Shown here one piece after another: positions 1 through 64,000 of a stretch of DNA of 64,000 nt. Source of the stretch: Pseudomonas fluorescens (GTDB lineage Bacteria; Pseudomonadota; Gammaproteobacteria; Pseudomonadales; Pseudomonadaceae). The stretch's first letter is position 1. The number at the start of each line of letters is the position of its first letter. The notes beneath the pieces are model-generated. The model did not search any database, was not told the DNA's origin, and saw only the letters and a program-made list of their open reading frames with translations. The position numbers and the translations under genes are program-made. Where the stretch lies: NCBI GenBank assembly GCA_902825215.1, contig LR782234.1, positions 2,542,001-2,606,000 on the forward strand, in the 5' to 3' direction.

Positions 1-118
1 GGGGCGGGGCCACCACAGGTTCAAAGCCGACCGCATGCTTCTAACCACCCGCCTGCAGACCCTGAAAAAAACAAACGTCACAACCCGGATTTGCAATCCG
101 CGAACCCCCGCAGCTAAT

Positions 119-142
119 ATACGATCCATATACACTTCGTAT
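119..142. promoter_or_regulatory. Inverted repeat, candidate operator of the ParD-like/map operon
   Basis: ATACGA (119-124) and TCGTAT (137-142) form a perfect 6-bp inverted repeat with a 12-bp spacer. It ends 12 bp before the antitoxin-like start codon. Antitoxins of this type usually repress their own promoter through such palindromes, so autoregulation is an inference from position and symmetry. Confidence 0.4.
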
Positions 143-154
143 CGGATAACACCC

Positions 155-382
155 ATGGGCATCGTAAAAATTTCCGAAGACATGCACGAAAACCTGCGCA
201 TCTCCAGCAACGCACTCAGCCGCTCGATCAACGCGCAGGCCGAACACTGGATGCGCATCGGCATGCTCGCCGAACTGCACCCCAACCTCGACCACAGCGC
301 CATCTGCCGCCTGCTGATCCGCGCCGAACAGAACGGCGGGCTCGACCTGCACCAACTGACACAGGAAGTCGCCCTCGCATGA
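155..382 (+). CDS. ParD-like antitoxin family protein
   Basis: A 75-residue protein starting MGIVKISEDMHENLR. The short N-terminal strand followed by helices is the ribbon-helix-helix layout of the ParD-like family (antitoxins of type II toxin-antitoxin systems). An in-frame start exists further upstream at 35, but the ATG at 155 places the conserved IVKIS strand at the N-terminus, as the family expects. The stop overlaps the start of map in an ATGA arrangement, so the two genes are probably translationally coupled. No ParE/RelE-type toxin is adjacent; the partner position is held by a methionine aminopeptidase. DNA binding is inferred, not shown. Confidence 0.75.
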   Translation: MGIVKISEDMHENLRISSNALSRSINAQAEHWMRIGMLAELHPNLDHSAICRLLIRAEQNGGLDLHQLTQEVALA

Positions 383-1170
383 GAAACCAGATCAAGCTCA
401 ACACCCCGGCCGAGATCGAAAAATCCCGCGCAGCCGGCAAACTCGCCGCCGACGTGCTGGCAATGCTGGTGCCCCACGTCAAGGCTGGCGTGACCACCGA
501 TGAACTGGATCGGCTGTGCAACGACTACATCGTCAATGTGCAAAAAGCCGTGCCGGCCAACGTCGGTTATCACGGTTTCCCGAAGACCGTCTGCGCCTCG
601 GTCAACGATGTGGTGTGCCACGGGATTCCATCGGGTACGCCGTTGAAGGACGGCGACATCGTCAATCTCGACATCGCCGTGATCAAGGATGGCTGGTTCG
701 GTGATACCAGCCGTATGTACGTAGTGGGTGAGGCGACCCCCGAAGCTCAGCACCTGATCAAGACCACCTATGAGGCGATGTGCGCGGGCATTCGCGCGGT
801 GAAACCGGGCGCAACACTGGGCGATATCGGTCATGCAATTCAGAGCCTGGCCGAAAAGGAGGGCTTCAGCGTGGTGCGCGAGTACTGCGGCCACGGCATC
901 GGCAAGGTCTATCACGATGAGCCGCAGATTCTGCATTACGGCTTTCCCGATCAAGGGATGAAGTTGAAGGCGGGGATGATTTTTACCGTCGAACCGATGC
1001 TCAACGCCGGCAAGCGCCATGTGAAGCACATGCCTGATGGCTGGACGGTGCTGACCAAGGACGGCTCCTTGTCAGCGCAGTGGGAACATATGGTCGCGGT
1101 GACGGAGACCGGGTTTGAAGTGCTGACGGCGTGGCCGGATGAGGTTGAAGGGTATTCCCCGATCAGTTGA
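379..1170 (+). CDS. map: Type I methionine aminopeptidase
   Basis: A 263-residue enzyme of the pita-bread fold that removes the initiator methionine from nascent proteins in the cytosol. The expected metal ligands are all visible: D98, D109, H172, E205 and E236, together with the substrate histidines H81 and H179. It lacks the N-terminal zinc-finger extension of eukaryotic-type enzymes and has the usual bacterial length. It begins inside the stop codon of the ParD-like gene, so it is co-transcribed with it. It is not next to rpsB or tsf, where the housekeeping map often lies, which suggests a second copy. That last point is inference; the main copy lies outside the window. Confidence 0.93.
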   Translation: MRNQIKLNTPAEIEKSRAAGKLAADVLAMLVPHVKAGVTTDELDRLCNDYIVNVQKAVPANVGYHGFPKTVCASVNDVVCHGIPSGTPLKDGDIVNLDIAVIKDGWFGDTSRMYVVGEATPEAQHLIKTTYEAMCAGIRAVKPGATLGDIGHAIQSLAEKEGFSVVREYCGHGIGKVYHDEPQILHYGFPDQGMKLKAGMIFTVEPMLNAGKRHVKHMPDGWTVLTKDGSLSAQWEHMVAVTETGFEVLTAWPDEVEGYSPIS

Positions 1171-1214
1171 ACAATACCGAACCTGTGGGAGATTCTATGG
1201 TTCATGCCTAGCCC

Positions 1215-2162
1215 CTAAACGCCTTTGGGTGAGTATTCGCTCTGGTTTTTCAGCAGAGCAAATACCACCCGTGCAAGCTTGCGGGCTAGTGCGACCAGTG
1301 CTTGGGTAGTGCTCAGTCCGCGCCCTCTCATAGCCTCATAAAACCCTTTCCACGCCGAGGTCCGGCTCGCCGCCATTGCAGCGTTGTGCAGCAACCGACG
1401 TGCCTCAGGGTCGCCTCGTTTGGTCAGGCAGCGGCGGCCTTTCTTTTTGCCTGAGTCCGCTATGCGCAGATCCATGCCTAGAAAGGCGATGAAAGCGTCC
1501 GCATTTCTGAAGTCCCCACGCTGAAAGGATGCGAGCAAGCGGGCGCCAGTCAACGTACCGATGCCTTCGACCTTCATGCAGCGCTTGAGCTGCGCGCCCA
1601 AACCGGCTTCCTCTATCTGCGTCAGGATCATTTTTTCAAGCAAGGTTTCCAGCCTTTGCATGGCGCTTATCTGATTCTTGAAAGCGGTTTTGAGCAGCGG
1701 CTCATTCTCCCAGCTCTGCTTGAGGCTGACACGAGCCTGAACCAGAGCCGCACGGCGCCGGAACAGACTGATGAGCCGGCAATACAGGGGGGACGGCGGC
1801 GTCCAGGGGCGCAAATGGTCCCCTTCGTTTGTCAGATACCGGGCCAATAATCGAGCATCCAGCGCATCAGTTTTAGCGCGAACGTTCACGCCTTTGCGGT
1901 AATGACTGAGTTCATAACCGCCAACCATATAGATCCTGCAGCCATCCGCGTGCGCGAGCTCGGCAAACTCCTGGTGATAAATATTGGTGGCTTCGATGGC
2001 GATTGCTACTGGTTTGGCAACGGTTTTGAGCCATTTCTTGATCGCCGTTTTGGTATTGGAGATTGTCTCGAGCCGATCCGATTCGACGTGATAAATCACC
2101 AGTTCGTCCTTGGCGACATCAACCCCGACAATCGACTGGGTAGTAGCGACGGGCATTGCCAT
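1215..2162 (-). CDS. IS110-family transposase (DEDD recombinase)
   Basis: A 315-residue protein. The N-terminal RuvC-like domain shows the DEDD residues D15 (GVDVAKD), E57 (AIEATN), D99 and D102 (KTDALDA). A coiled region follows. The C-terminal Transposase_20 domain contains VEGIGTLTGARLLASF and the segment DSGKKKGRRCLTKRGD with candidate catalytic serine S237. The start at 2162 is chosen because GGAGG stands 7 nt upstream. The gene is full length with no frameshift, so the element may be active. IS110 enzymes are guided by a bridge RNA encoded in the noncoding end. Confidence 0.95.
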   Translation of the reverse strand: MAMPVATTQSIVGVDVAKDELVIYHVESDRLETISNTKTAIKKWLKTVAKPVAIAIEATNIYHQEFAELAHADGCRIYMVGGYELSHYRKGVNVRAKTDALDARLLARYLTNEGDHLRPWTPPSPLYCRLISLFRRRAALVQARVSLKQSWENEPLLKTAFKNQISAMQRLETLLEKMILTQIEEAGLGAQLKRCMKVEGIGTLTGARLLASFQRGDFRNADAFIAFLGMDLRIADSGKKKGRRCLTKRGDPEARRLLHNAAMAASRTSAWKGFYEAMRGRGLSTTQALVALARKLARVVFALLKNQSEYSPKGV

Positions 2163-2199
2163 GAGAAATCCTCCGGGCTAAGGTTTGAACACTTGAAGG

Positions 2200-2345
2200 G
2201 TTCACCCAGAGGCGCAGGCTTGTTCCTATCGTCGGTCTAGGCCAGATGCATTCTTTATCGGCGCTTGGGTGAAAGGAGGAGGGTGAAAATCTCCCACGGT
2301 CTGTACTGCGCTAACAGTCAGAATCGAGCCTTGTCCCTCCTCCTC
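2200..2345 (-). ncRNA. Predicted IS110 bridge RNA with REP-specific target guides
   Basis: The noncoding region upstream of the transposase folds, in the transposase sense, into two internal-loop hairpins. The first has a perfect 9-bp stem (2335-2343 with 2275-2283). Its loop holds AGGCTCG (complement of 2325-2331), then GTGGGAG (complement of 2291-2297). These fit the left and right halves of the occupied REP target with core CT. The second stem (2261-2271 with 2203-2215) encloses AGAAT (complement of 2250-2254) and ACAAG (complement of 2219-2223). These fit the two ends of the element (ATAGAAT-CT and CT-TGTATG). The order left guide then right guide agrees with known bridge RNAs. Exact RNA ends are estimated. 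Confidence 0.72.
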
Positions 2346-2367
2346 CCTTCAAGTCCTACCATACAAG

Positions 2368-2450
2368 CGAGCCTGCTCGCGAAGAGGTTGTGTCAGTCAC
2401 CCATCATGTTGATTGACACACCGCATTCGCGAGCAGGCTCGCTCCCACAG
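2368..2450. repeat. REPIN interrupted by the IS110 element
   Basis: Two REP arms in inverted orientation: CGAGCCTGCTCGCGAAG at 2368 on and GCGAGCAGGCTCGCTCCCACAG ending at 2450. The missing outer part of the first arm (CCTGTGGGAG) lies at 1182-1191 on the far side of the IS. The second arm overlaps the 3' end of the downstream ABC ATPase reading frame. Confidence 0.9.
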
Positions 2451-3628
2451 ATAAATTTCATGGATTGAAAATTTTTGTGGGCACCGGCAGCCTTGTTCAG
2501 GTCGCTCTCGGTCCATTCGGTATAAACGCAAGCATCCGTCGTGGCCCAGCGCACGTGCACCGGGTCGCCGGCCTTGAGCGGCATGCCGGCGGCTGACAAG
2601 GCTTTCACCGTCATCGAGGTTCCGCCTGCGGTGACCACGCTGCAAGTCTGGCTTTCGCCGAGAAACAGCACTTCCACCACGGTCGCTGACACTTCGTTCC
2701 AGCCCGATGGCAGCGGTTCGATGCTCGCCTGCTGCACGCTCAAGGCCAAGGCCTTTTCCGGCCGTACCATCAGCAAGACATCCTGATCAGTCTGCAGCCC
2801 GGCCGTCAGCCGGATCGACAACGGCTGCCCCTCGAAACTCGCCGCCGCATTGCCTTGGGCCTTGAGCTTGAGAAAGTTCGAGTTGCCAAGGAACGACGCG
2901 ACAAAGGCATTCGGCGGATTCTGATACAGGTCATAACCGCTGCCCAGGCCGACAATCTTGCCGTGGCTGAAGATCGCAATGCGCTGGGACAAACGCATGG
3001 CTTCTTCCTGATCGTGGGTCACATAGACGATGGTGATGCCCAGGCGCCGGTGCAGTTGGCGCAGTTCGTCCTGCAAATCCTCGCGCAGTTTTTTGTCCAG
3101 CGCACCGAGCGGTTCGTCCATCAGCAGAATGCGTGGTTCGTAAACCAGCGCGCGGGCGATGGCCACGCGTTGCTGCTGGCCGCCGGACAGTTGCGAAGGG
3201 CGGCGATGGGCGAACTGTTCCAGTTGCACCAGTTTCAGCATGGCGTCGACACGCTTGTCGCGCTCGGCCGCCGCCAGTTTGCGAATCGCCAAGGGGAAGG
3301 CGATGTTGTCGCGCACCGACAGATGCGGGAACAGCGAATAGCGCTGGAAGACCATGCCGATGTCGCGCTTGTGCGGCGGCACGTTGACCAGCGATTGACC
3401 ATTAACCAGGATCTCGCCACTGCTCGGTGTTTCAAACCCGGCGAGCATCGACAGCGTCGTACTTTTGCCTGAGCCGCTGGAGCCGAGGAAGGTCAGGAAC
3501 TCGCCGTCCTTGATGTCCAGCGAGATGTTGTCGACGGCAGCAAAATCGCCGTAGTGCTTGTTCAGGTTGCGCAGGCTGACCAGGGGTTTGTCGTGCTGCT
3601 GGGAGGCGTCTTTGATCACGGCACTCAT
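2393..3628 (-). CDS. ABC transporter ATP-binding protein (PotA-like)
   Basis: A 411-residue ATPase energising the importer encoded just upstream. It has Walker A GSSGSGKST (49-57), a Q-loop in VFQRYSLFPH, signature LSGGQQQRVAIARA (about 147-160), Walker B ILLMDEP (167-173), the D-loop GALDKK and switch histidine in YVTHDQEEA. A C-terminal TOBE-type regulatory domain follows. This is the PotA/spermidine-putrescine class layout. The start at 3628 (MSAVIKD) lies 17 nt after the inner permease stop; the longer upstream reading is overlap with the permease. The last ~20 codons (from ICGSEPARE) are translated REPIN sequence, so the natural C-terminus was probably shorter. Confidence 0.9.
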   Translation of the reverse strand: MSAVIKDASQQHDKPLVSLRNLNKHYGDFAAVDNISLDIKDGEFLTFLGSSGSGKSTTLSMLAGFETPSSGEILVNGQSLVNVPPHKRDIGMVFQRYSLFPHLSVRDNIAFPLAIRKLAAAERDKRVDAMLKLVQLEQFAHRRPSQLSGGQQQRVAIARALVYEPRILLMDEPLGALDKKLREDLQDELRQLHRRLGITIVYVTHDQEEAMRLSQRIAIFSHGKIVGLGSGYDLYQNPPNAFVASFLGNSNFLKLKAQGNAAASFEGQPLSIRLTAGLQTDQDVLLMVRPEKALALSVQQASIEPLPSGWNEVSATVVEVLFLGESQTCSVVTAGGTSMTVKALSAAGMPLKAGDPVHVRWATTDACVYTEWTESDLNKAAGAHKNFQSMKFICGSEPARECGVSINMMGD

Positions 3629-3645
3629 GTCGTACTCCTCGGCGC

Positions 3646-4455
3646 TCAGGCGCTGATTTCGTTGCGCCGGCGCAGAGCGGCGGCGATCACCATGACCAGG
3701 ACCGACAGGCCGATCAGCAGCGTCGAAGCGACGGCGATCACCGGGGTCAGGTCCTGGCGCAAAGTGGTCCACATTTTCACGGGAAGGGTTTGCAGAGTCG
3801 GGCTTGCCATCATCACGCTGAGCACCACTTCGTCCCACGAAACGAGGAAGGCGAAGAGGGCGCCGGCGACCATGCCCGGACGAATCGCCGGGAACGTCAC
3901 CTTGAACACTGCTTGCAGGCGCGAGGCGCCGCAGATCACCGCCGCGTCTTCAATTGACTGATCGAACAGCTTCAACGAGTTGATGATCGAGATGATGGTG
4001 AACGGCAGCGCGACGATCACATGGCTGACGACGAAGGCGAACATCGTCCCGGTGTAGCCGAGCTTGAGAAACAGCGCGTACACCGCCACGGCAATGATCA
4101 CCAGCGGCACGATCATCGGCAGGGTGAACAGGCCGTAAAGCATCTCGCGACCGGGAAAGCGCCCACGTACCAGCGCAAACGCGGTTGGCAAGCCGAGGGC
4201 CACGGCGCAAATCGTCGTCAGCACGGCGACTTTAAGACTGGCCGCAGCGGCGCTCATCCAGTCCGGATTGGAGAAGAACTGGCCGTACCACTTCAGCGTC
4301 CAGCCCGGTGGCGGGAACACCAGCCACTGCGAGGAGCCGAACGACAGCAGCACAATGAACACGATCGGCAACAGCAGGAACAGACCGATCAGCCCGGTAG
4401 TGGCGTACAAGCCGAAACGCATGCGCCGGCTCATCGCGTTGGGTGTCAGGAGCAT
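3646..4455 (-). CDS. ABC transporter permease (PotC/PotI-like)
   Basis: A 269-residue inner-membrane protein with about six hydrophobic segments. The EAA loop near 170-190 reads DAAVICGASRLQAVFKVTFPAIRPG, the contact site for the ATPase. It pairs with the permease ending at 4462 to form the channel of an importer for polyamine-like or related small organic cations. It follows the first permease after 6 nt. The exact substrate cannot be read from the sequence. An internal methionine eight codons in is an alternative start. Confidence 0.88.
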   Translation of the reverse strand: MLLTPNAMSRRMRFGLYATTGLIGLFLLLPIVFIVLLSFGSSQWLVFPPPGWTLKWYGQFFSNPDWMSAAAASLKVAVLTTICAVALGLPTAFALVRGRFPGREMLYGLFTLPMIVPLVIIAVAVYALFLKLGYTGTMFAFVVSHVIVALPFTIISIINSLKLFDQSIEDAAVICGASRLQAVFKVTFPAIRPGMVAGALFAFLVSWDEVVLSVMMASPTLQTLPVKMWTTLRQDLTPVIAVASTLLIGLSVLVMVIAAALRRRNEISA

Positions 4456-4461
4456 TTCCGC

Positions 4462-5370
4462 TTACCTCGCATTGCTGGCGCCAACCGGGGATTCCGGCTG
4501 AAGCTTCAGGTAGAAGTAGAACAGCACCAGCGTGATCGCGATCAGCAACGCGGCGCCGGCACTGGCCAGGCCCCAGTTGAGGAACGATTGCACCTGCTGA
4601 ATGATGAACTCCGGCAGCATCATGTTCTGCGCGCCGCCGAGCAGCGCCGGGGTGACGTAGTAACCGAGCGACATCACGAACACCATCAAGCCACCGGAGG
4701 CCAGACCCGGCCGGCACAGCGGCAGGAACACCCGGAAGAAATTGGTCCACGGGCTCGCGCCGCAGATCGAGCCGGCCTGCAGGATCATCGGATCGATGGC
4801 CTGCATGGTCGCCTGCAACGGCAGGACGATGAACGGGATCATGATGTAGCTCATGCCAATCACCACGCCGGTGAGGTTGTGCACCATCTCCAGTGGCTGA
4901 TCGATGATGCCCATAGCCATCAGCGCCTTGTTGATCACGCCCGAGGCTTGCAGCAACACCAGCCACGAATAGGTGCGGGCGAGCAGGCTGGTCCACATCG
5001 ACAGCAGCACGATATTGAGAATCCAGCGGCCCCAGCCGCGCGGCACCAGGGTGATCGCCCACGCCAGCGGAAAGCCCAACAGCAGGCTGAACAAAGTCAC
5101 CAGTCCGGCCACCGAGAAGGTGTTGAGCAACACCCGCGCATACGCCGAGTTGGCGAACAGTTGTTCATAGTTGCCAAGGCCAGGCACAGGTTCGAGCACC
5201 CCGCGCAACAGCAGGCCAATCAACGGCGCCAGAAAGAACAGGCCGAGGAACAATAGCGCCGGGGCGAGGTTGCCAGCGCCGCGCCAGCGTTGCTTGAGGG
5301 ACGAACCGGCAGCGCCGGCGGCGCTCCCGGTGGCAGTGGACGGAACGGGCGCAGTGGCCGCGATTTTCAT
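4462..5370 (-). CDS. ABC transporter permease (PotB/PotH-like)
   Basis: A 302-residue membrane protein. A cytoplasmic N-terminus rich in Ala/Ser/Pro (about 35 residues) precedes the first membrane segment (LAPALLFLGLFFLAPLIGLLL). An EAA-type loop (LQAGSICGASPWTNFFRVFLPLCRPG) is present. The start at 5370 overlaps the stop of the binding-protein gene as ATGA, which favours it over the start seven codons upstream. It is the first of two permeases in the SBP-permease-permease-ATPase operon. Confidence 0.88.
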   Translation of the reverse strand: MKIAATAPVPSTATGSAAGAAGSSLKQRWRGAGNLAPALLFLGLFFLAPLIGLLLRGVLEPVPGLGNYEQLFANSAYARVLLNTFSVAGLVTLFSLLLGFPLAWAITLVPRGWGRWILNIVLLSMWTSLLARTYSWLVLLQASGVINKALMAMGIIDQPLEMVHNLTGVVIGMSYIMIPFIVLPLQATMQAIDPMILQAGSICGASPWTNFFRVFLPLCRPGLASGGLMVFVMSLGYYVTPALLGGAQNMMLPEFIIQQVQSFLNWGLASAGAALLIAITLVLFYFYLKLQPESPVGASNAR

Positions 5371-6392
5371 TTGACCAGCCATTCGTTCCACCGTGTCGCG
5401 ATGGCCGGACCGTTCTTGGCCCAGTACGCGAAATCAAGAGTGATCTGATCCTTGGCGTAGGCAGTCGGCAGGTTGGGGGCCAGCGTCGAATCCAGACGCT
5501 CCACACTGTCGAGGTTGACCGGCGCATAGGCGGTCAGGTTGGAGAAGTCGGCCTGGCCTTTGGCGCTGCTCGCGTTGGCGAGGAACTTCATCGCCGCGTC
5601 CTTGTTTTTCGCACCTTTTGGAATGACCAGAATGTCGGCCATGACCAGGTTCTGTTTCCAGCTCACGCCGACCGGTGCGCCGTCTTCCTGCAGGGCATGC
5701 ACACGACCGTTCCAGAACTGGCCCATGCTCGCTTCACCGGAGGCCAGCAGTTGCTGCGACTGCGCGCCGCCGCCCCACCAGACGATGTCTTTCTTGATGG
5801 TGTCGAGTTTCTTGAAAGCGCGATCCATGTCGAGCGGGTAGAGCTTGTCGGCGGCGACGCCATCGGCCAGCAGGGCCAGTTCGAGCACGCCGGGGCTCGG
5901 CCATTTGTACAGGGCGCGTTTGCCGGGGTAAGTCTTGGTGTCGAACAGCGCACTCCAGTCCTGCGGCTTGTTGGCGCCGAGCTTGCCTTCGTTGTAGCCG
6001 AGGACAAAGGAGAAGAAGAACGAGCCGACGCCGTGATCGTTGACGAAACGCGGGTCGATCTTGTCGCGCTGGATCACTTTGAAATCGAGGGGTTCGAGCA
6101 GGCCTTCAGCCGCAGCGCGCAAGGCGAAATCGGCTTCGACATCGACCACGTCCCATTGCACGTTGCCGCTTTCGACCATGGCCTTGAGTTTGCCGTAGTC
6201 GGTCGGGCCGTCCTGGACGACGGTGATGCCGCTGGCCTTGCTGAACGGATCGGCCCAGGCCTGTTTCTGCGCATCCTGGGTGCTACCGCCCCAGCTGACG
6301 AAGTTGACGCTTTCGGCAGCCATTGCAGCCTGGCCGGTGACGCTGAGCAGTCCCGCAAACAGAATTGCGGTTGCAGCTTTGTTCAACACCAT
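5367..6392 (-). CDS. ABC transporter periplasmic substrate-binding protein (PotD/PotF-like)
   Basis: A 341-residue precursor with a Sec signal peptide (MVLNKAATAILFAGLLSVTG then AAMA, cleavage near residue 25). The mature part begins with the SVNFVSWGGSTQDAQKQAWA pattern of type II periplasmic binding proteins for polyamines and related compounds. It is the first gene of the importer operon. About 96 bp upstream is a GntR-type palindrome shared with the neighbouring catabolic genes. The importer therefore probably supplies the substrate of that cluster. The ligand itself is unknown. Confidence 0.88.
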   Translation of the reverse strand: MVLNKAATAILFAGLLSVTGQAAMAAESVNFVSWGGSTQDAQKQAWADPFSKASGITVVQDGPTDYGKLKAMVESGNVQWDVVDVEADFALRAAAEGLLEPLDFKVIQRDKIDPRFVNDHGVGSFFFSFVLGYNEGKLGANKPQDWSALFDTKTYPGKRALYKWPSPGVLELALLADGVAADKLYPLDMDRAFKKLDTIKKDIVWWGGGAQSQQLLASGEASMGQFWNGRVHALQEDGAPVGVSWKQNLVMADILVIPKGAKNKDAAMKFLANASSAKGQADFSNLTAYAPVNLDSVERLDSTLAPNLPTAYAKDQITLDFAYWAKNGPAIATRWNEWLVK

Positions 6393-6487
6393 TTTTACGC
6401 CCTCATTGTTGTGTTTATTGAGCGGGCTTGCGTTGTTGCCCGCCTGACGGGAGCAGTAGCTGGACGTTCGTTGGAGTGTCCGGTCTA

Positions 6488-6512
6488 TGGAATATCATAT
6501 TATGGTATTCCA
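6488..6512. promoter_or_regulatory. Candidate GntR operator upstream of the ABC importer operon
   Basis: The stretch contains TGGAATA (6488-6494) and TATTCCA (6506-6512), a perfect inverted repeat. It also contains TGGTATTCCA (6503-6512), one mismatch from the palindrome TGGTATACCA seen at 7853 and 13678. On the minus strand it shares the 11-mer ATACCATAATA with both of those sites. Confidence 0.6.
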
Positions 6513-6597
6513 AACTTTGTGCAAGCACTTTGCCTTACCGGTTATCTGGCGAAACCGTTTTTTGTGACTCAGGAAATCATTGCTTGAAATACAAAAC

Positions 6598-6693
6598 CCC
6601 TGTGGGAGCGAGCCTGCTCGCGAAAGCGCCGGTTCATGCAACATTGATGTCGACTGACAGGGCGCCTTCGCGAGCAGGCTCGCTCCCACAGGG
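6598..6693. repeat. REPIN
   Basis: Inverted pair of REP arms, CCCTGTGGGAGCGAGCCTG at the left and the mirror image ending at 6693. It lies between the binding-protein gene and ribBX, which are transcribed in the same direction. Confidence 0.9.
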
Positions 6694-6711
6694 AAATGTG
6701 GTTGCTGTGGG

Positions 6712-7821
6712 TTATTCGGTGAACGGAATACTCTCGACCACCTCAAGGTCATACCCGGTCAACCCCGCATACTTCAGCGGCGGCCCCAGATGCCGCAGCT
6801 TGCCCACCCCAAGGTTCTGCAGAATCTGCGCCCCGGTGCCGACCTCGGAATAAATTCGCGACTGCGAGCGGCTGAACTGTCGCGGTGGCTGGGTCAGTTG
6901 CGGCACCCGCTCGAGCAAGGCCTGTGACGACTCATGATTGGCCAGCACCACGACCACCCCGTGACCTTCGGCCGCCACCCGTTGCAGCGCCGCCCACAGC
7001 GTCCAGTTCTTCGGCCCGCTGTACTCGGCGCCGACCAGATCGCGCAGCGGATCGATCACATGTACGCGCACCAGGGTCGGTTCGTCGCGGCGCAGATCGC
7101 CCATGACCATCGCCATGTGCACGCCGCCCTCGATGCGGTCTTCAAAGGTGATCAAGCGAAAGGTGCCGTGTACCGTAGGCAATTCACGTTCACCGATCCG
7201 TTCGATGGTGTGCTCGGTGCTCAGGCGATAGTGGATCAGGTCGGCGATGGTGCCGATCTTGATCCCGTGCTTGCGTGCAAACAGTTCCAGATCCGGACGG
7301 CGGGCCATGGTGCCGTCGTCGTTCATCACTTCGACGATCACCGAGGCTGGAGTGAAACCGGCCAGCCGCGCCAGGTCGCAACCGGCTTCGGTGTGGCCGG
7401 CGCGGGTCAGCACGCCGCCTTCCTTGGCGCGCAGCGGAAAGATGTGGCCGGGCTGCACCAGGTCTTCGGCACGGGCATTCGGTGCGACGGCGGCGGCAAC
7501 GGTGCAGGCGCGATCGGCTGCGGAAATACCGGTAGTCACGCCGACGGCGGCCTCAATGGAGACAGTAAACGCGGTGCTGAACACGCTGCCATTGCTCGGG
7601 ACCATTTGCTCCAGGCCCAAACGCTGGCAATGTTCATCGGTCAGGGTCAGGCAGATCAGCCCGCGCGCTTCGCGGGCCATGAAGCTGATCGCCTCGGGCG
7701 TGCAGCGGTCGGCGGCCAGCAACAGGTCGCCTTCGTTCTCGCGGTCTTCGTCATCGACCAGCAAAACCATTTTGCCGAGGCGATAATCGTCGATGATTTC
7801 TTCGATGCTGTTGAAGGCCAT
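6712..7821 (-). CDS. ribBX: RibBX: 3,4-dihydroxy-2-butanone 4-phosphate synthase with a degenerate RibA-like domain
   Basis: A 369-residue protein. Residues 1 to about 200 are a complete RibB domain, with the acidic motif [11 protein letters not shown] (23-33), [11 protein letters not shown] and [16 protein letters not shown]. It makes the four-carbon unit of riboflavin from ribulose 5-phosphate. The C-terminal half resembles GTP cyclohydrolase II but has no cysteine where the zinc triad should be, so that activity is presumably absent. This RibB-plus-inactive-RibA architecture is the RibBX type described in proteobacteria. It sits beside a flavin reductase cluster and has a GntR operator 30 bp upstream. 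It is probably a dedicated, co-regulated flavin supply rather than the housekeeping copy. Confidence 0.88.
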
Positions 7822-7852
7822 GCTGGACTCTCAGGGTTCGTTGGAAATATAT

Positions 7853-7870
7853 TGGTATACCATAATACAA
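7853..7870. promoter_or_regulatory. Candidate GntR operator between ribBX and the DUF1330 gene
   Basis: TGGTATACCA (7853-7862) is a perfect 10-bp palindrome of the FadR/VanR type and is followed by TAATACAA. It lies 31 bp from the ribBX start and 20 bp from the DUF1330 start, so one site could control both divergent genes. Confidence 0.65.
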
Positions 7871-7889
7871 AATCAACAAAGAGGTCACT

Positions 7890-8186
7890 ATGAAGGCGTA
7901 CTGGATTGCTCATGTGGATATAGCCGATGCCGAACACTACAGCCAATACACCCAGCGCACGCCGCAGGCGATTGCCGCGTTCGGCGGCGTATTTCTCGCC
8001 AGAGGCGGACGCAGCGAGGCGATGGAAGGCCGCGAAACGCCGCAACGCACGGTGATCATCGAGTTCGAAAGCTATGAGCAAGCCGTGGCGTGCTACCGCT
8101 CGGCGGCGTATCAGGAAGCGAAAAGTTATCGCGAGGAATGGGCGAGGGCGGAAATCATTATCGTTGAGGCCTTTACCCCGATCTGA
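7890..8186 (+). CDS. DUF1330 family protein
   Basis: A 98-residue protein starting MKAYWIAHVDIADAEHYSQY. It is a small alpha/beta dimeric ferredoxin-like fold protein with the family's usual length (about 95-100). GAGG precedes the ATG by 5 nt. No enzymatic role has been assigned to the family. Placement across a shared operator from ribBX suggests it belongs to the same regulon and may bind or process a pathway intermediate; that is inference. Confidence 0.88.
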   Translation: MKAYWIAHVDIADAEHYSQYTQRTPQAIAAFGGVFLARGGRSEAMEGRETPQRTVIIEFESYEQAVACYRSAAYQEAKSYREEWARAEIIIVEAFTPI

Positions 8187-8192
8187 GCCGCA

Positions 8193-8305
8193 TGATCGTT
8201 CCCACGCGCAGCAAAGGAATGCAGCCCGGGACGCTCTGCGTCCCATCCAGAGGCGAACGCGGAGCGTCCGTAGAGGCATTCCCACGCGGAGCGTGGGAAC
8301 GATCA
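8193..8305. repeat. Dispersed GATCGTTCCCACGC repeat
   Basis: About 113 bp bounded by ATGATCGTTCCCACGC and the inverted GCGTGGGAACGATCAG. Internal inverted halves read GGACGCTCTGCGTCC and GGAGCGTCC. The same element recurs at 18725, 24857, 26998, 53145 and 53272 in this window. It behaves like a small nonautonomous palindromic repeat. Confidence 0.85.
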
Positions 8306-8309
8306 GAAC

Positions 8310-8873
8310 TCAGCGCATGAAGTGGATTTTGCCGCTGTCGTCATTGCCCATGTAAATCCCGTAAACCCCCGCCTGGCGCTCTTCGATATAGCGCTCGAGA
8401 ATCTGCCGGATCGCCGGGTAATAGATCTGTTCCCACGGGATGTCTTCAGGGGCGAAGAACTTGTAGTCCAGCGTCTCCGGCCCGTACTGCCCGGTAATCT
8501 CCAGGGCGATGGCGCGGAAGATGATGTACACCTCGCTGATCTTCGGCACGCTGAAAATCGAATACGGCGAGACGATCTCGGCGCGCACGCCGCTTTCTTC
8601 CCAGACTTCGCGCAACGCCGCCTGCTCAGTGGTCTCAAAGCTTTCCATGAAACCGGCCGGCAGCGTCCAGGTGCCCGGGCGCGGCGGGATCGCCCGTTGG
8701 CACAAGAGGTATTTGCCGTCCTGCTCGATGATGCAGCCGGCGATGATCTTCGGATTGACGTAATGGATGTAGCCGCAGCCGCGGCACATCAGGCGCTCGT
8801 GCGTATCGCCCACCGGTATCTGCTGACCGAGGTCAGGGCCACCGCATTTCGGGCAATAGCTCGGGCTGAACAT
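8310..8873 (-). CDS. NUDIX hydrolase with N-terminal zinc ribbon
   Basis: A 187-residue protein. The N-terminus has CPKC (8-11) and CRGC (about 30-33), a zinc ribbon as in NudC-like enzymes. The Nudix box reads GFMESFETTEQAALREVWEE followed by SGV, matching GX5EX7REUXEEXGU. Such enzymes hydrolyse nucleoside diphosphates linked to another moiety, for example NADH, ADP-ribose or FAD. The gene follows the GntR gene after 1 nt, so it is co-transcribed. In this flavin-centred cluster a role on FAD or NAD is possible but unproven. Confidence 0.9.
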   Translation of the reverse strand: MFSPSYCPKCGGPDLGQQIPVGDTHERLMCRGCGYIHYVNPKIIAGCIIEQDGKYLLCQRAIPPRPGTWTLPAGFMESFETTEQAALREVWEESGVRAEIVSPYSIFSVPKISEVYIIFRAIALEITGQYGPETLDYKFFAPEDIPWEQIYYPAIRQILERYIEERQAGVYGIYMGNDDSGKIHFMR

Positions 8874-8874
8874 A

Positions 8875-9627
8875 TCAGTGACCTATACGCGGTTCTTTCA
8901 ATGCGATCGGCAGGGTGATCGCCGGCGTCGCGCCAGTGTCTTCCTGCTTGCGCTTGAGGTAGTCAAGGGCCACGGCCGCCGCCGCGCGGACGTGATCGAC
9001 ACAGGCCTGATGCGCGGCCAGCGGATCGCCGCTCTTGATCGCTGCGACCATTTTTTCCATTTCGTGATTACTGGCGCCGCGACGGTTTTCCTGCGACACC
9101 GAGGTCGCGCGCAAATAGCTGATGCGCGCCTGCAACTGGCGCAGTTGGGTGGCAGCGACATGGTTGCCCGAACCTTCGAGCAGTACGTCGTAGAAACCCT
9201 GCACCGAGTCGATCACCTGTTGCAGCTCGCCGTCCTTCAACGCCTTGCGGTTGTCGTCGAGGGCTTTTTCCAGGGCTTTGATGTCCTTGGCCTTGGCGCG
9301 CAGGGTGAACAGCTGAACGATCAGGCCTTCGAGCACGCAGCGCAGTTCGTAGATATCGACGGCATCGGCGAGGGTGATGATCGCCACGCGTGGGCCCTTG
9401 GCGTCGGCGAATTCGACCAGACCTTCGGATTCGAGATGACGCAGCGCTTCGCGCACCGAGGTACGGCTGACACCGAGGCGATCACACAGGTCGCGCTCGA
9501 CCAGACGATCGCCTGGCATGAGCTGGAAATTCATGATCGCGCTACGCAGTTTGTCCAGCACGATTTCGCGCAGGGTAACGGGGTTGCGATTGACCTTGAA
9601 GCTGTCGTCGAGTGGCTGGCGTTTCAT
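8875..9627 (-). CDS. GntR-family regulator, FCD (FadR/VanR) subfamily
   Basis: A 250-residue protein. The winged helix-turn-helix covers about 15-85 (LREIVLDKLRSAIMNFQLMP then RLGVSRTSVREALRHLESEG). A helical FCD ligand-binding domain follows (ELRCVLEGLIVQLF; later NHEMEKMVAAIKSGDPLAAHQACVDHV). FCD histidines that could bind a metal and a small acid are present. The start at 9627 (MKRQPLDD) is taken because upstream codons are not protein-like. It lies within the catabolic operon. It is the best candidate to bind the three TGGTATACCA-type sites at 6503, 7853 and 13678. Confidence 0.9.
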   Translation of the reverse strand: MKRQPLDDSFKVNRNPVTLREIVLDKLRSAIMNFQLMPGDRLVERDLCDRLGVSRTSVREALRHLESEGLVEFADAKGPRVAIITLADAVDIYELRCVLEGLIVQLFTLRAKAKDIKALEKALDDNRKALKDGELQQVIDSVQGFYDVLLEGSGNHVAATQLRQLQARISYLRATSVSQENRRGASNHEMEKMVAAIKSGDPLAAHQACVDHVRAAAAVALDYLKRKQEDTGATPAITLPIALKEPRIGH

Positions 9628-9685
9628 GGGGTCCGCTCTTGAGCTTGGCTGTCCATGCCAGACGGGCATCAAAACAGCCGAGGGG

Positions 9686-10075
9686 TTAACTGGAGGCCTC
9701 GGCGTCGGCTTCGGCAAAGGCTTCACGGGCCAGCCGGAAACTGTCCACGGCTGCCGGAACGCCGCAATAAATGCCGACCTGAAGCAGAATTTCGCGTATT
9801 TGCTCACGACTCAGGCCGTTACGCAAGGCGCCACGCACATGCAGCTTGAGTTCGTGCGGACGGTTGAGCGCCGAGATCATCGCCAGGTTGATCATGCTGC
9901 GTTCCTTGAGCGACAGACCCTCACGCCCCCAGATATGGCCCCAGCAGTACTCGGTGACCATTTCCTGCAGCGGACGGGTGAAATCGTCGGCGTTGTCGAT
10001 CGAGCGCTGCACATACGCTTCGCCCAATACCTGGGTGCGAATCTGCAGGCCTTTTTGGTACTTTTCGTTACTCAT
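9686..10075 (-). CDS. Carboxymuconolactone decarboxylase family protein (PcaC-like)
   Basis: A 129-residue single-domain protein starting MSNEKYQKGLQIRTQVLGEAYV, close in length and pattern to PcaC (gamma-carboxymuconolactone decarboxylase). It includes LSLKERSMINLAMISALNRPHELKLH and a C-terminal DSFRLAREAF segment. It lacks the CxxC of AhpD-type members, so decarboxylase or isomerase chemistry is more likely than peroxidase support. It is separated from the flavin reductase gene by a REPIN, but both lie on the same strand in one probable operon. Confidence 0.88.
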   Translation of the reverse strand: MSNEKYQKGLQIRTQVLGEAYVQRSIDNADDFTRPLQEMVTEYCWGHIWGREGLSLKERSMINLAMISALNRPHELKLHVRGALRNGLSREQIREILLQVGIYCGVPAAVDSFRLAREAFAEADAEASS

Positions 10076-10095
10076 ATTCTTTGCCTCACCTCGAT

Positions 10096-10191
10096 CCCTG
10101 TGGGAGCTGGCTTGCCAGCGATGACGGCATCACAGTCGAGATCAATATTGACTGACCTGACGCCATCGCTGGCAAGCCAGCTCCCACAGGG
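10096..10191. repeat. REPIN (GCTGGCTTGCCAGC variant)
   Basis: Inverted REP arms CCCTGTGGGAGCTGGCTTGC and its mirror image ending at 10191, between the CMD-like and flavin reductase genes. As a strong hairpin inside an operon it could affect mRNA stability. Confidence 0.9.
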
Positions 10192-10204
10192 TTTTGCGTT
10201 GTGC

Positions 10205-10690
10205 TCAAGTCAGGGTCGGCAACGCACCCAGCTTGCCCTTGTGGTAAATCATCGGCGTCACCGGTTGCTCGGGCAGGATCAGGTGCTTCACTGCGCCAAC
10301 AATGATCGCGTGATCGCCGCCGTCGTATTCGCGCCACAACTCGCACTCGATGATCGCCGTGGCCTTGGCGAGGATCGGGTTGCCCAGATCGCTCAGGTGC
10401 CACTCGATGTCTTTGGCCTTGTCCTTGCCCTTGCCGGCGAACGCATAGGCTTCGGCGGTCTGCTCGGCGGAGAGCAAGTGGATCGCGAATTTCTTGCTGT
10501 CGCGCAGCACCGGGTAGGTGTCGGACGCGTAGTTGGGGCAGAACAGCACCAGCGCCGGGTCGATCGACAGCGCGCTGAAGGCGCTGGCGGTGATGCCGAC
10601 GATGCCGCCGTCCGGGTCCAGCGTCGTTACCACCGTGACGCCGGACGGGAACGAGCTCATGACGTCTTTGTAAATGCCGGGTTCGATCAT
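10205..10690 (-). CDS. Flavin reductase (HpaC/RutF-like)
   Basis: A 161-residue FMN-binding split-barrel protein, starting MIEPGIYKDVMSSFPSGVTV. It has the flavin-contact pattern GITASAFSALSIDPALVLFC and a C-terminal GAVKHLILP strand. Enzymes of this family reduce FMN or FAD with NAD(P)H and hand it to a partner monooxygenase. No flavin-dependent monooxygenase is encoded in the window, so the partner lies elsewhere or has been lost. The gene follows the aldehyde dehydrogenase by 12 nt. Confidence 0.9.
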   Translation of the reverse strand: MIEPGIYKDVMSSFPSGVTVVTTLDPDGGIVGITASAFSALSIDPALVLFCPNYASDTYPVLRDSKKFAIHLLSAEQTAEAYAFAGKGKDKAKDIEWHLSDLGNPILAKATAIIECELWREYDGGDHAIIVGAVKHLILPEQPVTPMIYHKGKLGALPTLT

Positions 10691-10702
10691 TTCGCAGGAC
10701 TC

Positions 10703-12184
10703 CTAGCGCATCACAAACGGATCAGGCATTGGCGCCTGGGAAAGGTTGATCCACACCGTTTTCAGTTCGGTGTAGGCCAGCACCGAATCGATGCCGCTTT
10801 CGCGTCCATAGCCACTGTTCTTGAAGCCGCCGATCGGCGCCATCGCCGACACCGCGCGGTAAGTGTTGACCCAGATGATCCCCGAGCGCACATCGCGCGC
10901 CAGACGATGGGCGCGGCCCAGATCGCGGGTCCAGATGCCGGCGGCGAGGCCGAACTGCGAGTCGTTGGCGATCGCCAGCGCTTCGGCTTCATCCTTGAAG
11001 CGGATCACCGAAGCGACCGGACCGAAGACTTCTTCCTGCATGATTTTCATCGAGTTGCGGTCGCACTCGAACAGCGTCGGCTCGTAGAACCAGCCTTCGC
11101 CGACATCCGTCGGACGCTTGCCGCCAGTGCGCAGGCGCGCGCCTTCAGCAATGGCATCGGCAACCAGACCTTCGACCACTGCCAATTGCTGCGCGGTGGC
11201 CATCGGGCCCATCTCGCTGTGGTCTTCCTGCGGATTGCCGATGCGGATGCGCTGGGCGCGTTCGACCAGGCGGTTGACGAACTCGTCGTAGATTTCGTCC
11301 TGCACCAGCAAGCGCGAACCGGATACGCAACTCTGTCCGGACGCTGCGTAGATGCCGGCAATCGCGCCGTTGATCGCACTGTCCAGATCGGCGTCGGCGA
11401 AGATGATGTTCGGCGACTTGCCGCCCAGTTCCAGCGACAGCTTGGCGAAGTTCTCGGCGCTGCTGCGCACCACATGCCGGGCCGTCGCCGCGCCGCCGGT
11501 GAAGGCGATCTTGCGGATCAACGGATGGCGGGTGAGGGCGGCGCCGGTGCTCGGGCCGTAGCCGGTGACGACGTTGACCACGCCCGGCGGAATCCCGGCT
11601 TCGAGGGCCAGCCGCGCCAGTTCCAGAATCGTTGCCGAGGCATGCTCGGACGGCTTGATCACAATGGTGTTGCCGGCAGCGAGCGCCGGGGCCAGTTTGA
11701 TTGCGGTCAGGTACAGCGGGCTGTTCCACGGAATGATCGCCGCGACCACACCCATCGCTTCGTGCACGGTGTAGGCAAACAGGTCGGGCTTGTCCAGCGG
11801 CAGGGTGCCGCCTTCAAGCTTGTCGGCGAGGCCCGCGGTGTAGTGGAAGAACTCCGGCAGATAGCCAACCTGACCACGGGTTTCGCGGATCAGTTTGCCG
11901 TTGTCGCGGCTTTCCAGCTGCGCCAGTTGCTCCTTGTTTTCGGCGATCAGGTCGCCGAGACGGCGCAACAGCTTGCCCCGTGCGGTGGCGCTCAGGCCAC
12001 GCCAGGCCGGGCTGTCGAACGCGGTTTGCGCGGCTTGCACGGCGCGTTCGACGTCGGCTTCATCGGCATCGGGCAGTTCGGCCCAGGCTTGCGCCGAGGC
12101 CGGGTTGAGGCTTTCGAAAGTCTTGCCGGAGAGGGCGTCGACCCATTCTCCGCCGATGCACATCTGGAAGCGTGCGAGTGTCAT
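10703..12184 (-). CDS. Aldehyde dehydrogenase family protein
   Basis: A 493-residue NAD(P)-dependent enzyme oxidising an aldehyde to an acid. Catalytic C286 lies in ASGQSCVSGSR and the general base E252 in SLELGGKSPN. The cofactor-site IPWNSPLYL and KPSEHA motifs and the C-terminal GGFKNSGYGRESG are present. Its start overlaps the stop of the alpha/beta hydrolase gene by 4 nt. It probably oxidises a semialdehyde made by the hydrolase. The substrate is unknown. Confidence 0.92.
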   Translation of the reverse strand: MTLARFQMCIGGEWVDALSGKTFESLNPASAQAWAELPDADEADVERAVQAAQTAFDSPAWRGLSATARGKLLRRLGDLIAENKEQLAQLESRDNGKLIRETRGQVGYLPEFFHYTAGLADKLEGGTLPLDKPDLFAYTVHEAMGVVAAIIPWNSPLYLTAIKLAPALAAGNTIVIKPSEHASATILELARLALEAGIPPGVVNVVTGYGPSTGAALTRHPLIRKIAFTGGAATARHVVRSSAENFAKLSLELGGKSPNIIFADADLDSAINGAIAGIYAASGQSCVSGSRLLVQDEIYDEFVNRLVERAQRIRIGNPQEDHSEMGPMATAQQLAVVEGLVADAIAEGARLRTGGKRPTDVGEGWFYEPTLFECDRNSMKIMQEEVFGPVASVIRFKDEAEALAIANDSQFGLAAGIWTRDLGRAHRLARDVRSGIIWVNTYRAVSAMAPIGGFKNSGYGRESGIDSVLAYTELKTVWINLSQAPMPDPFVMR

Positions 12185-13014
12185 GCAACGATCCCCTTTA
12201 TATGGTTTTGTCGGGAGTGTGCGAATTGCAGAAATTGCAGCAAGGTCTGGTTGACCAGGCGCGGCGACTCTACCGGCATCATATGCCGTTGCTCGGGCAG
12301 CACGGCAACCTTCGCACCGGGAATGCGCCGGGCCAGTTGCTCGGCCATTTCCGGGGTCGAACCGGGGTCGAGCTCACCGGTGGCGATCAGCGTCGGTGCG
12401 GTGATCGTGCCGAGGTCGTCGGCGCGGTACATGTCCTGGGTGGCGAACAGTTCGTAGGTGGTCAGGTAGCCCTGCGGATCGTTGTTGGCCAAGGTCTGGC
12501 GCAGCGCGGCGATCTGCGCCGGGTTGGCCGCCTGATATTCACGGCTGAACCAGCGTGACAGCGCCGCTTCGGCGTTGGCATCCGGGCCGTGTTCAGCGGC
12601 CTGCGCGGTGCGTGCGATGACGCCGGCGCGCTGTTCTTCGCTGCGGTTGAACACGCTGTTGAGCACCACCAGGCTTTGCAGGCGTTCTGGGTAGTGCAGG
12701 GCAAACGCCCGCGCTACAAGCCCGCCCATTGAGAAGCCGATCACTGCGGCCTGCGGCAGGTTCAGGTGATCGAGCAGCTCAAGCAACTGATCGGCGTAAC
12801 CGAGCAGGTCGGTGCCGCTGGCCGGCCGCGGACTGGCGCCGTGGCCGAGCATGTCGTAGGCGATCACCTGATAGTCGCTGGACAGGCCAACGATCTGGCC
12901 GCCCCACATTTCTTTGTTCAGGCCCACGCCGTGGATCAAAACCACGGGCTGGCCTTGGCCGGTCGCCAGGTAACTGGTGCCAGCCGGGGTGAGTTCAGCG
13001 GTGAGCCGAATCAT
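12181..13014 (-). CDS. Alpha/beta-fold hydrolase (RutD-like)
   Basis: A 277-residue cytosolic hydrolase. It has the oxyanion HG motif in VVLIHGVGLN (about 25-33), nucleophile S95 in GFSMGG, an aspartate in GELDPGS and a late histidine in PEQRHMMPVE. The sequence pattern resembles RutD and 3-oxoadipate enol-lactonase-type enzymes. The start at 13014 is followed by a clean beta-strand, and GGAGCGCTC stands upstream. It lies between the 'amino acid synthesis' gene and the aldehyde dehydrogenase, and likely cleaves an ester, lactone or amide produced by ring opening. Confidence 0.88.
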   Translation of the reverse strand: MIRLTAELTPAGTSYLATGQGQPVVLIHGVGLNKEMWGGQIVGLSSDYQVIAYDMLGHGASPRPASGTDLLGYADQLLELLDHLNLPQAAVIGFSMGGLVARAFALHYPERLQSLVVLNSVFNRSEEQRAGVIARTAQAAEHGPDANAEAALSRWFSREYQAANPAQIAALRQTLANNDPQGYLTTYELFATQDMYRADDLGTITAPTLIATGELDPGSTPEMAEQLARRIPGAKVAVLPEQRHMMPVESPRLVNQTLLQFLQFAHSRQNHIKGIVA

Positions 13015-13045
13015 GGAGCGCTCCTGCAATGCCTTTTTATTGTGA

Positions 13046-13636
13046 TTACTGGGCTTTTTCGGCGGCCAGTTCTTCCAGATCGATGTAGCGGTTGCCGATG
13101 CGCGGGTGCAAACGGCCGCCGTCAGCGCAGCCCAGCACCACGACGATTTCGTCGGCACGCGGGGCGTCTTCGATCTGCATTTCCAGGGTGATGTAGTGCG
13201 AACGCTGACCTTCGTCGTCCTTGTGCATCATCGGGATCTGGATCGAGGTGCCCGGACCGCCGCGCTTGTTGGTGAAGCTCAGGTAGCTCTTGGCGTTGAC
13301 CGCTTCGCGGTAGTGGTTGCCGAAGCGCAGGGTGTGGATCACGGCGGAGGCGTGTTCGATCTCGCCGTCAGCGCCGACCACCGCGGCTTTGCCATAAGCC
13401 TCGATCTTTTCCGCGCCGCCAATGATGCCGACCAGACGCTCGACCATCAGCGCACCGAGGTCGGAGCAGTTGGCGCGGATCTGCGGCTTGAGGTCTTCGA
13501 CAAAACCGTTGCCCACCCAAGGGTTCTTCATCACCACGGCGAGGCCGACCATGGTCACAGGCTTGTCGGTGGCTTTGCCGCCTTCGATAAAGGTTTCTTC
13601 GACATAGCTGACGATCTTGCGGATTTCGAAACTCAT
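13046..13636 (-). CDS. Amino acid synthesis family protein (PF06684-type)
   Basis: A 196-residue protein starting MSFEIRKIVSYVEETFIEGG. It matches the pattern of the family named 'amino acid synthesis', whose biochemical activity is not established. Notable segments are VGLAVVMKNPWVGNGFVEDL and GGPGTSIQIPMMHKDDEG, and the protein ends in LEELAAEKAQ. It is the first gene of the seven-gene minus-strand operon and has a palindromic operator 41 bp upstream. The start at 13636 is chosen over a longer frame that reads into that operator. Confidence 0.82.
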   Translation of the reverse strand: MSFEIRKIVSYVEETFIEGGKATDKPVTMVGLAVVMKNPWVGNGFVEDLKPQIRANCSDLGALMVERLVGIIGGAEKIEAYGKAAVVGADGEIEHASAVIHTLRFGNHYREAVNAKSYLSFTNKRGGPGTSIQIPMMHKDDEGQRSHYITLEMQIEDAPRADEIVVVLGCADGGRLHPRIGNRYIDLEELAAEKAQ

Positions 13637-13676
13637 GAGCTGCTCCGTAGGGGGATTAAGAGTGTCTGTGCGTCTG

Positions 13677-13697
13677 ATGGTATACCATAATACCAAT
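13677..13697. promoter_or_regulatory. Candidate GntR operator upstream of the catabolic operon
   Basis: TGGTATACCA (13678-13687) is a perfect palindrome. The extended site TGGTAT-ACCATA-ATACCA (13678-13695) is also a perfect inverted repeat with a 6-bp spacer. It is the strongest of the three related sites and lies 41 bp before the first gene of the operon. Confidence 0.68.
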
Positions 13698-13788
13698 CAC
13701 GCAAGTCCCCCTGGCAAGATTCGTTTCATCCATCCGGCGAATGGCGCTGCATTCACTGACACCCACAAATCTCAAAACCACCTCTAAA

Positions 13789-13884
13789 CCCTGTGGGAGC
13801 GAGCCTGCTCGCGAAAGCGGTGTGTCAGCCAATGGAAAGGGTGACTGTTACACCGCCTTCGCGAGCAGGCTCGCTCCCACAGGG
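13789..13884. repeat. REPIN
   Basis: Inverted REP arms with CCCTGTGGGAGCGAGCCTG on the left and the mirror image ending CCCACAGGG at 13884. It lies in the 462-bp gap between the catabolic operon and the YCF48-like gene. Apart from this and the operator, I see only the putative promoter region (13885-14098) there. Confidence 0.9.
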
Positions 13885-14098
13885 AATTCGCTTCGTTACA
13901 GAGGGCCGCTTTCGGTTAACAAAAGATAACGTGGCGCCGATTGTCAGACGTTTCCAAAGCCCGATAGGATGAGCCAGCTTCCGAAGGGGCTCTGGATGGC
14001 GGGTTTCAGGACTATGCTTCTGATCAGCCATCATCGCAGCACCCTTGCGGCGCCCTTGAAGGCCTGATGGCCCAACAATAATAAATAGGGGAAGGTCT

Positions 14099-15142
14099 AT
14101 GAGTCGTTGCCGCCCGCCGGCGTTGCGCAACACCGCGTTGCTGGTCACAGCACTCTCTCTGCTGGGTTTTGCCACCCTGTCGGCGCCCGTCACCGCCGCC
14201 GAGGCACCTGCCGATGTGGTGTATGCCACCGAATCGGCGAAGGCCGCGAAAAGCCTGATTCTCGATGTGGTGCATGCCGGCCCACGCCTGGTCGCGGTGG
14301 GTGACCGTGGGCACATTCTCTATTCCGATGACCAGGGCAAGACCTGGACCCAGGCCAAAGTGCCGACCCGGCAACTGCTCACTGCGGTGTATTTCGTCGA
14401 CGACCAGCACGGCTGGGCCGTCGGCCATGACGCACAGATCCTCGCCAGCGCAGACGGCGGTCTGACCTGGACCAAGCAATTCGAAGACCTCAAACGTGAA
14501 TCGCCGCTGCTCGACGTCTGGTTCAAGGATGCCAACAGCGGCTTTGCCGTGGGCGCCTACGGCACGCTGCTGGAAACCACCGACGGCGGCAAGGACTGGC
14601 AAGACGTCAGCGACCGCCTCGACAACGAAGACCAGTTCCACCTCAACGCCATCGCTGCCGTGAAAGACGCCGGACTGTTCATCGTCGGCGAGTCGGGCAG
14701 CATGTTCCGCTCCGCCGATGACGGCCAGACCTGGGAAAAACTCGAAGGCCCGTACGAAGGTTCGCTGTTTGGCGTGATCGGCACGGCGCAAGCGCAGACC
14801 CTGCTGGCTTACGGCTTGCGCGGCAATCTTTACCGCTCTACCGATTTCGGCAGCAACTGGGAGCAGGTCGAATTGAAAGCCGCGCGCGGGGCGCTGGAGT
14901 TCGGTCTGTCCGGCGGCACGCTGCTTGAAGACGGCTCGATCGTCATCGTCGGCAACGGCGGCTCGGTGATCAGCAGCAGCGATAACGGCGAGACCTTCAG
15001 CGTGTTCAACCGCCCGGATCGCATCTCGCTGTCGTCAGTCGCTGCTGCCGGCGACGGCAATCTGATTCTGAGCGGGCAGGGCGGTGTACACCTCACCCAG
15101 CCAAACGGTGCCGAGACCAATAACAAGAAGGCGGGCCTATGA
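14099..15142 (+). CDS. YCF48/Hcf136-like periplasmic beta-propeller protein
   Basis: A 347-residue exported protein. The signal peptide is about residues 1-34, ending SAPVTAAEA. Six BNR/sialidase-type repeats follow, recognisable by S-x-D-x-G-x-T-W: YSDDQGKTW, ASADGGLTW, ETTDGGKDW, RSADDGQTW, RSTDFGSNW and SSSDNGETF. This is the YCF48-like propeller, named after photosystem II assembly factors but common in non-photosynthetic bacteria. Its stop overlaps the RND gene start, so the propeller is probably a periplasmic partner of that exporter. Confidence 0.88.
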   Translation: MSRCRPPALRNTALLVTALSLLGFATLSAPVTAAEAPADVVYATESAKAAKSLILDVVHAGPRLVAVGDRGHILYSDDQGKTWTQAKVPTRQLLTAVYFVDDQHGWAVGHDAQILASADGGLTWTKQFEDLKRESPLLDVWFKDANSGFAVGAYGTLLETTDGGKDWQDVSDRLDNEDQFHLNAIAAVKDAGLFIVGESGSMFRSADDGQTWEKLEGPYEGSLFGVIGTAQAQTLLAYGLRGNLYRSTDFGSNWEQVELKAARGALEFGLSGGTLLEDGSIVIVGNGGSVISSSDNGETFSVFNRPDRISLSSVAAAGDGNLILSGQGGVHLTQPNGAETNNKKAGL

Positions 15143-17523
15143 CTTCCTTGATCACTCCCCAGCAGGAAAAGGCGACGGTTCTCGAACGCCTGATTTTCAA
15201 CAACCGCCCGGCCGTGATTCTGATCTGTCTGGTGGTGAGCGTCTTTCTGTTCTGGCAGGCCACGCTGATCCGGCCGTCGACCAGTTTCGAAAAAATGATC
15301 CCGCTGCAGCATCCCTTCATCGAAAAGATGATGGAACACCGCAACGATCTGGCGAACCTTGGCAACACCGTGCGTATCTCGGTGGAAGCCACTGACGGCG
15401 ACATCTTCTCCAAGGAGTACATGGAGACCCTGCGGCAGATCAACGACGAGGTGTTCTACATCTCCGGCGTCGACCGTTCCGGGCTGAAGTCGCTGTGGAG
15501 CCCGAGCGTACGCTGGACCGAAGTGACCGAAGAAGGCTTCGCCGGCGGTGAAGTGATCCCGCAGAGCTACAACGGCTCGCAGGACAGCCTCGATCTGCTG
15601 CGCAACAACGTGCTCAAGTCCGGCCAGGTCGGGCGCCTGGTGGCCAACGATTTCAAGTCGAGCATCGTCGACATTCCGCTGCTCGAGTCGTATCCCGACC
15701 CGCAGGATCAGGGCAAGTTGCTGGCACTGGATTACCGCCAGTTCTCCCATGAGCTCGAAGACAAGATCCGCAACAAGTTCGAAGCGCAGAACCCCAACGT
15801 CAAGATCCACATCGTCGGTTTCGCCAAGAAGGTCGGCGACCTGATCGACGGTCTGGTGATGGTGGTGCTGTTCTTCGGCGTCGCGTTCGTCATCACCCTG
15901 ATCCTGCTGCTGTGGTTCACCAACTGCGTGCGCAGCACCATCGCAGTGCTGAGTACGACGCTGGTCGCGGTGGTCTGGCAGCTCGGCTTGATGCACTTCT
16001 TCGGATTCGGCCTCGATCCGTATTCGATGCTGGTGCCGTTCCTGATCTTCGCCATCGGCATTTCCCATGGCGTACAGAAGATCAACGGTATCGCCCTGCA
16101 ATCCAGCGAGGCCGATAACGCGCTGACGGCTGCACGGCGCACCTTCCGGCAGTTGTTCCTGCCGGGGATGATCGCGATTCTCGCCGATGCGGTGGGCTTC
16201 ATTACGCTGCTGATCATCGACATCGGCGTGATCCGTGAACTGGCGATCGGTGCGTCCATCGGCGTGGCGGTGATCGTCTTCACCAACCTGATCCTGCTGC
16301 CGGTGGCGATTTCCTATGTCGGCATCAGCAAGCGCGCGATCGCCAAGAGCAAGAAAGATGCGAACCGCGAACACCCGTTCTGGCGCCTGCTGTCGAACTT
16401 CGCCAATCCGAAAGTTGCACGCATCTCGGTGGTGCTGGCGCTGATCGCTTTCGGCGGCGGCCTCTGGTACAGCCAGAACCTGAAAATCGGCGACCTCGAC
16501 CAGGGCGCGCCGGAACTGCGTCCGGACTCGCGCTATAACAAGGACAACAACTTCATCATCAACAACTACTCGACCAGTTCCGACGTGCTGGTGGTGATGG
16601 TCAAGACCAAGGCCGAAGGCTGCTCGCGCTACGAAGCCATGGCGCCGATCGATCAGTTGATGTGGAAGATGCAGAACACCGAGGGCGTGCAGTCGGCGAT
16701 CTCGCTGGTGACCGTGTCCAAGCAGATGATCAAGGGCATGAACGAGGGCAACCTGAAATGGGAAACCCTGTCGCGCAACCCGGACGTGCTGAACAACTCG
16801 ATCGCCCGCGCCGATGGTCTGTACAACAACAGTTGCTCATTGGCGCCGGTGCTGGTGTTCCTCAACGATCACAAGGCGGAAACCCTTGATCGTGCGGTGA
16901 ACGCGGTGCAGGAATTCGCCAAGGAAAACAACAAGGACGGCCTGGAATTCATCCTCGCCGCCGGTAACGCCGGGATCGAAGCGGCCACCAACGAAGTCAT
17001 CAAACAGGCTGAACTGACCATCCTGATTCTGGTGTACATCTGCGTCGCGGTGATGTGCATGATCACCTTCCGCTCGTGGGCGGCAACCCTGTGCATCGTC
17101 CTGCCGCTGGTACTGACCTCGGTCCTCGGCAACGCGCTGATGGCGTTCATGGGCATCGGCGTGAAGGTTGCGACCTTGCCGGTGGTGGCGCTGGGGGTGG
17201 GGATTGGCGTGGACTACGGCATCTACATCTACAGCCGTCTGGAAAGTTTCCTGCGTGCCGGGCTGCCGTTGCAGGAAGCCTATTACCAGACCCTGAAGTC
17301 GACCGGTAAAGCCGTGCTGTTCACCGGCTTGTGTCTGGCAATCGGCGTGTGCACGTGGATCTTCTCGGCGATCAAGTTCCAGGCTGACATGGGGTTGATG
17401 CTGACGTTCATGTTGTTGTGGAACATGTTTGGCGCGCTGTGGCTGTTGCCGGCGCTGGCGAAGTTCCTGATCAAGCCGGAGAAACTGGCGGGGCAGAAGG
17501 GGAATTCGTTGTTTGCGCATTGA
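15139..17523 (+). CDS. RND/MMPL-family exporter
   Basis: A 794-residue inner-membrane protein with the duplicated RND layout. One transmembrane helix near 25-45 precedes a periplasmic loop, then about five helices (about 230-400). A second helix near 430 and periplasmic loop precede about five more helices (about 625-775). It lacks the tripartite-pump length (about 1000 residues), so it belongs to the MMPL/SSD-like group, often linked to lipids or hydrophobic acyl compounds. It overlaps the YCF48-like gene by 4 nt and is followed by a strong terminator. The cargo is not known. Confidence 0.88.
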   Translation: MTSLITPQQEKATVLERLIFNNRPAVILICLVVSVFLFWQATLIRPSTSFEKMIPLQHPFIEKMMEHRNDLANLGNTVRISVEATDGDIFSKEYMETLRQINDEVFYISGVDRSGLKSLWSPSVRWTEVTEEGFAGGEVIPQSYNGSQDSLDLLRNNVLKSGQVGRLVANDFKSSIVDIPLLESYPDPQDQGKLLALDYRQFSHELEDKIRNKFEAQNPNVKIHIVGFAKKVGDLIDGLVMVVLFFGVAFVITLILLLWFTNCVRSTIAVLSTTLVAVVWQLGLMHFFGFGLDPYSMLVPFLIFAIGISHGVQKINGIALQSSEADNALTAARRTFRQLFLPGMIAILADAVGFITLLIIDIGVIRELAIGASIGVAVIVFTNLILLPVAISYVGISKRAIAKSKKDANREHPFWRLLSNFANPKVARISVVLALIAFGGGLWYSQNLKIGDLDQGAPELRPDSRYNKDNNFIINNYSTSSDVLVVMVKTKAEGCSRYEAMAPIDQLMWKMQNTEGVQSAISLVTVSKQMIKGMNEGNLKWETLSRNPDVLNNSIARADGLYNNSCSLAPVLVFLNDHKAETLDRAVNAVQEFAKENNKDGLEFILAAGNAGIEAATNEVIKQAELTILILVYICVAVMCMITFRSWAATLCIVLPLVLTSVLGNALMAFMGIGVKVATLPVVALGVGIGVDYGIYIYSRLESFLRAGLPLQEAYYQTLKSTGKAVLFTGLCLAIGVCTWIFSAIKFQADMGLMLTFMLLWNMFGALWLLPALAKFLIKPEKLAGQKGNSLFAH

Positions 17524-17542
17524 TCTGAGTGGCTGAAACGAC

Positions 17543-17576
17543 AAAGCCGCAACCTTTGGGGGTTGCGGCTTTTTTT
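17543..17576 (+). terminator. Rho-independent terminator after the RND gene
   Basis: AAGCCGCAACC pairs with GGTTGCGGCTT around a short loop, followed by a run of seven T. Confidence 0.93.
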
Positions 17577-17601
17577 GTGGATCAGGATCAAGATCAACAA
17601 C

Positions 17602-17914
17602 CCCTCACCCTAACCCTCTCCCGGAGGGAGAGGGGACTGATTGGGGGATATTGGAGATTTGCAGCGACCTGAGCGCTCTGCTGTGAATCCATAATCGACT
17701 CGGTTATTCAGGTCGACGTATGACGAAACACAACTCGGTCGGTCCTCTCTACCTCTGGGAGGGGGAGAGGGGACTGATTGGGGGATATTGGAGATTTGCA
17801 GCGACCTGAGCGCTTTGCTGTGAATCCATCATCGACTCGGTGATTCAGGTCGACGTATGACGAAACACGACTCGGTCGGTCCCCTCCACCTCTGGGAGAG
17901 GGCTAGGGTGAGGG
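17602..17914. repeat. Tandem 137-bp duplication between inverted 21-bp ends
   Basis: Two near-identical 137-bp units (17628-17764 and 17765-17901) stand head to tail, differing at only a few positions. The block is flanked by CCCTCACCCTAACCCTCTCCC (17602 on) and by its inverted complement with one mismatch (17894-17914). The ends match a GGGAGAGGG-type palindromic repeat common in pseudomonads. No reading frame is convincing inside. It occupies the gap between the RND and GntR genes. Confidence 0.88.
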
Positions 17915-17930
17915 CAGGCGGTCTGAAGCC

Positions 17931-18650
17931 TTAAGAAAGCTCAGCGCCAAGCACAACACTCAGCGCACTCCGCGCATCATCCAGTTGCACCAGCGTCGCA
18001 TGCCTTGCACCCAGTGCATCGCGGTTTTCAATGGCAGTCAGAATCGCCTTGTGCCGAGGCAACGCCAATTCATGCAGATTCGGCCGCTGATTCGAATGCT
18101 TCAACGCCTCGGCAATCGCCACCGCCAACATGTTGCACAGATTCGCCAGCAAATCATTGTGCGTCGCGTCGGCAATCCGGCTGTGGAAATCCAGGTCCGG
18201 CTGCAACAAGGCTTCCGGCGTCGGCGCCGCTTCCATGCGTTGATACGCTTCGGTGATAGCGGCAATGTCGGCATCGGTGGCGTGCTGAGCGGCGAGGGCG
18301 GCAGCGGCGGGTTCGATGATGCTGCGCACGCTGGTCAGGACGTTGAAGAATTCATTCTGCGGGCTGCTCTGCATCAGCCAGTGCAGCACGTCCGGGTCGA
18401 GCATGTGCCATTCGCGGCGCGCCTTGACCACCGTGCCGACGCGCGGTTTGGAGTACACCAGCCCCTTGGCCACCAGCACCCGTGTGGCTTCGCGCAACAC
18501 CGGCCGGCTGACCGCGTACTCCTCGCAGAGCAGGGCTTCGGCGGGCAGTTTATCGTCGGGCAAAAAGCGTCCGGAGACGATCTGCATGCCCAGTTCCTGG
18601 ACGATGCGCGAGTGCATGCTTTTACGGTCGGAGGGTTTGCGGTAATCCAT
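17931..18650 (-). CDS. GntR-family regulator (FadR subfamily) of the sugar-acid cluster
   Basis: A 239-residue protein. The winged helix-turn-helix is at about 10-75 (HSRIVQELGMQIVSGRFLPD, then EEYAVSRPVLREATRVLVAKG). An FCD domain follows, with LDFHSRIADATHNDLLANLCNML. Its DgoR/LldR-like spacing suits control by a sugar acid. It lies next to the arabonate-type dehydratase gene, separated by a repeat element, and probably represses the divergent dehydratase and MFS-araD1-aldehyde dehydrogenase units. Confidence 0.87.
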   Translation of the reverse strand: MDYRKPSDRKSMHSRIVQELGMQIVSGRFLPDDKLPAEALLCEEYAVSRPVLREATRVLVAKGLVYSKPRVGTVVKARREWHMLDPDVLHWLMQSSPQNEFFNVLTSVRSIIEPAAAALAAQHATDADIAAITEAYQRMEAAPTPEALLQPDLDFHSRIADATHNDLLANLCNMLAVAIAEALKHSNQRPNLHELALPRHKAILTAIENRDALGARHATLVQLDDARSALSVVLGAELS

Positions 18651-18724
18651 GGGGAGTGGCGCGATCCTGAGCGATGGAGATGCCGCGCATCATAGCAGGC
18701 ACGGCGCAATCTTGAGTCGGGCAA

Positions 18725-18839
18725 TGATCGTTCCCACGCTCCGCGTGGGAATGCAGCCCGGGACGCTCTGCGTCCCATTTCCGAGCTGGAACGCGGAGCG
18801 TCCCTTGAGGCATTCCCACGCGGAGCGTGGGAACGATCG
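18725..18839. repeat. Dispersed GATCGTTCCCACGC repeat
   Basis: About 115 bp, TGATCGTTCCCACGC on the left and GCGTGGGAACGATCG on the right, with the same internal GGGACGCTCTGCGTCCC palindrome as the copy at 8193. Confidence 0.88.
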
Positions 18840-18848
18840 GTGGGGCTA

Positions 18849-20585
18849 TCAGTGCGAGTGGCGCGGTACTTCAGCACCACGGCAGCCGACCAGGAAGTCA
18901 AAGTCGCAACCCTGATCCGCTTGCAGCACATGGTCGATGTACAGCTGACGATAACCGCCCACCAGCAATTGCTGCGGTGGCTGCAGGTCGGCCATGCGCG
19001 CGGCGAGTTCGGCATCGGAGATGTCCAGGTGCAAACGTCCGCTGGCGCAGTCGAGCTCGATCCAGTCACCTTCCTTCACCGTCGCCAAAGGCCCCCCGGC
19101 CGCCGCTTCCGGCGCGACATGCAAGACCACCGTGCCGTAGGCGGTGCCGCTCATCCGCGCATCGGAAATGCGCACCATGTCGGTCACACCTTGCGCCAAC
19201 AGCTTGGCCGGCAAGCCCATGTTGCCGACTTCGGCCATGCCCGGATAACCCTTCGGCCCGCAGTTCTTCATGACCAGAATCGAGTCTTTATCGACGTCCA
19301 GCTCCGGATCGTTGATCCGCGCCTTGTACATGTCGAAGTTCTCGAACACCACAGCGCGGCCGCGATGCTGCATCAGTTCAGCAGTGGCGGCGGACGGCTT
19401 GAGCACCGCACCCAGCGGCGCGAGGTTGCCGCGCAGTACGCAGATACCGCCGTCGGCGCGGATCGGATTGTCCAGCGTGCGGATCACTTCGTCTTCGCCG
19501 TAGATCGGCGCGTCCTTGGTGTTCTCGCCGATCGACTTGCCGTTGACGGTCAGCGCGTGCGGATTCGGGATCAGATTGGCTTCGCCGAGGCGACGCAGCA
19601 CCGCAGGCAAACCACCGGCGTAGTAGAACTCTTCCATCAGGAAGCGCCCGGACGGCTGCAGGTCGACGATGGTCGGCATGCCGCGACCGATGCGCGTCCA
19701 GTCGTCCAGATCAAGTTCGACGCCTATGCGCCCGGCGATGGCTTTCAAGTGAATTACAGCGTTGGTCGAACCACCGATGGCGGCGTTGACGCGGATGGCG
19801 TTTTCGAAGGCTTCCTTGGTGAGGATTTTCGACAGTTTCAGGTCTTCACGCACCATTTCCACGGCACGCATGCCGGACATGTGCGCCAGCACGTAACGGC
19901 GCGCATCCACTGCCGGGATCGCCGCGTTATGGGGCAGGGAAGTGCCCAGTGCTTCGGCCATGCAGGCCATGGTCGACGCGGTGCCCATGGTGTTGCAGGT
20001 GCCTGCCGAGCGCGACATGCCGCCTTCGGCCGCGAGGAAATCGTCGATGGTAATGGTGCCGGCCTTGACCTGTTCGCTGAGCTGCCAGACCACCGTGCCC
20101 GAGCCAATGTCCTTGCCCTTGTGCTTGCCGTTGAGCATCGGCCCGCCGGTGACAACGATCGCCGGCACGTCGCAACTGGCCGCGCCCATCAGCAGCGCCG
20201 GGGTGGTCTTGTCGCAACCGGTCAGCAGCACCACGCCGTCTATCGGGTTGCCGCGAATCGCTTCTTCAACGTCCATGCTCGCCAGGTTGCGGGTGAGCAT
20301 GGCGGTCGGGCGCAGGTTCGATTCGCCGTTAGAGAACACTGGAAATTCCACTGGAAAACCACCGGCCTCGATCACGCCGCGTTTGACGTGTTCGGCGATC
20401 TGGCGGAAGTGCGCGTTGCACGGCGTCAGCTCCGACCAGGTGTTGCAGATGCCGATGATTGGCTTGCCGTGAAACTGGTGGTCGGCGATGCCCTGATTCT
20501 TCATCCAGCTGCGGTACATGAAGCCGTTCTTGTCGGCCGTGCCAAACCATTGGGCGGAGCGCAGGGTGGGTTTCTTATCAGCCAT
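18849..20585 (-). CDS. araC: IlvD/EDD-family sugar-acid dehydratase, probably L-arabonate dehydratase
   Basis: A 578-residue iron-sulfur dehydratase. The cluster-binding cysteines are visible as C56 (ICNTWSELTPCN), C124 (LTGCDKTTPA) and C197 (SRSAGTCNTMG). The length and the N-terminal MYRSWMKNQGI pattern fit the arabonate/xylonate dehydratase branch rather than IlvD or Edd. It would convert L-arabonate (or a close pentonate) to 2-keto-3-deoxy-pentonate. The divergent AraD1 and ketoglutarate semialdehyde dehydrogenase genes supply the next two steps. The symbol follows arabonate dehydratase naming and is unrelated to the regulator AraC. Exact sugar acid is inferred. Confidence 0.85.
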   Translation of the reverse strand: MADKKPTLRSAQWFGTADKNGFMYRSWMKNQGIADHQFHGKPIIGICNTWSELTPCNAHFRQIAEHVKRGVIEAGGFPVEFPVFSNGESNLRPTAMLTRNLASMDVEEAIRGNPIDGVVLLTGCDKTTPALLMGAASCDVPAIVVTGGPMLNGKHKGKDIGSGTVVWQLSEQVKAGTITIDDFLAAEGGMSRSAGTCNTMGTASTMACMAEALGTSLPHNAAIPAVDARRYVLAHMSGMRAVEMVREDLKLSKILTKEAFENAIRVNAAIGGSTNAVIHLKAIAGRIGVELDLDDWTRIGRGMPTIVDLQPSGRFLMEEFYYAGGLPAVLRRLGEANLIPNPHALTVNGKSIGENTKDAPIYGEDEVIRTLDNPIRADGGICVLRGNLAPLGAVLKPSAATAELMQHRGRAVVFENFDMYKARINDPELDVDKDSILVMKNCGPKGYPGMAEVGNMGLPAKLLAQGVTDMVRISDARMSGTAYGTVVLHVAPEAAAGGPLATVKEGDWIELDCASGRLHLDISDAELAARMADLQPPQQLLVGGYRQLYIDHVLQADQGCDFDFLVGCRGAEVPRHSH

Positions 20586-20607
20586 GATCGATTCTCTTAT
20601 TGTATGA

Positions 20608-20691
20608 CTATAGTGTTCCAGTGATGGCCTAACATAAGCGTAAATTCGCAGCTTTGGAAGTGTTGTTGCGTAATTAGTATTACTATATAGT
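20608..20691. promoter_or_regulatory. Palindromes in the divergent promoter region, candidate GntR sites
   Basis: The 194-bp gap between the dehydratase and MFS genes contains ACTATAGT (20608-20615), TAGTATTACTA (20675-20685) and ACTATATAGT (20682-20691), all perfect palindromes in an otherwise AT-richer stretch. They lie where a regulator could control both divergent units. Identity of the bound protein is inferred. Confidence 0.35.
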
Positions 20692-20779
20692 CGTTTTCGA
20701 CGGAGGGATGGCCCTGGCTGCTTTACGGCGAGAGGCGTCCCCCGAGGTTCTATAAAAACAACAATCGGAGACCGATCTC

Positions 20780-22102
20780 ATGAGCCAGGAATTGCGGCTT
20801 ATCCGGCGCATCACACTGAAACTGATTCCCTTCCTGATCCTGCTGTACCTGATCGCCTATGTGGATCGCTCCGCCGTCGGCTTCGCCAAGCTGCACATGG
20901 GCGCCGACATCGGCATTGGCGACGCGGCGTATGGCCTGGGCGCCGGGCTGTTCTTCATTGGCTACTTCCTACTCGAAATCCCCAGCAACCTGATGCTCGA
21001 ACGCTTTGGCGCGCGGCGCTGGTTTGCGCGGATCATGATCACCTGGGGCGCGATCACCATCGGCATGGCTTTCGTTCAGGGGCCGCACAGCTTCTATGTG
21101 ATGCGCTTTCTGCTCGGCGCGGCCGAGGCGGGCTTCTTTCCCGGCGTGCTGTACTACATCACCCAATGGTTCCCGGTGCGCCATCGCGGAAAGATCCTCG
21201 GGTTGTTCATCCTCTCGCAACCGATCGCGATGATGATCACCGGTCCCGTGTCCGGCGGCTTGCTCGGCATGGACGGCATCCTCGGCCTGCACGGCTGGCA
21301 GTGGCTGTTCATCGTCATCGGCACCCCGGCGATCCTGCTGACCTGGCCGGTGCTGCGCTGGTTGCCGGACGGCCCGCAGCAAGTGAAATGGATGGATCAG
21401 TCTGAGAAAGACTGGCTGACCGGCGAATTGAAAAAGGATCTGCAGGAATACGGCCAGACCCGTCACGGCAATCCGCTGCATGCGCTCAAAGACAAGCGCG
21501 TGTTGCTGCTGGCGCTGTTCTACCTGCCAGTGACCCTGAGCATTTATGGCCTCGGCCTGTGGCTGCCGACGCTGATCAAGCAGTTTGGCGGCAGCGATCT
21601 GGTCACCGGTTTCGTCTCCTCGGTGCCGTACATCTTCGGGATCATTGGCTTGCTGATCATTCCGCGCAGCTCCGACCGTTTGAATGATCGCTACGGGCAC
21701 CTCGCGGTTTTGTATGTGCTCGGCGCTGTCGGTCTGTTCATGAGTGCGTGGCTGTCGATGCCGGTGGCACAACTGGCGGCGCTGTGTCTGGTCGCTTTTG
21801 CGTTGTTCTCTTGCACGGCGGTGTTCTGGACCTTGCCGGGGCGGTTCTTTGCCGGCGCGAGCGCAGCGGCGGGGATCGCGCTGATCAACTCGGTGGGCAA
21901 TCTGGGCGGGTACATCGGTCCGTTCGTGATCGGCGCGTTGAAGGAATACACCGGCAATCTGGCTTCGGGGTTGTACTTCCTCTCGGGCGTAATGGTGTTC
22001 GGGCTGATTCTGACCGGCATCGTTTACCGCGTGCTGGAGCGCAAGCATGTGCTGCCGGTTGACCAGTTTGCTGCGAGTGCGCGCGGTGCGACCCGCACCT
22101 GA
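20780..22102 (+). CDS. MFS transporter, anion:cation symporter family (sugar-acid uptake)
   Basis: A 440-residue inner-membrane protein with about 12 helices. It has the ACS-family signature near the N-terminus (YVDRSAVGFAKLHM, then GYFLLEIPSNLMLERFGARRW). Relatives carry galactonate, glucarate, tartrate and similar acids with protons. It starts the plus-strand unit of the arabonate-type cluster and likely imports the sugar acid itself. That would explain why no arabinose dehydrogenase is present. Confidence 0.9.
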   Translation: MSQELRLIRRITLKLIPFLILLYLIAYVDRSAVGFAKLHMGADIGIGDAAYGLGAGLFFIGYFLLEIPSNLMLERFGARRWFARIMITWGAITIGMAFVQGPHSFYVMRFLLGAAEAGFFPGVLYYITQWFPVRHRGKILGLFILSQPIAMMITGPVSGGLLGMDGILGLHGWQWLFIVIGTPAILLTWPVLRWLPDGPQQVKWMDQSEKDWLTGELKKDLQEYGQTRHGNPLHALKDKRVLLLALFYLPVTLSIYGLGLWLPTLIKQFGGSDLVTGFVSSVPYIFGIIGLLIIPRSSDRLNDRYGHLAVLYVLGAVGLFMSAWLSMPVAQLAALCLVAFALFSCTAVFWTLPGRFFAGASAAAGIALINSVGNLGGYIGPFVIGALKEYTGNLASGLYFLSGVMVFGLILTGIVYRVLERKHVLPVDQFAASARGATRT

Positions 22103-22126
22103 CCCCGGACGATGATTCACCACCGA

Positions 22127-22221
22127 CCCTGTGGGAGCTGGCTTGCCAGCGATGACGGCGGCCTATCCGACATCGATGTGTCTGACAGATCGCTATCGCT
22201 GGCAAGCCAGCTCCCACAGGG
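22127..22221. repeat. REPIN (GCTGGCTTGCCAGC variant)
   Basis: Inverted REP arms CCCTGTGGGAGCTGGCTTGC and mirror image ending CCCACAGGG at 22221, between the MFS and AraD1 genes. Confidence 0.9.
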
Positions 22222-22259
22222 ATGCAGTGTTGCGGCATTTTGACTAAAGGAGAGAACGT

Positions 22260-23252
22260 ATGCATCTGGTTCAATTCGAATTAACCAACGGCGAGCGCCG
22301 CGTCGGCGTGGTCGACACGGCGCGGGTGCGTGAAGTGCAGGGCGCGCGCAGCGTACGCGATCTGGCGCTGGCCGCCATTGAGGCCGGCCACTCGCTGGAA
22401 CAGCACGTACAAACCCTCGGCTTCGGCGCCGATCACGATTACCCAGAACTGCTCGCCGAGCTGCGCATCCTGCCGCCACTGGACCACCCGGACCCGGCGC
22501 ACATGCTGGTCAGCGGCACCGGCCTGACCCACTTGGGCAGCGCCTCGGCGCGGGACAAAATGCACCAACAGGCCGGCGACGAAGCGGCGATGACCGACAC
22601 CATGCGCATTTTCAAATGGGGGCTGGAGGGTGGCAAACCGGCAGCGGGGCAGGCCGGCGTACAACCGGAGTGGTTCTACAAGGGTGACGGCAGCATCGTC
22701 GTGCGCCCGGGCCAGCCATTCCCGCTGCCACCGTTCGCCGAAGACGCCGGCGAGGAGCCGGAAATGGCCGGTCTCTACGTGATCGGCCACGACGGCAAAC
22801 CGTATCGCCTCGGCTTTGCGGTGGGCAACGAGTTCTCCGATCACGTCATGGAGCGCAAGAATTATCTGTACCTGGCGCATTCGAAATTGCGCAGTTGCAG
22901 TTACGGTCCGGAACTTCGCACCGGTGAATTGCCTCAACACCTTGCAGGCGCCAGTCGCATCCTGCGTGACGGTGAAGTGCTGTGGCAGAACGAGTTCCTC
23001 AGCGGCGAGGCCAACATGTGCCACAGCCTGGCGAACCTCGAGTATCACCACTTCAAATACCGGCAGTTCCTGCGTCCGGGCGACGTGCACATTCATTTCT
23101 TCGGCACCGCGACGCTGTCGTTCGCCGACGGCATTCGCACCCAACCGGGCGACGTGTTTGAAATCAGTCAGGCTGAGTTCGGCGCACCGCTGGTCAATGG
23201 TATCGTGCCGATCGACGCAGTGTTTGCCCCCGACAGCATTGGCACCCTTTAA
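22260..23252 (+). CDS. araD1: AraD1 family protein (FAH fold), probable 2-keto-3-deoxy-arabonate dehydratase
   Basis: A 330-residue fumarylacetoacetate-hydrolase-fold protein starting MHLVQFELTNGERRVGVVDT. The catalytic-domain features include VSGTGLTHLGSASARDKMHQ, GEEPEMAGLYVIGHDGKPYR and GNEFSDHVMERKNYLYLAHS, with the acidic metal-site residues of the family. In sugar-acid oxidative pathways this type replaces the DapA-like dehydratase and yields alpha-ketoglutarate semialdehyde. AAGGAG-type spacing and the next gene 9 nt downstream support an operon. The assignment rests on family pattern and context. Confidence 0.85.
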   Translation: MHLVQFELTNGERRVGVVDTARVREVQGARSVRDLALAAIEAGHSLEQHVQTLGFGADHDYPELLAELRILPPLDHPDPAHMLVSGTGLTHLGSASARDKMHQQAGDEAAMTDTMRIFKWGLEGGKPAAGQAGVQPEWFYKGDGSIVVRPGQPFPLPPFAEDAGEEPEMAGLYVIGHDGKPYRLGFAVGNEFSDHVMERKNYLYLAHSKLRSCSYGPELRTGELPQHLAGASRILRDGEVLWQNEFLSGEANMCHSLANLEYHHFKYRQFLRPGDVHIHFFGTATLSFADGIRTQPGDVFEISQAEFGAPLVNGIVPIDAVFAPDSIGTL

Positions 23253-23261
23253 GGAGATCCC

Positions 23262-24842
23262 ATGACTCAGATTCTCGGTCACAACTACATTGGCGGTCAG
23301 CGCAGCGCCGCTGGCAGCGTCAAACTGCAATCGGTCGACGCCAGCACCGGCGAAGCACTGCCGCACGATTTCATTCAGGCCACTGCCGAAGAAGTCGACG
23401 CCGCCGCCAAGGCTGCCGCAGCCGCATACCCGGCCTATCGCAGCCTTAGCGCTGAACGCCGTGCACAGTTTCTCGACGCGATTGCCGACGAGCTGGATGC
23501 CCTCGGCGATGACTTCGTCGCCGTGGTCTGCCGCGAAACCGCACTGCCGGCCGGGCGCATTCAGGGCGAACGCGGTCGTACCAGCGGGCAGATGCGTCTG
23601 TTTGCCAAGGTCCTGCGTCGCGGTGACTTCTATGGCGCACGCATCGATCAGGCGTTGCCCGATCGTCAGCCATTGCCACGCCCGGACCTGCGTCAATATC
23701 GCATCGGCCTCGGCCCGGTCGCGGTGTTCGGCGCGAGCAACTTCCCGCTGGCATTCTCCACCGCCGGCGGCGACACCGCAGCGGCGCTGGCCGCCGGTTG
23801 CCCGGTAGTCTTCAAGGCCCACAGCGGCCACATGGCCACCGCTGAGCTGGTCGCCGACGCGATCATTCGTGCAGCGGAAAAAACCGGCATGCCTGCCGGC
23901 GTGTTCAACATGATCTACGGTGGCGGCGTCGGCGAGTGGCTGGTCAAGCACCCGGCGATTCAGGCCGTCGGTTTCACCGGTTCGCTCAAGGGCGGCCGCG
24001 CGCTGTGCGACATGGCCGCAGCCCGTCCGCAGCCGATTCCGGTGTTCGCCGAGATGTCGAGCATCAACCCGGTGATCGTGCTGCCGCAAGCGCTGGCGAC
24101 ACGTTCGGAAACCGTCGCCCGCGATCTGACCGCCTCGGTGGTCCAGGGCTGCGGTCAGTTCTGCACCAACCCGGGTCTGGTCATCGCTATCCGCTCGCCG
24201 CAGTTCAGCGCGTTTGTGCAGCAGGTCGCTGCGGCAATTGGCGATCAGCCGGCGCAAACCATGCTCAACGCTGGCACCCTCGGCAGCTATGGCAAAGGCC
24301 TGGAAAAACTTCTGGCGCACACTGGCATCGAACATCTGGCCGGCAATCCGCAGCAGGGCAATCAGGCGCAACCGCAGCTGTTCAAGGCGGATGTCGGCCT
24401 GTTGATCAACGGCGATGAAGTGCTGCAGGAAGAAGTGTTCGGCCCGACCACAGTGATCGTTGAAGTGGCCGATCAGGCGCAACTCAGCGCCGCGCTGCAC
24501 GGCCTGCACGGCCAGCTCACCGCGACGATCATCGGCGAGCCGGCGGACTTCGAACAGTTCGCCGAACTGACGCCGCTGCTCGAACAGAAAGTCGGGCGCA
24601 TCCTGCTCAACGGTTATCCGACCGGTGTCGAGGTCTGCGATTCGATGGTTCACGGCGGGCCGTATCCGGCGACGTCCGATGCGCGCGGCACCTCGGTGGG
24701 CACGCTGGCGATCGATCGTTTCCTGCGCCCGGTGTGCTTCCAGAACTACCCGGACAGCTTGCTGCCCGAGCCGCTGAAGAACGCCAACCCGCTGCGCATT
24801 CAACGACTGGTGGATGGCAAGCCATCGCGTGAGGCGATCTAA
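23262..24842 (+). CDS. Aldehyde dehydrogenase (NADP+), alpha-ketoglutarate semialdehyde type
   Basis: A 526-residue enzyme. Its length and the GCGQFCTNPG active-site segment (catalytic cysteine) with FAEMSSINPV (catalytic glutamate) are those of the alpha-ketoglutarate semialdehyde dehydrogenase group, not of the ordinary 490-residue family. It gives alpha-ketoglutarate as the end product of the Weimberg-type pathway. AAGGAG overlaps the araD1 stop and precedes the ATG by 6 nt. Confidence 0.9.
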   Translation: MTQILGHNYIGGQRSAAGSVKLQSVDASTGEALPHDFIQATAEEVDAAAKAAAAAYPAYRSLSAERRAQFLDAIADELDALGDDFVAVVCRETALPAGRIQGERGRTSGQMRLFAKVLRRGDFYGARIDQALPDRQPLPRPDLRQYRIGLGPVAVFGASNFPLAFSTAGGDTAAALAAGCPVVFKAHSGHMATAELVADAIIRAAEKTGMPAGVFNMIYGGGVGEWLVKHPAIQAVGFTGSLKGGRALCDMAAARPQPIPVFAEMSSINPVIVLPQALATRSETVARDLTASVVQGCGQFCTNPGLVIAIRSPQFSAFVQQVAAAIGDQPAQTMLNAGTLGSYGKGLEKLLAHTGIEHLAGNPQQGNQAQPQLFKADVGLLINGDEVLQEEVFGPTTVIVEVADQAQLSAALHGLHGQLTATIIGEPADFEQFAELTPLLEQKVGRILLNGYPTGVEVCDSMVHGGPYPATSDARGTSVGTLAIDRFLRPVCFQNYPDSLLPEPLKNANPLRIQRLVDGKPSREAI

Positions 24843-24856
24843 AGCCCACCAGCTGT

Positions 24857-24963
24857 TGATCGTTCCCACGCGCAGCAAAGGAATGCCTCTAGGGACGCTC
24901 CGCGTTCCAATGGGACGCAGAGCGTCCCGGGCTGCATTCCCACGCAGAGCGTAGGAACGATCA
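24857..24963. repeat. Dispersed GATCGTTCCCACGC repeat
   Basis: About 107 bp, TGATCGTTCCCACGC to the mirrored GCGTAGGAACGATCA, with one base change in the right arm. It lies just after the aldehyde dehydrogenase stop and may serve as transcript end. Confidence 0.88.
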
Positions 24964-24993
24964 TCTGCCAGTTATTTGATGACTGACACACTG

Positions 24994-25020
24994 CCTTCGC
25001 GAGCAGGCTCGCTCCCACAC
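24994..25020. repeat. Solitary REP arm
   Basis: CTTCGCGAGCAGGCTCGC then TCCCACAC, a single REP without its inverted partner, 73 bp before the DUF5629-like gene. Confidence 0.85.
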
Positions 25021-25093
25021 GGGTTCCAGCAAGGTCTCTGGATCACATTAAGCTATCATTGGCCCTTTCCCCCCCCAAGAAAGACTGTTTGCC

Positions 25094-25393
25094 ATGACTG
25101 CCCAAACCCTTCTCAACGCCCTCGAACACTGCGGTATGGTCGAAATCGACGGCCTGCACGCCTTCGAATTCGCCCTCGACGAGGACGACAACCTGCACAT
25201 CGAATGCATCGATGGTCGCGAGGCCAAACATTGGGAATTCACGCCGGCACAAGTCGAGGCCGCAACCTTCGATGAAGCGCTGCAGAGCTGGCTGATCATC
25301 GGTTACGCCAGCCACACCAAGACCACGGGCGAACACCGCCTGGTCTGCCTCGGCGATGTAGTCAGCAGCAGCGACGATGAGGATGAACAATAA
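25094..25393 (+). CDS. Small acidic protein, probably DUF5629 family
   Basis: A 99-residue soluble protein starting MTAQTLLNALEHCGMVEIDG and ending in an acidic tail (SSSDDEDEQ). There is no signal peptide or membrane segment. I recognise the pattern as a pseudomonad-specific small family (DUF5629) but with moderate certainty. The stop overlaps the next start as TAATG, so it is coupled to the lactonase gene. Function unknown. Confidence 0.8.
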   Translation: MTAQTLLNALEHCGMVEIDGLHAFEFALDEDDNLHIECIDGREAKHWEFTPAQVEAATFDEALQSWLIIGYASHTKTTGEHRLVCLGDVVSSSDDEDEQ

Positions 25394-26568
25394 TGAAGAT
25401 GCGTAATTTCTGGCCGTTGCTGATGGCCGGCAGCGTTGGTGCAATGGGCTTTTCCAGCGCCTACGCGGAAAACTTCCAGTTGCTGGTCGGCTCGTACACC
25501 GCCGGCAGCAGCGAAGGCATTTACCGGATGAACTTCGACAGCGTCACCGGCCAGATCGCCGCCAAGCCGCTGCAAGTGGTCAAGACCGAAAACCCGTCGT
25601 GGCTGACCCTGTCCAGAGATCAGAAACGCCTGTTCGTGGTCAACGAAAACGGTCCGGGCCAGCAGGACCCGGTCGGCCGTGTCAGCAGTTTCGCCATCGA
25701 TCCGAAAACCCATGCCCTGAGCCTGATCAATCAGGTGCAGAGCCTGGGCAACGAGCCGACCCATTCCAGCCTCAGCGCTGACGCCAGCCACTTGTTCGTC
25801 AGCAACTATTCGGTGGTGGAAGATCCGGGCGGCACCCTGGCGGTGCTGCCGGTCGGCGCCGACGGCAAGCTCCAGCCAGTCGTGCAGATGAGCGCGCACC
25901 CGGCCAGCGGGGTCAATCCTGAGCGTCAGGCGTCCAACCACGTGCACTCGACGGTGTCCTCGCCGGATGGCCGCTACGTGTTCTCCAACGATCTGGGCGC
26001 GGACAAGATCTTCATCTATCAATTCGACCCGAAAGCCAATCCGCACCTGCCGCTGACGCCTGCCAAGACGCCGTCGGTGGCATTGCCGGCCGGCAGCGGC
26101 CCGCGTCATCTGCTGTTCAGCACCGATGGCAAGCACGCCTGGCTGACCATGGAAATGAGCGCGCAGGTTGCGGTGTTCGACTACAAGGATGGCGTACTGA
26201 CCCAGACGCAACTGGTCGATCTGGCCGCCGGCCAGCCGACTTCGGACAAGGCCGGCGCTGCGTTGCATGCCTCGGCGGACGGCAAGTTTCTCTACGTCAG
26301 CAACCGTGGCACCGCCAATCAACTGGTGGTGTTTGCCATCGATGCGGCCAGCGGTCAGTTGAAAGAGCTGCAAAAACGCTCGGTGGAAGGCGACCATCCG
26401 CGTGAATTCGCCCTCGATCCGAGTGGGAAATTTGTGCTGATCGCCAACCAGAAGAGCAACGAGATTGTCGTCGTCGAGCGCGATGGCAAGACCGGCCTGC
26501 TCGGCAAAACCGTGCAGAAACTGCCGATCGACGCGCCCAGCGACTTGAAGTTTCTAGTGCGACAATAA
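25393..26568 (+). CDS. Periplasmic lactonase-family seven-bladed beta-propeller (Pgl-like)
   Basis: A 391-residue precursor. The signal peptide is MKMRNFWPLLMAGSVGAMGF followed by SSAYA. The mature protein begins with the lactonase motif FQLLVGSYTAGSSEGIYRMNFD. Repeated blades contain HLFVSNY, ASNHVHSTVSSPDGRYVFSNDLG, GPRHLLFSTDGKHAW and DHPREFALDPSGKFVLIANQ. Family members include cytosolic 6-phosphogluconolactonase; the signal peptide puts this one outside the cytosol. It may open aldonolactones and so feed the neighbouring sugar-acid pathway, but the link is only positional. Confidence 0.88.
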   Translation: MKMRNFWPLLMAGSVGAMGFSSAYAENFQLLVGSYTAGSSEGIYRMNFDSVTGQIAAKPLQVVKTENPSWLTLSRDQKRLFVVNENGPGQQDPVGRVSSFAIDPKTHALSLINQVQSLGNEPTHSSLSADASHLFVSNYSVVEDPGGTLAVLPVGADGKLQPVVQMSAHPASGVNPERQASNHVHSTVSSPDGRYVFSNDLGADKIFIYQFDPKANPHLPLTPAKTPSVALPAGSGPRHLLFSTDGKHAWLTMEMSAQVAVFDYKDGVLTQTQLVDLAAGQPTSDKAGAALHASADGKFLYVSNRGTANQLVVFAIDAASGQLKELQKRSVEGDHPREFALDPSGKFVLIANQKSNEIVVVERDGKTGLLGKTVQKLPIDAPSDLKFLVRQ

Positions 26569-26572
26569 GCCA

Positions 26573-26600
26573 CAGGCCCCGTTCTACGGGGCCTGCGTCT
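26573..26600 (+). terminator. Terminator after the lactonase gene
   Basis: CAGGCCCCG (26573-26581) pairs perfectly with CGGGGCCTG (26587-26595); the following T run is short. Confidence 0.8.
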
Positions 26601-26723
26601 TTGTATTAATTACGCTGATAACGGCTAATGCTACAAAAGATTTCAAGCGGCAACCCTGCAGCGTTACGTTTGTTTCACAGCCCGACCGGGCAAACCAAGC
26701 AAACGAACACGAGGGTTACCGCC

Positions 26724-26903
26724 ATGAACTTCAATCTCTTCTCCGTTATCGCCGCCTCCGCCATTTCCGCCACCGTGGTACTGCCTGCCGGTGCCAACGT
26801 CGAAATCGCCGAGAAAAAATCCCATACCCAGAGCTACACCCAGAAATACCTGCAACAAAGCGCTAACTTCTACGCCGCGCTGGATCACAAAACCCAGGCC
26901 TGA
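26724..26903 (+). CDS. Small secreted protein of unknown function
   Basis: A 59-residue precursor starting MNFNLFSVIAASAISATVVL, then PAGANVEIAEK. The signal peptide is clear (cleavage probably after ANA-like PAGA). The mature part of about 34 residues is polar with YTQKYLQQSANFYAAL. The start at 26724 has GAGGGTTACC just upstream; a longer frame from 26628 is not protein-like. It is bounded by terminators on both sides, so it is a single-gene unit. Confidence 0.7.
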   Translation: MNFNLFSVIAASAISATVVLPAGANVEIAEKKSHTQSYTQKYLQQSANFYAALDHKTQA

Positions 26904-26918
26904 AATTCCCGTCACCTG

Positions 26919-26979
26919 AAAAGGGCTGTCGAAGGCTGCGATTTACGTCAAAGATCGCAGCCTTCGACGGCCCTTTTTT
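26919..26979 (+). terminator. Long hairpin terminator
   Basis: A 24-bp stem with one G-U pair (26919-26942 with 26954-26977), loop of 11, then T6. The inner part (GATCGCAGCCTTCG) resembles a hairpin found widely at pseudomonad gene ends. Confidence 0.9.
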
Positions 26980-26997
26980 GCGCGCGCTCAGCGCCAC

Positions 26998-27129
26998 TGA
27001 TCGTTCCCACGCGCTACGTTTTTGATCGTTCCCACGCTCTGCGTGGGAATGCCTCTAGGGACGCTCCGCGTTCCAATGGGACGCAGAGCGTCCCCGGCTG
27101 CATTCCCACGCAGAGCGTGGGAACGATCG
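26998..27129. repeat. Dispersed GATCGTTCCCACGC repeat with a partial extra arm
   Basis: A full element from about 27024 to 27129 is preceded by a second, partial left arm (TGATCGTTCCCACGCGCTAC at 26998 on). It looks like one copy inserted next to the relic of another. It fills much of the 375-bp gap before the next gene; the rest (27130-27278) shows only a putative promoter region. Confidence 0.85.
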
Positions 27130-27278
27130 GTACGATCAGCCATAGGTTTCTTCAAGCGAGGGGATAGAGCGGGTAAATAATCAACGAAGCTGATGTTTAC
27201 TATGGCAAACCCTGAGTGGTTGCTACGGCTTTTTTGATTGATTCTGTGGGCATCGAAACCTGCCTACGGGAGAACACC

Positions 27279-27491
27279 ATGGCCAGCGCAATCATTCACT
27301 CCGCCAAACGCGGCGCCTACCTGGCCATTGGTGTGTACCTGGCTGTGGTGCTGTTCGTCAGCATCGCCTCGCAGATGGAACATAGCTTCGACGCGCCAAT
27401 CGACGTCGCCCATCCCGGTGTCCAGTTCGAATTGCGCTCGCAGAGCGTGATGGTCGATCGGGCCGAACTCGCAGGAGTCGGCGGCGCATGA
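27279..27491 (+). CDS. Small membrane protein of unknown function
   Basis: A 70-residue protein starting MASAIIHSAKRGAYLAIGVY. There is one transmembrane helix (about 13-31), then a polar tail. The start at 27279 follows GGGAGAACACC. Its stop overlaps the next gene as ATGA, so the two small proteins are made together. I do not recognise the family. Confidence 0.65.
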   Translation: MASAIIHSAKRGAYLAIGVYLAVVLFVSIASQMEHSFDAPIDVAHPGVQFELRSQSVMVDRAELAGVGGA

Positions 27492-27745
27492 AAGGCTACA
27501 GATTCTGGGTGATCGCCGGTCTGGCGTTCTTCACCAACGGCACTTCGTTATTAGGCATAGGCCAAGGCTCGGTTGGCGCGCTGGCCAGGGCCATAGAGGC
27601 CAATCACAGCATCGCTCACAACATAGAACGCGCCAACACGCTGGGGCTGATGGCCGGCAATCCACCGGCCAAGGTCACAGTGGACTTCCTCGGCCCGTTC
27701 GAAGTCGATTGCATGGCGCTGGGCATGTGCCAGGTGCTGGCCTGA
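27488..27745 (+). CDS. Small exported or membrane protein of unknown function
   Basis: An 85-residue protein starting MKGYRFWVIAGLAFFTNGTS, with a hydrophobic N-terminus that could be a signal or anchor. Two cysteines occur near the end (DCMALGMCQ), which could form a periplasmic disulfide. Coupled to the preceding gene. No family recognised. Confidence 0.65.
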   Translation: MKGYRFWVIAGLAFFTNGTSLLGIGQGSVGALARAIEANHSIAHNIERANTLGLMAGNPPAKVTVDFLGPFEVDCMALGMCQVLA

Positions 27746-27767
27746 TCGAGCCGCGCTGAGCGCCGAG

Positions 27768-28364
27768 CTACTTCTTCATGATCGACGTGAACAGTTCAGA
27801 CTCGAGCAACCGCTGCAACCATCCCTGTAACGCCACATACGGCGTCTGCGCGAACCACTCGCGATCGACATGGGCGAACTGGCGAATGAACGGCAGCAGG
27901 GCGACGTCGGCGAGGCTGAGCTGATCACCCAGCAAGTAGTCCTGATCCGCCAGCATCAGGTCCAGCGAATGGACGATCATTTCGCATTCCATGCGATAGA
28001 CCTCCATCGGTTTTTCCGGGTAGCGCTCGGCGTACTTGTAGTGATTCAGTGACGTCTTGAACTGCGTGTCGTTGGTCTCGATCAGCATATCGGCGACGAG
28101 CTGCGCGCCGGGATCGCTCTTCAGGCGCCAGTCATCCGGATCATGCTGCTCCAGGGCCCAGCGCATGATCGCCAGGCTTTCATCGATCACCCGGCCGTTG
28201 GCATTGAGCACCGGCACCGTGCCTTTGGGCGACAGCGCGAGCATCTCGGCCGGTTTGTCCTTGAGGCTGACCTCGACGATTTCCACCGGCACACCCGAGT
28301 AATGCAAAGCCATCCGCGCACGCATTGCATACGGGCAGCGGCGAAAGGAATACAGCGTGTTCAT
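27768..28364 (-). CDS. Glutathione S-transferase family protein
   Basis: A 198-residue protein. The N-terminal thioredoxin-fold half has FRRCPYAMRARMAL, in which C10 is the probable catalytic residue, and the glutathione-binding GTVPVLNANGRVIDESLAIM. The C-terminal helical half includes LLGDQLSLADVALLPFIRQ. The start overlaps the sbcC stop by 4 nt, so it is expressed from the sbcDC operon, an unusual pairing of DNA repair with a thiol enzyme. Confidence 0.9.
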   Translation of the reverse strand: MNTLYSFRRCPYAMRARMALHYSGVPVEIVEVSLKDKPAEMLALSPKGTVPVLNANGRVIDESLAIMRWALEQHDPDDWRLKSDPGAQLVADMLIETNDTQFKTSLNHYKYAERYPEKPMEVYRMECEMIVHSLDLMLADQDYLLGDQLSLADVALLPFIRQFAHVDREWFAQTPYVALQGWLQRLLESELFTSIMKK

Positions 28365-31300
28365 TTCACCTCCAGAGTACTCAAACCATTGCCTTGGCGC
28401 TGCACCTGAATCTGCACCGGAATGCGCTCGTGCATTTCCTGCACATGGGAGATCACCGCGACCTTGCGACCCTGCGCCTGCAAGCCGTCAAGGGCGTCCA
28501 TCGCCAGTTGCAGGGATTCCGGATCGAGGCTGCCAAAACCTTCGTCGATAAACAGCGATTCGATTTTCAGCGTGCTTGAGGCCATCGACGCCAACCCCAA
28601 TGCTAGCGCCAGCGACACCAGGAAGGTTTCGCCACCGGACAGCGAATGCACCGAGCGCAGTTCATCGCCCATTTCCGTGTCCAGCACCAGCAGGCCGAGC
28701 ATGCTGCCGCCGCGTTTGAGGCGATAGCGTTTGACCAGTTGGCGCAACTGCACGTTGGCGTGATGCACCAGCAAATCAAGATTGTAGGCCTGGGCGATCT
28801 TGCGGAAAGTGTCGCCGGTGGCCGAGCCGATCAGCGCACTGAGGCGCGCCCAGCGCTGATATTCGGCGTATGCCTCTGCGATCTGCTGTGCCAGAGCCTG
28901 ATTGGCGTTCTGCCGGCGCTGGTCTTCGACTTGTTCGGCGCGCAGTTCGGCGCATTGCTGCTCGCTCACGGCGAACTGGTTTTGCAGGTCGGCGAGGGCG
29001 TTGGCCAGTTGTTCGGCGTCGAGGTTGCCGTTGTGCTGCGCCTGATGATCGAGCAGACGCTGGTCGCGCTCCTGCAACAACACCTGCGCCTGTTCGATGG
29101 CTTTCTCGTTGTGCTGCAAGCGCTGGCGCAATTCGCTCAGTTGCGCGTCGTCGACCTGTAACAACACCTCGAGACCCTGGTCATCCAGCTCCGGATGACG
29201 GCCCCGCCAATCGGCAAGCTTGCCGCGCAAGTCCTGATCTTCGCTGTGCAGCGCTTGCAAACGTTCCTGCTGCGCCTTGAGTTCGGCGCCGATCTGCACG
29301 AGTTGCGTACGCACACTTTGCAGTTCCTGCGCGGTGCTGGCTTCGCTGCCGCGCGCCTGTTCGACCGCCTGTTCGAGTTGCTGCTGCCACTGCTCGGCGC
29401 TGCTGTGTTCGCCGAGCAGTTGCGCGAGTTTCTGCTGGCAAGCCTGCTGCTGCTCGGTCAAACCGTTGAGTTGCGCTTCGGCGCTGTGCAACTGCTGGGC
29501 GCGGGTCTGCTGGCGGTCCTGTTCCTTCTCCAGCGTCTGCTGGCGCTGCAGCTGTTCGGCCTGTTCTTCCTTGTGCTGATCGAGCTGAGCCAAACGCTCG
29601 GCGATCTGCCGGTCGAGTTGCATGAAGGTCGCGGCCGGTTCCTGGCGCAAGGCTTCAAGGGTGTCGGCGGGTAGCAGGCTGGCGAACGCGGCGAGTTCTT
29701 CGTCGAGACGCTGACGGTCGCTGCTCAGTTCGCGCTGCTGGTTGCTCAATTGCTGCGCAGCTTGCTGATGCGCGGTTTCGGCCTGGCGCAGTTGCTGAGT
29801 CAGGCGCGCGGCGTCCTGTTGCAGGGTGAGCAGGGCGCTCTGGCGCTGCTCGTCCTGGCTGATGCTCTGGTTCAGTTGCTCGTTTTGCCGGGTCAGCCAG
29901 GCGTCGCGCTTGGCCGCGTCCTGATCAAGCAGTTGCGCTGCCAGCGGATGCGCTTCGAGGCTTGGCGCCAAGGCTTGTTGCTGCGCGGTCAGTTGTTCCT
30001 GTTGCTGCAACAGTTCTTTCTGCTGCGCGATCACGCCGCCGACTTCGGCGCGCAGTTCGGCGAGCTTTTCCTTGAGCTGATCGACCACCCGCTGGGCGTT
30101 GGCCTGTTCGCTTTCATCATGACGACCGAGGCTTTGCAGCAGTGCTTCGGGCTGATGATACGGGTGCTCGTTGCTGCCGCAGACCGGGCACGGCTGATCG
30201 TCCTGCAACTGCGCGCGCAACTCCTCGACACTGGCACTGCGCGCCAGACGCTGGCGCTCAAGCAGCTCGCGGGTGACGTTGAGGGTCTGCTCGGCGACGG
30301 TCAGCTCGGCTTTGCTTTTCACCCCGTCCTGAGTCAGTTGCTCGCGCTGCTGCTGGGCGCTGAGCAGGCGTTGTTGCAGTTCGCTGCTGCGCTGGTCGAG
30401 GTCCTGTTGGCTGGCCCACAGACGCGACAGATCTTCGAAGGCGCGCAACTGTTTGCGGTTGTCCTGCAGCAACGTGCCGAGCAGGCCGATCTGTTCGGCA
30501 ACCGCATCGGGCTCGGCGCCAGCCTCCTTGAACAGCACTTCGAGTTGCTGCTTTTGCGCGGTCAGGGCATCTGCGCTGCGGGCGGCGTTGTCTTCGAGGC
30601 TGGCCAGTTCCGTCTGGCCCTTGTTCAAACGATTGCCGATCAGCATCAGCTGTTGCAGGCGATCGCGGTAGGCATTCCAGGCGTCGCTCAGCGGCGCCAG
30701 ATGGGCGCTTTGCTCCAGCTCGCTGGCGATGCGCTGCAAACGTTCGGCGGCCTCGGCCTGCTTATTCTGCAAAGCCTGAATGGCCTGCTGGCCGTCGGTG
30801 CAGGCCTGCTGCGCCGCGAGTTTGGCCTCGGAACTTTGCGCGACGTCCTTGACCAGACGGGCGAGGGCGCTTTGTTCTTCAAAGGCCTGACGCAACAGCG
30901 GCGCGTTTTCGCTTTGCCGTTGTTGCGCCTGGCTCAGGGCGCCTTTCGCGGCCTCAAGCGTTTGCTCCAGTTGCGTCTGGCGCTCGCTCAGTTCGGCGTG
31001 TTGTTGCGTGTGCGCGGCGATCTGCGCGGCCAACGGCGTGAGCAGTGCATCGAGTTCGGTCTTGCGGGCGAACTGGTGCCGTTGCGGGGCCAGTTGCTCG
31101 AGTTGGCTCAGCTTGACCCGCTCACCGGCCAGCGCTTGCCATTGCTGCTGCGCGCTGTGCAATTGCTCGGCGGCGGCTTGCTGCGAGTCCTGCAACAGGC
31201 GCAGATCCTTGAGCCAGCCGTGCTGCTGCTCAAGTTGTTTGAGCTGCGCCTGTTGCAGCTTCATTTGTTGCTGCGCGGCGCTGCAACGCGCGTCCAGCTC

Positions 31301-32002
31301 GGCGCGGGCTTCAGGGGCGAGCGGGGTAACGCCGCTGGCCTGATCCTGCAACAGCTTGTGCGCTTCGCGGGCCTCTTTGGTCTTGTCAAAGGCGCGGCGA
31401 CCGAGGCGCGTATACAGCGCGGTGTCGGTGAGTTTTTCCAGCAATTCGCTGCGATCGTTGTCGTCCGCCTTGAGGAACGCGCTGAACTCACTCTGCGCCA
31501 GCAACACGGCGCGGGTGAACTGCTCGAAGTTCAGGCCCAGCGCGGCTTCGAGCTGGGTTTTGTACTCGCCTTTCTGGCTGGCGAGCAACTGATCCTGATC
31601 GATATCGCGCAGGCTTTGCCGACTGGCCTGCAACTTGCCGCCGGCCTTCTCGCGAGCACGATTGGCTTCCCAGCGCGCGCGATAGCGTCGACCGTCAACA
31701 CCGACAAAATCCACCTCGGCATAGCCTTCGCCGGTGCCACGACGCAGCAAGGTGCGCGGATCACCGGTGGCGATTTCACCGTCGGCGTCAGGGACCTTGG
31801 CGTCGCGGCCAGTGTTGTTGAGGCGCGGCACCGCACCGAACAGCGCCAGGCACAAGGCATCGAGCAGCGTGCTTTTGCCGGCGCCGGTCGGGCCGGTGAT
31901 CGCGAACAAGCCAGCGCTGGCCAGCGGTTCGGCGGTGAAATCGATTTCGAACGGGCCGGCCAGCGAGGCCAGGTTCTTCAAACGAATGGCGAGAATCTTC
32001 AT
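28361..32002 (-). CDS. sbcC: SbcC, ATPase subunit of the SbcCD nuclease
   Basis: A 1213-residue SMC/Rad50-like ATPase that tethers DNA and works with SbcD on hairpins and ends. Walker A is GPTGAGKSTLLDAL (about 37-50). Long Gln/Leu/Ala-rich coiled-coil arms surround the zinc hook CPVC at about 603-606. The signature is SLSGGETFLVSLALALGLA and Walker B is SLFIDEGFGSLD near the C-terminus. The length is slightly over that of E. coli SbcC (about 1050), through longer coiled coils. Overlaps sbcD upstream and the GST gene downstream by 4 nt each. Confidence 0.97.
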   Translation of the reverse strand: MKILAIRLKNLASLAGPFEIDFTAEPLASAGLFAITGPTGAGKSTLLDALCLALFGAVPRLNNTGRDAKVPDADGEIATGDPRTLLRRGTGEGYAEVDFVGVDGRRYRARWEANRAREKAGGKLQASRQSLRDIDQDQLLASQKGEYKTQLEAALGLNFEQFTRAVLLAQSEFSAFLKADDNDRSELLEKLTDTALYTRLGRRAFDKTKEAREAHKLLQDQASGVTPLAPEARAELDARCSAAQQQMKLQQAQLKQLEQQHGWLKDLRLLQDSQQAAAEQLHSAQQQWQALAGERVKLSQLEQLAPQRHQFARKTELDALLTPLAAQIAAHTQQHAELSERQTQLEQTLEAAKGALSQAQQRQSENAPLLRQAFEEQSALARLVKDVAQSSEAKLAAQQACTDGQQAIQALQNKQAEAAERLQRIASELEQSAHLAPLSDAWNAYRDRLQQLMLIGNRLNKGQTELASLEDNAARSADALTAQKQQLEVLFKEAGAEPDAVAEQIGLLGTLLQDNRKQLRAFEDLSRLWASQQDLDQRSSELQQRLLSAQQQREQLTQDGVKSKAELTVAEQTLNVTRELLERQRLARSASVEELRAQLQDDQPCPVCGSNEHPYHQPEALLQSLGRHDESEQANAQRVVDQLKEKLAELRAEVGGVIAQQKELLQQQEQLTAQQQALAPSLEAHPLAAQLLDQDAAKRDAWLTRQNEQLNQSISQDEQRQSALLTLQQDAARLTQQLRQAETAHQQAAQQLSNQQRELSSDRQRLDEELAAFASLLPADTLEALRQEPAATFMQLDRQIAERLAQLDQHKEEQAEQLQRQQTLEKEQDRQQTRAQQLHSAEAQLNGLTEQQQACQQKLAQLLGEHSSAEQWQQQLEQAVEQARGSEASTAQELQSVRTQLVQIGAELKAQQERLQALHSEDQDLRGKLADWRGRHPELDDQGLEVLLQVDDAQLSELRQRLQHNEKAIEQAQVLLQERDQRLLDHQAQHNGNLDAEQLANALADLQNQFAVSEQQCAELRAEQVEDQRRQNANQALAQQIAEAYAEYQRWARLSALIGSATGDTFRKIAQAYNLDLLVHHANVQLRQLVKRYRLKRGGSMLGLLVLDTEMGDELRSVHSLSGGETFLVSLALALGLASMASSTLKIESLFIDEGFGSLDPESLQLAMDALDGLQAQGRKVAVISHVQEMHERIPVQIQVQRQGNGLSTLEVK

Positions 32003-33243
32003 GGCTGCTCGCCCTCCATCTGTACGTCTTGCAACAGTTCGGCGAAGTCCTTGAGGGTTTGTTCGTCGACCTCGCTGCCATAGTTGTCGAGCCAGGCGCG
32101 GCTGAACAATTCCTGTGGGGTGAGCTGGTCGAGTTCGATCAGCGCGCTGCCATCCTCGGCGCCGTCAGCGCCTCGGTTGCCGGCGTATTCAGCGGCGATG
32201 CGCACCAGGCGCACGGCTTTGCCTTGCAGCGCGGTTTCCACTTGATGACGCAAATCCGGCTGCGGCTCGTCGAGGCGCACGCGCACTTCCAGCCACGGCT
32301 GACGCTGGGTTTCGGCGAGCAGGTCGATGTTCGGCAGATCCGCCAGTTGCAGGAGAATCTCGGCCAGCGGCGCCGGGCCGATGCGCTGCAGATTGACCGA
32401 GCGCGGGATCAGTTTCGGCTCGACGCTGACCAAGGTTTCACCGTCGAGGATGACATCGAGAACCTGGTGCTGATAACCGATCTCCGAGAACGACAGCGGA
32501 ATCGGCGAGCCGCTGTAGCGAATCCGCTCCTCGCCGTTGACCTTCTGCGGCTTGTGCAAATGGCCGAGGGCGACGTAGCTGATGCTCGCGCCGAACAGGC
32601 TGGCGGGCAGGGCTTCGGCGTTGCCGATGATCAGGCTGCGCTCGGAATCCTCCGACACCGAACCGCCGGCCATGTGCGCGTGGCTGATGGCGATCAGCGC
32701 CTGACCCGGCTGGCGCTTGGCGTTGGCCGCCTCGATCAGCCATTCATGCACCTGACCGATGCCGCGCAAATAGTTGTCGCCCAGATGCGCGCCGGTCACT
32801 TCAGCGGGACGCAGGAACGGCAGCGCCAGGCACCACGCGGCGATTTCACCGGTTTTATCCGGCAACGGCAGCAGCAGGCGTTCGGCATCCAGTTGCCCGT
32901 CATCCAGCCACAACACCCGACCCAGCGCATGGGTGCGCAAACGCCGCATCAACGGCGCCGGCAGCTCGATCCGCGAGCCGGAATCATGGTTGCCTGCAAT
33001 CATGACGATGGTCAGCAACGGCTGCTGCTCATGGGCGCTGACGATGAAATCGTAGAGGCGTTCCTGGGCTTTGACCGGCGGGTTGACCGTGTCGAAGATG
33101 TCCCCGGCAATCAGCAGCACATCCGGCTGCGCCAGTTGCAATTGGCGCAGCAGCCATTCGAGAAAGCACGCATGCTCGAAGTCGCGCTCCTGGCCGTGCA
33201 GGTTTTGCCCAAGGTGCCAGTCGGAGGTGTGGAACAGACGCAA
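31999..33243 (-). CDS. sbcD: SbcD, nuclease subunit of the SbcCD complex
   Basis: A 414-residue calcineurin-like metallophosphoesterase. The metal-site motifs appear in order: TSDWHLGQNL, IAGDIFDTVNP, IAGNHDSGSR, ISHAHMAGG and ALGHLHKPQ. A C-terminal capping domain contacts SbcC. It acts as Mn-dependent exo/endonuclease on double-strand ends and palindrome hairpins, notable in a genome full of REPINs. First gene of the sbcD-sbcC-gst operon. Confidence 0.97.
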   Translation of the reverse strand: MRLFHTSDWHLGQNLHGQERDFEHACFLEWLLRQLQLAQPDVLLIAGDIFDTVNPPVKAQERLYDFIVSAHEQQPLLTIVMIAGNHDSGSRIELPAPLMRRLRTHALGRVLWLDDGQLDAERLLLPLPDKTGEIAAWCLALPFLRPAEVTGAHLGDNYLRGIGQVHEWLIEAANAKRQPGQALIAISHAHMAGGSVSEDSERSLIIGNAEALPASLFGASISYVALGHLHKPQKVNGEERIRYSGSPIPLSFSEIGYQHQVLDVILDGETLVSVEPKLIPRSVNLQRIGPAPLAEILLQLADLPNIDLLAETQRQPWLEVRVRLDEPQPDLRHQVETALQGKAVRLVRIAAEYAGNRGADGAEDGSALIELDQLTPQELFSRAWLDNYGSEVDEQTLKDFAELLQDVQMEGEQP

Positions 33244-33418
33244 GGTGGACTCCGCAAAAAATCAGGTGAAGGCCGCTGGAAAATGACGGCGGCAAAAGAA
33301 GGGAGAGTTTACAGATAATTCTCGGGGCAGGGCTTGCCGTGCCGATCAGCGCTGCAGCCATTACCCGAGGCGGATACTTCCAGGCTCATCACATCGCCAC
33401 GACATACAGTGAGCGCAG

Positions 33419-35056
33419 TCACTTCGGATAAAGCGGCGGCAACCCGCTATCACCCACCGGATCCTGCACCCGTTCCGCCGGCGGAATAGTCCGGATTGCC
33501 CGCCACAAATCCTCACCCTGCCAATGCTGCCCCGTCTCGCTGTACAGCGCACCATTGAGCCCATCCAGCGCATCCGACAGCGGCACAAACCGCGCCGCCA
33601 TGTCCGCCAGTGTCTCCGGCTGCTGACGCGCCCACGCATCCAGCGCCTGCCGCGTTGCCTGCGGATCATTCGCCTGACTCGCACGTTTGATGTCATCCAT
33701 CAACGTGCGTGGGCTCGGGCCGGTTTGTGCGGCGCGATGCACCGCTGGTTGCCAGCGGGCGCGCCACCACAGGCCGAAGCCGAGGAGGGTGGTGCAGGCG
33801 AGGATCAGGGTGCTGAGTTTCCACCACCACAGCACGTCGTTGTCGACGCTGCTCGGTTGCAGGGTGCCGGCCGGGGTGTCGATTTGCAGGCTCGGGTTGT
33901 TCGCCACTTGCAAGGTACGCGCAGGCAGGCTGCTGTGTTCCAGGTGATCTTCGAAGGTGTTCCACCAGACCACGTCGACGGTCGGCAGGTCGATCGCGCC
34001 ACTGCGATTGGGTACCAGCGCTTCGCGTTCTTCGCGGCTGCCGATGAGGCCGCGTTCGCTGCTCTGGTTGCTCAGCACCGGTTGGTCGGGGTAGCGGCGC
34101 AGGCCGGAGACGTCGGTGGCGGGCAGGGCGGGGAGCTGCGAGCTGGCCAGGCCTTCGACTTTCAGGGTCAGGCTGCGCGTCAGTGAGTCGCCGACCTGGG
34201 TGTGTTCGGGCTCGGGGTTCCAGCTTTCGCTCAGGCTCAGGCTGCGGGCGGGCAGCCAGGGCGCATCGACCGGGTAGGTCAGCGGTTTGGGTTTAACGGT
34301 CAGCGGGATTTCCGCAGAGCTGACGCGCATCAGTTTGCCCGGCTTCGGCCCCTGAGCATTCGCGTCCTGAGACGGCTGCGTGTCGACCAGCGTGGCGCTG
34401 AACGTCTGCGGGGCGATGGTCAGCAAACCGCTGTGCTGCGGATAAATCGCGTAGCGCATCTCGATCACCCCGTGGCGCACACCGTTGAGGTCTTTCTCGT
34501 AGGTGCGCGTGTCGCCCAGTTGTTCAATGCGCGCGTCGGCGATGTGCAGCGGGGTCAGGCTGCTGTCGTCGTACAGCGACACCGAATGATAGATGCGCAG
34601 CGTCAGAATCGCCTGCGCCTGCACATAGACGCTGGACTGATCGAGGCTGGCTTCGATGAACACCGGATCGAGGCTGTTCTGGCTCTCGCGGGTGTCGCTT
34701 TCGATGACTTGCACGGTGATCGGCTGGCTCTGCGCCTCGCCCAGTTGCAGCGGCGGAATCACCACGCTGCCGTTTTCTTTCGGCAGCAGGGTAATGATCC
34801 AGCGAGTGGTCGCGCGGTTGGCACCGTTGAGGGTATTCAACTGATTGACCTGGCGTGTGCCGCGCACCTCGAACAGCGGTTCCAGCGCAGTCAGGTCGGG
34901 CTTGCCGAACTGCGTGACGTCGTCAGTTTCGAGGGTGAGCTCGACCGTCTCGCCGGAGTTCAGGCGACTGCGATCCACGCTGGCGGTCAACTCGGCCGCC
35001 TGGGCGGTGGCCGTGCAGAGCAGCAAGGGCAGCAAGAGAGCGGTGAAGCGGGTCAT
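33419..35056 (-). CDS. BatD-like oxygen-tolerance/aerotolerance protein
   Basis: A 545-residue protein. The signal peptide MTRFTALLLPLLLCTATAQA is followed by beta-rich BatD repeats (LTASVDRSRLNSGETVELTL at the mature start). A single transmembrane helix near 440-460 (LSTLILACTTLLGFGLWW) and a cytosolic tail follow. It is the last gene of the MoxR-Bat operon. BatD proteins are thought to help a membrane-associated VWA/MoxR complex in envelope stress tolerance. The start at 35056 overlaps the BatB/C gene stop. Confidence 0.88.
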   Translation of the reverse strand: MTRFTALLLPLLLCTATAQAAELTASVDRSRLNSGETVELTLETDDVTQFGKPDLTALEPLFEVRGTRQVNQLNTLNGANRATTRWIITLLPKENGSVVIPPLQLGEAQSQPITVQVIESDTRESQNSLDPVFIEASLDQSSVYVQAQAILTLRIYHSVSLYDDSSLTPLHIADARIEQLGDTRTYEKDLNGVRHGVIEMRYAIYPQHSGLLTIAPQTFSATLVDTQPSQDANAQGPKPGKLMRVSSAEIPLTVKPKPLTYPVDAPWLPARSLSLSESWNPEPEHTQVGDSLTRSLTLKVEGLASSQLPALPATDVSGLRRYPDQPVLSNQSSERGLIGSREEREALVPNRSGAIDLPTVDVVWWNTFEDHLEHSSLPARTLQVANNPSLQIDTPAGTLQPSSVDNDVLWWWKLSTLILACTTLLGFGLWWRARWQPAVHRAAQTGPSPRTLMDDIKRASQANDPQATRQALDAWARQQPETLADMAARFVPLSDALDGLNGALYSETGQHWQGEDLWRAIRTIPPAERVQDPVGDSGLPPLYPK

Positions 35057-36792
35057 CGAATGTTTTCCTGATCCTGATGTTGCTGCTGTTCGTACCAGAA
35101 TTTGCGCCGCAGCAGTTCCCCCGGGTCGTCCGGGATCTTGCCCAGCCATTGTTCCAGTGCCTGCCGCTGCTCGCCTTCGAGATTGTTCTCGCTCGGGCGC
35201 AGGGTTGGCACGGTGTCCGTTTCTTCGGCCTCGTTACTGCCTGGCACCTCGTTAGGGCCGGGCTGTGGCGGTGTGGCCGGTGGCGGTTCGCTGGCCGACT
35301 CGGCTGTTTGCGCCTCACTCGGGCTTTCGCTGCTGACCGCCGGTGGCGGAGCGCTGACGGGCGGAGATTCGTCGCCGGGCAGGCTGGGTTGCTCGCTCGG
35401 TTTGCTCTCGGGTTCAACCGGCGGCGGGGCGTTTTTCTGCTTGAGCAGATTTTCCACCAGCGCCTTGTTGGTCTGTGCCGGACGCAGATCCGCTTGCAGT
35501 TCAAGCGCCTGTTCATAGGCATCGATCGCCGCTTCCAGCTCGCCGCTTTTCGCCAAGGCATTGCCACGATTGTAGTGGGCGCGGGCATCGATGCCTTCGG
35601 CGAAACGCTGGGCGGCGCCACTGTAGTCGCCGGCCTCGTACAACGCCACCCCTTGCCACTGGTGATCTTCGAAATGTTGCGCGGCTTCGGCCGGGCGCTT
35701 CTGTTTGAGCAGGTGCAGGCCTTGTTGATCCGGGCGTAGCCACAAATCCTCAAAGTCAAAAGCGTAGCTCGGTTGTGGCAGGCACAGCATCAACGGCAGG
35801 CAGAACAGCCAGCCGCGACGCCCGGCACACGCGGCGAGCAACAACAGCGGCAACAGCAGCCAGTAGCCCTGATCGGCCCAGGTGTCGAGGCGCACGGTCT
35901 GGCCATCGTCGCGCAGACTGCGCGGGCCGTTGAGCAGGCCGAGCGCGCCGAGGTCGCCTTCGTCCAGTCGTGCGGCGTGGTATTCGCCACCGACGCTGTC
36001 GAGGAACGCCGCCAGACCCGGGCTGTCGAGTTGCGGAATGCGAATCGCGCCTTGATCGTCCTTGAGGAAACTGCCGTCCTCCTGAGCGATCGGCGCACCT
36101 TCGGCGGTGCCGATGCCGAGCATCAGCAGTTGCGCCGATTGCCCGCGCAGCGCCCGACGAATGCCGTCGCGCTCTTGCTCATCGAGTGACGAGCCGATCA
36201 GCAAAATACGCCCTTGGCCGAGCGCACCCTGTTCCAGCAACGCCAGGGCTTTACTGACAGCCAGATCGGCGCGGTGACCACTTTGCGGCATCAGCGAAGG
36301 TTTCAACGCATCGAGCAGGTTGCGGCTGGTCGCCAGATCATCCGACAACGGCACCAGCGTGTGGGCGCTGCCGGCATAGACGACGATGGCGGTCTGCGCA
36401 TCGCTGCGCGCCTGCAACAGATCGAAGAGCTTGCGCCGGGCCTGTTCCAGGCGCGTCGGTGGCGAGTCGGTGGCGAGCATTTCCGCGGTCAGTTCCAGCA
36501 CCACCACCAGCGGGTCGGCCGGTTTCTGGCTGGTCTGTTCGACGCGCTCCCAGCTCGGCCCGAGCAGCGCCAGGATCGTCAGTAACCACGCCACGCCGAG
36601 GGCCACCCACGGCAGCTTGCTGTCGCGGCCATTGCCGCCACTGAGCAGGGTGGCGTGGAAGGCTGGCGGCAGAATCATCTGCCAGCGCCCGGCGCGTTTC
36701 TGCCGGTGCCAGAGCTGCCAGATCATCCAGCCCAGCAGCGGCAACAACAGCAGCCACCACGGGCGGAACCAATGCGGCCAGAGCGCGATCAT
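35053..36792 (-). CDS. VWA-TPR fusion protein (BatB/BatC-like)
   Basis: A 579-residue membrane protein. Two N-terminal helices (to about 75) precede a von Willebrand A domain (about 90-290), another helix near 320, and TPR repeats (about 370-450, with HYNRGNALAKSGELEAAIDAYEQAL). The tail to about 540 is rich in Pro/Glu/Ser. It equals BatB and BatC joined, as in other pseudomonads. The usual MIDAS DxSxS of the VWA domain is replaced by LELTAEM, so metal binding here is doubtful. Confidence 0.88.
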   Translation of the reverse strand: MIALWPHWFRPWWLLLLPLLGWMIWQLWHRQKRAGRWQMILPPAFHATLLSGGNGRDSKLPWVALGVAWLLTILALLGPSWERVEQTSQKPADPLVVVLELTAEMLATDSPPTRLEQARRKLFDLLQARSDAQTAIVVYAGSAHTLVPLSDDLATSRNLLDALKPSLMPQSGHRADLAVSKALALLEQGALGQGRILLIGSSLDEQERDGIRRALRGQSAQLLMLGIGTAEGAPIAQEDGSFLKDDQGAIRIPQLDSPGLAAFLDSVGGEYHAARLDEGDLGALGLLNGPRSLRDDGQTVRLDTWADQGYWLLLPLLLLAACAGRRGWLFCLPLMLCLPQPSYAFDFEDLWLRPDQQGLHLLKQKRPAEAAQHFEDHQWQGVALYEAGDYSGAAQRFAEGIDARAHYNRGNALAKSGELEAAIDAYEQALELQADLRPAQTNKALVENLLKQKNAPPPVEPESKPSEQPSLPGDESPPVSAPPPAVSSESPSEAQTAESASEPPPATPPQPGPNEVPGSNEAEETDTVPTLRPSENNLEGEQRQALEQWLGKIPDDPGELLRRKFWYEQQQHQDQENIR

Positions 36793-37868
36793 CGACGCCT
36801 CCGCAAGCGCAAGCGCTTGAGGCGTTCGCGCCAGTCAGGCAACGGACTTTGCAGATTGAGTTCCTTGTTGAGCAGGCGTTGCAGCGGATTGTCCGGCCAC
36901 AGTTCGCGGGCGACCAGCAACAGACTCAACCACAGCGCCAGTGCCAGCGGCCAGTGATACAAGGCCTGGGCCGGGCGCGCCTGGGTCGGTTGCTGAGTCA
37001 CGGGCTCGAGCTGGTCGAGCGTGTCTTTGATGGTTTGCAGTTCGAGGCCATCGTGGGCGCGGAAGTACTGCCCGCCGGTGACTTCGGCGATGGCTTTGAG
37101 CGCCGGCTCGTCGAGGTCCAGGCTCGGATTGACGCCGAGCAGGCCGGTGGAACCGCTGTCTTCGGGGTTGGCGCCGATGCCGATCGGGTAGATCTTCACG
37201 CCTTCGCTGGCGGCGAGCCGGGCGGCCGTCAGCGGATCGATTTCGCCGCCGTTGTTGGCGCCGTCAGTCACCAGAATCAATACGCGGCTTTGTGCCGGGC
37301 GCAGGCGCAGGCGTTTCAGCGCCAGACCGATCGCATCGCCAATCGCGGTGTTCTTGCCGGCGATGCCGATCCGCGCCTCGTCGAGCCAGATGCGCACGGT
37401 GCGCCGGTCGAAGGTCAGCGGCGCTTGCAGATAGGCCTGGCTGCCGAACAGGATCAGTCCGACCCGGTCGCCCTCACGGCTTTCAAGGAAGTCGCCGAGC
37501 AAATGCTGAACCAGTGACAGGCGGCTGACCTCTTCGTCCTGCCACTGCATGTCGGGAAAGTCCATCGAACCGGACACGTCCACCGCCACCAGCAAATCGC
37601 GACCACTGGCAGCAATCGGCAGCGGCTCGCCGAGCCATTGCGGGCGCGCGGCGGCGACCAGCAGCAACAACCACAACAGCATGAACGGCGCCTGTTGCCG
37701 CCACGCCGGCAGATTGGCCCGGGCGCGGCGGCGGGCGAGGCCTTCCAGATCCGCGAGAAAACTCACTTTCAACGCCGGCTCGCCGCTGTCGGCCACCGGC
37801 AGCAGCACCCGCATCAGCCACGGCAGCGGCAACAGTACGAAGATCCACGGCCAGGCGAATTCAAACAT
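36789..37868 (-). CDS. VWA domain membrane protein (BatA-like)
   Basis: A 359-residue protein. Two N-terminal helices (about 5-22 and 60-78) precede a VWA domain with an intact MIDAS motif VDVSGSMDFPD and the later threonine/aspartate sites (KNTAIGDAIG; LVTDGANNGGEID). A C-terminal helix follows. It would act as the metal-dependent adhesion/chaperone unit served by the MoxR ATPase. It overlaps the DUF4381 gene by 8 nt and the next gene by 4. Confidence 0.9.
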   Translation of the reverse strand: MFEFAWPWIFVLLPLPWLMRVLLPVADSGEPALKVSFLADLEGLARRRARANLPAWRQQAPFMLLWLLLLVAAARPQWLGEPLPIAASGRDLLVAVDVSGSMDFPDMQWQDEEVSRLSLVQHLLGDFLESREGDRVGLILFGSQAYLQAPLTFDRRTVRIWLDEARIGIAGKNTAIGDAIGLALKRLRLRPAQSRVLILVTDGANNGGEIDPLTAARLAASEGVKIYPIGIGANPEDSGSTGLLGVNPSLDLDEPALKAIAEVTGGQYFRAHDGLELQTIKDTLDQLEPVTQQPTQARPAQALYHWPLALALWLSLLLVARELWPDNPLQRLLNKELNLQSPLPDWRERLKRLRLRRRR

Positions 37869-38358
37869 GTTTGCGAATCCACGTTTCGACCGCCTGGGTC
37901 AGGCCGGCGATGGCTTTGTCGTCGAGTTTGCATTCCGGCTTGTAGGCGCCTTCGACCAGCACCATCCAGCGTGTCAGGCCCGCCGCCGGGCAACGGTTGT
38001 CGAGGAACGCCAGCCATTTACGCCCGTTGAGGGTGTGGCTCTGGCTGTACGGATAGTGGTTGCGACACAGGCGTTTGAGCAGGCCATTGAGCTGCTGCAG
38101 CCAGGCACCGGCCGGCGCGCCGTCATAGGGCTTGGGCATTTGCGCGAGTTCCGCGAGGGCGGCGATGCGCACCGGGTCGAGCGGCTGTTCGGCGCGTACC
38201 ACCGGGCGTTTTCTCACCGGAATGAAATGACGCACCTTCCACACGGCGAAACCGAGCAGCGGCAACAGCAGCAGTAACAGCCACCAGCCCGGCGCCGGTG
38301 GCCAGAAGCCGATTGGCGGCGGAGAGATCAGCGGTTGCAGTTGTTCGAGGCCGTTCAT
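37861..38358 (-). CDS. DUF4381 domain membrane protein
   Basis: A 165-residue protein with a proline-rich N-terminus (LISPPPIGFWPPAPG), one transmembrane helix (about 25-43, WWLLLLLLPLLGFAVW) and a cytosolic helical domain with RLCRNHYPYSQSHTLNGRKW. Matches DUF4381, a constant member of these operons. The start at 38358 overlaps the DUF58 stop. Precise role unknown. Confidence 0.88.
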   Translation of the reverse strand: MNGLEQLQPLISPPPIGFWPPAPGWWLLLLLLPLLGFAVWKVRHFIPVRKRPVVRAEQPLDPVRIAALAELAQMPKPYDGAPAGAWLQQLNGLLKRLCRNHYPYSQSHTLNGRKWLAFLDNRCPAAGLTRWMVLVEGAYKPECKLDDKAIAGLTQAVETWIRKHV

Positions 38359-39299
38359 CGACCAGTCCCCGGCCGCTGCGGGTTGAGGAATTCGCGCATC
38401 TGCTCGACCATTTCGCTCTGCGTGCTCAGTGGCATCAATAGCACCCGCAGTTTCTGCGCGAGCAATTCCCAGCGGGCGATGCGCGCTTCGGCCTGGGCGC
38501 GGTAGGTCTGGCGCAGCTCGAAATTCAACGTATCGAGTTCCAGTTGCGCGCCTTTCTGGGCGAAGCGCAAAAGCCCGGCGGCGGGCAGGGCGTGATCGAG
38601 CGGGTCGGACAGCGGCAGCAGCAACAGATCGCAATGCCGCGACAGCAGGCTCAGTTGTTGCTCGGCGCTGTCGGACAAGGCGCGCTCATCGCAGATCACG
38701 ATCACCAGACTGCCCGGGCGCAGGACTTCGCGTGCACGGCGCAGGGCTACGCCCAAGGCGTCACGATCCGGCTCGCGCTCGCTGTGCAGCGACTGATTGA
38801 CCTTGACCAGCCGATTGAGCAATTGCAGCAGGCTTTGCTTGCTGCGTCGCGGCTTGATTTCGTAATGCTCGTTATCGCCGAATACCAATCCGCCAACGCG
38901 GTCGTTGTGACCCAGCGCGGCCCAGCCAATCAGCGCGGCCACTTGTGCCGCCAGCACCGACTTGAACATCAGCCCGGAGCCGAAAAACAGCCGCGTGCTT
39001 TGCTCGACCATGATGAAGATCGGCCGTTCGCGCTCTTCGTGGAACAGCTTGGTGTGCGGTTCCTGGGTGCGCGCCGTCACGCGCCAGTCGATGGTGCGCA
39101 CATCGTCGCCGGCCTGGTAGACCCGCACCTGATCGAAGTCGACGCCGCGCCCGCGGAATTTCGAGTGATGCAGGCCGATCAGCGGGCTGCGCTGACTCGG
39201 CGTGGAAAACAGCTGCACCTCGCGCACTCGGTGACGCATCTCGATCAACTCGGTGAGGTTGATGCGGATCGCGGATTCGTCGGGCAGGGCGGCGTTCAT
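38355..39299 (-). CDS. DUF58 domain protein
   Basis: A 314-residue soluble protein with the DUF58 core motifs KFRGRGVDFDQVRVYQAGDDVR and TIDWRVTART. A VWA-like fold follows, with VIVICDERALSDSAEQQL. The ATG at 39299 is preferred over a TTG at 39308 and lies 5 nt after the MoxR stop. DUF58 proteins are standard partners of MoxR AAA ATPases. Confidence 0.9.
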   Translation of the reverse strand: MNAALPDESAIRINLTELIEMRHRVREVQLFSTPSQRSPLIGLHHSKFRGRGVDFDQVRVYQAGDDVRTIDWRVTARTQEPHTKLFHEERERPIFIMVEQSTRLFFGSGLMFKSVLAAQVAALIGWAALGHNDRVGGLVFGDNEHYEIKPRRSKQSLLQLLNRLVKVNQSLHSEREPDRDALGVALRRAREVLRPGSLVIVICDERALSDSAEQQLSLLSRHCDLLLLPLSDPLDHALPAAGLLRFAQKGAQLELDTLNFELRQTYRAQAEARIARWELLAQKLRVLLMPLSTQSEMVEQMREFLNPQRPGTGR

Positions 39300-39304
39300 G
39301 GGGG

Positions 39305-40264
39305 TCAAGCGACAGCGACGACGTCGAGAATCCGCTGCACCACGCGGTCCTGATCGATGCCCGCGGCTTCGGCTTCAAACGACAGAATGATGCGATGGCG
39401 CAACACGTCGAACAGTACGGCCTGAATGTCTTCCGGGCTGACGAAATCACGACCGGCCAGCCAGGCGTGAGCGCGGGCGCAGCGGTCCAGCGCAATCGAA
39501 CCGCGCGGGCTGGCGCCGTAGGCAATCCACTCGGCCATCTCCGGGTCGAACTTGGCCGGGTTGCGCGTGGCCATGACCAATTGCACCAGGTATTCCTCCA
39601 CGGCGTCGGCCATGTACAAGCCAAGGATTTCCTTGCGCGCGGCGAAGATCGCCTGCTGGCTGACGCGACGTTCGGGTTTGGTTTCGCCATTCAGCGCTTC
39701 GCCACGGGCCTGCTGCAGAATGCGCCGCTCGACCGCGGCGTCCGGGAAACCGATCTTGACGTGCATGAGAAAACGGTCGAGCTGCGCTTCTGGCAGCGGA
39801 TAGGTGCCTTCCTGCTCGATCGGGTTCTGCGTGGCCATCACCAGAAACAGCGGCGACAGCTCGTAAGTGCTGCGCCCGACGCTGACCTGGCGCTCGGCCA
39901 TCGCTTCGAGCAGGGCCGATTGCACCTTGGCCGGGGCCCGGTTGATTTCGTCCGCCAGCACCAGGTTGTGGAAGATCGGCCCTTGCTGGAACACGAAGCT
40001 GCCGGTTTCCGGGCGATAGATCTCGGTGCCGGTGATGTCCGCTGGCAACAGGTCAGGGGTAAATTGAATGCGATGGAACTGGGCTTCGATGCCCTCGGCG
40101 AGCTCTTTGATCGCTTTGGTCTTGGCCAGCCCCGGCGCGCCCTCGACCAGCATGTGGCCGTCGGCGAGCAGGGCGATGAGCAAACGCTCGATGAGTTTTT
40201 CCTGGCCGAGAATCTGCGTTGAAAGAAAGGTTCGCAGCGCCAGCAGCGCTTCACGATGTTCCAT
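39305..40264 (-). CDS. MoxR-family AAA+ ATPase
   Basis: A 319-residue ATPase, first gene of the six-gene Bat operon. Walker A is EGAPGLAKTK, Walker B is LVLADEINRAPAK, sensor 1 is MATQNPIEQEGTYPLPEAQLD and the arginine region ends IAYGASPRG. MoxR ATPases act as chaperones that load or activate VWA-domain proteins. The ATG at 40264 has AGGAA upstream; a GTG at 40294, ten codons earlier, is the alternative. Confidence 0.92.
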   Translation of the reverse strand: MEHREALLALRTFLSTQILGQEKLIERLLIALLADGHMLVEGAPGLAKTKAIKELAEGIEAQFHRIQFTPDLLPADITGTEIYRPETGSFVFQQGPIFHNLVLADEINRAPAKVQSALLEAMAERQVSVGRSTYELSPLFLVMATQNPIEQEGTYPLPEAQLDRFLMHVKIGFPDAAVERRILQQARGEALNGETKPERRVSQQAIFAARKEILGLYMADAVEEYLVQLVMATRNPAKFDPEMAEWIAYGASPRGSIALDRCARAHAWLAGRDFVSPEDIQAVLFDVLRHRIILSFEAEAAGIDQDRVVQRILDVVAVA

Positions 40265-40438
40265 CGGTGACGGTTCCTGCAAAGGGGTGGCCACGGGCGT
40301 TCGCTAACGCCGTGGCTGGGGGCGTTACTTTAATCCATCGCGGGGGGTGGCGACTAACGGCATTTTGCGCAAAGTGCGGGAAATGATTGGGGGATTTGTA
40401 GGGATTTTGTAGCGGGGGAGTGCTGAGGGGGCAGTTCC

Positions 40439-40542
40439 GGCCCCATCGCTGGCAAGCCAGCTCCCACAGGTTTCTGCGTTGTGCATGCGATTTGTGCAAC
40501 ACATCGATCACTGTGGGAGCTGGCTTGCCAGCGATGGGGCCA
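40439..40542. repeat. REPIN (GCTGGCTTGCCAGC variant, arms reversed)
   Basis: GGCCCCATCGCTGGCAAGCC at the left and GGCTTGCCAGCGATGGGGCC at the right, with the CTCCCACAG sides facing inward. It lies between the divergent-side hypothetical gene and the MoxR promoter region. Confidence 0.88.
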
Positions 40543-40553
40543 ACCCAAGCGGT

Positions 40554-40907
40554 TCAAACTTCGTTGATGAACGTGCCAGTGCCATCAAGGATGTTCTTGA
40601 GGGTCTCGACCACCTCATCCATGTCCACCATATCCGGATTGAAGCTGATCTCCAGCACATCATCCCCGTTCAACGCATCGGCATCTGCCGCAGCAATCTC
40701 GATCTTCAACAGACTCGCACTCAAGGTGACCTTGACCCCGTCGAGAGTAGAAGGCTCACCATCCAGCGTGATCTCCAGCTCATCCTCGTCCGGGTAGCGG
40801 CTCATCAGAAACATCTCGCCCTTGTCGCTGTGGCAGCAGAGCATGGCCATGTTGTCTTCTTCGTCATCGCACGGGTTGACGATGAGCAGGGCGGTGGTCA
40901 TTTGCAT
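40554..40907 (-). CDS. Small acidic protein of unknown function
   Basis: A 117-residue soluble protein starting MQMTTALLIVNPCDDEEDNM, with a strongly acidic composition and no membrane segment. The start at 40907 follows CAGGAATTCCCCC. The upstream part of the open frame is not protein-like. It lies between the MoxR operon and the divergent zinc-ribbon gene. I do not recognise a characterised family. Confidence 0.75.
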   Translation of the reverse strand: MQMTTALLIVNPCDDEEDNMAMLCCHSDKGEMFLMSRYPDEDELEITLDGEPSTLDGVKVTLSASLLKIEIAAADADALNGDDVLEISFNPDMVDMDEVVETLKNILDGTGTFINEV

Positions 40908-41201
40908 GGGGGAATTCCTGCCCGGCGAGGGCGCTTGGGTGATCAAAAAAGGGATTTTGCCAGTCTCTGTGCATTTGCGCCGCCTGCTTATGTCGTAAGC
41001 GCTCAAAAAAGAGGATAAATCCTTCAGTCGACTGTGCTTTTCAGCGAGGAAGTTTCCGGCGGCCCTGTAGGCGATTGGTTTTGTCGATGAAAAGGCCGGT
41101 TTTAACGAGTTTTCGCTTGTTTTGCGCGCCAAATTGCCCTTAGTTTGCTGCCAGAACGCAATGGAGTGCGCATCCGGAACTCAAAAAAAGGAGCTCTTTT
41201 C

Positions 41202-42596
41202 GTGACTCAATATTTCCAGCGCGCCGAAGAAATCGGCCACCTGTCTGATGAACAAATCGAGACGATGTACCAGCGTTATCTCGCCGGTGAAAAAACCGCC
41301 GTACTCATGGCCGAGTACAAAATTCCCGAGACGGTCCGCAGTCTGCTCAAGGTGCTGCCACCCATCGTCAGTCAGGATCTCGCCTGTCCCTACTGCGATC
41401 TGCCCATGTGGGTGCGTCGTCACGCCAGAGGCACGCCGATGTCGCTGCGCCATCCGTTCAGATGTGTACGTTGCGACCATCGATATTTTGCAGCGGATGC
41501 TCATGGGCGCCGTAGCCCTTGTACGTGCAAGGAATGCTTCAAGGTTAGACAGCAGCAATTGGCGGCTCAGGCTCAGCGTGATCGCCTCGAACTTGAGGCA
41601 CGTCATGGTGCACCTTGTGCCGCAGTGCCTTACGCCGAGTTGGGTTTCACACAGAAGCTTGTGCTGTTGGCGTTGCTTGACGATGGCGAAGGGCGGCATG
41701 CCGAGTCGATTGCGCCCCTGGCGTCGCCGTGCAGAGGCGAAGCCCTGGCGTTCTCCGACGATGCCTGTGAAGACTGGTTGAAGAGTCTTCATGAGGCGGG
41801 CGTGCTGGCCGTCGCTACGGATTCGGATATCCGCGCTTTTGATCGCGCCAATGCGTTGGCCATCAGCGATTATCAGGCGGTGCGCTGGTTGGCCAATGTC
41901 ACCCTGGACGGCGTCGGGCGCAGTTCGCGAGAGCATTTGTATCTGGCGCTGTATCAGGAGTTGTCCGGCGACGTTCAAACGGCCTGGAAGAGCGAGCTCT
42001 ACGGCTTGATCTTCAAACTGGCCCGAGAGGAATCGATCCGCTACATCCATGTTCTGGCCAACGAAGTGAGTTTTGCGTTCACCGCTGAGGCGCGGGCCGA
42101 AGCCGTCGTCGACCAGTTGCTGCAGGATTTCTCGGTCAGCCAACTGTATTACTTCGCCCGGCTGGCGGTGCGTAACGCCGCGCACTTTTACGCCACTGGC
42201 AATTCCAAGGGGCGCAGCCACGCCTCCAACACGATTCCGCGCAACATGCTCGGTACGGCGCAGGATGCGCTGGCCCGCAACTGGCGCAAAAACGCTCACC
42301 GCGATTCTCGGGTAGCGCAGTCGGCGTTGCAGCGGTTGTTGTATGACGTCGTGCTCAAGGACAGCGGCGCAGGGTTTTCCAAGTCGCCGGGCATGTACTG
42401 GCGCGATGAGCTGGTGCCGCAGTTCTTCTCCGGCGCGGCGTTCGGCAGCGATCTGATCGGTCAGATTCAGTTGTTCTGCCGCGAGTGCGACTCCAGCAAC
42501 ATCGACGCCAGCATGGACAAAGTGACGTTGCAGGTGATGTGTTACGACTGCGCCACAGTGAGCCAATTCAAAGCGTTTGAAGCGCTGCCAGACTGA
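41202..42596 (+). CDS. Multi-zinc-ribbon protein of unknown function, linked to gdhB
   Basis: A 464-residue protein. The N-terminus has a short helix-turn-helix-like segment (AGEKTAVLMAEYKIPETVRS). CPYC (about 66-69) and CVRC (about 92-95) form a zinc ribbon, followed by CTCKEC. The C-terminal region has CREC and CYDC, a second ribbon. A long helical middle shows no catalytic motif. The GTG start at 41202 is chosen because AAGGAG stands 8 nt upstream. A gene of this kind stands between the MoxR operon and gdhB in P. aeruginosa as I recall it, so the linkage is old. A nucleic-acid-binding role is plausible only. Confidence 0.8.
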   Translation: MTQYFQRAEEIGHLSDEQIETMYQRYLAGEKTAVLMAEYKIPETVRSLLKVLPPIVSQDLACPYCDLPMWVRRHARGTPMSLRHPFRCVRCDHRYFAADAHGRRSPCTCKECFKVRQQQLAAQAQRDRLELEARHGAPCAAVPYAELGFTQKLVLLALLDDGEGRHAESIAPLASPCRGEALAFSDDACEDWLKSLHEAGVLAVATDSDIRAFDRANALAISDYQAVRWLANVTLDGVGRSSREHLYLALYQELSGDVQTAWKSELYGLIFKLAREESIRYIHVLANEVSFAFTAEARAEAVVDQLLQDFSVSQLYYFARLAVRNAAHFYATGNSKGRSHASNTIPRNMLGTAQDALARNWRKNAHRDSRVAQSALQRLLYDVVLKDSGAGFSKSPGMYWRDELVPQFFSGAAFGSDLIGQIQLFCRECDSSNIDASMDKVTLQVMCYDCATVSQFKAFEALPD

Positions 42597-42630
42597 TCCG
42601 CATCAAGCACCCGCGCTGAACCGCCTGCCA

Positions 42631-42665
42631 CGCCCAGGGTCGATACCACGACCCTGGGCGTTTTC
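42631..42665 (+). terminator. Terminator after the zinc-ribbon gene
   Basis: CGCCCAGGGTCG (42631-42642) pairs perfectly with CGACCCTGGGCG (42649-42660) around ATACCA, followed by TTTTCGTTTC. Confidence 0.93.
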
Positions 42666-42668
42666 GTT

Positions 42669-43076
42669 TCCGGATATGTAGCAGCGGTGCGACAGTTTGT
42701 GGAACGAATGTGCCGTAAAGCCGGGCTTCGAGTGCGCGTTCTTTCGTAACGACTGCTAGTGTTTACCGGTGCCAACGCCTTGCTTTACGTGCCGATGACC
42801 GAATATGTCGCAGCACCGCAAGCAGACACATTGTCGCACCCTTTAAGCTGCGCATCGGATGGGCACCCGTAAAGGCATTGTCGGCGGTCAGGACAGTCGC
42901 TTTTGCAGCTGCCCATCCAATGGAAGGTGAATGTGACCTGAGGGTCTCGTCCAGCTTCACCCACCTGTCACCCTGTTTCCTCTGCCCGAGAATCAGGAAC
43001 AGGGCGACACAGGCCCCGAAAGGGGTGTTGCACGCGACGCTTTCCATCAATAACAAGCTTAAGCGGAGTACCACAG
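42669..43076 (+). promoter_or_regulatory. gdhB promoter and leader region
   Basis: A 408-bp gap without a convincing gene. It contains a long-range inverted repeat, GGATGGGC (42857-42864) with GCCCATCC (42911-42918), and a compact CCCC-GAAA-GGGG hairpin (43014-43025) about 50 nt before the gdhB ATG. These could shape the leader of the mRNA. No clear -35/-10 pair can be assigned by eye. Confidence 0.4.
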
Positions 43077-46000
43077 ATGGCGTTCTTCACCGCAGCCAGC
43101 AAAGCCGACTTCCAGCACCAACTGCAAGCGGCACTGGCGCAGCACATCAGTGAACAGGCACTGCCACAAGTGGCGCTGTTCGCTGAACAATTCTTCGGCA
43201 TCATTTCTCTGGACGAGCTGACTCAACGTCGTCTCTCCGACCTCGCTGGCTGTACTCTTTCCGCATGGCGCCTGCTTGAGCGCTTCGATCACGCGCAACC
43301 GCAAGTGCGCGTCTACAACCCTGATTACGAACGCCACGGCTGGCAGTCGACTCACACCGCGGTCGAAGTCCTGCACCACGACCTGCCATTTCTGGTCGAC
43401 TCGGTCCGCACCGAGCTGAACCGCCGCGGCTACAGCATCCACACCCTGCAAACCACCGTGCTCAGCGTACGCCGTGGCAGCAAGGGCGAGCTGCTGGAAA
43501 TCCTGCCAAAAGGCAGCACCGGCGAAGACGTGCTGCACGAATCGCTGATGTATCTGGAAATCGACCGCTGCGCCAACGCGGCCGAGCTGAACGTGCTGAG
43601 CAAAGAGCTGGAACAGGTTCTCGGTGAAGTCCGCGTCGCGGTCGCCGATTTCGAGCCGATGAAAGCCAAGGTTCAGGAAATCCTCGGCAAGCTCGACGGC
43701 AGTGCATTCGCCATCGACGCCGATGAAAAGAACGAAATCAAAAGCTTCCTGGAATGGCTGGTGGGCAACCACTTCACCTTCCTCGGCTACGAAGAGTTCG
43801 TGGTTACCGATCAGGCCGACGGCGGCCACATCGAGTACGACCAGAATTCCTTCCTCGGCCTGACCAAACTGCTGCGCACCGGCCTGACCTATGAAGACCT
43901 GCGCATCGAAGACTACGCCGTAGCCTACCTGCGTGAACCGACTCCGCTGTCGTTCGCCAAGGCCGCGCACCCGAGCCGCGTGCACCGTCCCGCGTACCCT
44001 GACTATGTGTCGATCCGCGAAATCGACGCCGACGGCAAGGTCATCAAGGAACACCGCTTCATGGGCCTCTACACCTCCTCGGTGTACGGCGAGAGCGTGC
44101 GGGTCATCCCGTTCATTCGCCGCAAGGTCGAAGAAATCGAGCGTCGCTCCGGCTTCCAGTCCAAGGCTCACCTGGGCAAGGAACTGGCGCAGGTACTCGA
44201 AGTGCTGCCGCGTGATGATCTGTTCCAGACCCCGGTCGACGAACTCTTCACCACGGTGATGTCGATCGTGCAGATCCAGGAACGCAACAAGATCCGCGTG
44301 TTCCTGCGCAAAGACCCGTACGGTCGTTTCTGCTATTGCCTGGCCTACGTGCCGCGCGACATCTATTCCACCGAAGTTCGCCAGAAGATCCAGCAAGTGC
44401 TGATGGAGCGCCTGAAGGCTTCCGACTGCGAATTCTGGACGTTCTTCTCCGAGTCGGTACTGGCGCGCGTGCAGTTGATTCTGCGGGTCGACCCGAAAAA
44501 CCGTCTCGACATCGATCCGGTGCTGCTGGAAAAAGAAGTGGTTCAGGCTTGCCGCAGCTGGCAGGACGACTACGCCGCACTGACCGTCGAAAGCTTCGGC
44601 GAAGCCCACGGCACCAACGTGCTGGCGGATTTCCCGAAAGGCTTCCCGGCCGGTTACCGCGAGCGTTTCGCTGCGCATTCGGCTGTGGTCGACATGCAGC
44701 ACCTGCTGAGCCTCAACGAAAAAAATCCGCTGGTGATGAGCTTCTATCAGCCGCTGGGCCAGGTTTCCGGCCAGCGCGAGCTGCATTGCAAGCTGTATCA
44801 CGCCGACACGCCGCTGGCGCTGTCCGACGTATTGCCGATCCTCGAAAACCTTGGCCTGCGCGTGCTGGGTGAATTCCCGTACCGTCTGCGTCACACCAAT
44901 GGCCGCGAGTTCTGGATTCACGACTTTGCGTTCACCGCCGCTGAAGGCCTGGACCTCGACATCCAGCAACTCAACGACACCCTGCAGGATGCCTTTGTCC
45001 ACATCGTGCGCGGCGACGCCGAAAACGATGCGTTCAACCGTCTGGTGCTGACCGCCGGCCTGCCATGGCGCGACGTTGCGCTGCTGCGTGCCTATGCGCG
45101 TTACCTGAAGCAGATTCGTCTGGGCTTCGATCTGGGCTACATCGCCAGCACCCTGAACAACCACACCGACATCGCTCGCGAACTGACCCGGTTGTTCAAG
45201 ACCCGCTTCTATCTGGCGCGCAAGCTCAGCGACGATGATCTGGAAGACAAGCAACTGCGTCTGGAACAAGCGATTCTGACCGCACTGGACGACGTCCAGG
45301 TGCTCAATGAAGACCGCATCCTGCGCCGTTACCTGGACCTGATCAAAGCCACGCTGCGGACCAACTTCTATCAGACTGACGCCAACGGCCAGAACAAGTC
45401 GTACTTCAGCTTCAAGTTCAACCCGCACGCGATTCCTGAACTGCCGAAGCCGGTGCCGAAGTTTGAAATCTTCGTTTACTCGCCACGCGTTGAAGGCGTG
45501 CACCTGCGCTTCGGTAACGTTGCCCGTGGCGGCCTGCGCTGGTCCGACCGTGAAGAAGACTTCCGTACCGAAGTCCTCGGTCTGGTAAAAGCCCAGCAAG
45601 TGAAGAACTCGGTCATCGTGCCGGTGGGTGCGAAGGGCGGCTTCCTGCCGCGTCGCCTGCCACTGGGCGGCAGCCGTGACGAGATCGCGGCCGAAGGCAT
45701 CGCCTGCTACCGCATCTTCATTTCGGGCCTGTTGGACATCACCGACAACCTGAAGGACGGCGCGCTGGTACCGCCGGCCAACGTCGTACGTCATGACGAC
45801 GATGACCCGTACCTGGTAGTGGCAGCGGACAAGGGCACTGCAACCTTCTCCGACATCGCCAACGGCATCGCCATCGATTACGGCTTCTGGCTGGGCGATG
45901 CGTTTGCGTCCGGTGGTTCGGCTGGTTACGACCACAAGAAAATGGGCATTACCGCCAAAGGCGCGTGGGTCGGCGTACAGCGCCACTTCCGCGAGCGCGG

Positions 46001-47972
46001 TATCAATGTTCAGGAAGACAGCATCACCGTGGTCGGCGTTGGCGACATGGCCGGTGACGTGTTCGGTAACGGCCTGTTGATGTCCGACAAGCTGCAACTG
46101 GTCGCGGCCTTCAACCACATGCACATCTTCATCGATCCGAATCCGAATCCGGCGACCAGCTTCGTCGAGCGTCAGCGTCTGTTCGACCTGCCGCGTTCGG
46201 CCTGGACCGACTACGACACCAGCATCATGTCTGAAGGTGGCGGGATCTTCTCGCGCAGCGCGAAGAGCATCGCGATCAGCCCGCAGATGCAAGAACGCTT
46301 CGACATCAAGGCCGACAAGCTGACCCCGACCGAACTGCTCAATGCCTTGCTCAAGGCCCCGGTGGATCTGTTGTGGAACGGCGGTATCGGCACGTACGTC
46401 AAGGCCAGCACCGAAAGCCATGCAGACGTCGGCGACAAGGCCAACGATGCACTGCGCGTCAACGGCAACGAACTGCGCTGCAAGGTCGTGGGCGAGGGCG
46501 GTAACCTCGGCATGACCCAGCTGGGTCGTGTCGAATTCGGCCTCAATGGCGGCGGTTCCAACACCGACTTCATCGACAACGCCGGTGGCGTGGACTGCTC
46601 CGACCACGAAGTGAACATCAAGATCCTGCTGAACGAAGTGGTTCAGGCCGGTGACATGACCGACAAGCAACGCAACCAGTTGCTGGCGAGCATGACCGAC
46701 GAAGTCGGCAATCTGGTGCTGGGCAACAACTACAAGCAGACTCAGGCCCTGTCCCTGGCGGCCCGTCGTGCGTATGCGCGCATCGCTGAGTACAAGCGTC
46801 TGATGAGCGATCTGGAAGGCCGCGGCAAGCTGGACCGCGCCATCGAGTTCCTGCCGACCGAAGAGCAACTGGCCGAACGTATCGCTGAAGGCCACGGTCT
46901 GACCCGTCCAGAGCTGTCGGTGCTGATTTCCTACAGCAAGATCGACCTCAAGGAGCAGTTGCTGGGCTCGCAGGTGCCGGACGACGATTACCTGACCCGC
47001 GACATGGAAACGGCGTTCCCGCCGACCCTGGTCAGCAAGTTCTCCGAAGCCATGCGTCGTCACCGTCTGAAGCGCGAAATCGTCAGCACCCAGATCGCCA
47101 ACGACCTGGTCAACCACATGGGCATCACCTTCGTTCAGCGACTCAAAGAGTCGACCGGCATGAGCCCGGCGAACGTGGCCGGCGCTTATGTGATCGTGCG
47201 CGACATTTTCCACCTCCCGCACTGGTTCCGTCAGATCGAAGCGCTGGACTATCAGGTCTCCGCTGACGTGCAACTGGAGCTGATGGACGAGCTGATGCGT
47301 CTGGGTCGCCGTGCCACGCGCTGGTTCCTGCGTGCCCGTCGCAACGAGCAGAACGCTGCCCGTGACGTCGCGCACTTCGGTCCGCACCTGAAGGAGCTGG
47401 GTCTGAAACTCGACGAACTGCTGAGCGGCGAAATCCGCGAAAACTGGCAGGCGCGCTATCAGGCTTACGTCGCTGCCGGTGTGCCGGAGTTGCTGGCACG
47501 TATGGTTGCGGGTACTTCGCACCTGTACACGCTGCTGCCGATCATCGAGGCCTCCGACGTCACCGGGCAGAACCCTGCTGAAGTAGCCAAGGCCTACTTC
47601 GCCGTGGGTTCGGCGCTGGACATCACCTGGTACCTGCAACAGATCAGCGCGCTGCCGGTTGAAAACAACTGGCAGGCCCTGGCCCGTGAAGCGTTCCGAG
47701 ACGATGTCGACTGGCAGCAACGTGCGATCACCATCTCCGTCCTGCAACAGGGCGACGGCACCCAGGACGTGGAAACACGCCTGGCGCTGTGGATGGAACA
47801 GCACGAAAGCATGATCTCGCGCTGGCGCGCCATGCTGGTGGAAATCCGCGCCGCGAGCGGCACGGACTACGCCATGTATGCCGTCGCCAACCGCGAACTG
47901 CTGGATCTGGCATTGAGCGGGCAGACGATCGTGCCTGTGGCTGCTGCGAATGCCGCGCTGGAACTGGCGTAA
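43077..47972 (+). CDS. gdhB: NAD-specific glutamate dehydrogenase, large (180-kDa) class
   Basis: A 1631-residue enzyme converting glutamate to 2-oxoglutarate and ammonia with NAD+. The N-terminal ~700 residues hold ACT-like regulatory segments. The catalytic domain (about 750-1200) includes HLRFGNVARGGLRWSDREED and PVGAKGGFLPRRLP with the substrate lysine. The nucleotide-binding region includes VVGVGDMAGDVFGNGLLMSD. A long helical C-terminus follows. The length is that of the pseudomonad enzyme induced by arginine. It is monocistronic between two terminators. A 1679-codon open frame on the opposite strand is a shadow of its codon pattern. Confidence 0.96.
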   Translation: MAFFTAASKADFQHQLQAALAQHISEQALPQVALFAEQFFGIISLDELTQRRLSDLAGCTLSAWRLLERFDHAQPQVRVYNPDYERHGWQSTHTAVEVLHHDLPFLVDSVRTELNRRGYSIHTLQTTVLSVRRGSKGELLEILPKGSTGEDVLHESLMYLEIDRCANAAELNVLSKELEQVLGEVRVAVADFEPMKAKVQEILGKLDGSAFAIDADEKNEIKSFLEWLVGNHFTFLGYEEFVVTDQADGGHIEYDQNSFLGLTKLLRTGLTYEDLRIEDYAVAYLREPTPLSFAKAAHPSRVHRPAYPDYVSIREIDADGKVIKEHRFMGLYTSSVYGESVRVIPFIRRKVEEIERRSGFQSKAHLGKELAQVLEVLPRDDLFQTPVDELFTTVMSIVQIQERNKIRVFLRKDPYGRFCYCLAYVPRDIYSTEVRQKIQQVLMERLKASDCEFWTFFSESVLARVQLILRVDPKNRLDIDPVLLEKEVVQACRSWQDDYAALTVESFGEAHGTNVLADFPKGFPAGYRERFAAHSAVVDMQHLLSLNEKNPLVMSFYQPLGQVSGQRELHCKLYHADTPLALSDVLPILENLGLRVLGEFPYRLRHTNGREFWIHDFAFTAAEGLDLDIQQLNDTLQDAFVHIVRGDAENDAFNRLVLTAGLPWRDVALLRAYARYLKQIRLGFDLGYIASTLNNHTDIARELTRLFKTRFYLARKLSDDDLEDKQLRLEQAILTALDDVQVLNEDRILRRYLDLIKATLRTNFYQTDANGQNKSYFSFKFNPHAIPELPKPVPKFEIFVYSPRVEGVHLRFGNVARGGLRWSDREEDFRTEVLGLVKAQQVKNSVIVPVGAKGGFLPRRLPLGGSRDEIAAEGIACYRIFISGLLDITDNLKDGALVPPANVVRHDDDDPYLVVAADKGTATFSDIANGIAIDYGFWLGDAFASGGSAGYDHKKMGITAKGAWVGVQRHFRERGINVQEDSITVVGVGDMAGDVFGNGLLMSDKLQLVAAFNHMHIFIDPNPNPATSFVERQRLFDLPRSAWTDYDTSIMSEGGGIFSRSAKSIAISPQMQERFDIKADKLTPTELLNALLKAPVDLLWNGGIGTYVKASTESHADVGDKANDALRVNGNELRCKVVGEGGNLGMTQLGRVEFGLNGGGSNTDFIDNAGGVDCSDHEVNIKILLNEVVQAGDMTDKQRNQLLASMTDEVGNLVLGNNYKQTQALSLAARRAYARIAEYKRLMSDLEGRGKLDRAIEFLPTEEQLAERIAEGHGLTRPELSVLISYSKIDLKEQLLGSQVPDDDYLTRDMETAFPPTLVSKFSEAMRRHRLKREIVSTQIANDLVNHMGITFVQRLKESTGMSPANVAGAYVIVRDIFHLPHWFRQIEALDYQVSADVQLELMDELMRLGRRATRWFLRARRNEQNAARDVAHFGPHLKELGLKLDELLSGEIRENWQARYQAYVAAGVPELLARMVAGTSHLYTLLPIIEASDVTGQNPAEVAKAYFAVGSALDITWYLQQISALPVENNWQALAREAFRDDVDWQQRAITISVLQQGDGTQDVETRLALWMEQHESMISRWRAMLVEIRAASGTDYAMYAVANRELLDLALSGQTIVPVAAANAALELA

Positions 47973-47990
47973 GTAGCGGTTGAATGAAAA

Positions 47991-48026
47991 AGCCCCGGTG
48001 TCGAGAGATGCCGGGGCTTTTTTTTT
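47991..48026 (+). terminator. gdhB terminator
   Basis: AGCCCCGG (47991-47998) pairs with CCGGGGCT (48011-48018) and is followed by a long T run. It may serve the convergent gene on the other strand too. Confidence 0.93.
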
Positions 48027-48033
48027 ATCAAAA

Positions 48034-49257
48034 CTATTTGTGATAACGCAAAAGTACTGCGACTCGATGACCATCCGGGGAGACAGAACCGCCAGCAAGG
48101 ATGCTACCGTCCTGTTGCAGTGTTACCAGTCTGGCTTCACCCCCGCTAGGGAAAAACCTGAAGCCCTTTTCGCCAAAGGCAGCGTCGAGGCTTCCATCCG
48201 GGTTGTAACGCCCCAGCATGCCGCCACGCCCATTGCGTTGTGAGCCAGCCAAAACAATTTTTCCGTCGCTCTGTACCGCGCCCATTATCCACTCCTCATC
48301 GTCCACTTGGGTTAGCACTGGCATGCCCAGGTTAAACGTTGTGTCGATATGCCCCTCCTTGTTCAGTCTTGTCAGAAAACCACGAGTGGGCGGTAATCCT
48401 GAGCCGAAGGGGGGCGTAGTAGTTCTTCCTATCGCCCATATGTGCTGGTCTTGCGCTTGTTGCAGATTCCATATTTCCGAGCCTTTATCAGCCGGTTCTA
48501 TTAGCAGCAGATAACCGTCCTCTGCAAAGGTATGGTCGAGTTGTCCACTGAAGTCGTACGCTGCCAGCAGTCCATGCTTTAAAGGGCGGATAGACGCAAA
48601 GCTGCCAGTAATAAGCCGCTCTCCTTCAAGAACCGTCATTGCGCTTGGGTACAGATCCAGGTCCTTATAGGAGACTTTCACATAACCACCATTATTGAAG
48701 GTCCGATCCAGCACTCCATCTTTTGTGAGTCGTATGAGATAAGTGACGCCGAAGTACTTCCAGAAGATAACGATGGATCCGTCGCTAAATACCGTCACCG
48801 CGTTTGATTGTGAACCCGCTTGCGCATTTTCGGACGGTTCTGGTGTGGGACTGTCGGAGGGGGGAGGAATGGCTGCTCTGCCTCTGTCAGCAAATGTCTC
48901 GTCCAGATTGCCATCTGGCAAAAAGCGAGCCGCGCAGATCCTGTCGCCCCCGTACAAATCACCCGTGATCAACACCCGATTCTGTGAGTCAACGGACACC
49001 GTGAATGCCTGGGCTTTATGGTCATCAAGAAACACGCCAATGACGTAGCCGACGCCGCCAAATCCGATATCCAGCTTCCCGTCGCGGGTAACACGCGCCA
49101 CATAAAACTTATTGTCGTGGGTCCTTCCCGCGACATAGGTATTGTCATCGCGATCCGTCGTTATGCCAAAAAGATAGTCAACTTCGGGGAAATAAACGGC
49201 GCCGTTGTCGCCATATTTGAGATCAAGGTCTCCCGCTTTGTACTGTTCAGTTTTCAT
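48034..49257 (-). CDS. Delta-60 repeat beta-propeller protein
   Basis: A 407-residue protein without a signal peptide. It has repeats of about 55-60 residues with the pattern R-x-x-x-DG-x-LD-x-x-F: VTRDGKLDIGFGGVGYV, FLPDGNLDETFADRG, LTKDGVLDRTFNNGGYV, LNKEGHIDTTFNLG and YNPDGSLDAAFGEKGF. Family members are found in adhesin-like and other surface or secreted proteins; this one is free-standing. GC content is visibly lower than in the neighbours, suggesting recent acquisition. Function unknown. Confidence 0.85.
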   Translation of the reverse strand: MKTEQYKAGDLDLKYGDNGAVYFPEVDYLFGITTDRDDNTYVAGRTHDNKFYVARVTRDGKLDIGFGGVGYVIGVFLDDHKAQAFTVSVDSQNRVLITGDLYGGDRICAARFLPDGNLDETFADRGRAAIPPPSDSPTPEPSENAQAGSQSNAVTVFSDGSIVIFWKYFGVTYLIRLTKDGVLDRTFNNGGYVKVSYKDLDLYPSAMTVLEGERLITGSFASIRPLKHGLLAAYDFSGQLDHTFAEDGYLLLIEPADKGSEIWNLQQAQDQHIWAIGRTTTPPFGSGLPPTRGFLTRLNKEGHIDTTFNLGMPVLTQVDDEEWIMGAVQSDGKIVLAGSQRNGRGGMLGRYNPDGSLDAAFGEKGFRFFPSGGEARLVTLQQDGSILAGGSVSPDGHRVAVLLRYHK

Positions 49258-49334
49258 TGCACGCTCCAGAAGTTAGCGCTCTGGCATGGAAGACATCGCA
49301 GAGCGGCGATTCATTAGGAGTCGGGCATGGGAGG

Positions 49335-49364
49335 CTGTCTACTGTAAGACCTGACAGTAGACAG
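49335..49364. promoter_or_regulatory. Perfect 11-bp hairpin upstream of the delta-60 gene
   Basis: CTGTCTACTGT (49335-49345) and ACAGTAGACAG (49354-49364) enclose an 8-nt loop, 78 bp before the gene start. No T run follows on the strand read, so an operator is as likely as a terminator. Confidence 0.45.
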
Positions 49365-49504
49365 GCAGCGAATTGCGTGGTTGAGCACGGTAATCAAAGT
49401 GGTTTGAGCTAACTACTTTGCGAGTCGATCAACGTGTCTGATAGAGATTTAAAACAAGATGCCGAGGCATTTTATGCCTGAGGATTTTCTGGTGTCTGAT
49501 CCAG

Positions 49505-49580
49505 CGCTATCGCGAGCAGGCTCACTCCTACAAAGGGTACGCATTCCAATTGTAGGCGTGAGCCTGCTCGCGATAGCGCC
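49505..49580. repeat. REPIN (TGTAGGAGTGAGCCTGCTCGCGA variant)
   Basis: GCTATCGCGAGCAGGCTCAC and the inverted GTGAGCCTGCTCGCGATAGC at the ends of 76 bp. The outer motif is CTCCTACAA / TTGTAGG instead of CTCCCACAG. It occupies part of the 330-bp gap between 49258 and 49587. Confidence 0.88.
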
Positions 49581-49587
49581 ATTTGAT

Positions 49588-50301
49588 TCAATGCACCTTC
49601 TGAATCTGTTTATTCTCAAGCATCGACACCGCCCCCGCCGGCCGAGCGACCAAATTGCTCAACGATTTATCAAATTCCTGCAACGCCCGAACCTGCACAT
49701 CCTGCTGCTGATTGATATCGGCAACGATCTCCTCCGAACGTTTGAAATCCGCCCACACCGGTGTCAGCTCTCTGGCCTCGGAGCCTTTTGCCGTGCCGAT
49801 GTAATTGAGCTGTGCATCATAAAAATCGGCACTGACATTGGCCTTGATGTCGGAGCTGCGCGAGGTGATCAACTGGCTGTGGGTGTCGACGATCGCGACC
49901 ACATCCGGCCTGGCAGCGCGCAGGCTTTGCATGTCCGGATAGACCGTTACCGTGCCGAACTGGCGTTGCAGGGAGGCGTTGACCCATTCCACCGCCATGT
50001 CCGGTTTCGAGCTGGCGACGTAGGCATCATGGATCGATTGCACCAGCAAGCTCTGGCCGAAACCGGTACCGGCGTTGGCTTGATAGTCGCGCAGGTATTG
50101 GCGATTGGTCTGGGTGCTTGGGCTGTAGATCACGCCAAGGGACACGCCGGGTCCGCTTTTAACCTGAGTGGCACTGCTGCGACCGGTCGGGTGGGGCAAA
50201 AGCGTGTCGAGGGATGAAACCGCTTGCGGCGCGGTGGGGATCGAGCAGGCGGACACGGCTAAAAGCGATAACACAAGGGCACTGACTAACGCACGGTTCA
50301 T
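49588..50301 (-). CDS. Putative lipoprotein of unknown function
   Basis: A 237-residue precursor with a signal sequence MNRALVSALVLSLLAVSACS and lipobox VSAC, so it is lipid-anchored. The mature part contains RSSATQVKSGPGVSLGVIYS and a domain with VEWVNASLQRQFGTVTVYPD and VVAIVDTHSQLITSRSSDIK. The layout resembles small lipoproteins proposed to aid secretion or polysaccharide assembly, but I cannot name a family. The start at 50301 is the only one giving a signal peptide. Confidence 0.8.
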   Translation of the reverse strand: MNRALVSALVLSLLAVSACSIPTAPQAVSSLDTLLPHPTGRSSATQVKSGPGVSLGVIYSPSTQTNRQYLRDYQANAGTGFGQSLLVQSIHDAYVASSKPDMAVEWVNASLQRQFGTVTVYPDMQSLRAARPDVVAIVDTHSQLITSRSSDIKANVSADFYDAQLNYIGTAKGSEARELTPVWADFKRSEEIVADINQQQDVQVRALQEFDKSLSNLVARPAGAVSMLENKQIQKVH

Positions 50302-50518
50302 GGTGTTACTCCCGTGAGACAACAGCGGTCGGTAGGTTGTGAGTGTCGTCATTGACGACGGAGTATTCAGACTAAACCCGCTAACCTGACAATTGCCTGA
50401 GGCAAATGCGCGTCGCTAGTTTCATTTGCTGTAACCGATCGCGGGTAATGACTGGCGGAAATTAAAAAGCGCCAATACACGATTGGCGCCGGTTTATTTA
50501 TGGCTGGTTGTGCAGCCA

Positions 50519-50920
50519 TCAGTTTTTCAGCGGAATCAGCACCGGTTCATCCGGGGCCAGGACCATGAACACCAACAACTTTGCAGGTTTGCTCTGACTG
50601 GCGTTTTTCGACACCAGATGTTCGGAGCCGGCCGCTTCGTACCAGAATTGACCTTTCTTGTAAGTGACCGGTTGTTCACCTTTGACTTGCGAAATCACTT
50701 CGCCTTCCAGCACATAGGCCATTGCCGTGCCGTCGTGTTTGTGGGCGATGGACGACTGTCCCGGCTTGTAATCGACCTCGATCATCATGGCTTTTTTGCC
50801 GGGGGCGTTTTTCAGCAGTTGCTCTTGCAGTACGGTGACTTTTTCCGAGGGATCATGGGCCAGGGCGGCGGTCGAAAGGCTGAAGGCGAGGGCGGCGGCG
50901 AGCAGGGGCATGGCTTTCAT
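50519..50920 (-). CDS. Periplasmic cupin-domain protein
   Basis: A 133-residue precursor. The signal peptide is MKAMPLLAAALAFSLSTAALA. A single cupin barrel follows. The first metal motif is PGQSSIAHKHDGTAMAYVLE (two histidines and downstream glutamate) and the second is KGQFWYEAAGSEHLVSKNAS (histidine). Small exported cupins of this kind are of unknown substrate; some act as quercetinase- or sugar-acid-like binders. Single gene. Confidence 0.88.
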   Translation of the reverse strand: MKAMPLLAAALAFSLSTAALAHDPSEKVTVLQEQLLKNAPGKKAMMIEVDYKPGQSSIAHKHDGTAMAYVLEGEVISQVKGEQPVTYKKGQFWYEAAGSEHLVSKNASQSKPAKLLVFMVLAPDEPVLIPLKN

Positions 50921-51050
50921 GGCGGGTTACCTGTGAGGGTGGGGTGTGGCTTCACGGTAATCCGCGGGAGGTGGCGTGCAAACGGCCAATGTTCGGGAAG
51001 ATGGGGTGACCAATTGCTGGTGTCAGACAGTTTTTCGGTGCGGCACAAGA

Positions 51051-51148
51051 CGCCTTCGCGAGCAGGCTCGCTCCCACAGGGCCCAAGGTTGCTCAGATAT
51101 TTTGTGAGCAACACATAACCTTGTGGGAGCGAGCCTGCTCGCGAAGGG
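51051..51148. repeat. REPIN
   Basis: CGCCTTCGCGAGCAGGCTCG at the left and the inverted GAGCCTGCTCGCGAAGGGGC at the right, between the cupin and ABM genes. Confidence 0.88.
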
Positions 51149-51154
51149 GCCGGT

Positions 51155-51448
51155 TCAGACGATGGGGAAACTGTTGAAATCCACGCTATTGGCCAGCCGG
51201 CTGTCGATCAGATCGATAAACCCCTGCGCCTCGGGCCGGTTGAAATGCGCCTGCATCGCTGCTTCCGACTGCCAGCGCGCACTGACCGTCCAGCGGTGGC
51301 TGTCCTCGGGGCAGCGGTCGACCAGATAGGAATCGCAGCCCGGGGTTTCGCGCAGAGTGTCGACGATTTTCTGCAACTGCTTGCCCAGTTCCTCCGAACG
51401 GCCGGCGGCAGCCTGCACCTGCACGGTGTTGATCACTTCGTTGGACAT
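51155..51448 (-). CDS. Antibiotic biosynthesis monooxygenase (ABM) domain protein
   Basis: A 97-residue dimeric ferredoxin-like protein with NTVQVQAAAGRSEELGKQLQ at the start, ETPGCDSYLVDRCPEDSHRW in the middle and a C-terminal AHFNRPEAQGFID segment. This is the YgiN/ABM pattern, found in cofactor-free quinol or aromatic oxygenases and in many proteins of unknown activity. It lies downstream of the MocR regulator on the same strand, but 123 bp away. Confidence 0.88.
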   Translation of the reverse strand: MSNEVINTVQVQAAAGRSEELGKQLQKIVDTLRETPGCDSYLVDRCPEDSHRWTVSARWQSEAAMQAHFNRPEAQGFIDLIDSRLANSVDFNSFPIV

Positions 51449-51571
51449 TGCTCACACTCCTGAATCAGGCCGGACGAATCCTGCTCATTGAGGGATAACG
51501 CCTGTGCAGAATAGGCCTGCAACCCTCGAAGACCAATAACCAATCGGCGGTTAAATCCTGAGGCCAATGGC

Positions 51572-53005
51572 TCAGGCGAGCTGTTCGAGGATGTCACGCA
51601 GGCGATCCAGCGCGGTGTCGATGTCCAAGGTTTCGATCGCGCCGAAGCCGAAATACAGGCCGTTTTTCGCCGGCTGCTGGTAATAGAAACCGTTGATCGC
51701 GTACAGCCCGACCTCGACCTTTTTCGCCAGCTCGATCACCAGCGGCAAGTCGATCGGCACTTTGCACCACACGGTCATGTGGAAACCGGCACTCGGTGGC
51801 ACCGCTTCCAGCCACGGCGAGAGATCATCGGCCATGCGCGCCAGAATGCGCTCGCGACGCTGGGCGTAAATGGTGTGGCAGCGGCGAATGTGCTTGAGCA
51901 GGCAGCCCTCGGCGATGAACTTGGCCAGCGCCCATTGCGGCAGGGTCGAGGCGTGCAGGTCGGTCAGCTGCTTGGCGCGGATCACCGCTTCGAGGATCGC
52001 CGGCGGCAGGATCGCGTAACCCAGACGCAGTTCCGGCAGCAGGGTTTTCGAGAAGGTGCCGACGTACGCGACGATGCCGCGCCGATCGAGGCTGAACAGC
52101 GAATCGGTCGGCCGGCCTTCGTAGCGGAACTCGCTGTCGTAGTCGTCTTCGATGATGATTGCGCCCAGCTCATGGGCGCGGGCCAGCAGGGCTTCGCGGC
52201 GCGCATGGCTCATCGGCATGCCCAAGGGGAACTGGTGCGATGGCGTGACATAAATGAGGCGCGTGCCATCGGGAATGTGCTCGACCTGCATGCCTTCGGC
52301 ATCCACCGGAACGCCGACCACTTCGGCGCCATGGGTGCCGAACAGCAGGCGAGCCGGCGGGTAACCGGGATCTTCCATCGCCACGATGCTGCCGGGGCGA
52401 GTGAGCACGCGGCTGATCAGGTCCAGCGCCTGTTGCGCGCCGTTGCACACGACGATGTCCTCGTCCTGACAATTGACCCCACGGGAAAACGCGATGTGTC
52501 GGGCAATCGCGTTGCGCAGCGCCGGCAGGCCTTCGGGCAGGCTGTAAAAGCCCTTGGACTGAGCCATCTGGCGCATCGCGTGGGACACGCAGCGGCGCCA
52601 GTCATCGTGAGGGAACTGGCCCTTGCTGGTGGCGCCGCCGATGAAGTCGTAACGCAGCGAACCTTCCAGCGTTGGATGGCGCAAGAACACCGGCAGATTG
52701 CACCAGCTCTCGATCACCTCGGCGCTGGCCAGTTCACTGTGGCTCTGTTTGCGCTGGACCTGCGCCGGGCGGGCGTTGACGTAGGTGCCTTTGCCGATCA
52801 CCCCGGTGAGGAAGTTTTCGTAGGTCAGCTGCGCGTAGGTGTCGGAAATGGTCTTGCGCGAGATGCCCAGTTGCTCGGCGAGCAAGCGGCTGGGCGGCAG
52901 TTGCGTACCCGCCGCCAGCCGCCCGGATTCGATCGCCCCGCGCAGTTGCTGATACAACTGACCGGCGAGGTCCTTGCGGCCGTTGATTACGACATGAAGT
53001 TCCAT
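51572..53005 (-). CDS. MocR-family transcriptional regulator (GntR wHTH fused to PLP aminotransferase fold)
   Basis: A 477-residue protein. A GntR-type winged helix (about 10-75, LYQQLRGAIESGRLAAGTQL and QLGISRKTISDTYAQLTYEN) is fused to a fold-type I aminotransferase domain. The PLP lysine lies in VGTFSKTLLPELRLGY (about residue 321), with VCNGAQQALDLI and IIIEDDYDSEFRYEGRP around the cofactor. Such proteins sense PLP or an amine and regulate neighbouring genes. The likely target is the divergent AhpD-like gene, although repeat elements separate them. Confidence 0.92.
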   Translation of the reverse strand: MELHVVINGRKDLAGQLYQQLRGAIESGRLAAGTQLPPSRLLAEQLGISRKTISDTYAQLTYENFLTGVIGKGTYVNARPAQVQRKQSHSELASAEVIESWCNLPVFLRHPTLEGSLRYDFIGGATSKGQFPHDDWRRCVSHAMRQMAQSKGFYSLPEGLPALRNAIARHIAFSRGVNCQDEDIVVCNGAQQALDLISRVLTRPGSIVAMEDPGYPPARLLFGTHGAEVVGVPVDAEGMQVEHIPDGTRLIYVTPSHQFPLGMPMSHARREALLARAHELGAIIIEDDYDSEFRYEGRPTDSLFSLDRRGIVAYVGTFSKTLLPELRLGYAILPPAILEAVIRAKQLTDLHASTLPQWALAKFIAEGCLLKHIRRCHTIYAQRRERILARMADDLSPWLEAVPPSAGFHMTVWCKVPIDLPLVIELAKKVEVGLYAINGFYYQQPAKNGLYFGFGAIETLDIDTALDRLRDILEQLA

Positions 53006-53144
53006 ACCGACGGGGCTCCGGGGGCGGTGAATGAAGTGCCGGCCAGATTACTGCTATTGGCGGACTGGCAATAGTTGCCTACCCGAAATACTCCAAATTG
53101 GCCTGGAACTCCTGGAGTGAGCCTGCTCGCGAAAGCGTTTCACC

Positions 53145-53250
53145 TGATCGTTCCCACGCTCCGCGTGGTAACGCCTCCCGTGACGCTCTGCGTCACAATG
53201 GACGCAGAGCGTCCATGGCTGCATTCCCACGCGGAGCGTGGGAACGATCA
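53145..53250. repeat. Dispersed GATCGTTCCCACGC repeat
   Basis: About 106 bp, TGATCGTTCCCACGC to GCGTGGGAACGATCA. A degenerate single REP arm (GTGAGCCTGCTCGCGAAAGC) stands just before it at about 53117. Together with the next element it fills most of the 495-bp gap after the MocR gene. Confidence 0.88.
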
Positions 53251-53285
53251 TGACCAAAGCCGTGCCTCCCGGATCGTTCCCACGC
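53236..53285 (+). repeat. 50-bp inverted repeat, left copy
   Basis: This 50-bp stretch recurs exactly, in inverted orientation, at 53968-54017. It joins the ends of two dispersed repeats through a unique linker (TGACCAAAGCCGTGCCTCCC). The linker shows this is a specific duplication and not just two members of a common family. Confidence 0.9.
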
Positions 53286-53383
53286 TCTGCGTGGTAACGC
53301 AGCCCGGGACGCTCCGCGGCCCCTCCAGAGCCGAACGCAGAGCGTCCATGGCTGTATTCCCACGCGGAGCGTGGGAACGATCA
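53272..53383. repeat. Dispersed GATCGTTCCCACGC repeat
   Basis: About 112 bp from GATCGTTCCCACGCTCTG to GCGTGGGAACGATCAG, the second of two tandem elements before the AhpD-like gene. Confidence 0.88.
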
Positions 53384-53500
53384 GATGGCGTAGATTCGTC
53401 GTGATAAGTGGTGTAGCGATAAATCGAAATATTGGGGCTGTAACCCGCGCCCGTCAGCGCTTACGGTGCACTCATCATTCCGTCCTCCCGAGACCTGCCC

Positions 53501-53941
53501 ATGTCCCCGCGCCTGGATTACTACAACGCTTCGCCCAAGGCGATGAAAGCGATGATTGCCATGGAGGCGCTGACCGCCAACCTGAGCATCGAGCAGCCGC
53601 TGCTGCAATTGATCCGGATCCGCGCCTCGCAGCTCAACGGCTGTGCGTTTTGCACCGACATGCATTCGGTGGACGCGCGGCGGGCCGGGGAGAGTGATCG
53701 GCGTCTGTATGCGATTGCGGTGTGGCGCGACAGCAACTTCTTCAACCCGCGCGAGCGCGCTGCGCTGGCCTGGGCGGAGGCGGTGACGCTGTTGGCGGAC
53801 AGCCGCGTGCCGGATGACGTTTATCAGCAGGCGCGCGAGCAGTTTACCGAAGGGGAACTGGTCGACCTGACCATGGCGGTGACCACCATCAACAGCTGGA
53901 ATCGCCTCGCCGTCAGCTTCCGCCAAGTCCCTAGCGACTAG
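53501..53941 (+). CDS. Carboxymuconolactone decarboxylase/AhpD-like protein
   Basis: A 146-residue protein starting MSPRLDYYNASPKAMKAMIA. The redox motif CAFCTDMHS (two cysteines and a following histidine) is that of AhpD-type alkylhydroperoxidases. EGELVDLTMAVTTINSWNRL completes the core. It probably reduces peroxides or acts with a thiol partner. It is divergent from the MocR gene and lies between exact 50-bp inverted repeats (53236 and 53968). Confidence 0.9.
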   Translation: MSPRLDYYNASPKAMKAMIAMEALTANLSIEQPLLQLIRIRASQLNGCAFCTDMHSVDARRAGESDRRLYAIAVWRDSNFFNPRERAALAWAEAVTLLADSRVPDDVYQQAREQFTEGELVDLTMAVTTINSWNRLAVSFRQVPSD

Positions 53942-53967
53942 GGCACCGCTGATCGTTCCCACGCTCC

Positions 53968-54017
53968 GCGTGGGAACGATCCGGGAGGCACGGCTTTGGT
54001 CATGATCGTTCCCACGC
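53968..54017 (-). repeat. 50-bp inverted repeat, right copy
   Basis: Exact inverted copy of 53236-53285. Here the linker is flanked by two short hairpin remnants of the dispersed repeat (53951-53981 and 54004-54036) instead of full elements. Confidence 0.9.
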
Positions 54018-54052
54018 ACCGGCGTGGGAACGATCATTGGGTGAGGGTGGGT

Positions 54053-54367
54053 TTATTGTGGTGGGCGTTGCGGTTTGACCGAGGTGCCGAAGGTGTTGCC
54101 CATTCGCGTGCTGGTCGCGGCCGGTGTCGCCAGGCCGACCTGATTCGGCGGTCGCTTGCTAACCGGTACATTCAGCGCTTCCAGATTCTTCTGCGCCGCT
54201 GCTGCGCCTTCGGGGTTGTTGCCCATTTGCTGGCTCAGGCAATCGTAATTCGGCGCTTTATAGCCGCCGACCGTCACTTCCACGCAACCCAACGGTTCGT
54301 CGGCATAAGCGCTCGACGCGGCGGTCAGCAACAGCCCGCCGAGGGTGATTCGCCATAGTGATTTCAT
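54053..54367 (-). CDS. Small periplasmic protein of unknown function
   Basis: A 104-residue precursor with a signal peptide (MKSLWRITLGGLLLTAASSA then YA). The mature part carries two cysteines (LGCVEVTVGGYKAPNYDCLS), probably a disulfide, and a proline-rich end (TSVKPQRPPQ). The start at 54367 is preceded by GGAGGCGAGC. It is divergent from vreA, with the promoter region between them, and may belong to the same regulon. No family recognised. Confidence 0.75.
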   Translation of the reverse strand: MKSLWRITLGGLLLTAASSAYADEPLGCVEVTVGGYKAPNYDCLSQQMGNNPEGAAAAQKNLEALNVPVSKRPPNQVGLATPAATSTRMGNTFGTSVKPQRPPQ

Positions 54368-54457
54368 GCTCGCCTCCTGGCCGGCCGATGCGGCCGCGCG
54401 ATGCCTTGAGTCTAGTGCAGGCCCGGCGTAAATCCCGTGATGGTTTTTTTGCACCGG

Positions 54458-54475
54458 CCGTCACACCAGATTCAT
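54458..54475 (+). promoter_or_regulatory. Weak candidate Pho box upstream of vreA
   Basis: CCGTCAC-ACCA-GATTCAT has the 7-4-7 spacing of a PhoB half-site pair but matches CTGTCAT at only 5 and 4 of 7 positions. It lies 15 bp before the vreA start. Considered only because the P. aeruginosa locus of this type responds to phosphate limitation. Confidence 0.25.
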
Positions 54476-54489
54476 AAACAGCCCTCAGG

Positions 54490-55239
54490 ATGACGATTTT
54501 CAAGGATTCGTCAGCCGTGCAGCGAGGCACTTCCCGAGGCGGTATTCAGCGTTCAACGATTCTTGTGCGCCGGATCTGTCTGGGGTGGTTGCTTGGCTGC
54601 GCGGCGAGCCCGGTCGGCGCGCAGCCGACGCCGGCGGACATGCGCATGACGCTGCACATTCCAGCACAGGATCTGGCCCACGCGTTGGACCAGTACAGCC
54701 ACGCCACCGGCGTCGCGGTGCTGGTCGACAGTCAGTTGAGTCGCGGCCGCCGCTCGTTGGCGGTGGACGGTGAATTCACCGCCGCCGATGCCTTGCGTCG
54801 GCTGCTCGGCGGCAGTGGCTTGATGGCGCGGTATGCCCGCGCCGACGCGTTCACCCTGCAAGTGGCGCAGGTCGAAGACGTGCCGGCGCCGCCGCAAAAG
54901 CAGTCAGCGGAAAGCATCGCCGTCAGCCGCAGTTACGCCACGGCGGTGCAGGCAGCAGTCGAACGCAATCTGTGTCGCTCGCCGCTGACCCGGCCGGGCA
55001 GTTACCGCGCGCTGTTGCAGGTCTGGGTCGGGCGCGACGGCATTGTGCAACACAACCGGTTGGTCACTTCGACCGGCGATGTACGGCGCGACAACGCGCT
55101 GGTGGAAAGCTTTCGTCATTTCAGGATCGACCGGCCGACGCCCAGTGCCTTGCGTCAGCCGGTCACGTTGCTGTTGTTACCGGAGTCGTCAGGGAAACGC
55201 ATGGAATGCACCACATGGGAAGGAGTTTCCGGGGGATGA
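54490..55239 (+). CDS. vreA: VreA-like signalling protein (STN domain plus TonB-like C-terminus)
   Basis: A 249-residue exported protein. A hydrophobic N-terminus (about 28-45, ending PVGAQP) precedes a secretin/TonB short N-terminal (STN) domain: MTLHIPAQDLAHALDQYSHA, then GRRSLAVDGEFTAADALRRL. A TonB-like C-terminal domain follows (YRALLQVWVGRDGIVQHNRL). It has no receptor beta-barrel. This architecture is that of VreA in the PUMA3 cell-surface signalling system, where it stands in for a TonB-dependent receptor. Its stop overlaps vreI. The symbol is assigned from architecture and order, not from a search. Confidence 0.8.
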   Translation: MTIFKDSSAVQRGTSRGGIQRSTILVRRICLGWLLGCAASPVGAQPTPADMRMTLHIPAQDLAHALDQYSHATGVAVLVDSQLSRGRRSLAVDGEFTAADALRRLLGGSGLMARYARADAFTLQVAQVEDVPAPPQKQSAESIAVSRSYATAVQAAVERNLCRSPLTRPGSYRALLQVWVGRDGIVQHNRLVTSTGDVRRDNALVESFRHFRIDRPTPSALRQPVTLLLLPESSGKRMECTTWEGVSGG

Positions 55240-55787
55240 AAGACACCGGACAAGGGTCGCTGGCGCAACTGTTTCTGACGTCTTACGAGGATTTTCGCGG
55301 GCGTCTGCGCCGCCGTCTCGGCTCGGAGGACCTGGCCAACGACGTGCTGCACGAAACCTGGCTGCGCGTCGACCGCATGGAGACGCCGCCAAACGTCCTG
55401 CGGCCCAACGCCTATCTCTATCGCATGGCCCTGAACATCGCCGCCGACCGCCGTCAGGCCGACGCGCGCCTGCTCACCGGCGAGGAAGTCGAAGAGCTGC
55501 TGCAGATCGGCGACGAATCGCTCGATCCGTCGCGGGTGGTCGGCGGGCAACAGGAAATCCAGTCACTGCTCAGCGCCCTGTATGAACTGCCCGCGCGGCG
55601 TCGGCGGATCTTCATCGCCGCACGCCTGGAAGAAGCGCCGCACCTGGAAATTTCCCAGCGCTTTGGCATTTCCACGCGCATGGTCGAGAAGGAAATCAAA
55701 GCCGCGTTGGGCTACTGCGCAGCGAAACTGGAAAGAAAAGTGTTTCAGCGGTTCGGTCGCGGGGCCGGAAAACCGTCTTCTGAATAG
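55236..55787 (+). CDS. vreI: ECF sigma factor, FecI/VreI type
   Basis: A 183-residue extracytoplasmic-function sigma factor. Region 2 includes LGSEDLANDVLHETWLRVDR and NAYLYRMALNIAADRRQADA. Region 4 includes LYELPARRRRIFIAARLEEA and ISQRFGISTRMVEKEIKAAL. The start at 55236 overlaps the vreA stop (ATGA). In the PUMA3 system VreI directs transcription of the adjacent secretion genes and others when released by VreR. Confidence 0.88.
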   Translation: MKDTGQGSLAQLFLTSYEDFRGRLRRRLGSEDLANDVLHETWLRVDRMETPPNVLRPNAYLYRMALNIAADRRQADARLLTGEEVEELLQIGDESLDPSRVVGGQQEIQSLLSALYELPARRRRIFIAARLEEAPHLEISQRFGISTRMVEKEIKAALGYCAAKLERKVFQRFGRGAGKPSSE

Positions 55788-55818
55788 AGCCCGATAAATT
55801 CGTTGAGAATCTGCGCGT

Positions 55819-56757
55819 TTGAACATCTTTCGACTGACCCCTGCCGAACCCTCGGTGGCCGACAACCTGCACAGCGAAGCCCACGACTGGCTGATCCTGC
55901 TGACCTCCGGCCGCGCCACCGTCGCCGACGCCCGCGCCCTGCGCGAATGGTGCGCACAGAGCGCCGAACATGCGCAGGCGTTCGAGCAGGCCAAAGTGTT
56001 GTGGCACAACCTGCAACCCGCCGCCCACGGCGTGCAGGCGCCGCGCGGGTTCGGTCGACGCGCCTTCCTCGGCGGCGCCATCGCCGCGTCAGCCGCTTTT
56101 CTGCTGGTGCGCGGCACCATCCCCGGCGGCTTCGAAGGGCTCGGTGCCGACTACATCACCGAAGTCGGCCAGCAACGCCGCGTTGAGCCGGCGCAAGGCG
56201 TGAGCCTGGAACTCAACACCCAGACCCGCATCAACCAGCGCACTGTTGCCGAAGGCGTGCAGGGTTTCGAACTGGTCAGCGGCGAAGTCGAAGTACAAAC
56301 CGCCCGATTGCCGCTGGCCATGCAGGCCGGAGGCGGGTGGTTGCGCGCCAGCCAGGCACGCTTCAACCTGCGCAACACCGATCAGCAAGTCTGCGTGACC
56401 TGCCTCGACGGCGCGGTCGAAGTCGACGTAGACGGCCGCAGCCTGCGCCTCGAACCCGGCCAGCAAGTGACCTACGACGCCCGCCAAGTCGGCAGCGTCC
56501 AAACCGTCGACACCGCCGCCGTGATGAACTGGCGTCAACAAGTCCTGGTCTTCAACGGCGCCACCCTCAGCCAGATGATCGACGAAATCAACCGCTACCG
56601 CCCCGGCATGCTCCTGCTGCTCAACCGCGACCTCGGCCAACGCCGCGTCCAGGCCCGCTTCAACCTCGACCAACTCGCCGGCGTCGCCCTGTTGATCCGC
56701 GACGCCTACGGCATCAAATGCACCGAACTCCCCGGCGGCGTCGTCGTCCTCAGCTAA
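55819..56757 (+). CDS. vreR: FecR-type anti-sigma factor, VreR-like
   Basis: A 312-residue inner-membrane protein. The cytosolic N-terminus (DUF4880-type, HDWLILLTSGRATVADARAL, then REWCAQSAEHAQAFEQAK) would bind the sigma factor. One transmembrane helix lies at about 78-97 (FLGGAIAASAAFLLVRG). The periplasmic FecR domain follows (SLELNTQTRINQRTVAEGVQ, then GEVEVQTA), and a C-terminal STN-like part (INRYRPGMLLLLNRDLGQRR). The start is TTG at 55819: an in-frame stop at 55804-55806 excludes anything earlier. It receives the signal from VreA. Confidence 0.87.
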   Translation: MNIFRLTPAEPSVADNLHSEAHDWLILLTSGRATVADARALREWCAQSAEHAQAFEQAKVLWHNLQPAAHGVQAPRGFGRRAFLGGAIAASAAFLLVRGTIPGGFEGLGADYITEVGQQRRVEPAQGVSLELNTQTRINQRTVAEGVQGFELVSGEVEVQTARLPLAMQAGGGWLRASQARFNLRNTDQQVCVTCLDGAVEVDVDGRSLRLEPGQQVTYDARQVGSVQTVDTAAVMNWRQQVLVFNGATLSQMIDEINRYRPGMLLLLNRDLGQRRVQARFNLDQLAGVALLIRDAYGIKCTELPGGVVVLS

Positions 56758-56776
56758 CCCAATCCACACTCCAATC

Positions 56777-57292
56777 CCTGTGGGAGCGAGCCTGCTCGCG
56801 AAAGCTATCCAGCAGCCAACCCATCACCCACTGCCCAACCCCAATCCCTGTGGGAGCTGGCTCGCCAGCGATAGCGCCCGCCCAGCCAACCAATCCCAAA
56901 CTGACCCAACCCAATCCAATTGTAGGAGTGAGCCTGCTCGCGATAGCGATCCACCAGCCAACCCCACTCCCACTGCCCAAACCACAATCCCTGTGGGAGC
57001 TGGCTCGCCAGCGATAACGCCCTCAAACCCAACCAATCCCAAACTGACTCCACCCGATCCAATTGTAGGAGTGAGCCTGCTCGCGATAGCGATCCACCAG
57101 CCAACCCCACTGCCCAAACCCAATCCCTGTGGGAGCTGGCTTGCCAGCGATAGCGCCCGCACAGCCAACCAATCCCAAACTGACCCAACCCAATCCAATT
57201 GTAGGAGTGAGCCTGCTCGCGATAGCGCCACACCATCCAACCTCTTCATCAACTGACCCACCGCAATCGCGAGCAGGCTCACTCCTACAAAA
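56777..57292. repeat. Array of alternating REP variants, including a three-unit tandem
   Basis: At least eight REP arms in 516 bp. Starting at 56846, 56989 and 57125, a composite unit repeats three times: TGTGGGAGCTGGCTCGCCAG-type arm, a spacer with CCAATCCCAAACTGAC, then a TGTAGGAGTGAGCCTGCTCG-type arm. A plain arm precedes (56777) and an inverted arm closes the array (57268-57292). It fills the convergent gap between vreR and hxcW; no gene is seen in it. Confidence 0.9.
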
Positions 57293-57297
57293 AAGCA

Positions 57298-57906
57298 TCA
57301 CTGCAACGGCCCAATCACCTGCCGATAAACCTCCACCCCCTGCGGCGTCCCCCGGCTCAACCGAATCTCCAACCCTAGCGGATCCTCCCGTCGATTCCCA
57401 CTCAACTGCCGCCAGCCCTTATCCACCTCCCAAACCCGCACCTGCAAATCCCGCACATCCACCAACACCGCCACCCCAGCCCCAGGCGCCGGCAGCGGAT
57501 ACCGACTGCGCGCCTCAGCCACCGCCCGATACAACGTGTCGCCCTTCAACCACCAGCGCACCCGCTGCAACGCCCCCGGCTGATCCGCCGCCGTGCGAAT
57601 CACATCCAGCCGAAACCCCTTGCTGTCACTACTACGCACGGTAATCGCAGGCGGGGCAGTCGGCGGCTCATCATCCACACCAACTTTTCGCGGCTCAGTC
57701 AACTCAATCCCCGCACGCATATCCACATCGCGCTGCAACTGATTCAACACCCGCAACAACCCGTCGCTCTGCTCACTGCTGGCCTGCAAATGCCGATCCG
57801 CCCGCGTCACACTGTCCAGCCCACGCCAGGCAATCAGACTGACCACCGCCATCAACAAAATCGCGACCATCACCTCGATCAGCGTAAACCCCTGTTGAGC
57901 CCTCAT
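57298..57906 (-). CDS. hxcW: Type II secretion minor pseudopilin GspJ (HxcW-like)
   Basis: A 202-residue prepilin. MRAQQG is followed by the cleavage site and hydrophobic helix FTLIEVMVAILLMAVVSLIA with Glu5. The body contains GLLRVLNQLQRDVDMRAGIE, the GspJ hallmark, and ends in a beta-rich globular part. It forms the tip complex of the T2SS pseudopilus with GspH, GspI and GspK. The start overlaps the hxcU stop by 4 nt. The name follows the Hxc system because of the vreAIR neighbours. Confidence 0.85.
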   Translation of the reverse strand: MRAQQGFTLIEVMVAILLMAVVSLIAWRGLDSVTRADRHLQASSEQSDGLLRVLNQLQRDVDMRAGIELTEPRKVGVDDEPPTAPPAITVRSSDSKGFRLDVIRTAADQPGALQRVRWWLKGDTLYRAVAEARSRYPLPAPGAGVAVLVDVRDLQVRVWEVDKGWRQLSGNRREDPLGLEIRLSRGTPQGVEVYRQVIGPLQ

Positions 57907-58355
57907 TGCAGACTGATCCGACCCGAGCCATCACGCAGCACACTCAACCGATTCAAGCCATCGGACAGCGTCACCTGCAACGGTGGATTGATCCACTCAG
58001 CATTCAGCACAACCCGCTGCTTCGGCTCCACACGCACCTCGACCTTCGGACTCTGCCAGGCACGCGGCCGCAACTGCGCGTCATCCTTGAAATGCTCAAA
58101 CCCCCGACCACTGTCGCTACGCCGACTAAACCGAAACCCCTTCGCATCGCTAACCCAGACAATCGGCCGCCCATCCGCACGCGCCTCCGCCTGCGCCACC
58201 TGCAGCAACTGCGCCACGCGCTCGGCATCCTTGCGCAGCAACTGCGCAGGATCAGGCTTGATACTCAAACTGATCGCCGCACTGGCAATGCCGATGATCA
58301 CCAGCACCACCATCAACTCGATCAGCGTAAAACCCCGTTGCTTGCCCGCGTCCAT
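57903..58355 (-). CDS. hxcU: Type II secretion minor pseudopilin GspH (HxcU-like)
   Basis: A 150-residue prepilin. MDAGKQRG precedes the peptidase cleavage site and FTLIELMVVLVIIGIASAAI with Glu5. The middle reads RVAQLLQVAQAEARADGRPI, as in GspH, and the globular domain is beta-rich. The start at 58355 has AGGAG 10 nt upstream; the open frame continues further upstream without a pilin-like sequence. It is first in a two-gene unit with hxcW. Confidence 0.87.
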   Translation of the reverse strand: MDAGKQRGFTLIELMVVLVIIGIASAAISLSIKPDPAQLLRKDAERVAQLLQVAQAEARADGRPIVWVSDAKGFRFSRRSDSGRGFEHFKDDAQLRPRAWQSPKVEVRVEPKQRVVLNAEWINPPLQVTLSDGLNRLSVLRDGSGRISLQ

Positions 58356-58487
58356 CGATCGCACGCTCCTTCGCGTCCCGCCATGTCCGAACAGCCAAGA
58401 TGCACGGCCAACATGTAAGGCGTGTGAAATAAAACGGAGAGAATTGCCGCGTAGGCTGGCAACAGGGACAAAAAGGAGATTCACCCC

Positions 58488-58919
58488 ATGAAACTCACCA
58501 CACGCTTTTCCCCACCGCAAATGGCCCAGGCCCTCGCGCTGCTCGCCGCACTGGTCGGCGTCGCGACATGGTCGTCGCTGCTGCTGACCAAGGCCGAATC
58601 GCACACACCGGCAGCGCCGCCGCAGTTGCTCGCGGCGAGCAGTGATAGCCCGGCGTTGCAGTGGTTCTCCAACCAGACCGCGCCGGTGGATATCAAGGTG
58701 AGCGGGGTGATGGCGGGGAGTCGCGGGGCGGTGGCGATATTGAGTTTGAATGATGGACCGCCGAGAAGTTTTTTGGCGGGGGAGCGGGTTGGGGTTGGGG
58801 TGAGGTTGGTGGCGGTTGAGGGGGATGGGGTGATTGTGGAGCAAGGGGGGGAGAGGGTGCGGTTGGGGGTGGAGAGGTTGGGGGAGGGGGTGGTTTTGCC
58901 TAGGTTGGTGAGGCCGTGA
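58488..58919 (+). CDS. hxcP: Type II secretion protein GspC (HxcP-like)
   Basis: A 143-residue inner-membrane protein with a cytosolic start, one transmembrane helix (about 13-33, LALLAALVGVATWSSLLL) and a periplasmic homology region (ALQWFSNQTAPVDIKVSGVM, then GAVAILSLNDGPPRSFLAGE). It links the inner-membrane platform to the secretin. It has no PDZ domain, so it is short for GspC. The last 200 bp are extremely G-rich on the coding strand. AAGGAG stands before the ATG. In Hxc loci more gsp genes would follow, but none do here. Confidence 0.82.
   Translation: MKLTTRFSPPQMAQALALLAALVGVATWSSLLLTKAESHTPAAPPQLLAASSDSPALQWFSNQTAPVDIKVSGVMAGSRGAVAILSLNDGPPRSFLAGERVGVGVRLVAVEGDGVIVEQGGERVRLGVERLGEGVVLPRLVRP
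58778..58893 (+). other. Two G-quadruplex-capable stretches inside hxcP
   Basis: G5-AGC-G3-TT-G4-TT-G4 at 58778-58800 meets the usual four-run rule. A second set of runs lies at about 58845-58891 (runs of 5-7 G). Both lie on the coding strand. Confidence 0.6.
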
Positions 58920-59354
58920 TTTGTCCAATAGCAGCTATTGTTCGCAGTTTGGATGCTACGGGAGTGTGGAGGAGTGCCAACGTCGCTTTTTCGGGCCAGA
59001 AGCGGACAACGATAGAAAAATAATCTTTTCACTTTTCCAAACCTTCCACTTTGAATAACGAGCCGATTCAATGGGCTCTCGAGACTCATTAGACGCTGCA
59101 GTTCTTGTGATTTGACGACAGGTACCGCTGCTGTGATGACGTTTTGCCTTTATACGATAGAGTGCTAACCTCCTTTGAGCTGATGTTAAAGCGCCTAATG
59201 CCGGCATCGGAGCATTTCCGTTGAAGCGATTAGGGTTTATATCCGGATGAATCAGGTCCTGATGACATCTTGCTCGCGAAATTATCGCTAGCATCGCTGC
59301 TGCGTGATCCAGCGGCTGTTCTCATATGGTCGAGTCAAATCAAGGAGCAAGAGT
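58920..59354. other. AT-richer junction between the Hxc genes and the ABC-3C operon
   Basis: A 435-bp stretch with no convincing gene, tRNA or integrase. GC content drops here and stays lower through the downstream operon, so the edge of an acquired segment probably lies within it. A TTTATAC hexamer-like box near 59150 could be part of a promoter, but no good -35 partner is visible. Confidence 0.5.
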
Positions 59355-61739
59355 TTGACGGCTATAAATGTTGGATTTTGCAGCGATGAAGAAGACCGCG
59401 AGCTGCGAGAAAAGAACCCTGAAACCCCTGAGCTCTTCGCTTTTGACTGCGGTCAACTGCCCTTCGAGCGGATGGGGGACGCCCATTTTGAGCTGCTCCT
59501 CGCAGACCTCTACGCTGCGCGAGCAGAAGATAGTTCGGAGGATTGGTATGACGAAGCCCGGCGTCTAAATGACGGGGCTGATCAGGGGCGCGATGTCATC
59601 TTGCTTGATAATGGCAGTCCCGTTGGCGTCATTCAGTGCAAGCGCTACAACGGCATCGTCTCTCTTCCCATGGTCATTCAGGAAATCTGCAAATTCTTCC
59701 TCTACGCGACCATAAGACCGGGCATCGCCTCAGCTCCAGGTGAGCCATTTCGCTATTACGTTGCAGTATCTGATCGAGCGGCGGGTAAGCTTTTCGAGTT
59801 TCTGCAAGGGAGCGGTAGGCAACGTTTTGTAGCCCTCAGAGCAGAATTCGAGGGAAAGGCGTTTGCCGCCCGCAAAGGGTCCGCCACCCTTAGAAAGCAT
59901 CCCGCCTTGAAAGATCTGACACGGGGGCAGCTGTGTGATTTGATCTGGGCCAGGATCGACAACCTGCATACTACCCTGCACAAGAAAGATGACCTCTCAC
60001 GGATGGTGCGCGCCTATCCCCGCATCAAGTCGACCTATTTCAGGCTGGAGTCCGATTCAGCACACATCGTAGGTGAGCTGAAAGCGTTTCTCCAGTCACG
60101 AAATCTTTTGGTCAGTCAGGAAGAGGAGGAGCTCATTTCCGGAATCCGGACTGAATACATCAAGTTGAAGCTTGGTCGCAATCAGCGTTTTAATCTGGGC
60201 CTCTTGCAAGGCGCAGAGCTACTACCCTTCATGCGATCTATGCTCCTGCCCAGAGCAGGCACGCTATTCAATAACTTTGGCTCGCTTCCCGTGATTTTTA
60301 CTGCCGGAGCCGAGGCGGCGGATCCAGGAGACTGGGCAGAACTTCATCAGCTTGTCGAAACTTATGATAGCCAAGCTGTCGTGTTTGTAGGCTGTGGTGG
60401 CGTGACTGGGGTTCAGCTCGCTGCCTGGAAAAATTCAGATGACATGGTTTGGATTGATCCAGAGTGGAATCCGGCTCCCCTCCAAAATTACAGGGCAGGT
60501 TGGTGTTGGGTTAAAGATCCCACACAGAATATTTTCAACTGCTATTTACTTGTGGAAAATGAGACAGGCTTGGCAGATTACGGGCACGGTGAGGTGTCGC
60601 TCCGTCTAGCATTTGAAGATGTTGTCGTCTGGCCAACTTTGGGTAACGACTTCACAAACCCGATATCAAATGCTAGGTCTCAGCTGCGTCGAATAATGGC
60701 TAGCCAGAAAGAGGACAGTTCGAAGCGACCCAATCTTGTCCTTGCATCTATTAGCGTCACCAGCCTCGAAAAAGTGTTGACCTCAGTATCAGATCACTAC
60801 GGTCAGCGCATACACTCGACTATCGCCACGGCGATTGCCAACAGTAACCGTGTCAGCGCATGTCCTACCGAACTGTACAGTGCTACTGGCATCTTTCCGG
60901 CGATCGACGTCGAATTCGCAACCCGACCTACTCCAGCAACCGTTAATCCATCTGGACGTGTGATGCGTCGGAGCACTAGCGGTGCTCTCACGTTCACACT
61001 CGATTGGACTGCAGATCTGACCCTCGCTGCTGTAAAGGCGCATCGCTTGGTTGCGGGGGCTATTACAGACGATATGCAACCGATGTCACTTGAATTTCAT
61101 GAACTCTTCGATCGGTATCCTCCATTCCCAGGCTATTTGCCCGCAGTGAAAGCAGAGCTGGATCTGCTCAATACGTTGGTGCAAGACGCAGGCCTGCCCG
61201 ACTACACGGGGTTCACCTATCGAACGTGGTTTGGTGTCAAGGCGGGAGAAGATTTTCCATTGGAAGCGCTCTGTGCATCTGGTGAATGCGTTATGAGAAC
61301 CGTCCAAGCACTGAGCTACCTCAATGTACCGTCCGCTAGCCAGTGGGTCTGCTCCCCCGACCTACAAGGGCATATCCGGCATGACGACCCTGTGCATGGA
61401 GAGGTCAACCTCATGGCTTGGTCAAATAGGAACTATCCAGTTAGGCAGATGGAAGGTGATCTTTTCGACTGGGCTCGACAGCCGACTGTACATCCCAGCC
61501 TAATCGTCTTCGCTCACGGGAGAGGGAAGGTCGCGGACAGGAAGCCCGGCGATGGGCGTTACGATTACACCAGTCCACCCGCTCCAAGGGGATCAATCAC
61601 TGAACCCTCTATTGCAAGAAACGTATATATGTTCAGTTTGAGCGATGTTGAATCGGTGTATGACGATCCGTCAGCTCCTTCGCCGAATCAATTCATGGAG
61701 GATGTTTTTGTCCGGAAGGGGAAGTTAGATGCTCAATGA
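59355..61739 (+). CDS. Mrr-like nuclease-fold protein, putative effector of an ABC-3C system
   Basis: A 794-residue protein. The N-terminal part (about 40-130) shows a PD-(D/E)XK restriction-endonuclease pattern. A helix glutamate lies in MGDAHFELLLADLY, then DQGRDVILLDNGSPVGVIQC and KRYNG supply the acidic residue and the QCK motif of Mrr-type catalytic cores. The remaining ~650 residues match nothing I can name. The TTG at 59355 is chosen because AAGGAG lies 7 nt upstream; a GTG 17 codons earlier at 59304 is an alternative without a ribosome site. It overlaps the next gene by 11 nt. The lower GC indicates acquisition. Confidence 0.75.
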   Translation: MTAINVGFCSDEEDRELREKNPETPELFAFDCGQLPFERMGDAHFELLLADLYAARAEDSSEDWYDEARRLNDGADQGRDVILLDNGSPVGVIQCKRYNGIVSLPMVIQEICKFFLYATIRPGIASAPGEPFRYYVAVSDRAAGKLFEFLQGSGRQRFVALRAEFEGKAFAARKGSATLRKHPALKDLTRGQLCDLIWARIDNLHTTLHKKDDLSRMVRAYPRIKSTYFRLESDSAHIVGELKAFLQSRNLLVSQEEEELISGIRTEYIKLKLGRNQRFNLGLLQGAELLPFMRSMLLPRAGTLFNNFGSLPVIFTAGAEAADPGDWAELHQLVETYDSQAVVFVGCGGVTGVQLAAWKNSDDMVWIDPEWNPAPLQNYRAGWCWVKDPTQNIFNCYLLVENETGLADYGHGEVSLRLAFEDVVVWPTLGNDFTNPISNARSQLRRIMASQKEDSSKRPNLVLASISVTSLEKVLTSVSDHYGQRIHSTIATAIANSNRVSACPTELYSATGIFPAIDVEFATRPTPATVNPSGRVMRRSTSGALTFTLDWTADLTLAAVKAHRLVAGAITDDMQPMSLEFHELFDRYPPFPGYLPAVKAELDLLNTLVQDAGLPDYTGFTYRTWFGVKAGEDFPLEALCASGECVMRTVQALSYLNVPSASQWVCSPDLQGHIRHDDPVHGEVNLMAWSNRNYPVRQMEGDLFDWARQPTVHPSLIVFAHGRGKVADRKPGDGRYDYTSPPAPRGSITEPSIARNVYMFSLSDVESVYDDPSAPSPNQFMEDVFVRKGKLDAQ

Positions 61740-62298
61740 ATTGACTGAAATCATCGGGCGTCGAGCTGAGGATGCCGGCTTCTCCAGAACCTCCACTGAA
61801 CAGTATCTGTCAGGCACGAATCAAAACTGGCAGGATGGTGCGATAGGGAATGAGCTCGGATATTGGGAGTCGTCCTTCGCCTCTATTTTACTGGTCAACA
61901 TCACCACTGATACTGGTGCAGATGCGATGCGTCAGGCCAAGATTGCAGAGACGTTCTTGGATGCCGCGATTGTCCAGCGCGAGCGCTCAGGTCTAGTCAT
62001 TGACGGCTATCTAGTGATAGCCGCTACCCAAGTCACCGATCAGTTCAAGGCGTTCATTCTTGATATCGAAAGAGATATTAGATTTGTTAGGAAGCATGTT
62101 GTTACTCGGGGTGGTGATGGTTGGGAGCGCTATGAGCGAATTACACCATTAGGTCTGGAACGTATTGAAGATCTAGGGGACGCAGTAGTCTTTTCATCCG
62201 AGAATACCGAGTACCTCAAGCTCGTAGAATTGCTGGCGGAGGTCGACAGTCTAGAGCTTGCCCAAATTCATGGTAAAGAATGGAATCTTAATGAATAA
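61729..62298 (+). CDS. Middle component of an ABC-3C system
   Basis: A 189-residue soluble protein starting MLNELTEIIGRRAEDAGFSR, with alternating strands and helices and the segment YWESSFASILLVNITTDTGA. It has no recognisable catalytic motif. Its position, size, and overlaps with both neighbours (11 and 8 nt) fit the small 'middle component' that joins effector and ATPase in ABC-three-component systems. Assignment is by context. Confidence 0.7.
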   Translation: MLNELTEIIGRRAEDAGFSRTSTEQYLSGTNQNWQDGAIGNELGYWESSFASILLVNITTDTGADAMRQAKIAETFLDAAIVQRERSGLVIDGYLVIAATQVTDQFKAFILDIERDIRFVRKHVVTRGGDGWERYERITPLGLERIEDLGDAVVFSSENTEYLKLVELLAEVDSLELAQIHGKEWNLNE

Positions 62299-64000
62299 CT
62301 TACCCATCAAGTTTCTTGCCGTTACCATTCAAAATTTTCGGGGTATTCCGGATGAATTGGAGGTGCCGCTGGATGCACCGTTAACTGTTATCCATGCGGC
62401 TAACGGCACAGGTAAAAGCACCATTTGTTATGCCTTGGAATGGTTGATTACAGGCAAGGTCGATGATCTGAATGGGGCGGTACTGGAATGCCAATGGGGG
62501 AAGGGTTCTACTACAGTCTCGGCAAAGTGCTTAATTGACGGAAAGCTTCACGTACTAACCAGAACCAATAACTCATTGTGGATAACCCGCGAAGGCGAGA
62601 AAAAGAAGAAAATTAATGATGAATTTCTGCTGGAGATGCTCACGCCGGCGTCTATTTCGGGAAGAAGCACCATCGCATTGCGAAAGGCCAAGCGCGGATG
62701 GTTGCGCAACAGTCGATGGCTTTACTCCAACTCTCTAGCCTTGTTAATTGATAATAATAAGGCCGATGAGCGCCAACAGATATTTGCTGACATTCTTGGT
62801 TTTGGGCACCTCACCAGTACGTTGCGAGAATTGCGCGATTATAGGAAAGCGCTTCCCAGTACAAAGGGACTAGGAGACAAAGTTGCTAGCATTAATGCTG
62901 AAATTGAAGCGCTTAAAGCATCCTTGGTCAGCAACTCTCCCGCTAAAGAGGCCGCGCTAAATAACCTTCAGGCTATTTTTACAGCGTTTCCACCAGCATT
63001 CGAGGGAAGTCTCTCTGAGCGGCTAGGGGCAGCTCAGCTACGTGTCAAATTGTTCAGTCAAAAGCAGCAGCGAGACATGGCGGTGCTGAACACCGTATAT
63101 CAGCAGTGGGCGCCATACCACAGCTCTTTGCAGCAAATTGTTGCTCTTCGTCAGTCAGTTGACGCCCTGACGCAGGAGCAGAAAACGGCGAGCGAAGATC
63201 AGGTAGTTCGAGCATCAGAGTTGTCTGAAGCCCAACAGAAAGTCTCAGACGCTCAGCGGTCATTAAAATGGGCTGATGACCGCCTACTAAGCTTTCAGGG
63301 GTGGCCGACAGCTATAGCCGCTCAGGGTGTGGGAGCGTATTTTCAAGAGGGTGATCGAAGCCAAGCCGAACTCCAGGCGGCTGGGTTTGTGGAGCTCGGG
63401 TGGACTTCTGATCGGCAAGGAAAATGGAAAGAGGCAATAACTCTGCTGTCCGCTAACTTCCAAAAAATCATGGAGCTTGAGCGTCAGAAAAATGACTTGA
63501 CGGCGAATCCTGTATTGCCCGCTATCGATTATGATGAAAAGGTACGCTTCGCTGATGTGGCTAAAAATATGCGCATCCGAGCAGAAGCAGATTTTGACGC
63601 GTTTACTAGCGTTTTGGAAAAGCTGAAAGTTATGGGTAGCGAATTCGCCCATACTCATGAGGATCCCCACTGCCCACTCTGTAATTATAATTGGGTCACT
63701 ACGATTAGACTTCGGAAAGAAATCTCTTCAAATATGGATGTGATTGCACCGGCTCTTGAAGCTGCGTCAGGTGCGCTCAAGCTGGCTCGTCAAAACGAAC
63801 AAGATGCCATTAACGTCCTGACGCTCGCTACATCCCAGAAATCCGCTTATGACGCTTATTTGACTCGATCTAATTCGGTGCATCAAGACCTACAATCGTT
63901 TGCAACTAGGAGCACATACTTCGAAACTATGGGGGTTGAAGACTTCTCTGCAATGCAGATGGATGGCTTAGCCAATATGAAACGCAGGGTAACTTCCGCA
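62291..64000 (+). CDS. Rad50/SMC-like ATPase of an ABC-3C system (partial, runs off the window)
   Basis: The first 570 codons are present. The N-terminus is FLAVTIQNFRGIPDELEVPL with Walker A HAANGTGKSTICYALEWL (about 34-51). Coiled-coil segments rich in Gln/Glu/Ala follow. A zinc hook CPLC lies at about 460-463 in HEDPHCPLCNYNW. The signature motif and Walker B would lie past the edge. The ATG at 62291 sits inside the end of the middle-component gene. It is distinct from sbcC at 28361. It likely senses or binds DNA and licenses the nuclease-like effector. Confidence 0.85.
   Translation, partial: MNNLPIKFLAVTIQNFRGIPDELEVPLDAPLTVIHAANGTGKSTICYALEWLITGKVDDLNGAVLECQWGKGSTTVSAKCLIDGKLHVLTRTNNSLWITREGEKKKKINDEFLLEMLTPASISGRSTIALRKAKRGWLRNSRWLYSNSLALLIDNNKADERQQIFADILGFGHLTSTLRELRDYRKALPSTKGLGDKVASINAEIEALKASLVSNSPAKEAALNNLQAIFTAFPPAFEGSLSERLGAAQLRVKLFSQKQQRDMAVLNTVYQQWAPYHSSLQQIVALRQSVDALTQEQKTASEDQVVRASELSEAQQKVSDAQRSLKWADDRLLSFQGWPTAIAAQGVGAYFQEGDRSQAELQAAGFVELGWTSDRQGKWKEAITLLSANFQKIMELERQKNDLTANPVLPAIDYDEKVRFADVAKNMRIRAEADFDAFTSVLEKLKVMGSEFAHTHEDPHCPLCNYNWVTTIRLRKEISSNMDVIAPALEAASGALKLARQNEQDAINVLTLATSQKSAYDAYLTRSNSVHQDLQSFATRSTYFETMGVEDFSAMQMDGLANMKRRVTSA

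Follow-up and report, generated by a model that had tools for sequence, protein, structure and literature searches.

A REP-targeting IS110-group element of Pseudomonas fluorescens with a probable bridge RNA whose guides follow the insertion site

What is the function of the long noncoding end of an insertion sequence in Pseudomonas fluorescens, and can it account for the presence of the element within a REP repeat? The element lies near one end of the window, by which we mean the whole stretch of 64,000 nt analyzed here. Bridge RNAs with four guides, and covariation between guides and targets, have been described for IS110 elements (PMC11208160), and insertion into REPs by IS110/IS1111 elements has been published for IS621, ISPpu9, ISPpu10 and ISPa11 (PMC1525189, PMC11187229). 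Papers are cited here by PMC number. We conclude that the noncoding region is, with high probability, the bridge RNA of an IS110-group insertion sequence that targets REP repeats. This conclusion draws directly on the anatomy of the element, the position of all four of its copies, guide-target covariation and base-pair covariation; transcription, RNA binding and strand exchange would be expected by analogy with the family. The locus is a convincing new example of a published, recently discovered mechanism, and REP-targeting IS110 elements as such are not new. In a literature search of mainly open-access journal papers, no title or abstract opening dealt with the guide set of this Pseudomonas clade.

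The element and its REP target

The transposase (Table 1) matches Pfam families PF01548 (DEDD_Tnp_IS110; 8.4e-21) and PF02371 (Transposase_20; 1.8e-18), and phmmer aligns its residues 11-307 with the IS621 chain 8wt6_A (E 7.2e-20) and with ISCro4 (E 1.2e-18). Residues D15, E57, D99, D102 and S237 align with D11, E60, D102, D105 and S241 of IS621, whose residue numbers and catalytic roles are taken from PMC11208158. The protein has the RuvC-like DEDD domain and the Tnp domain with a catalytic serine that characterize the IS110 group. The noncoding ends also follow the pattern of that group, being long on the left (205 nt, 2163-2367) and short on the right (23 nt, 1192-1214). Upstream of the transposase start codon is GGAGG (2170-2174). 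Read in the transposase sense, the element starts at 2367 with CTTGTATGG and ends at 1192 with ATAGAAT, and the core dinucleotide CT is found at both junctions (2366-2367 and 1190-1191).

Four copies of the element, with protein identities of 98-100%, are present in its own genome (G000, 6.25 Mb). All four sit at TTCGCGAGCAGGCTCG-CT-CCCAC, and the sequence further out differs between copies; in the window, the right flank is CCCACAGG. The joined 14-mer AGGCTCGCTCCCAC has 703 exact occurrences in this genome, and the reversed control has none. Given the shared flanks and the abundance of the 14-mer, the target is half of a common REP, which is entered at a fixed position and in a fixed orientation. 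The interrupted REP (2368-2383) faces a second, intact inverted REP at 2426-2450, 42 bp away. As judged by eye, the flanking genes are methionine-aminopeptidase-like (379-1170) and ABC-transporter-like (2393-6392), and the REPs lie between them.

A search of the own genome for orphan bridge RNAs with the covariance model described below (R1) returned exactly four RNAs, each adjoining one transposase copy. The same genome encodes a fifth, distant IS110 transposase (L005, G000:C1:2435223-2436068; 27% identity), at which R1 found no match. Rfam at gathering thresholds gave no matches in the window, and plasmids gave no DNA match to the element; two relatives were found among viral contigs. Copies in G046 that could be taken for elements with an internally deleted transposase were rejected, as the gap is a run of 100 N (scaffold gap). 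Two candidates for an empty site, L274 and L275, have the matching spacer without the element, but also without this REP, and hence show absence of the element rather than a joined target site.

Table 1. Features of the element, its target and its predicted RNA (window coordinates; arms and guides in transposase sense)
Feature	Position	Strand	Basis
Whole insertion sequence, left end 2367, right end 1192	1192-2367	(-)	Ends common to four genomic copies with differing outer flanks
IS110-group DEDD transposase/recombinase, 315 aa	1215-2162	(-)	Pfam, phmmer, catalytic motif positions
Left half of interrupted REP, TTCGCGAGCAGGCTCG; left target AGGCTCG at 2368-2374	2368-2383	(-)	Identical in 4/4 own copies
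Right target half, core CT + CCCAC	1185-1191	(-)	Sequence, own copies
Left-end TATGGT, short subterminal repeat and -10-like hexamer	2358-2363	(-)	Covaries with right end
Right-end ACCATA, partner of TATGGT	1196-1201	(-)	Complementarity across 44 elements
Weak -35-like TAGGCA	1205-1210	(-)	17 bp from TATGGT when ends are joined in a circle
Predicted bridge RNA covered by covariance model, 164 nt	2191-2354	(-)	Model R1
Closing stem, 5' arm ACUUGAAGGG	2345-2354	(-)	Pairs with 2191-2200
Closing stem, 3' arm CCCUUCAAGU	2191-2200	(-)	Covariation, fold
Target-loop stem, 5' arm	2335-2344	(-)	Pairs with 2274-2283
Target-loop stem, 3' arm	2274-2283	(-)	Covariation
Left target guide AGGCTCG	2325-2331	(-)	7/7 to target; slot-specific match; 145-site test
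Hairpin between target guides, UCUG-ACUG / CAGU-A-CAGA	2300-2322	(-)	Covariation
Right target guide GTGGGAG, reverse complement of CTCCCAC	2291-2297	(-)	Guide-target comparisons
Donor-loop stem, 5' arm: UUCACCCA 2266-2273, GCGC 2261-2264	2261-2273	(-)	Covariation
Donor-loop stem, 3' arm: GCGC 2212-2215, UGGGUGAA 2201-2208	2201-2215	(-)	Covariation
Left donor guide AGAAU, same letters as right end AGAAT (1192-1196)	2250-2254	(-)	[AG]GAAT in 45/46
Right donor guide ACAAG, complementary to CTTGT at left end	2219-2223	(-)	Base + CAAG in 45/46

Target guides and insertion sites

The original prediction read AGGCTCG and GTGGGAG as guides for the two target halves around the core CT, and these segments do match the interrupted REP, AGGCTCG-CT-CCCAC. 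In the IS621 scheme, the left guide equals the top-strand left target and the right guide is the reverse complement of core plus right target. Order and strand sense here agree with that scheme, and the proposal of a bridge-RNA recombinase programmed for a dispersed repeat is supported. One correction is that the left guide does not include the core. In the window, the left guide is followed by AT (2323-2324), not CT, and across the 145 insertion sites described below, this slot reads AT in 111, CA in 18, CT in 10 and GA in 6. At most sites, then, the left guide has no match to the core.

With guides of only 5-7 nt, short matches could conceivably coincide in a GC-rich leader. Among 20,000 dinucleotide shuffles of the 205 nt, AGGCTCG appeared in 273 and GTGGGAG in 486, both target guides in order appeared in 1, and all four guides in order appeared in 0, bearing out the earlier assertion that such an arrangement is hard to get by chance. 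The donor pair alone (two 5-mers) was found in order in 110 of 5,000 shuffles, and is weak evidence by itself. The four-guide count speaks against coincidence, and the covariation over homologues refutes it; we regard its chance as extremely small.

We compared guides with insertion sites across the genus. In the genus-wide search, 44 of 298 genomes (own included) gave matches at E<=1e-40, to which 80 genome_contigs loci were added. In all, 202 of 213 loci were parsed, yielding 145 unique left flanks, 7 of these without a right end; nine loci lacking the 5' end and two without a readable left end (L060 and L098) were excluded. The left guide was read at a fixed place before UCUGA and compared with the 7 nt before the core. 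Guide and flank were identical (7/7) at 79 of the 145 sites, with one mismatch at 42 and two or more at 24; thus, at least 6/7 positions agreed at 121 sites. The mean of 6.17/7 compares to 5.00 (sd 0.07) for permuted pairs, and none of 10,000 permutations was as high. For the right guide, GTGGGAG is paired with CTCCCAC at 127 sites, GTAGGAG with CTCCTAC at 7 (six from one genome), GTGAGAG with CTCCCAC at 3, and GTGGGAG with CTCTCAC at 1, the other 7 being those that lack a right end.

One caveat here is that REPs resemble each other and many copies are related. The test was therefore repeated on 46 diverse elements, in which left-guide agreement was 5.63/7, versus 3.71 when permuted, and right-guide agreement was 6.88/7, versus 6.34 (43 elements with a right end). 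Neither value was reached in 20,000 permutations, which, like those above, ignore relatedness. Relatedness was taken into account by use of the transposase tree (45 of the 46 elements) and independent pairs. GTAGGAG requires six changes on the tree, of which well supported branches force at least four, and all six elements with this guide have CCTAC. Right guide and target agree in 4/4 independent pairs (L207 left out), a number too small for a sign test to give p<0.05. For the left guide, position -6 agrees on average in 7.0 of 8 independent pairs and position -3 in 7.4 of 9 (median p 0.016 for each); at positions -5, -4, -2 and -1, the rest of the six tested (-7 was not among them), p does not reach 0.05.

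The left match is specific to its slot. When the left flank was slid along the RNA, identity was 0.80 at the guide slot, compared to 0.40 at the next best offset and 0.27 on average, and for 25 elements with uncommon left targets, identity at the slot was still 0.75. In the analogous scan of the right flank, no single maximum stood out, owing to variable spacing from the hairpin: identity was highest in the G-rich stem (0.59, at -12) and was 0.55 close to the right guide (at +34). Support for the right guide comes from the 145-site and 46-element tests, and one right target is common to most sites.

Homologues inserted elsewhere are particularly informative. L226 and L227 (40-41% aa identity) reside in one genome. 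The left flanks TCCCTGG (L226) and TCCTTGG (L227) are one base apart, and each guide is identical to its own flank (7/7), so that guide and target of this pair of copies vary at one and the same position. Both have the right flank CATCG, to which the L227 guide (CGATGAG) fits exactly, as CTCATCG, and the L226 guide (CGACGAG) fits 6/7. At AGATCCG-CT-CCTAC, both guides of L253 match fully; its sister copies L256 and L258 lie at AAGGTCCG, one base off. The L207 right guide, GTGAGAG, matches 6/7, and the left guide of L232, whose left flank is unlike a REP, matches 5/7. The right guide follows the target among CCCAC, CCTAC and CATCG, also at non-REP sites. Guide variants across the genus and its relatives mostly fit the local insertion site; guides change with the target, and retention of the same loops at other targets, which the original prediction had named as grounds for abandoning it, was not seen.

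These homologues bear on the idea that the region mainly serves the transposase mRNA as a regulatory 5' leader, acting through structure or antisense RNA, and that the guide matches are captured REP remnants. The closing stem ends 16 nt before GGAGG, and in ISPpu9, 5'-UTR structure and two sRNAs are reported to affect transposase translation (PMC8450116), as this idea would have it. However, capture of REPs cannot explain guides that track other targets, as in L226, L227 and L232, nor can it explain the slot specificity of the left guide or the changes in the right guide among CCTAC, CCCAC and CATCG. Moreover, regulation and guiding can coexist. We consider a chiefly regulatory role very unlikely.

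The same loci argue against selection of the site by the transposase or by the REP hairpin itself, with the RNA a mere scaffold. Beside the core, the left flank is REP-like at 136 of the 145 sites, with four or five of 5 bp palindromic. Yet among the nine flanks with three or fewer palindromic pairs, six match the guide 6/7 or 7/7 (L145, L175, L178, L153, L163 and L097), although worn REPs may be among them; the remainder are L051 (an assembly artefact), L093 and L155. The palindrome may thus not be required, bearing in mind that the sample is small and flanks are perhaps rearranged. The flanks of L226 and L227 lack such a palindrome and equal their guides. Site choice without RNA guidance is extremely improbable in our estimation.

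Misses do occur. At 13 of the 145 sites, the left guide matches 4/7 or less. In L203-L206, guide and hairpin are one nucleotide further apart, L051 is the artefact mentioned above, and the rest (L155, L093, L188, L101, L076, L094, L190 and L191) are misses or rearranged flanks. Among the 46 diverse elements, nine match 4/7 or less at the slot (L155, L093, L191, L231, L206, L229, L224, L260 and L223); a one-base shift improves the fit of L206, L231, L260 and L223, on an after-the-fact reading. In L229 and its second copy L240, the left guide misfits the flank, CTCCCTAACCCT, and the right guide fits. In L260, the left side reads GATCG-TT and the right side CT-CCCACG; the guide, CAATCGTT, is shifted one base from the slot and was accordingly counted as a miss (1/7). 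L260-L264 (G808) have TT at the left junction (GG/TT in the flank context of L262) and the core CT on the right, and their left guide reads TT, as if target and donor cores differed and one was kept per junction. These misses notwithstanding, left and right target guides covary with the insertion site, as in the IS110 group.

On one RNA scaffold, the left guides include AGGCTCG, AAGCTCG, AAGCCCG, AAGCCAG, AAGCCGG, TAGTTCG, AGATCCG, GAGCTCG, TCCCTGG and others. They document natural reprogramming in a single genus and its relatives, and the guide sets are candidate variants already tried by nature. They also show a mobile element following the drift of dispersed repeats of its host, in this genome with 703 copies of the target.

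Fold of the RNA and the donor side

The 205-nt left end is predicted to fold into a three-way structure consisting of a closing stem, a target loop and a donor loop. For the window sequence alone, the minimum free energy is -72 kcal/mol (z -1.88), a level reached by 5 of 200 shuffles. This is only a mild advantage over shuffles, and hence the case for structure rests on covariation. Model R1, a covariance model built from 15 close sequences, detects the RNA in 48 of the 49 sources searched, including 14 that had contributed to the model, down to 40% transposase identity; the exception is L005. The alignment has 46 rows, as L005 (no match), L083 (repeated copy) and L188 (truncated RNA) were left out. 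The 15 closest sequences contain a single pair changed on both sides and are uninformative, which is why distant homologues were added.

Across the 46 distinct sequences, 91.9% of cells pair. Changes on both sides are seen in 35 of 44 base pairs, compared to a shuffled mean of 21.0 and to 9-13 when the structure is slid by 1-3 columns; compensatory cells number 241, versus 57 shuffled and 21-42 slid. Fitting the alignment to the model inflates the percentage paired, and the compensatory excess over slid versions is the stronger point. Both-side changes affect 9/10 pairs of the closing stem, 6/10 of the target-loop stem and 6/8 of the inter-guide hairpin, in which 97.4% of cells are paired. Thus, covariance folding across homologues, put forward as a check by the original prediction, yielded compensatory changes in 35/44 pairs, and target- and donor-binding internal loops with covariation support are present, as in the IS110 group.

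The anatomy was largely foreseen, and some of its details changed. The target stem, given as 9 bp (2335-2343/2275-2283), is present and is 10 bp long (2335-2344/2274-2283). The second stem, given as 2261-2271/2203-2215, exists as the donor stem, refined to 2266-2273/2201-2208 plus 2261-2264/2212-2215. What had been missed is the closing stem, which encloses the two loops with 10 bp (2345-2354/2191-2200) and lies at or just beyond the limits of the region first described. In each of the 46 elements, 7-10 of its 10 possible pairs can form.

AGAAT and ACAAG had been assigned to the left and right donor ends, and both match the element ends in sequence. An AU lying 4 nt upstream of ACAAG could pair with the next AT, as in the discontiguous scheme of IS621, and AT is found upstream of the right donor guide in 43/46 elements. 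The element ends are nearly constant (CTTGTATG in 44/46), and as donor guides and ends hardly vary, covariation cannot be tested on this side. Pairing of the donor guides with the joined ends would agree with the scheme by analogy. The published handshake pairing would predict that the base following the right donor guide varies with the last base ahead of the target core. Of four elements whose guide ends in A or C, two conform (L207 and L231; G with C, U with A), and two, L229 and L232, depart from it.

The ends contain a further element that varies in concert. The left and right subterminal hexamers are complementary at 6/6 positions in 34 of 44 elements and at 5/6 in the remaining 10 (TATGGT/ACCATA in 18, TATGTT/AACATA in 15, TATGTC/GACATA in 1, and ten others one base off). 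Observed complementarity (5.77/6) exceeds the permuted value (5.26) and was not reached in 20,000 permutations of the 44 elements. This repeat is 6 bp, versus the 2-3 bp given for a repeat of this kind in PMC11208160. With the ends joined, most of the 44 elements have a TTGNNN-like hexamer ~17 bp from TATGNT. The hexamer of the window element, TAGGCA, agrees with TTGACA at 4/6 positions; over 44 elements, the mean score of 3.41/6 in the circle exceeds both that of the inserted junction (1.86) and that of shuffled right ends (2.42).

By analogy with its relatives, the element would excise as a circle, and the left end would be transcribed from a promoter that spans the junction of the two ends. 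The RNA would fold into a closed three-way structure with target-binding and donor-binding loops, and in the donor loop, AGAAU and (AU..)ACAAG would pair with the joined ends. The DEDD/Ser recombinase would then exchange strands at the CT core, with insertion at one fixed REP position and orientation.

Known relatives and a possible switch in long-leader homologues

A close parallel is IS621 of E. coli (L285; PMC11208160, PMC11208158). It shares with the window element a DEDD/Ser recombinase, the CT core, a REP target, the guide strand scheme and a left-end bridge RNA with target and donor loops. The two also differ in several respects. IS621 has a 5' stem-loop before the target loop (PMC11208160, PMC11208158), whereas the window element has a 13-nt unstructured leader and no such stem-loop. 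In IS621, the core dinucleotide is within the left target guide; in the window element, the left guide has no core match, and its right target guide is 7 nt. As we read L285, the donor-loop stem reaches the start codon and there is no closing stem, in contrast to the window element. A search with R1 found nothing in IS621 or three of its relatives. The closing stem together with the short leader is a testable design difference from IS621.

ISPpu10 of P. putida (IS110 family) resembles the window element, by its published description, in having a REP target in Pseudomonas, a 2-bp direct repeat and a predicted bridge RNA; Extended Data Fig. 10 of PMC11208160 depicts its bridge RNA along with those of five other elements. 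ISPa11 and the IS1111 group (seekRNA, PMC11187229) are likewise RNA-guided DEDD transposases, and the target of ISPa11 is a REP. In the IS1111 group, tnp usually precedes the noncoding region, the subterminal repeats are longer and the order of the target matches is reversed (PMC11187229); in the window element, unlike in that group, the noncoding region is upstream of tnp and the repeat is 6 bp. ISPpu9 of P. putida KT2440 (PMC8450116) is of the IS110 family, inserts in REPs and has a long structured 5' leader, and its direct repeat, AG (=CT), equals the core of the window element. In that paper, which predates bridge RNAs, ISPpu9 is described as regulated by an antisense RNA, Asr9, and a sense RNA, Ssr9.

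The length of the leader before the closing stem varies among homologues. In the window element and 30 others, it is 13-14 nt with no strong 5' hairpin. Of 15 elements with leaders of at least 20 nt, 12 (32-42 nt) have a 5' stem-loop of -9.7 to -26.7 kcal/mol (leader + 12 nt), and three (20-22 nt) have weaker 5' hairpins (-2.8 to -7.0). In the 12 long-leader homologues, the 3' arm of the 5' stem-loop overlaps the 5' arm of the closing stem, so that the two compete for the same strand (b). Folds forced into a:b (5' stem-loop) or b:c (closing stem) are 0.1-9.2 kcal/mol apart in these 12 elements (a:b/b:c -70.6/-71.0 in L221, -69.7/-68.4 in L222 and -79.6/-79.5 in L226), and in several elements, the unforced optimum is below both forced folds, making mixed folds possible. 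Strand c is positioned between the donor loop and the ribosome-binding site of the transposase. The leader structure of ISPpu9 is reported to restrain transposase translation (PMC8450116).

We tentatively raise a reading that we ourselves find rather doubtful. These elements may form a clade with a closed three-way junction, in whose long-leader members strand b pairs in a:b or b:c as a co-transcriptional switch between guide RNA and transposase message, and the clade of the window element may have lost strand a and, with it, the switch. Were this so, one transcript could serve as guide and message without over-expressing the recombinase. The long-leader homologues include L221, L222, L226, L227, L108 and L260.

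Two minor observations concern small RNAs. Ssr9 is flanked by copies of the element ends and is also found alone elsewhere (PMC8450116), a description that reads like that of a mini-element consisting of the bridge RNA only. On the plus strand of the window, a 112-aa ORF (1902-2240) overlaps the predicted bridge RNA and the start of tnp, and this interval is a candidate for an antisense transcript, as Asr9 occupies a similar place in ISPpu9 (PMC8450116).
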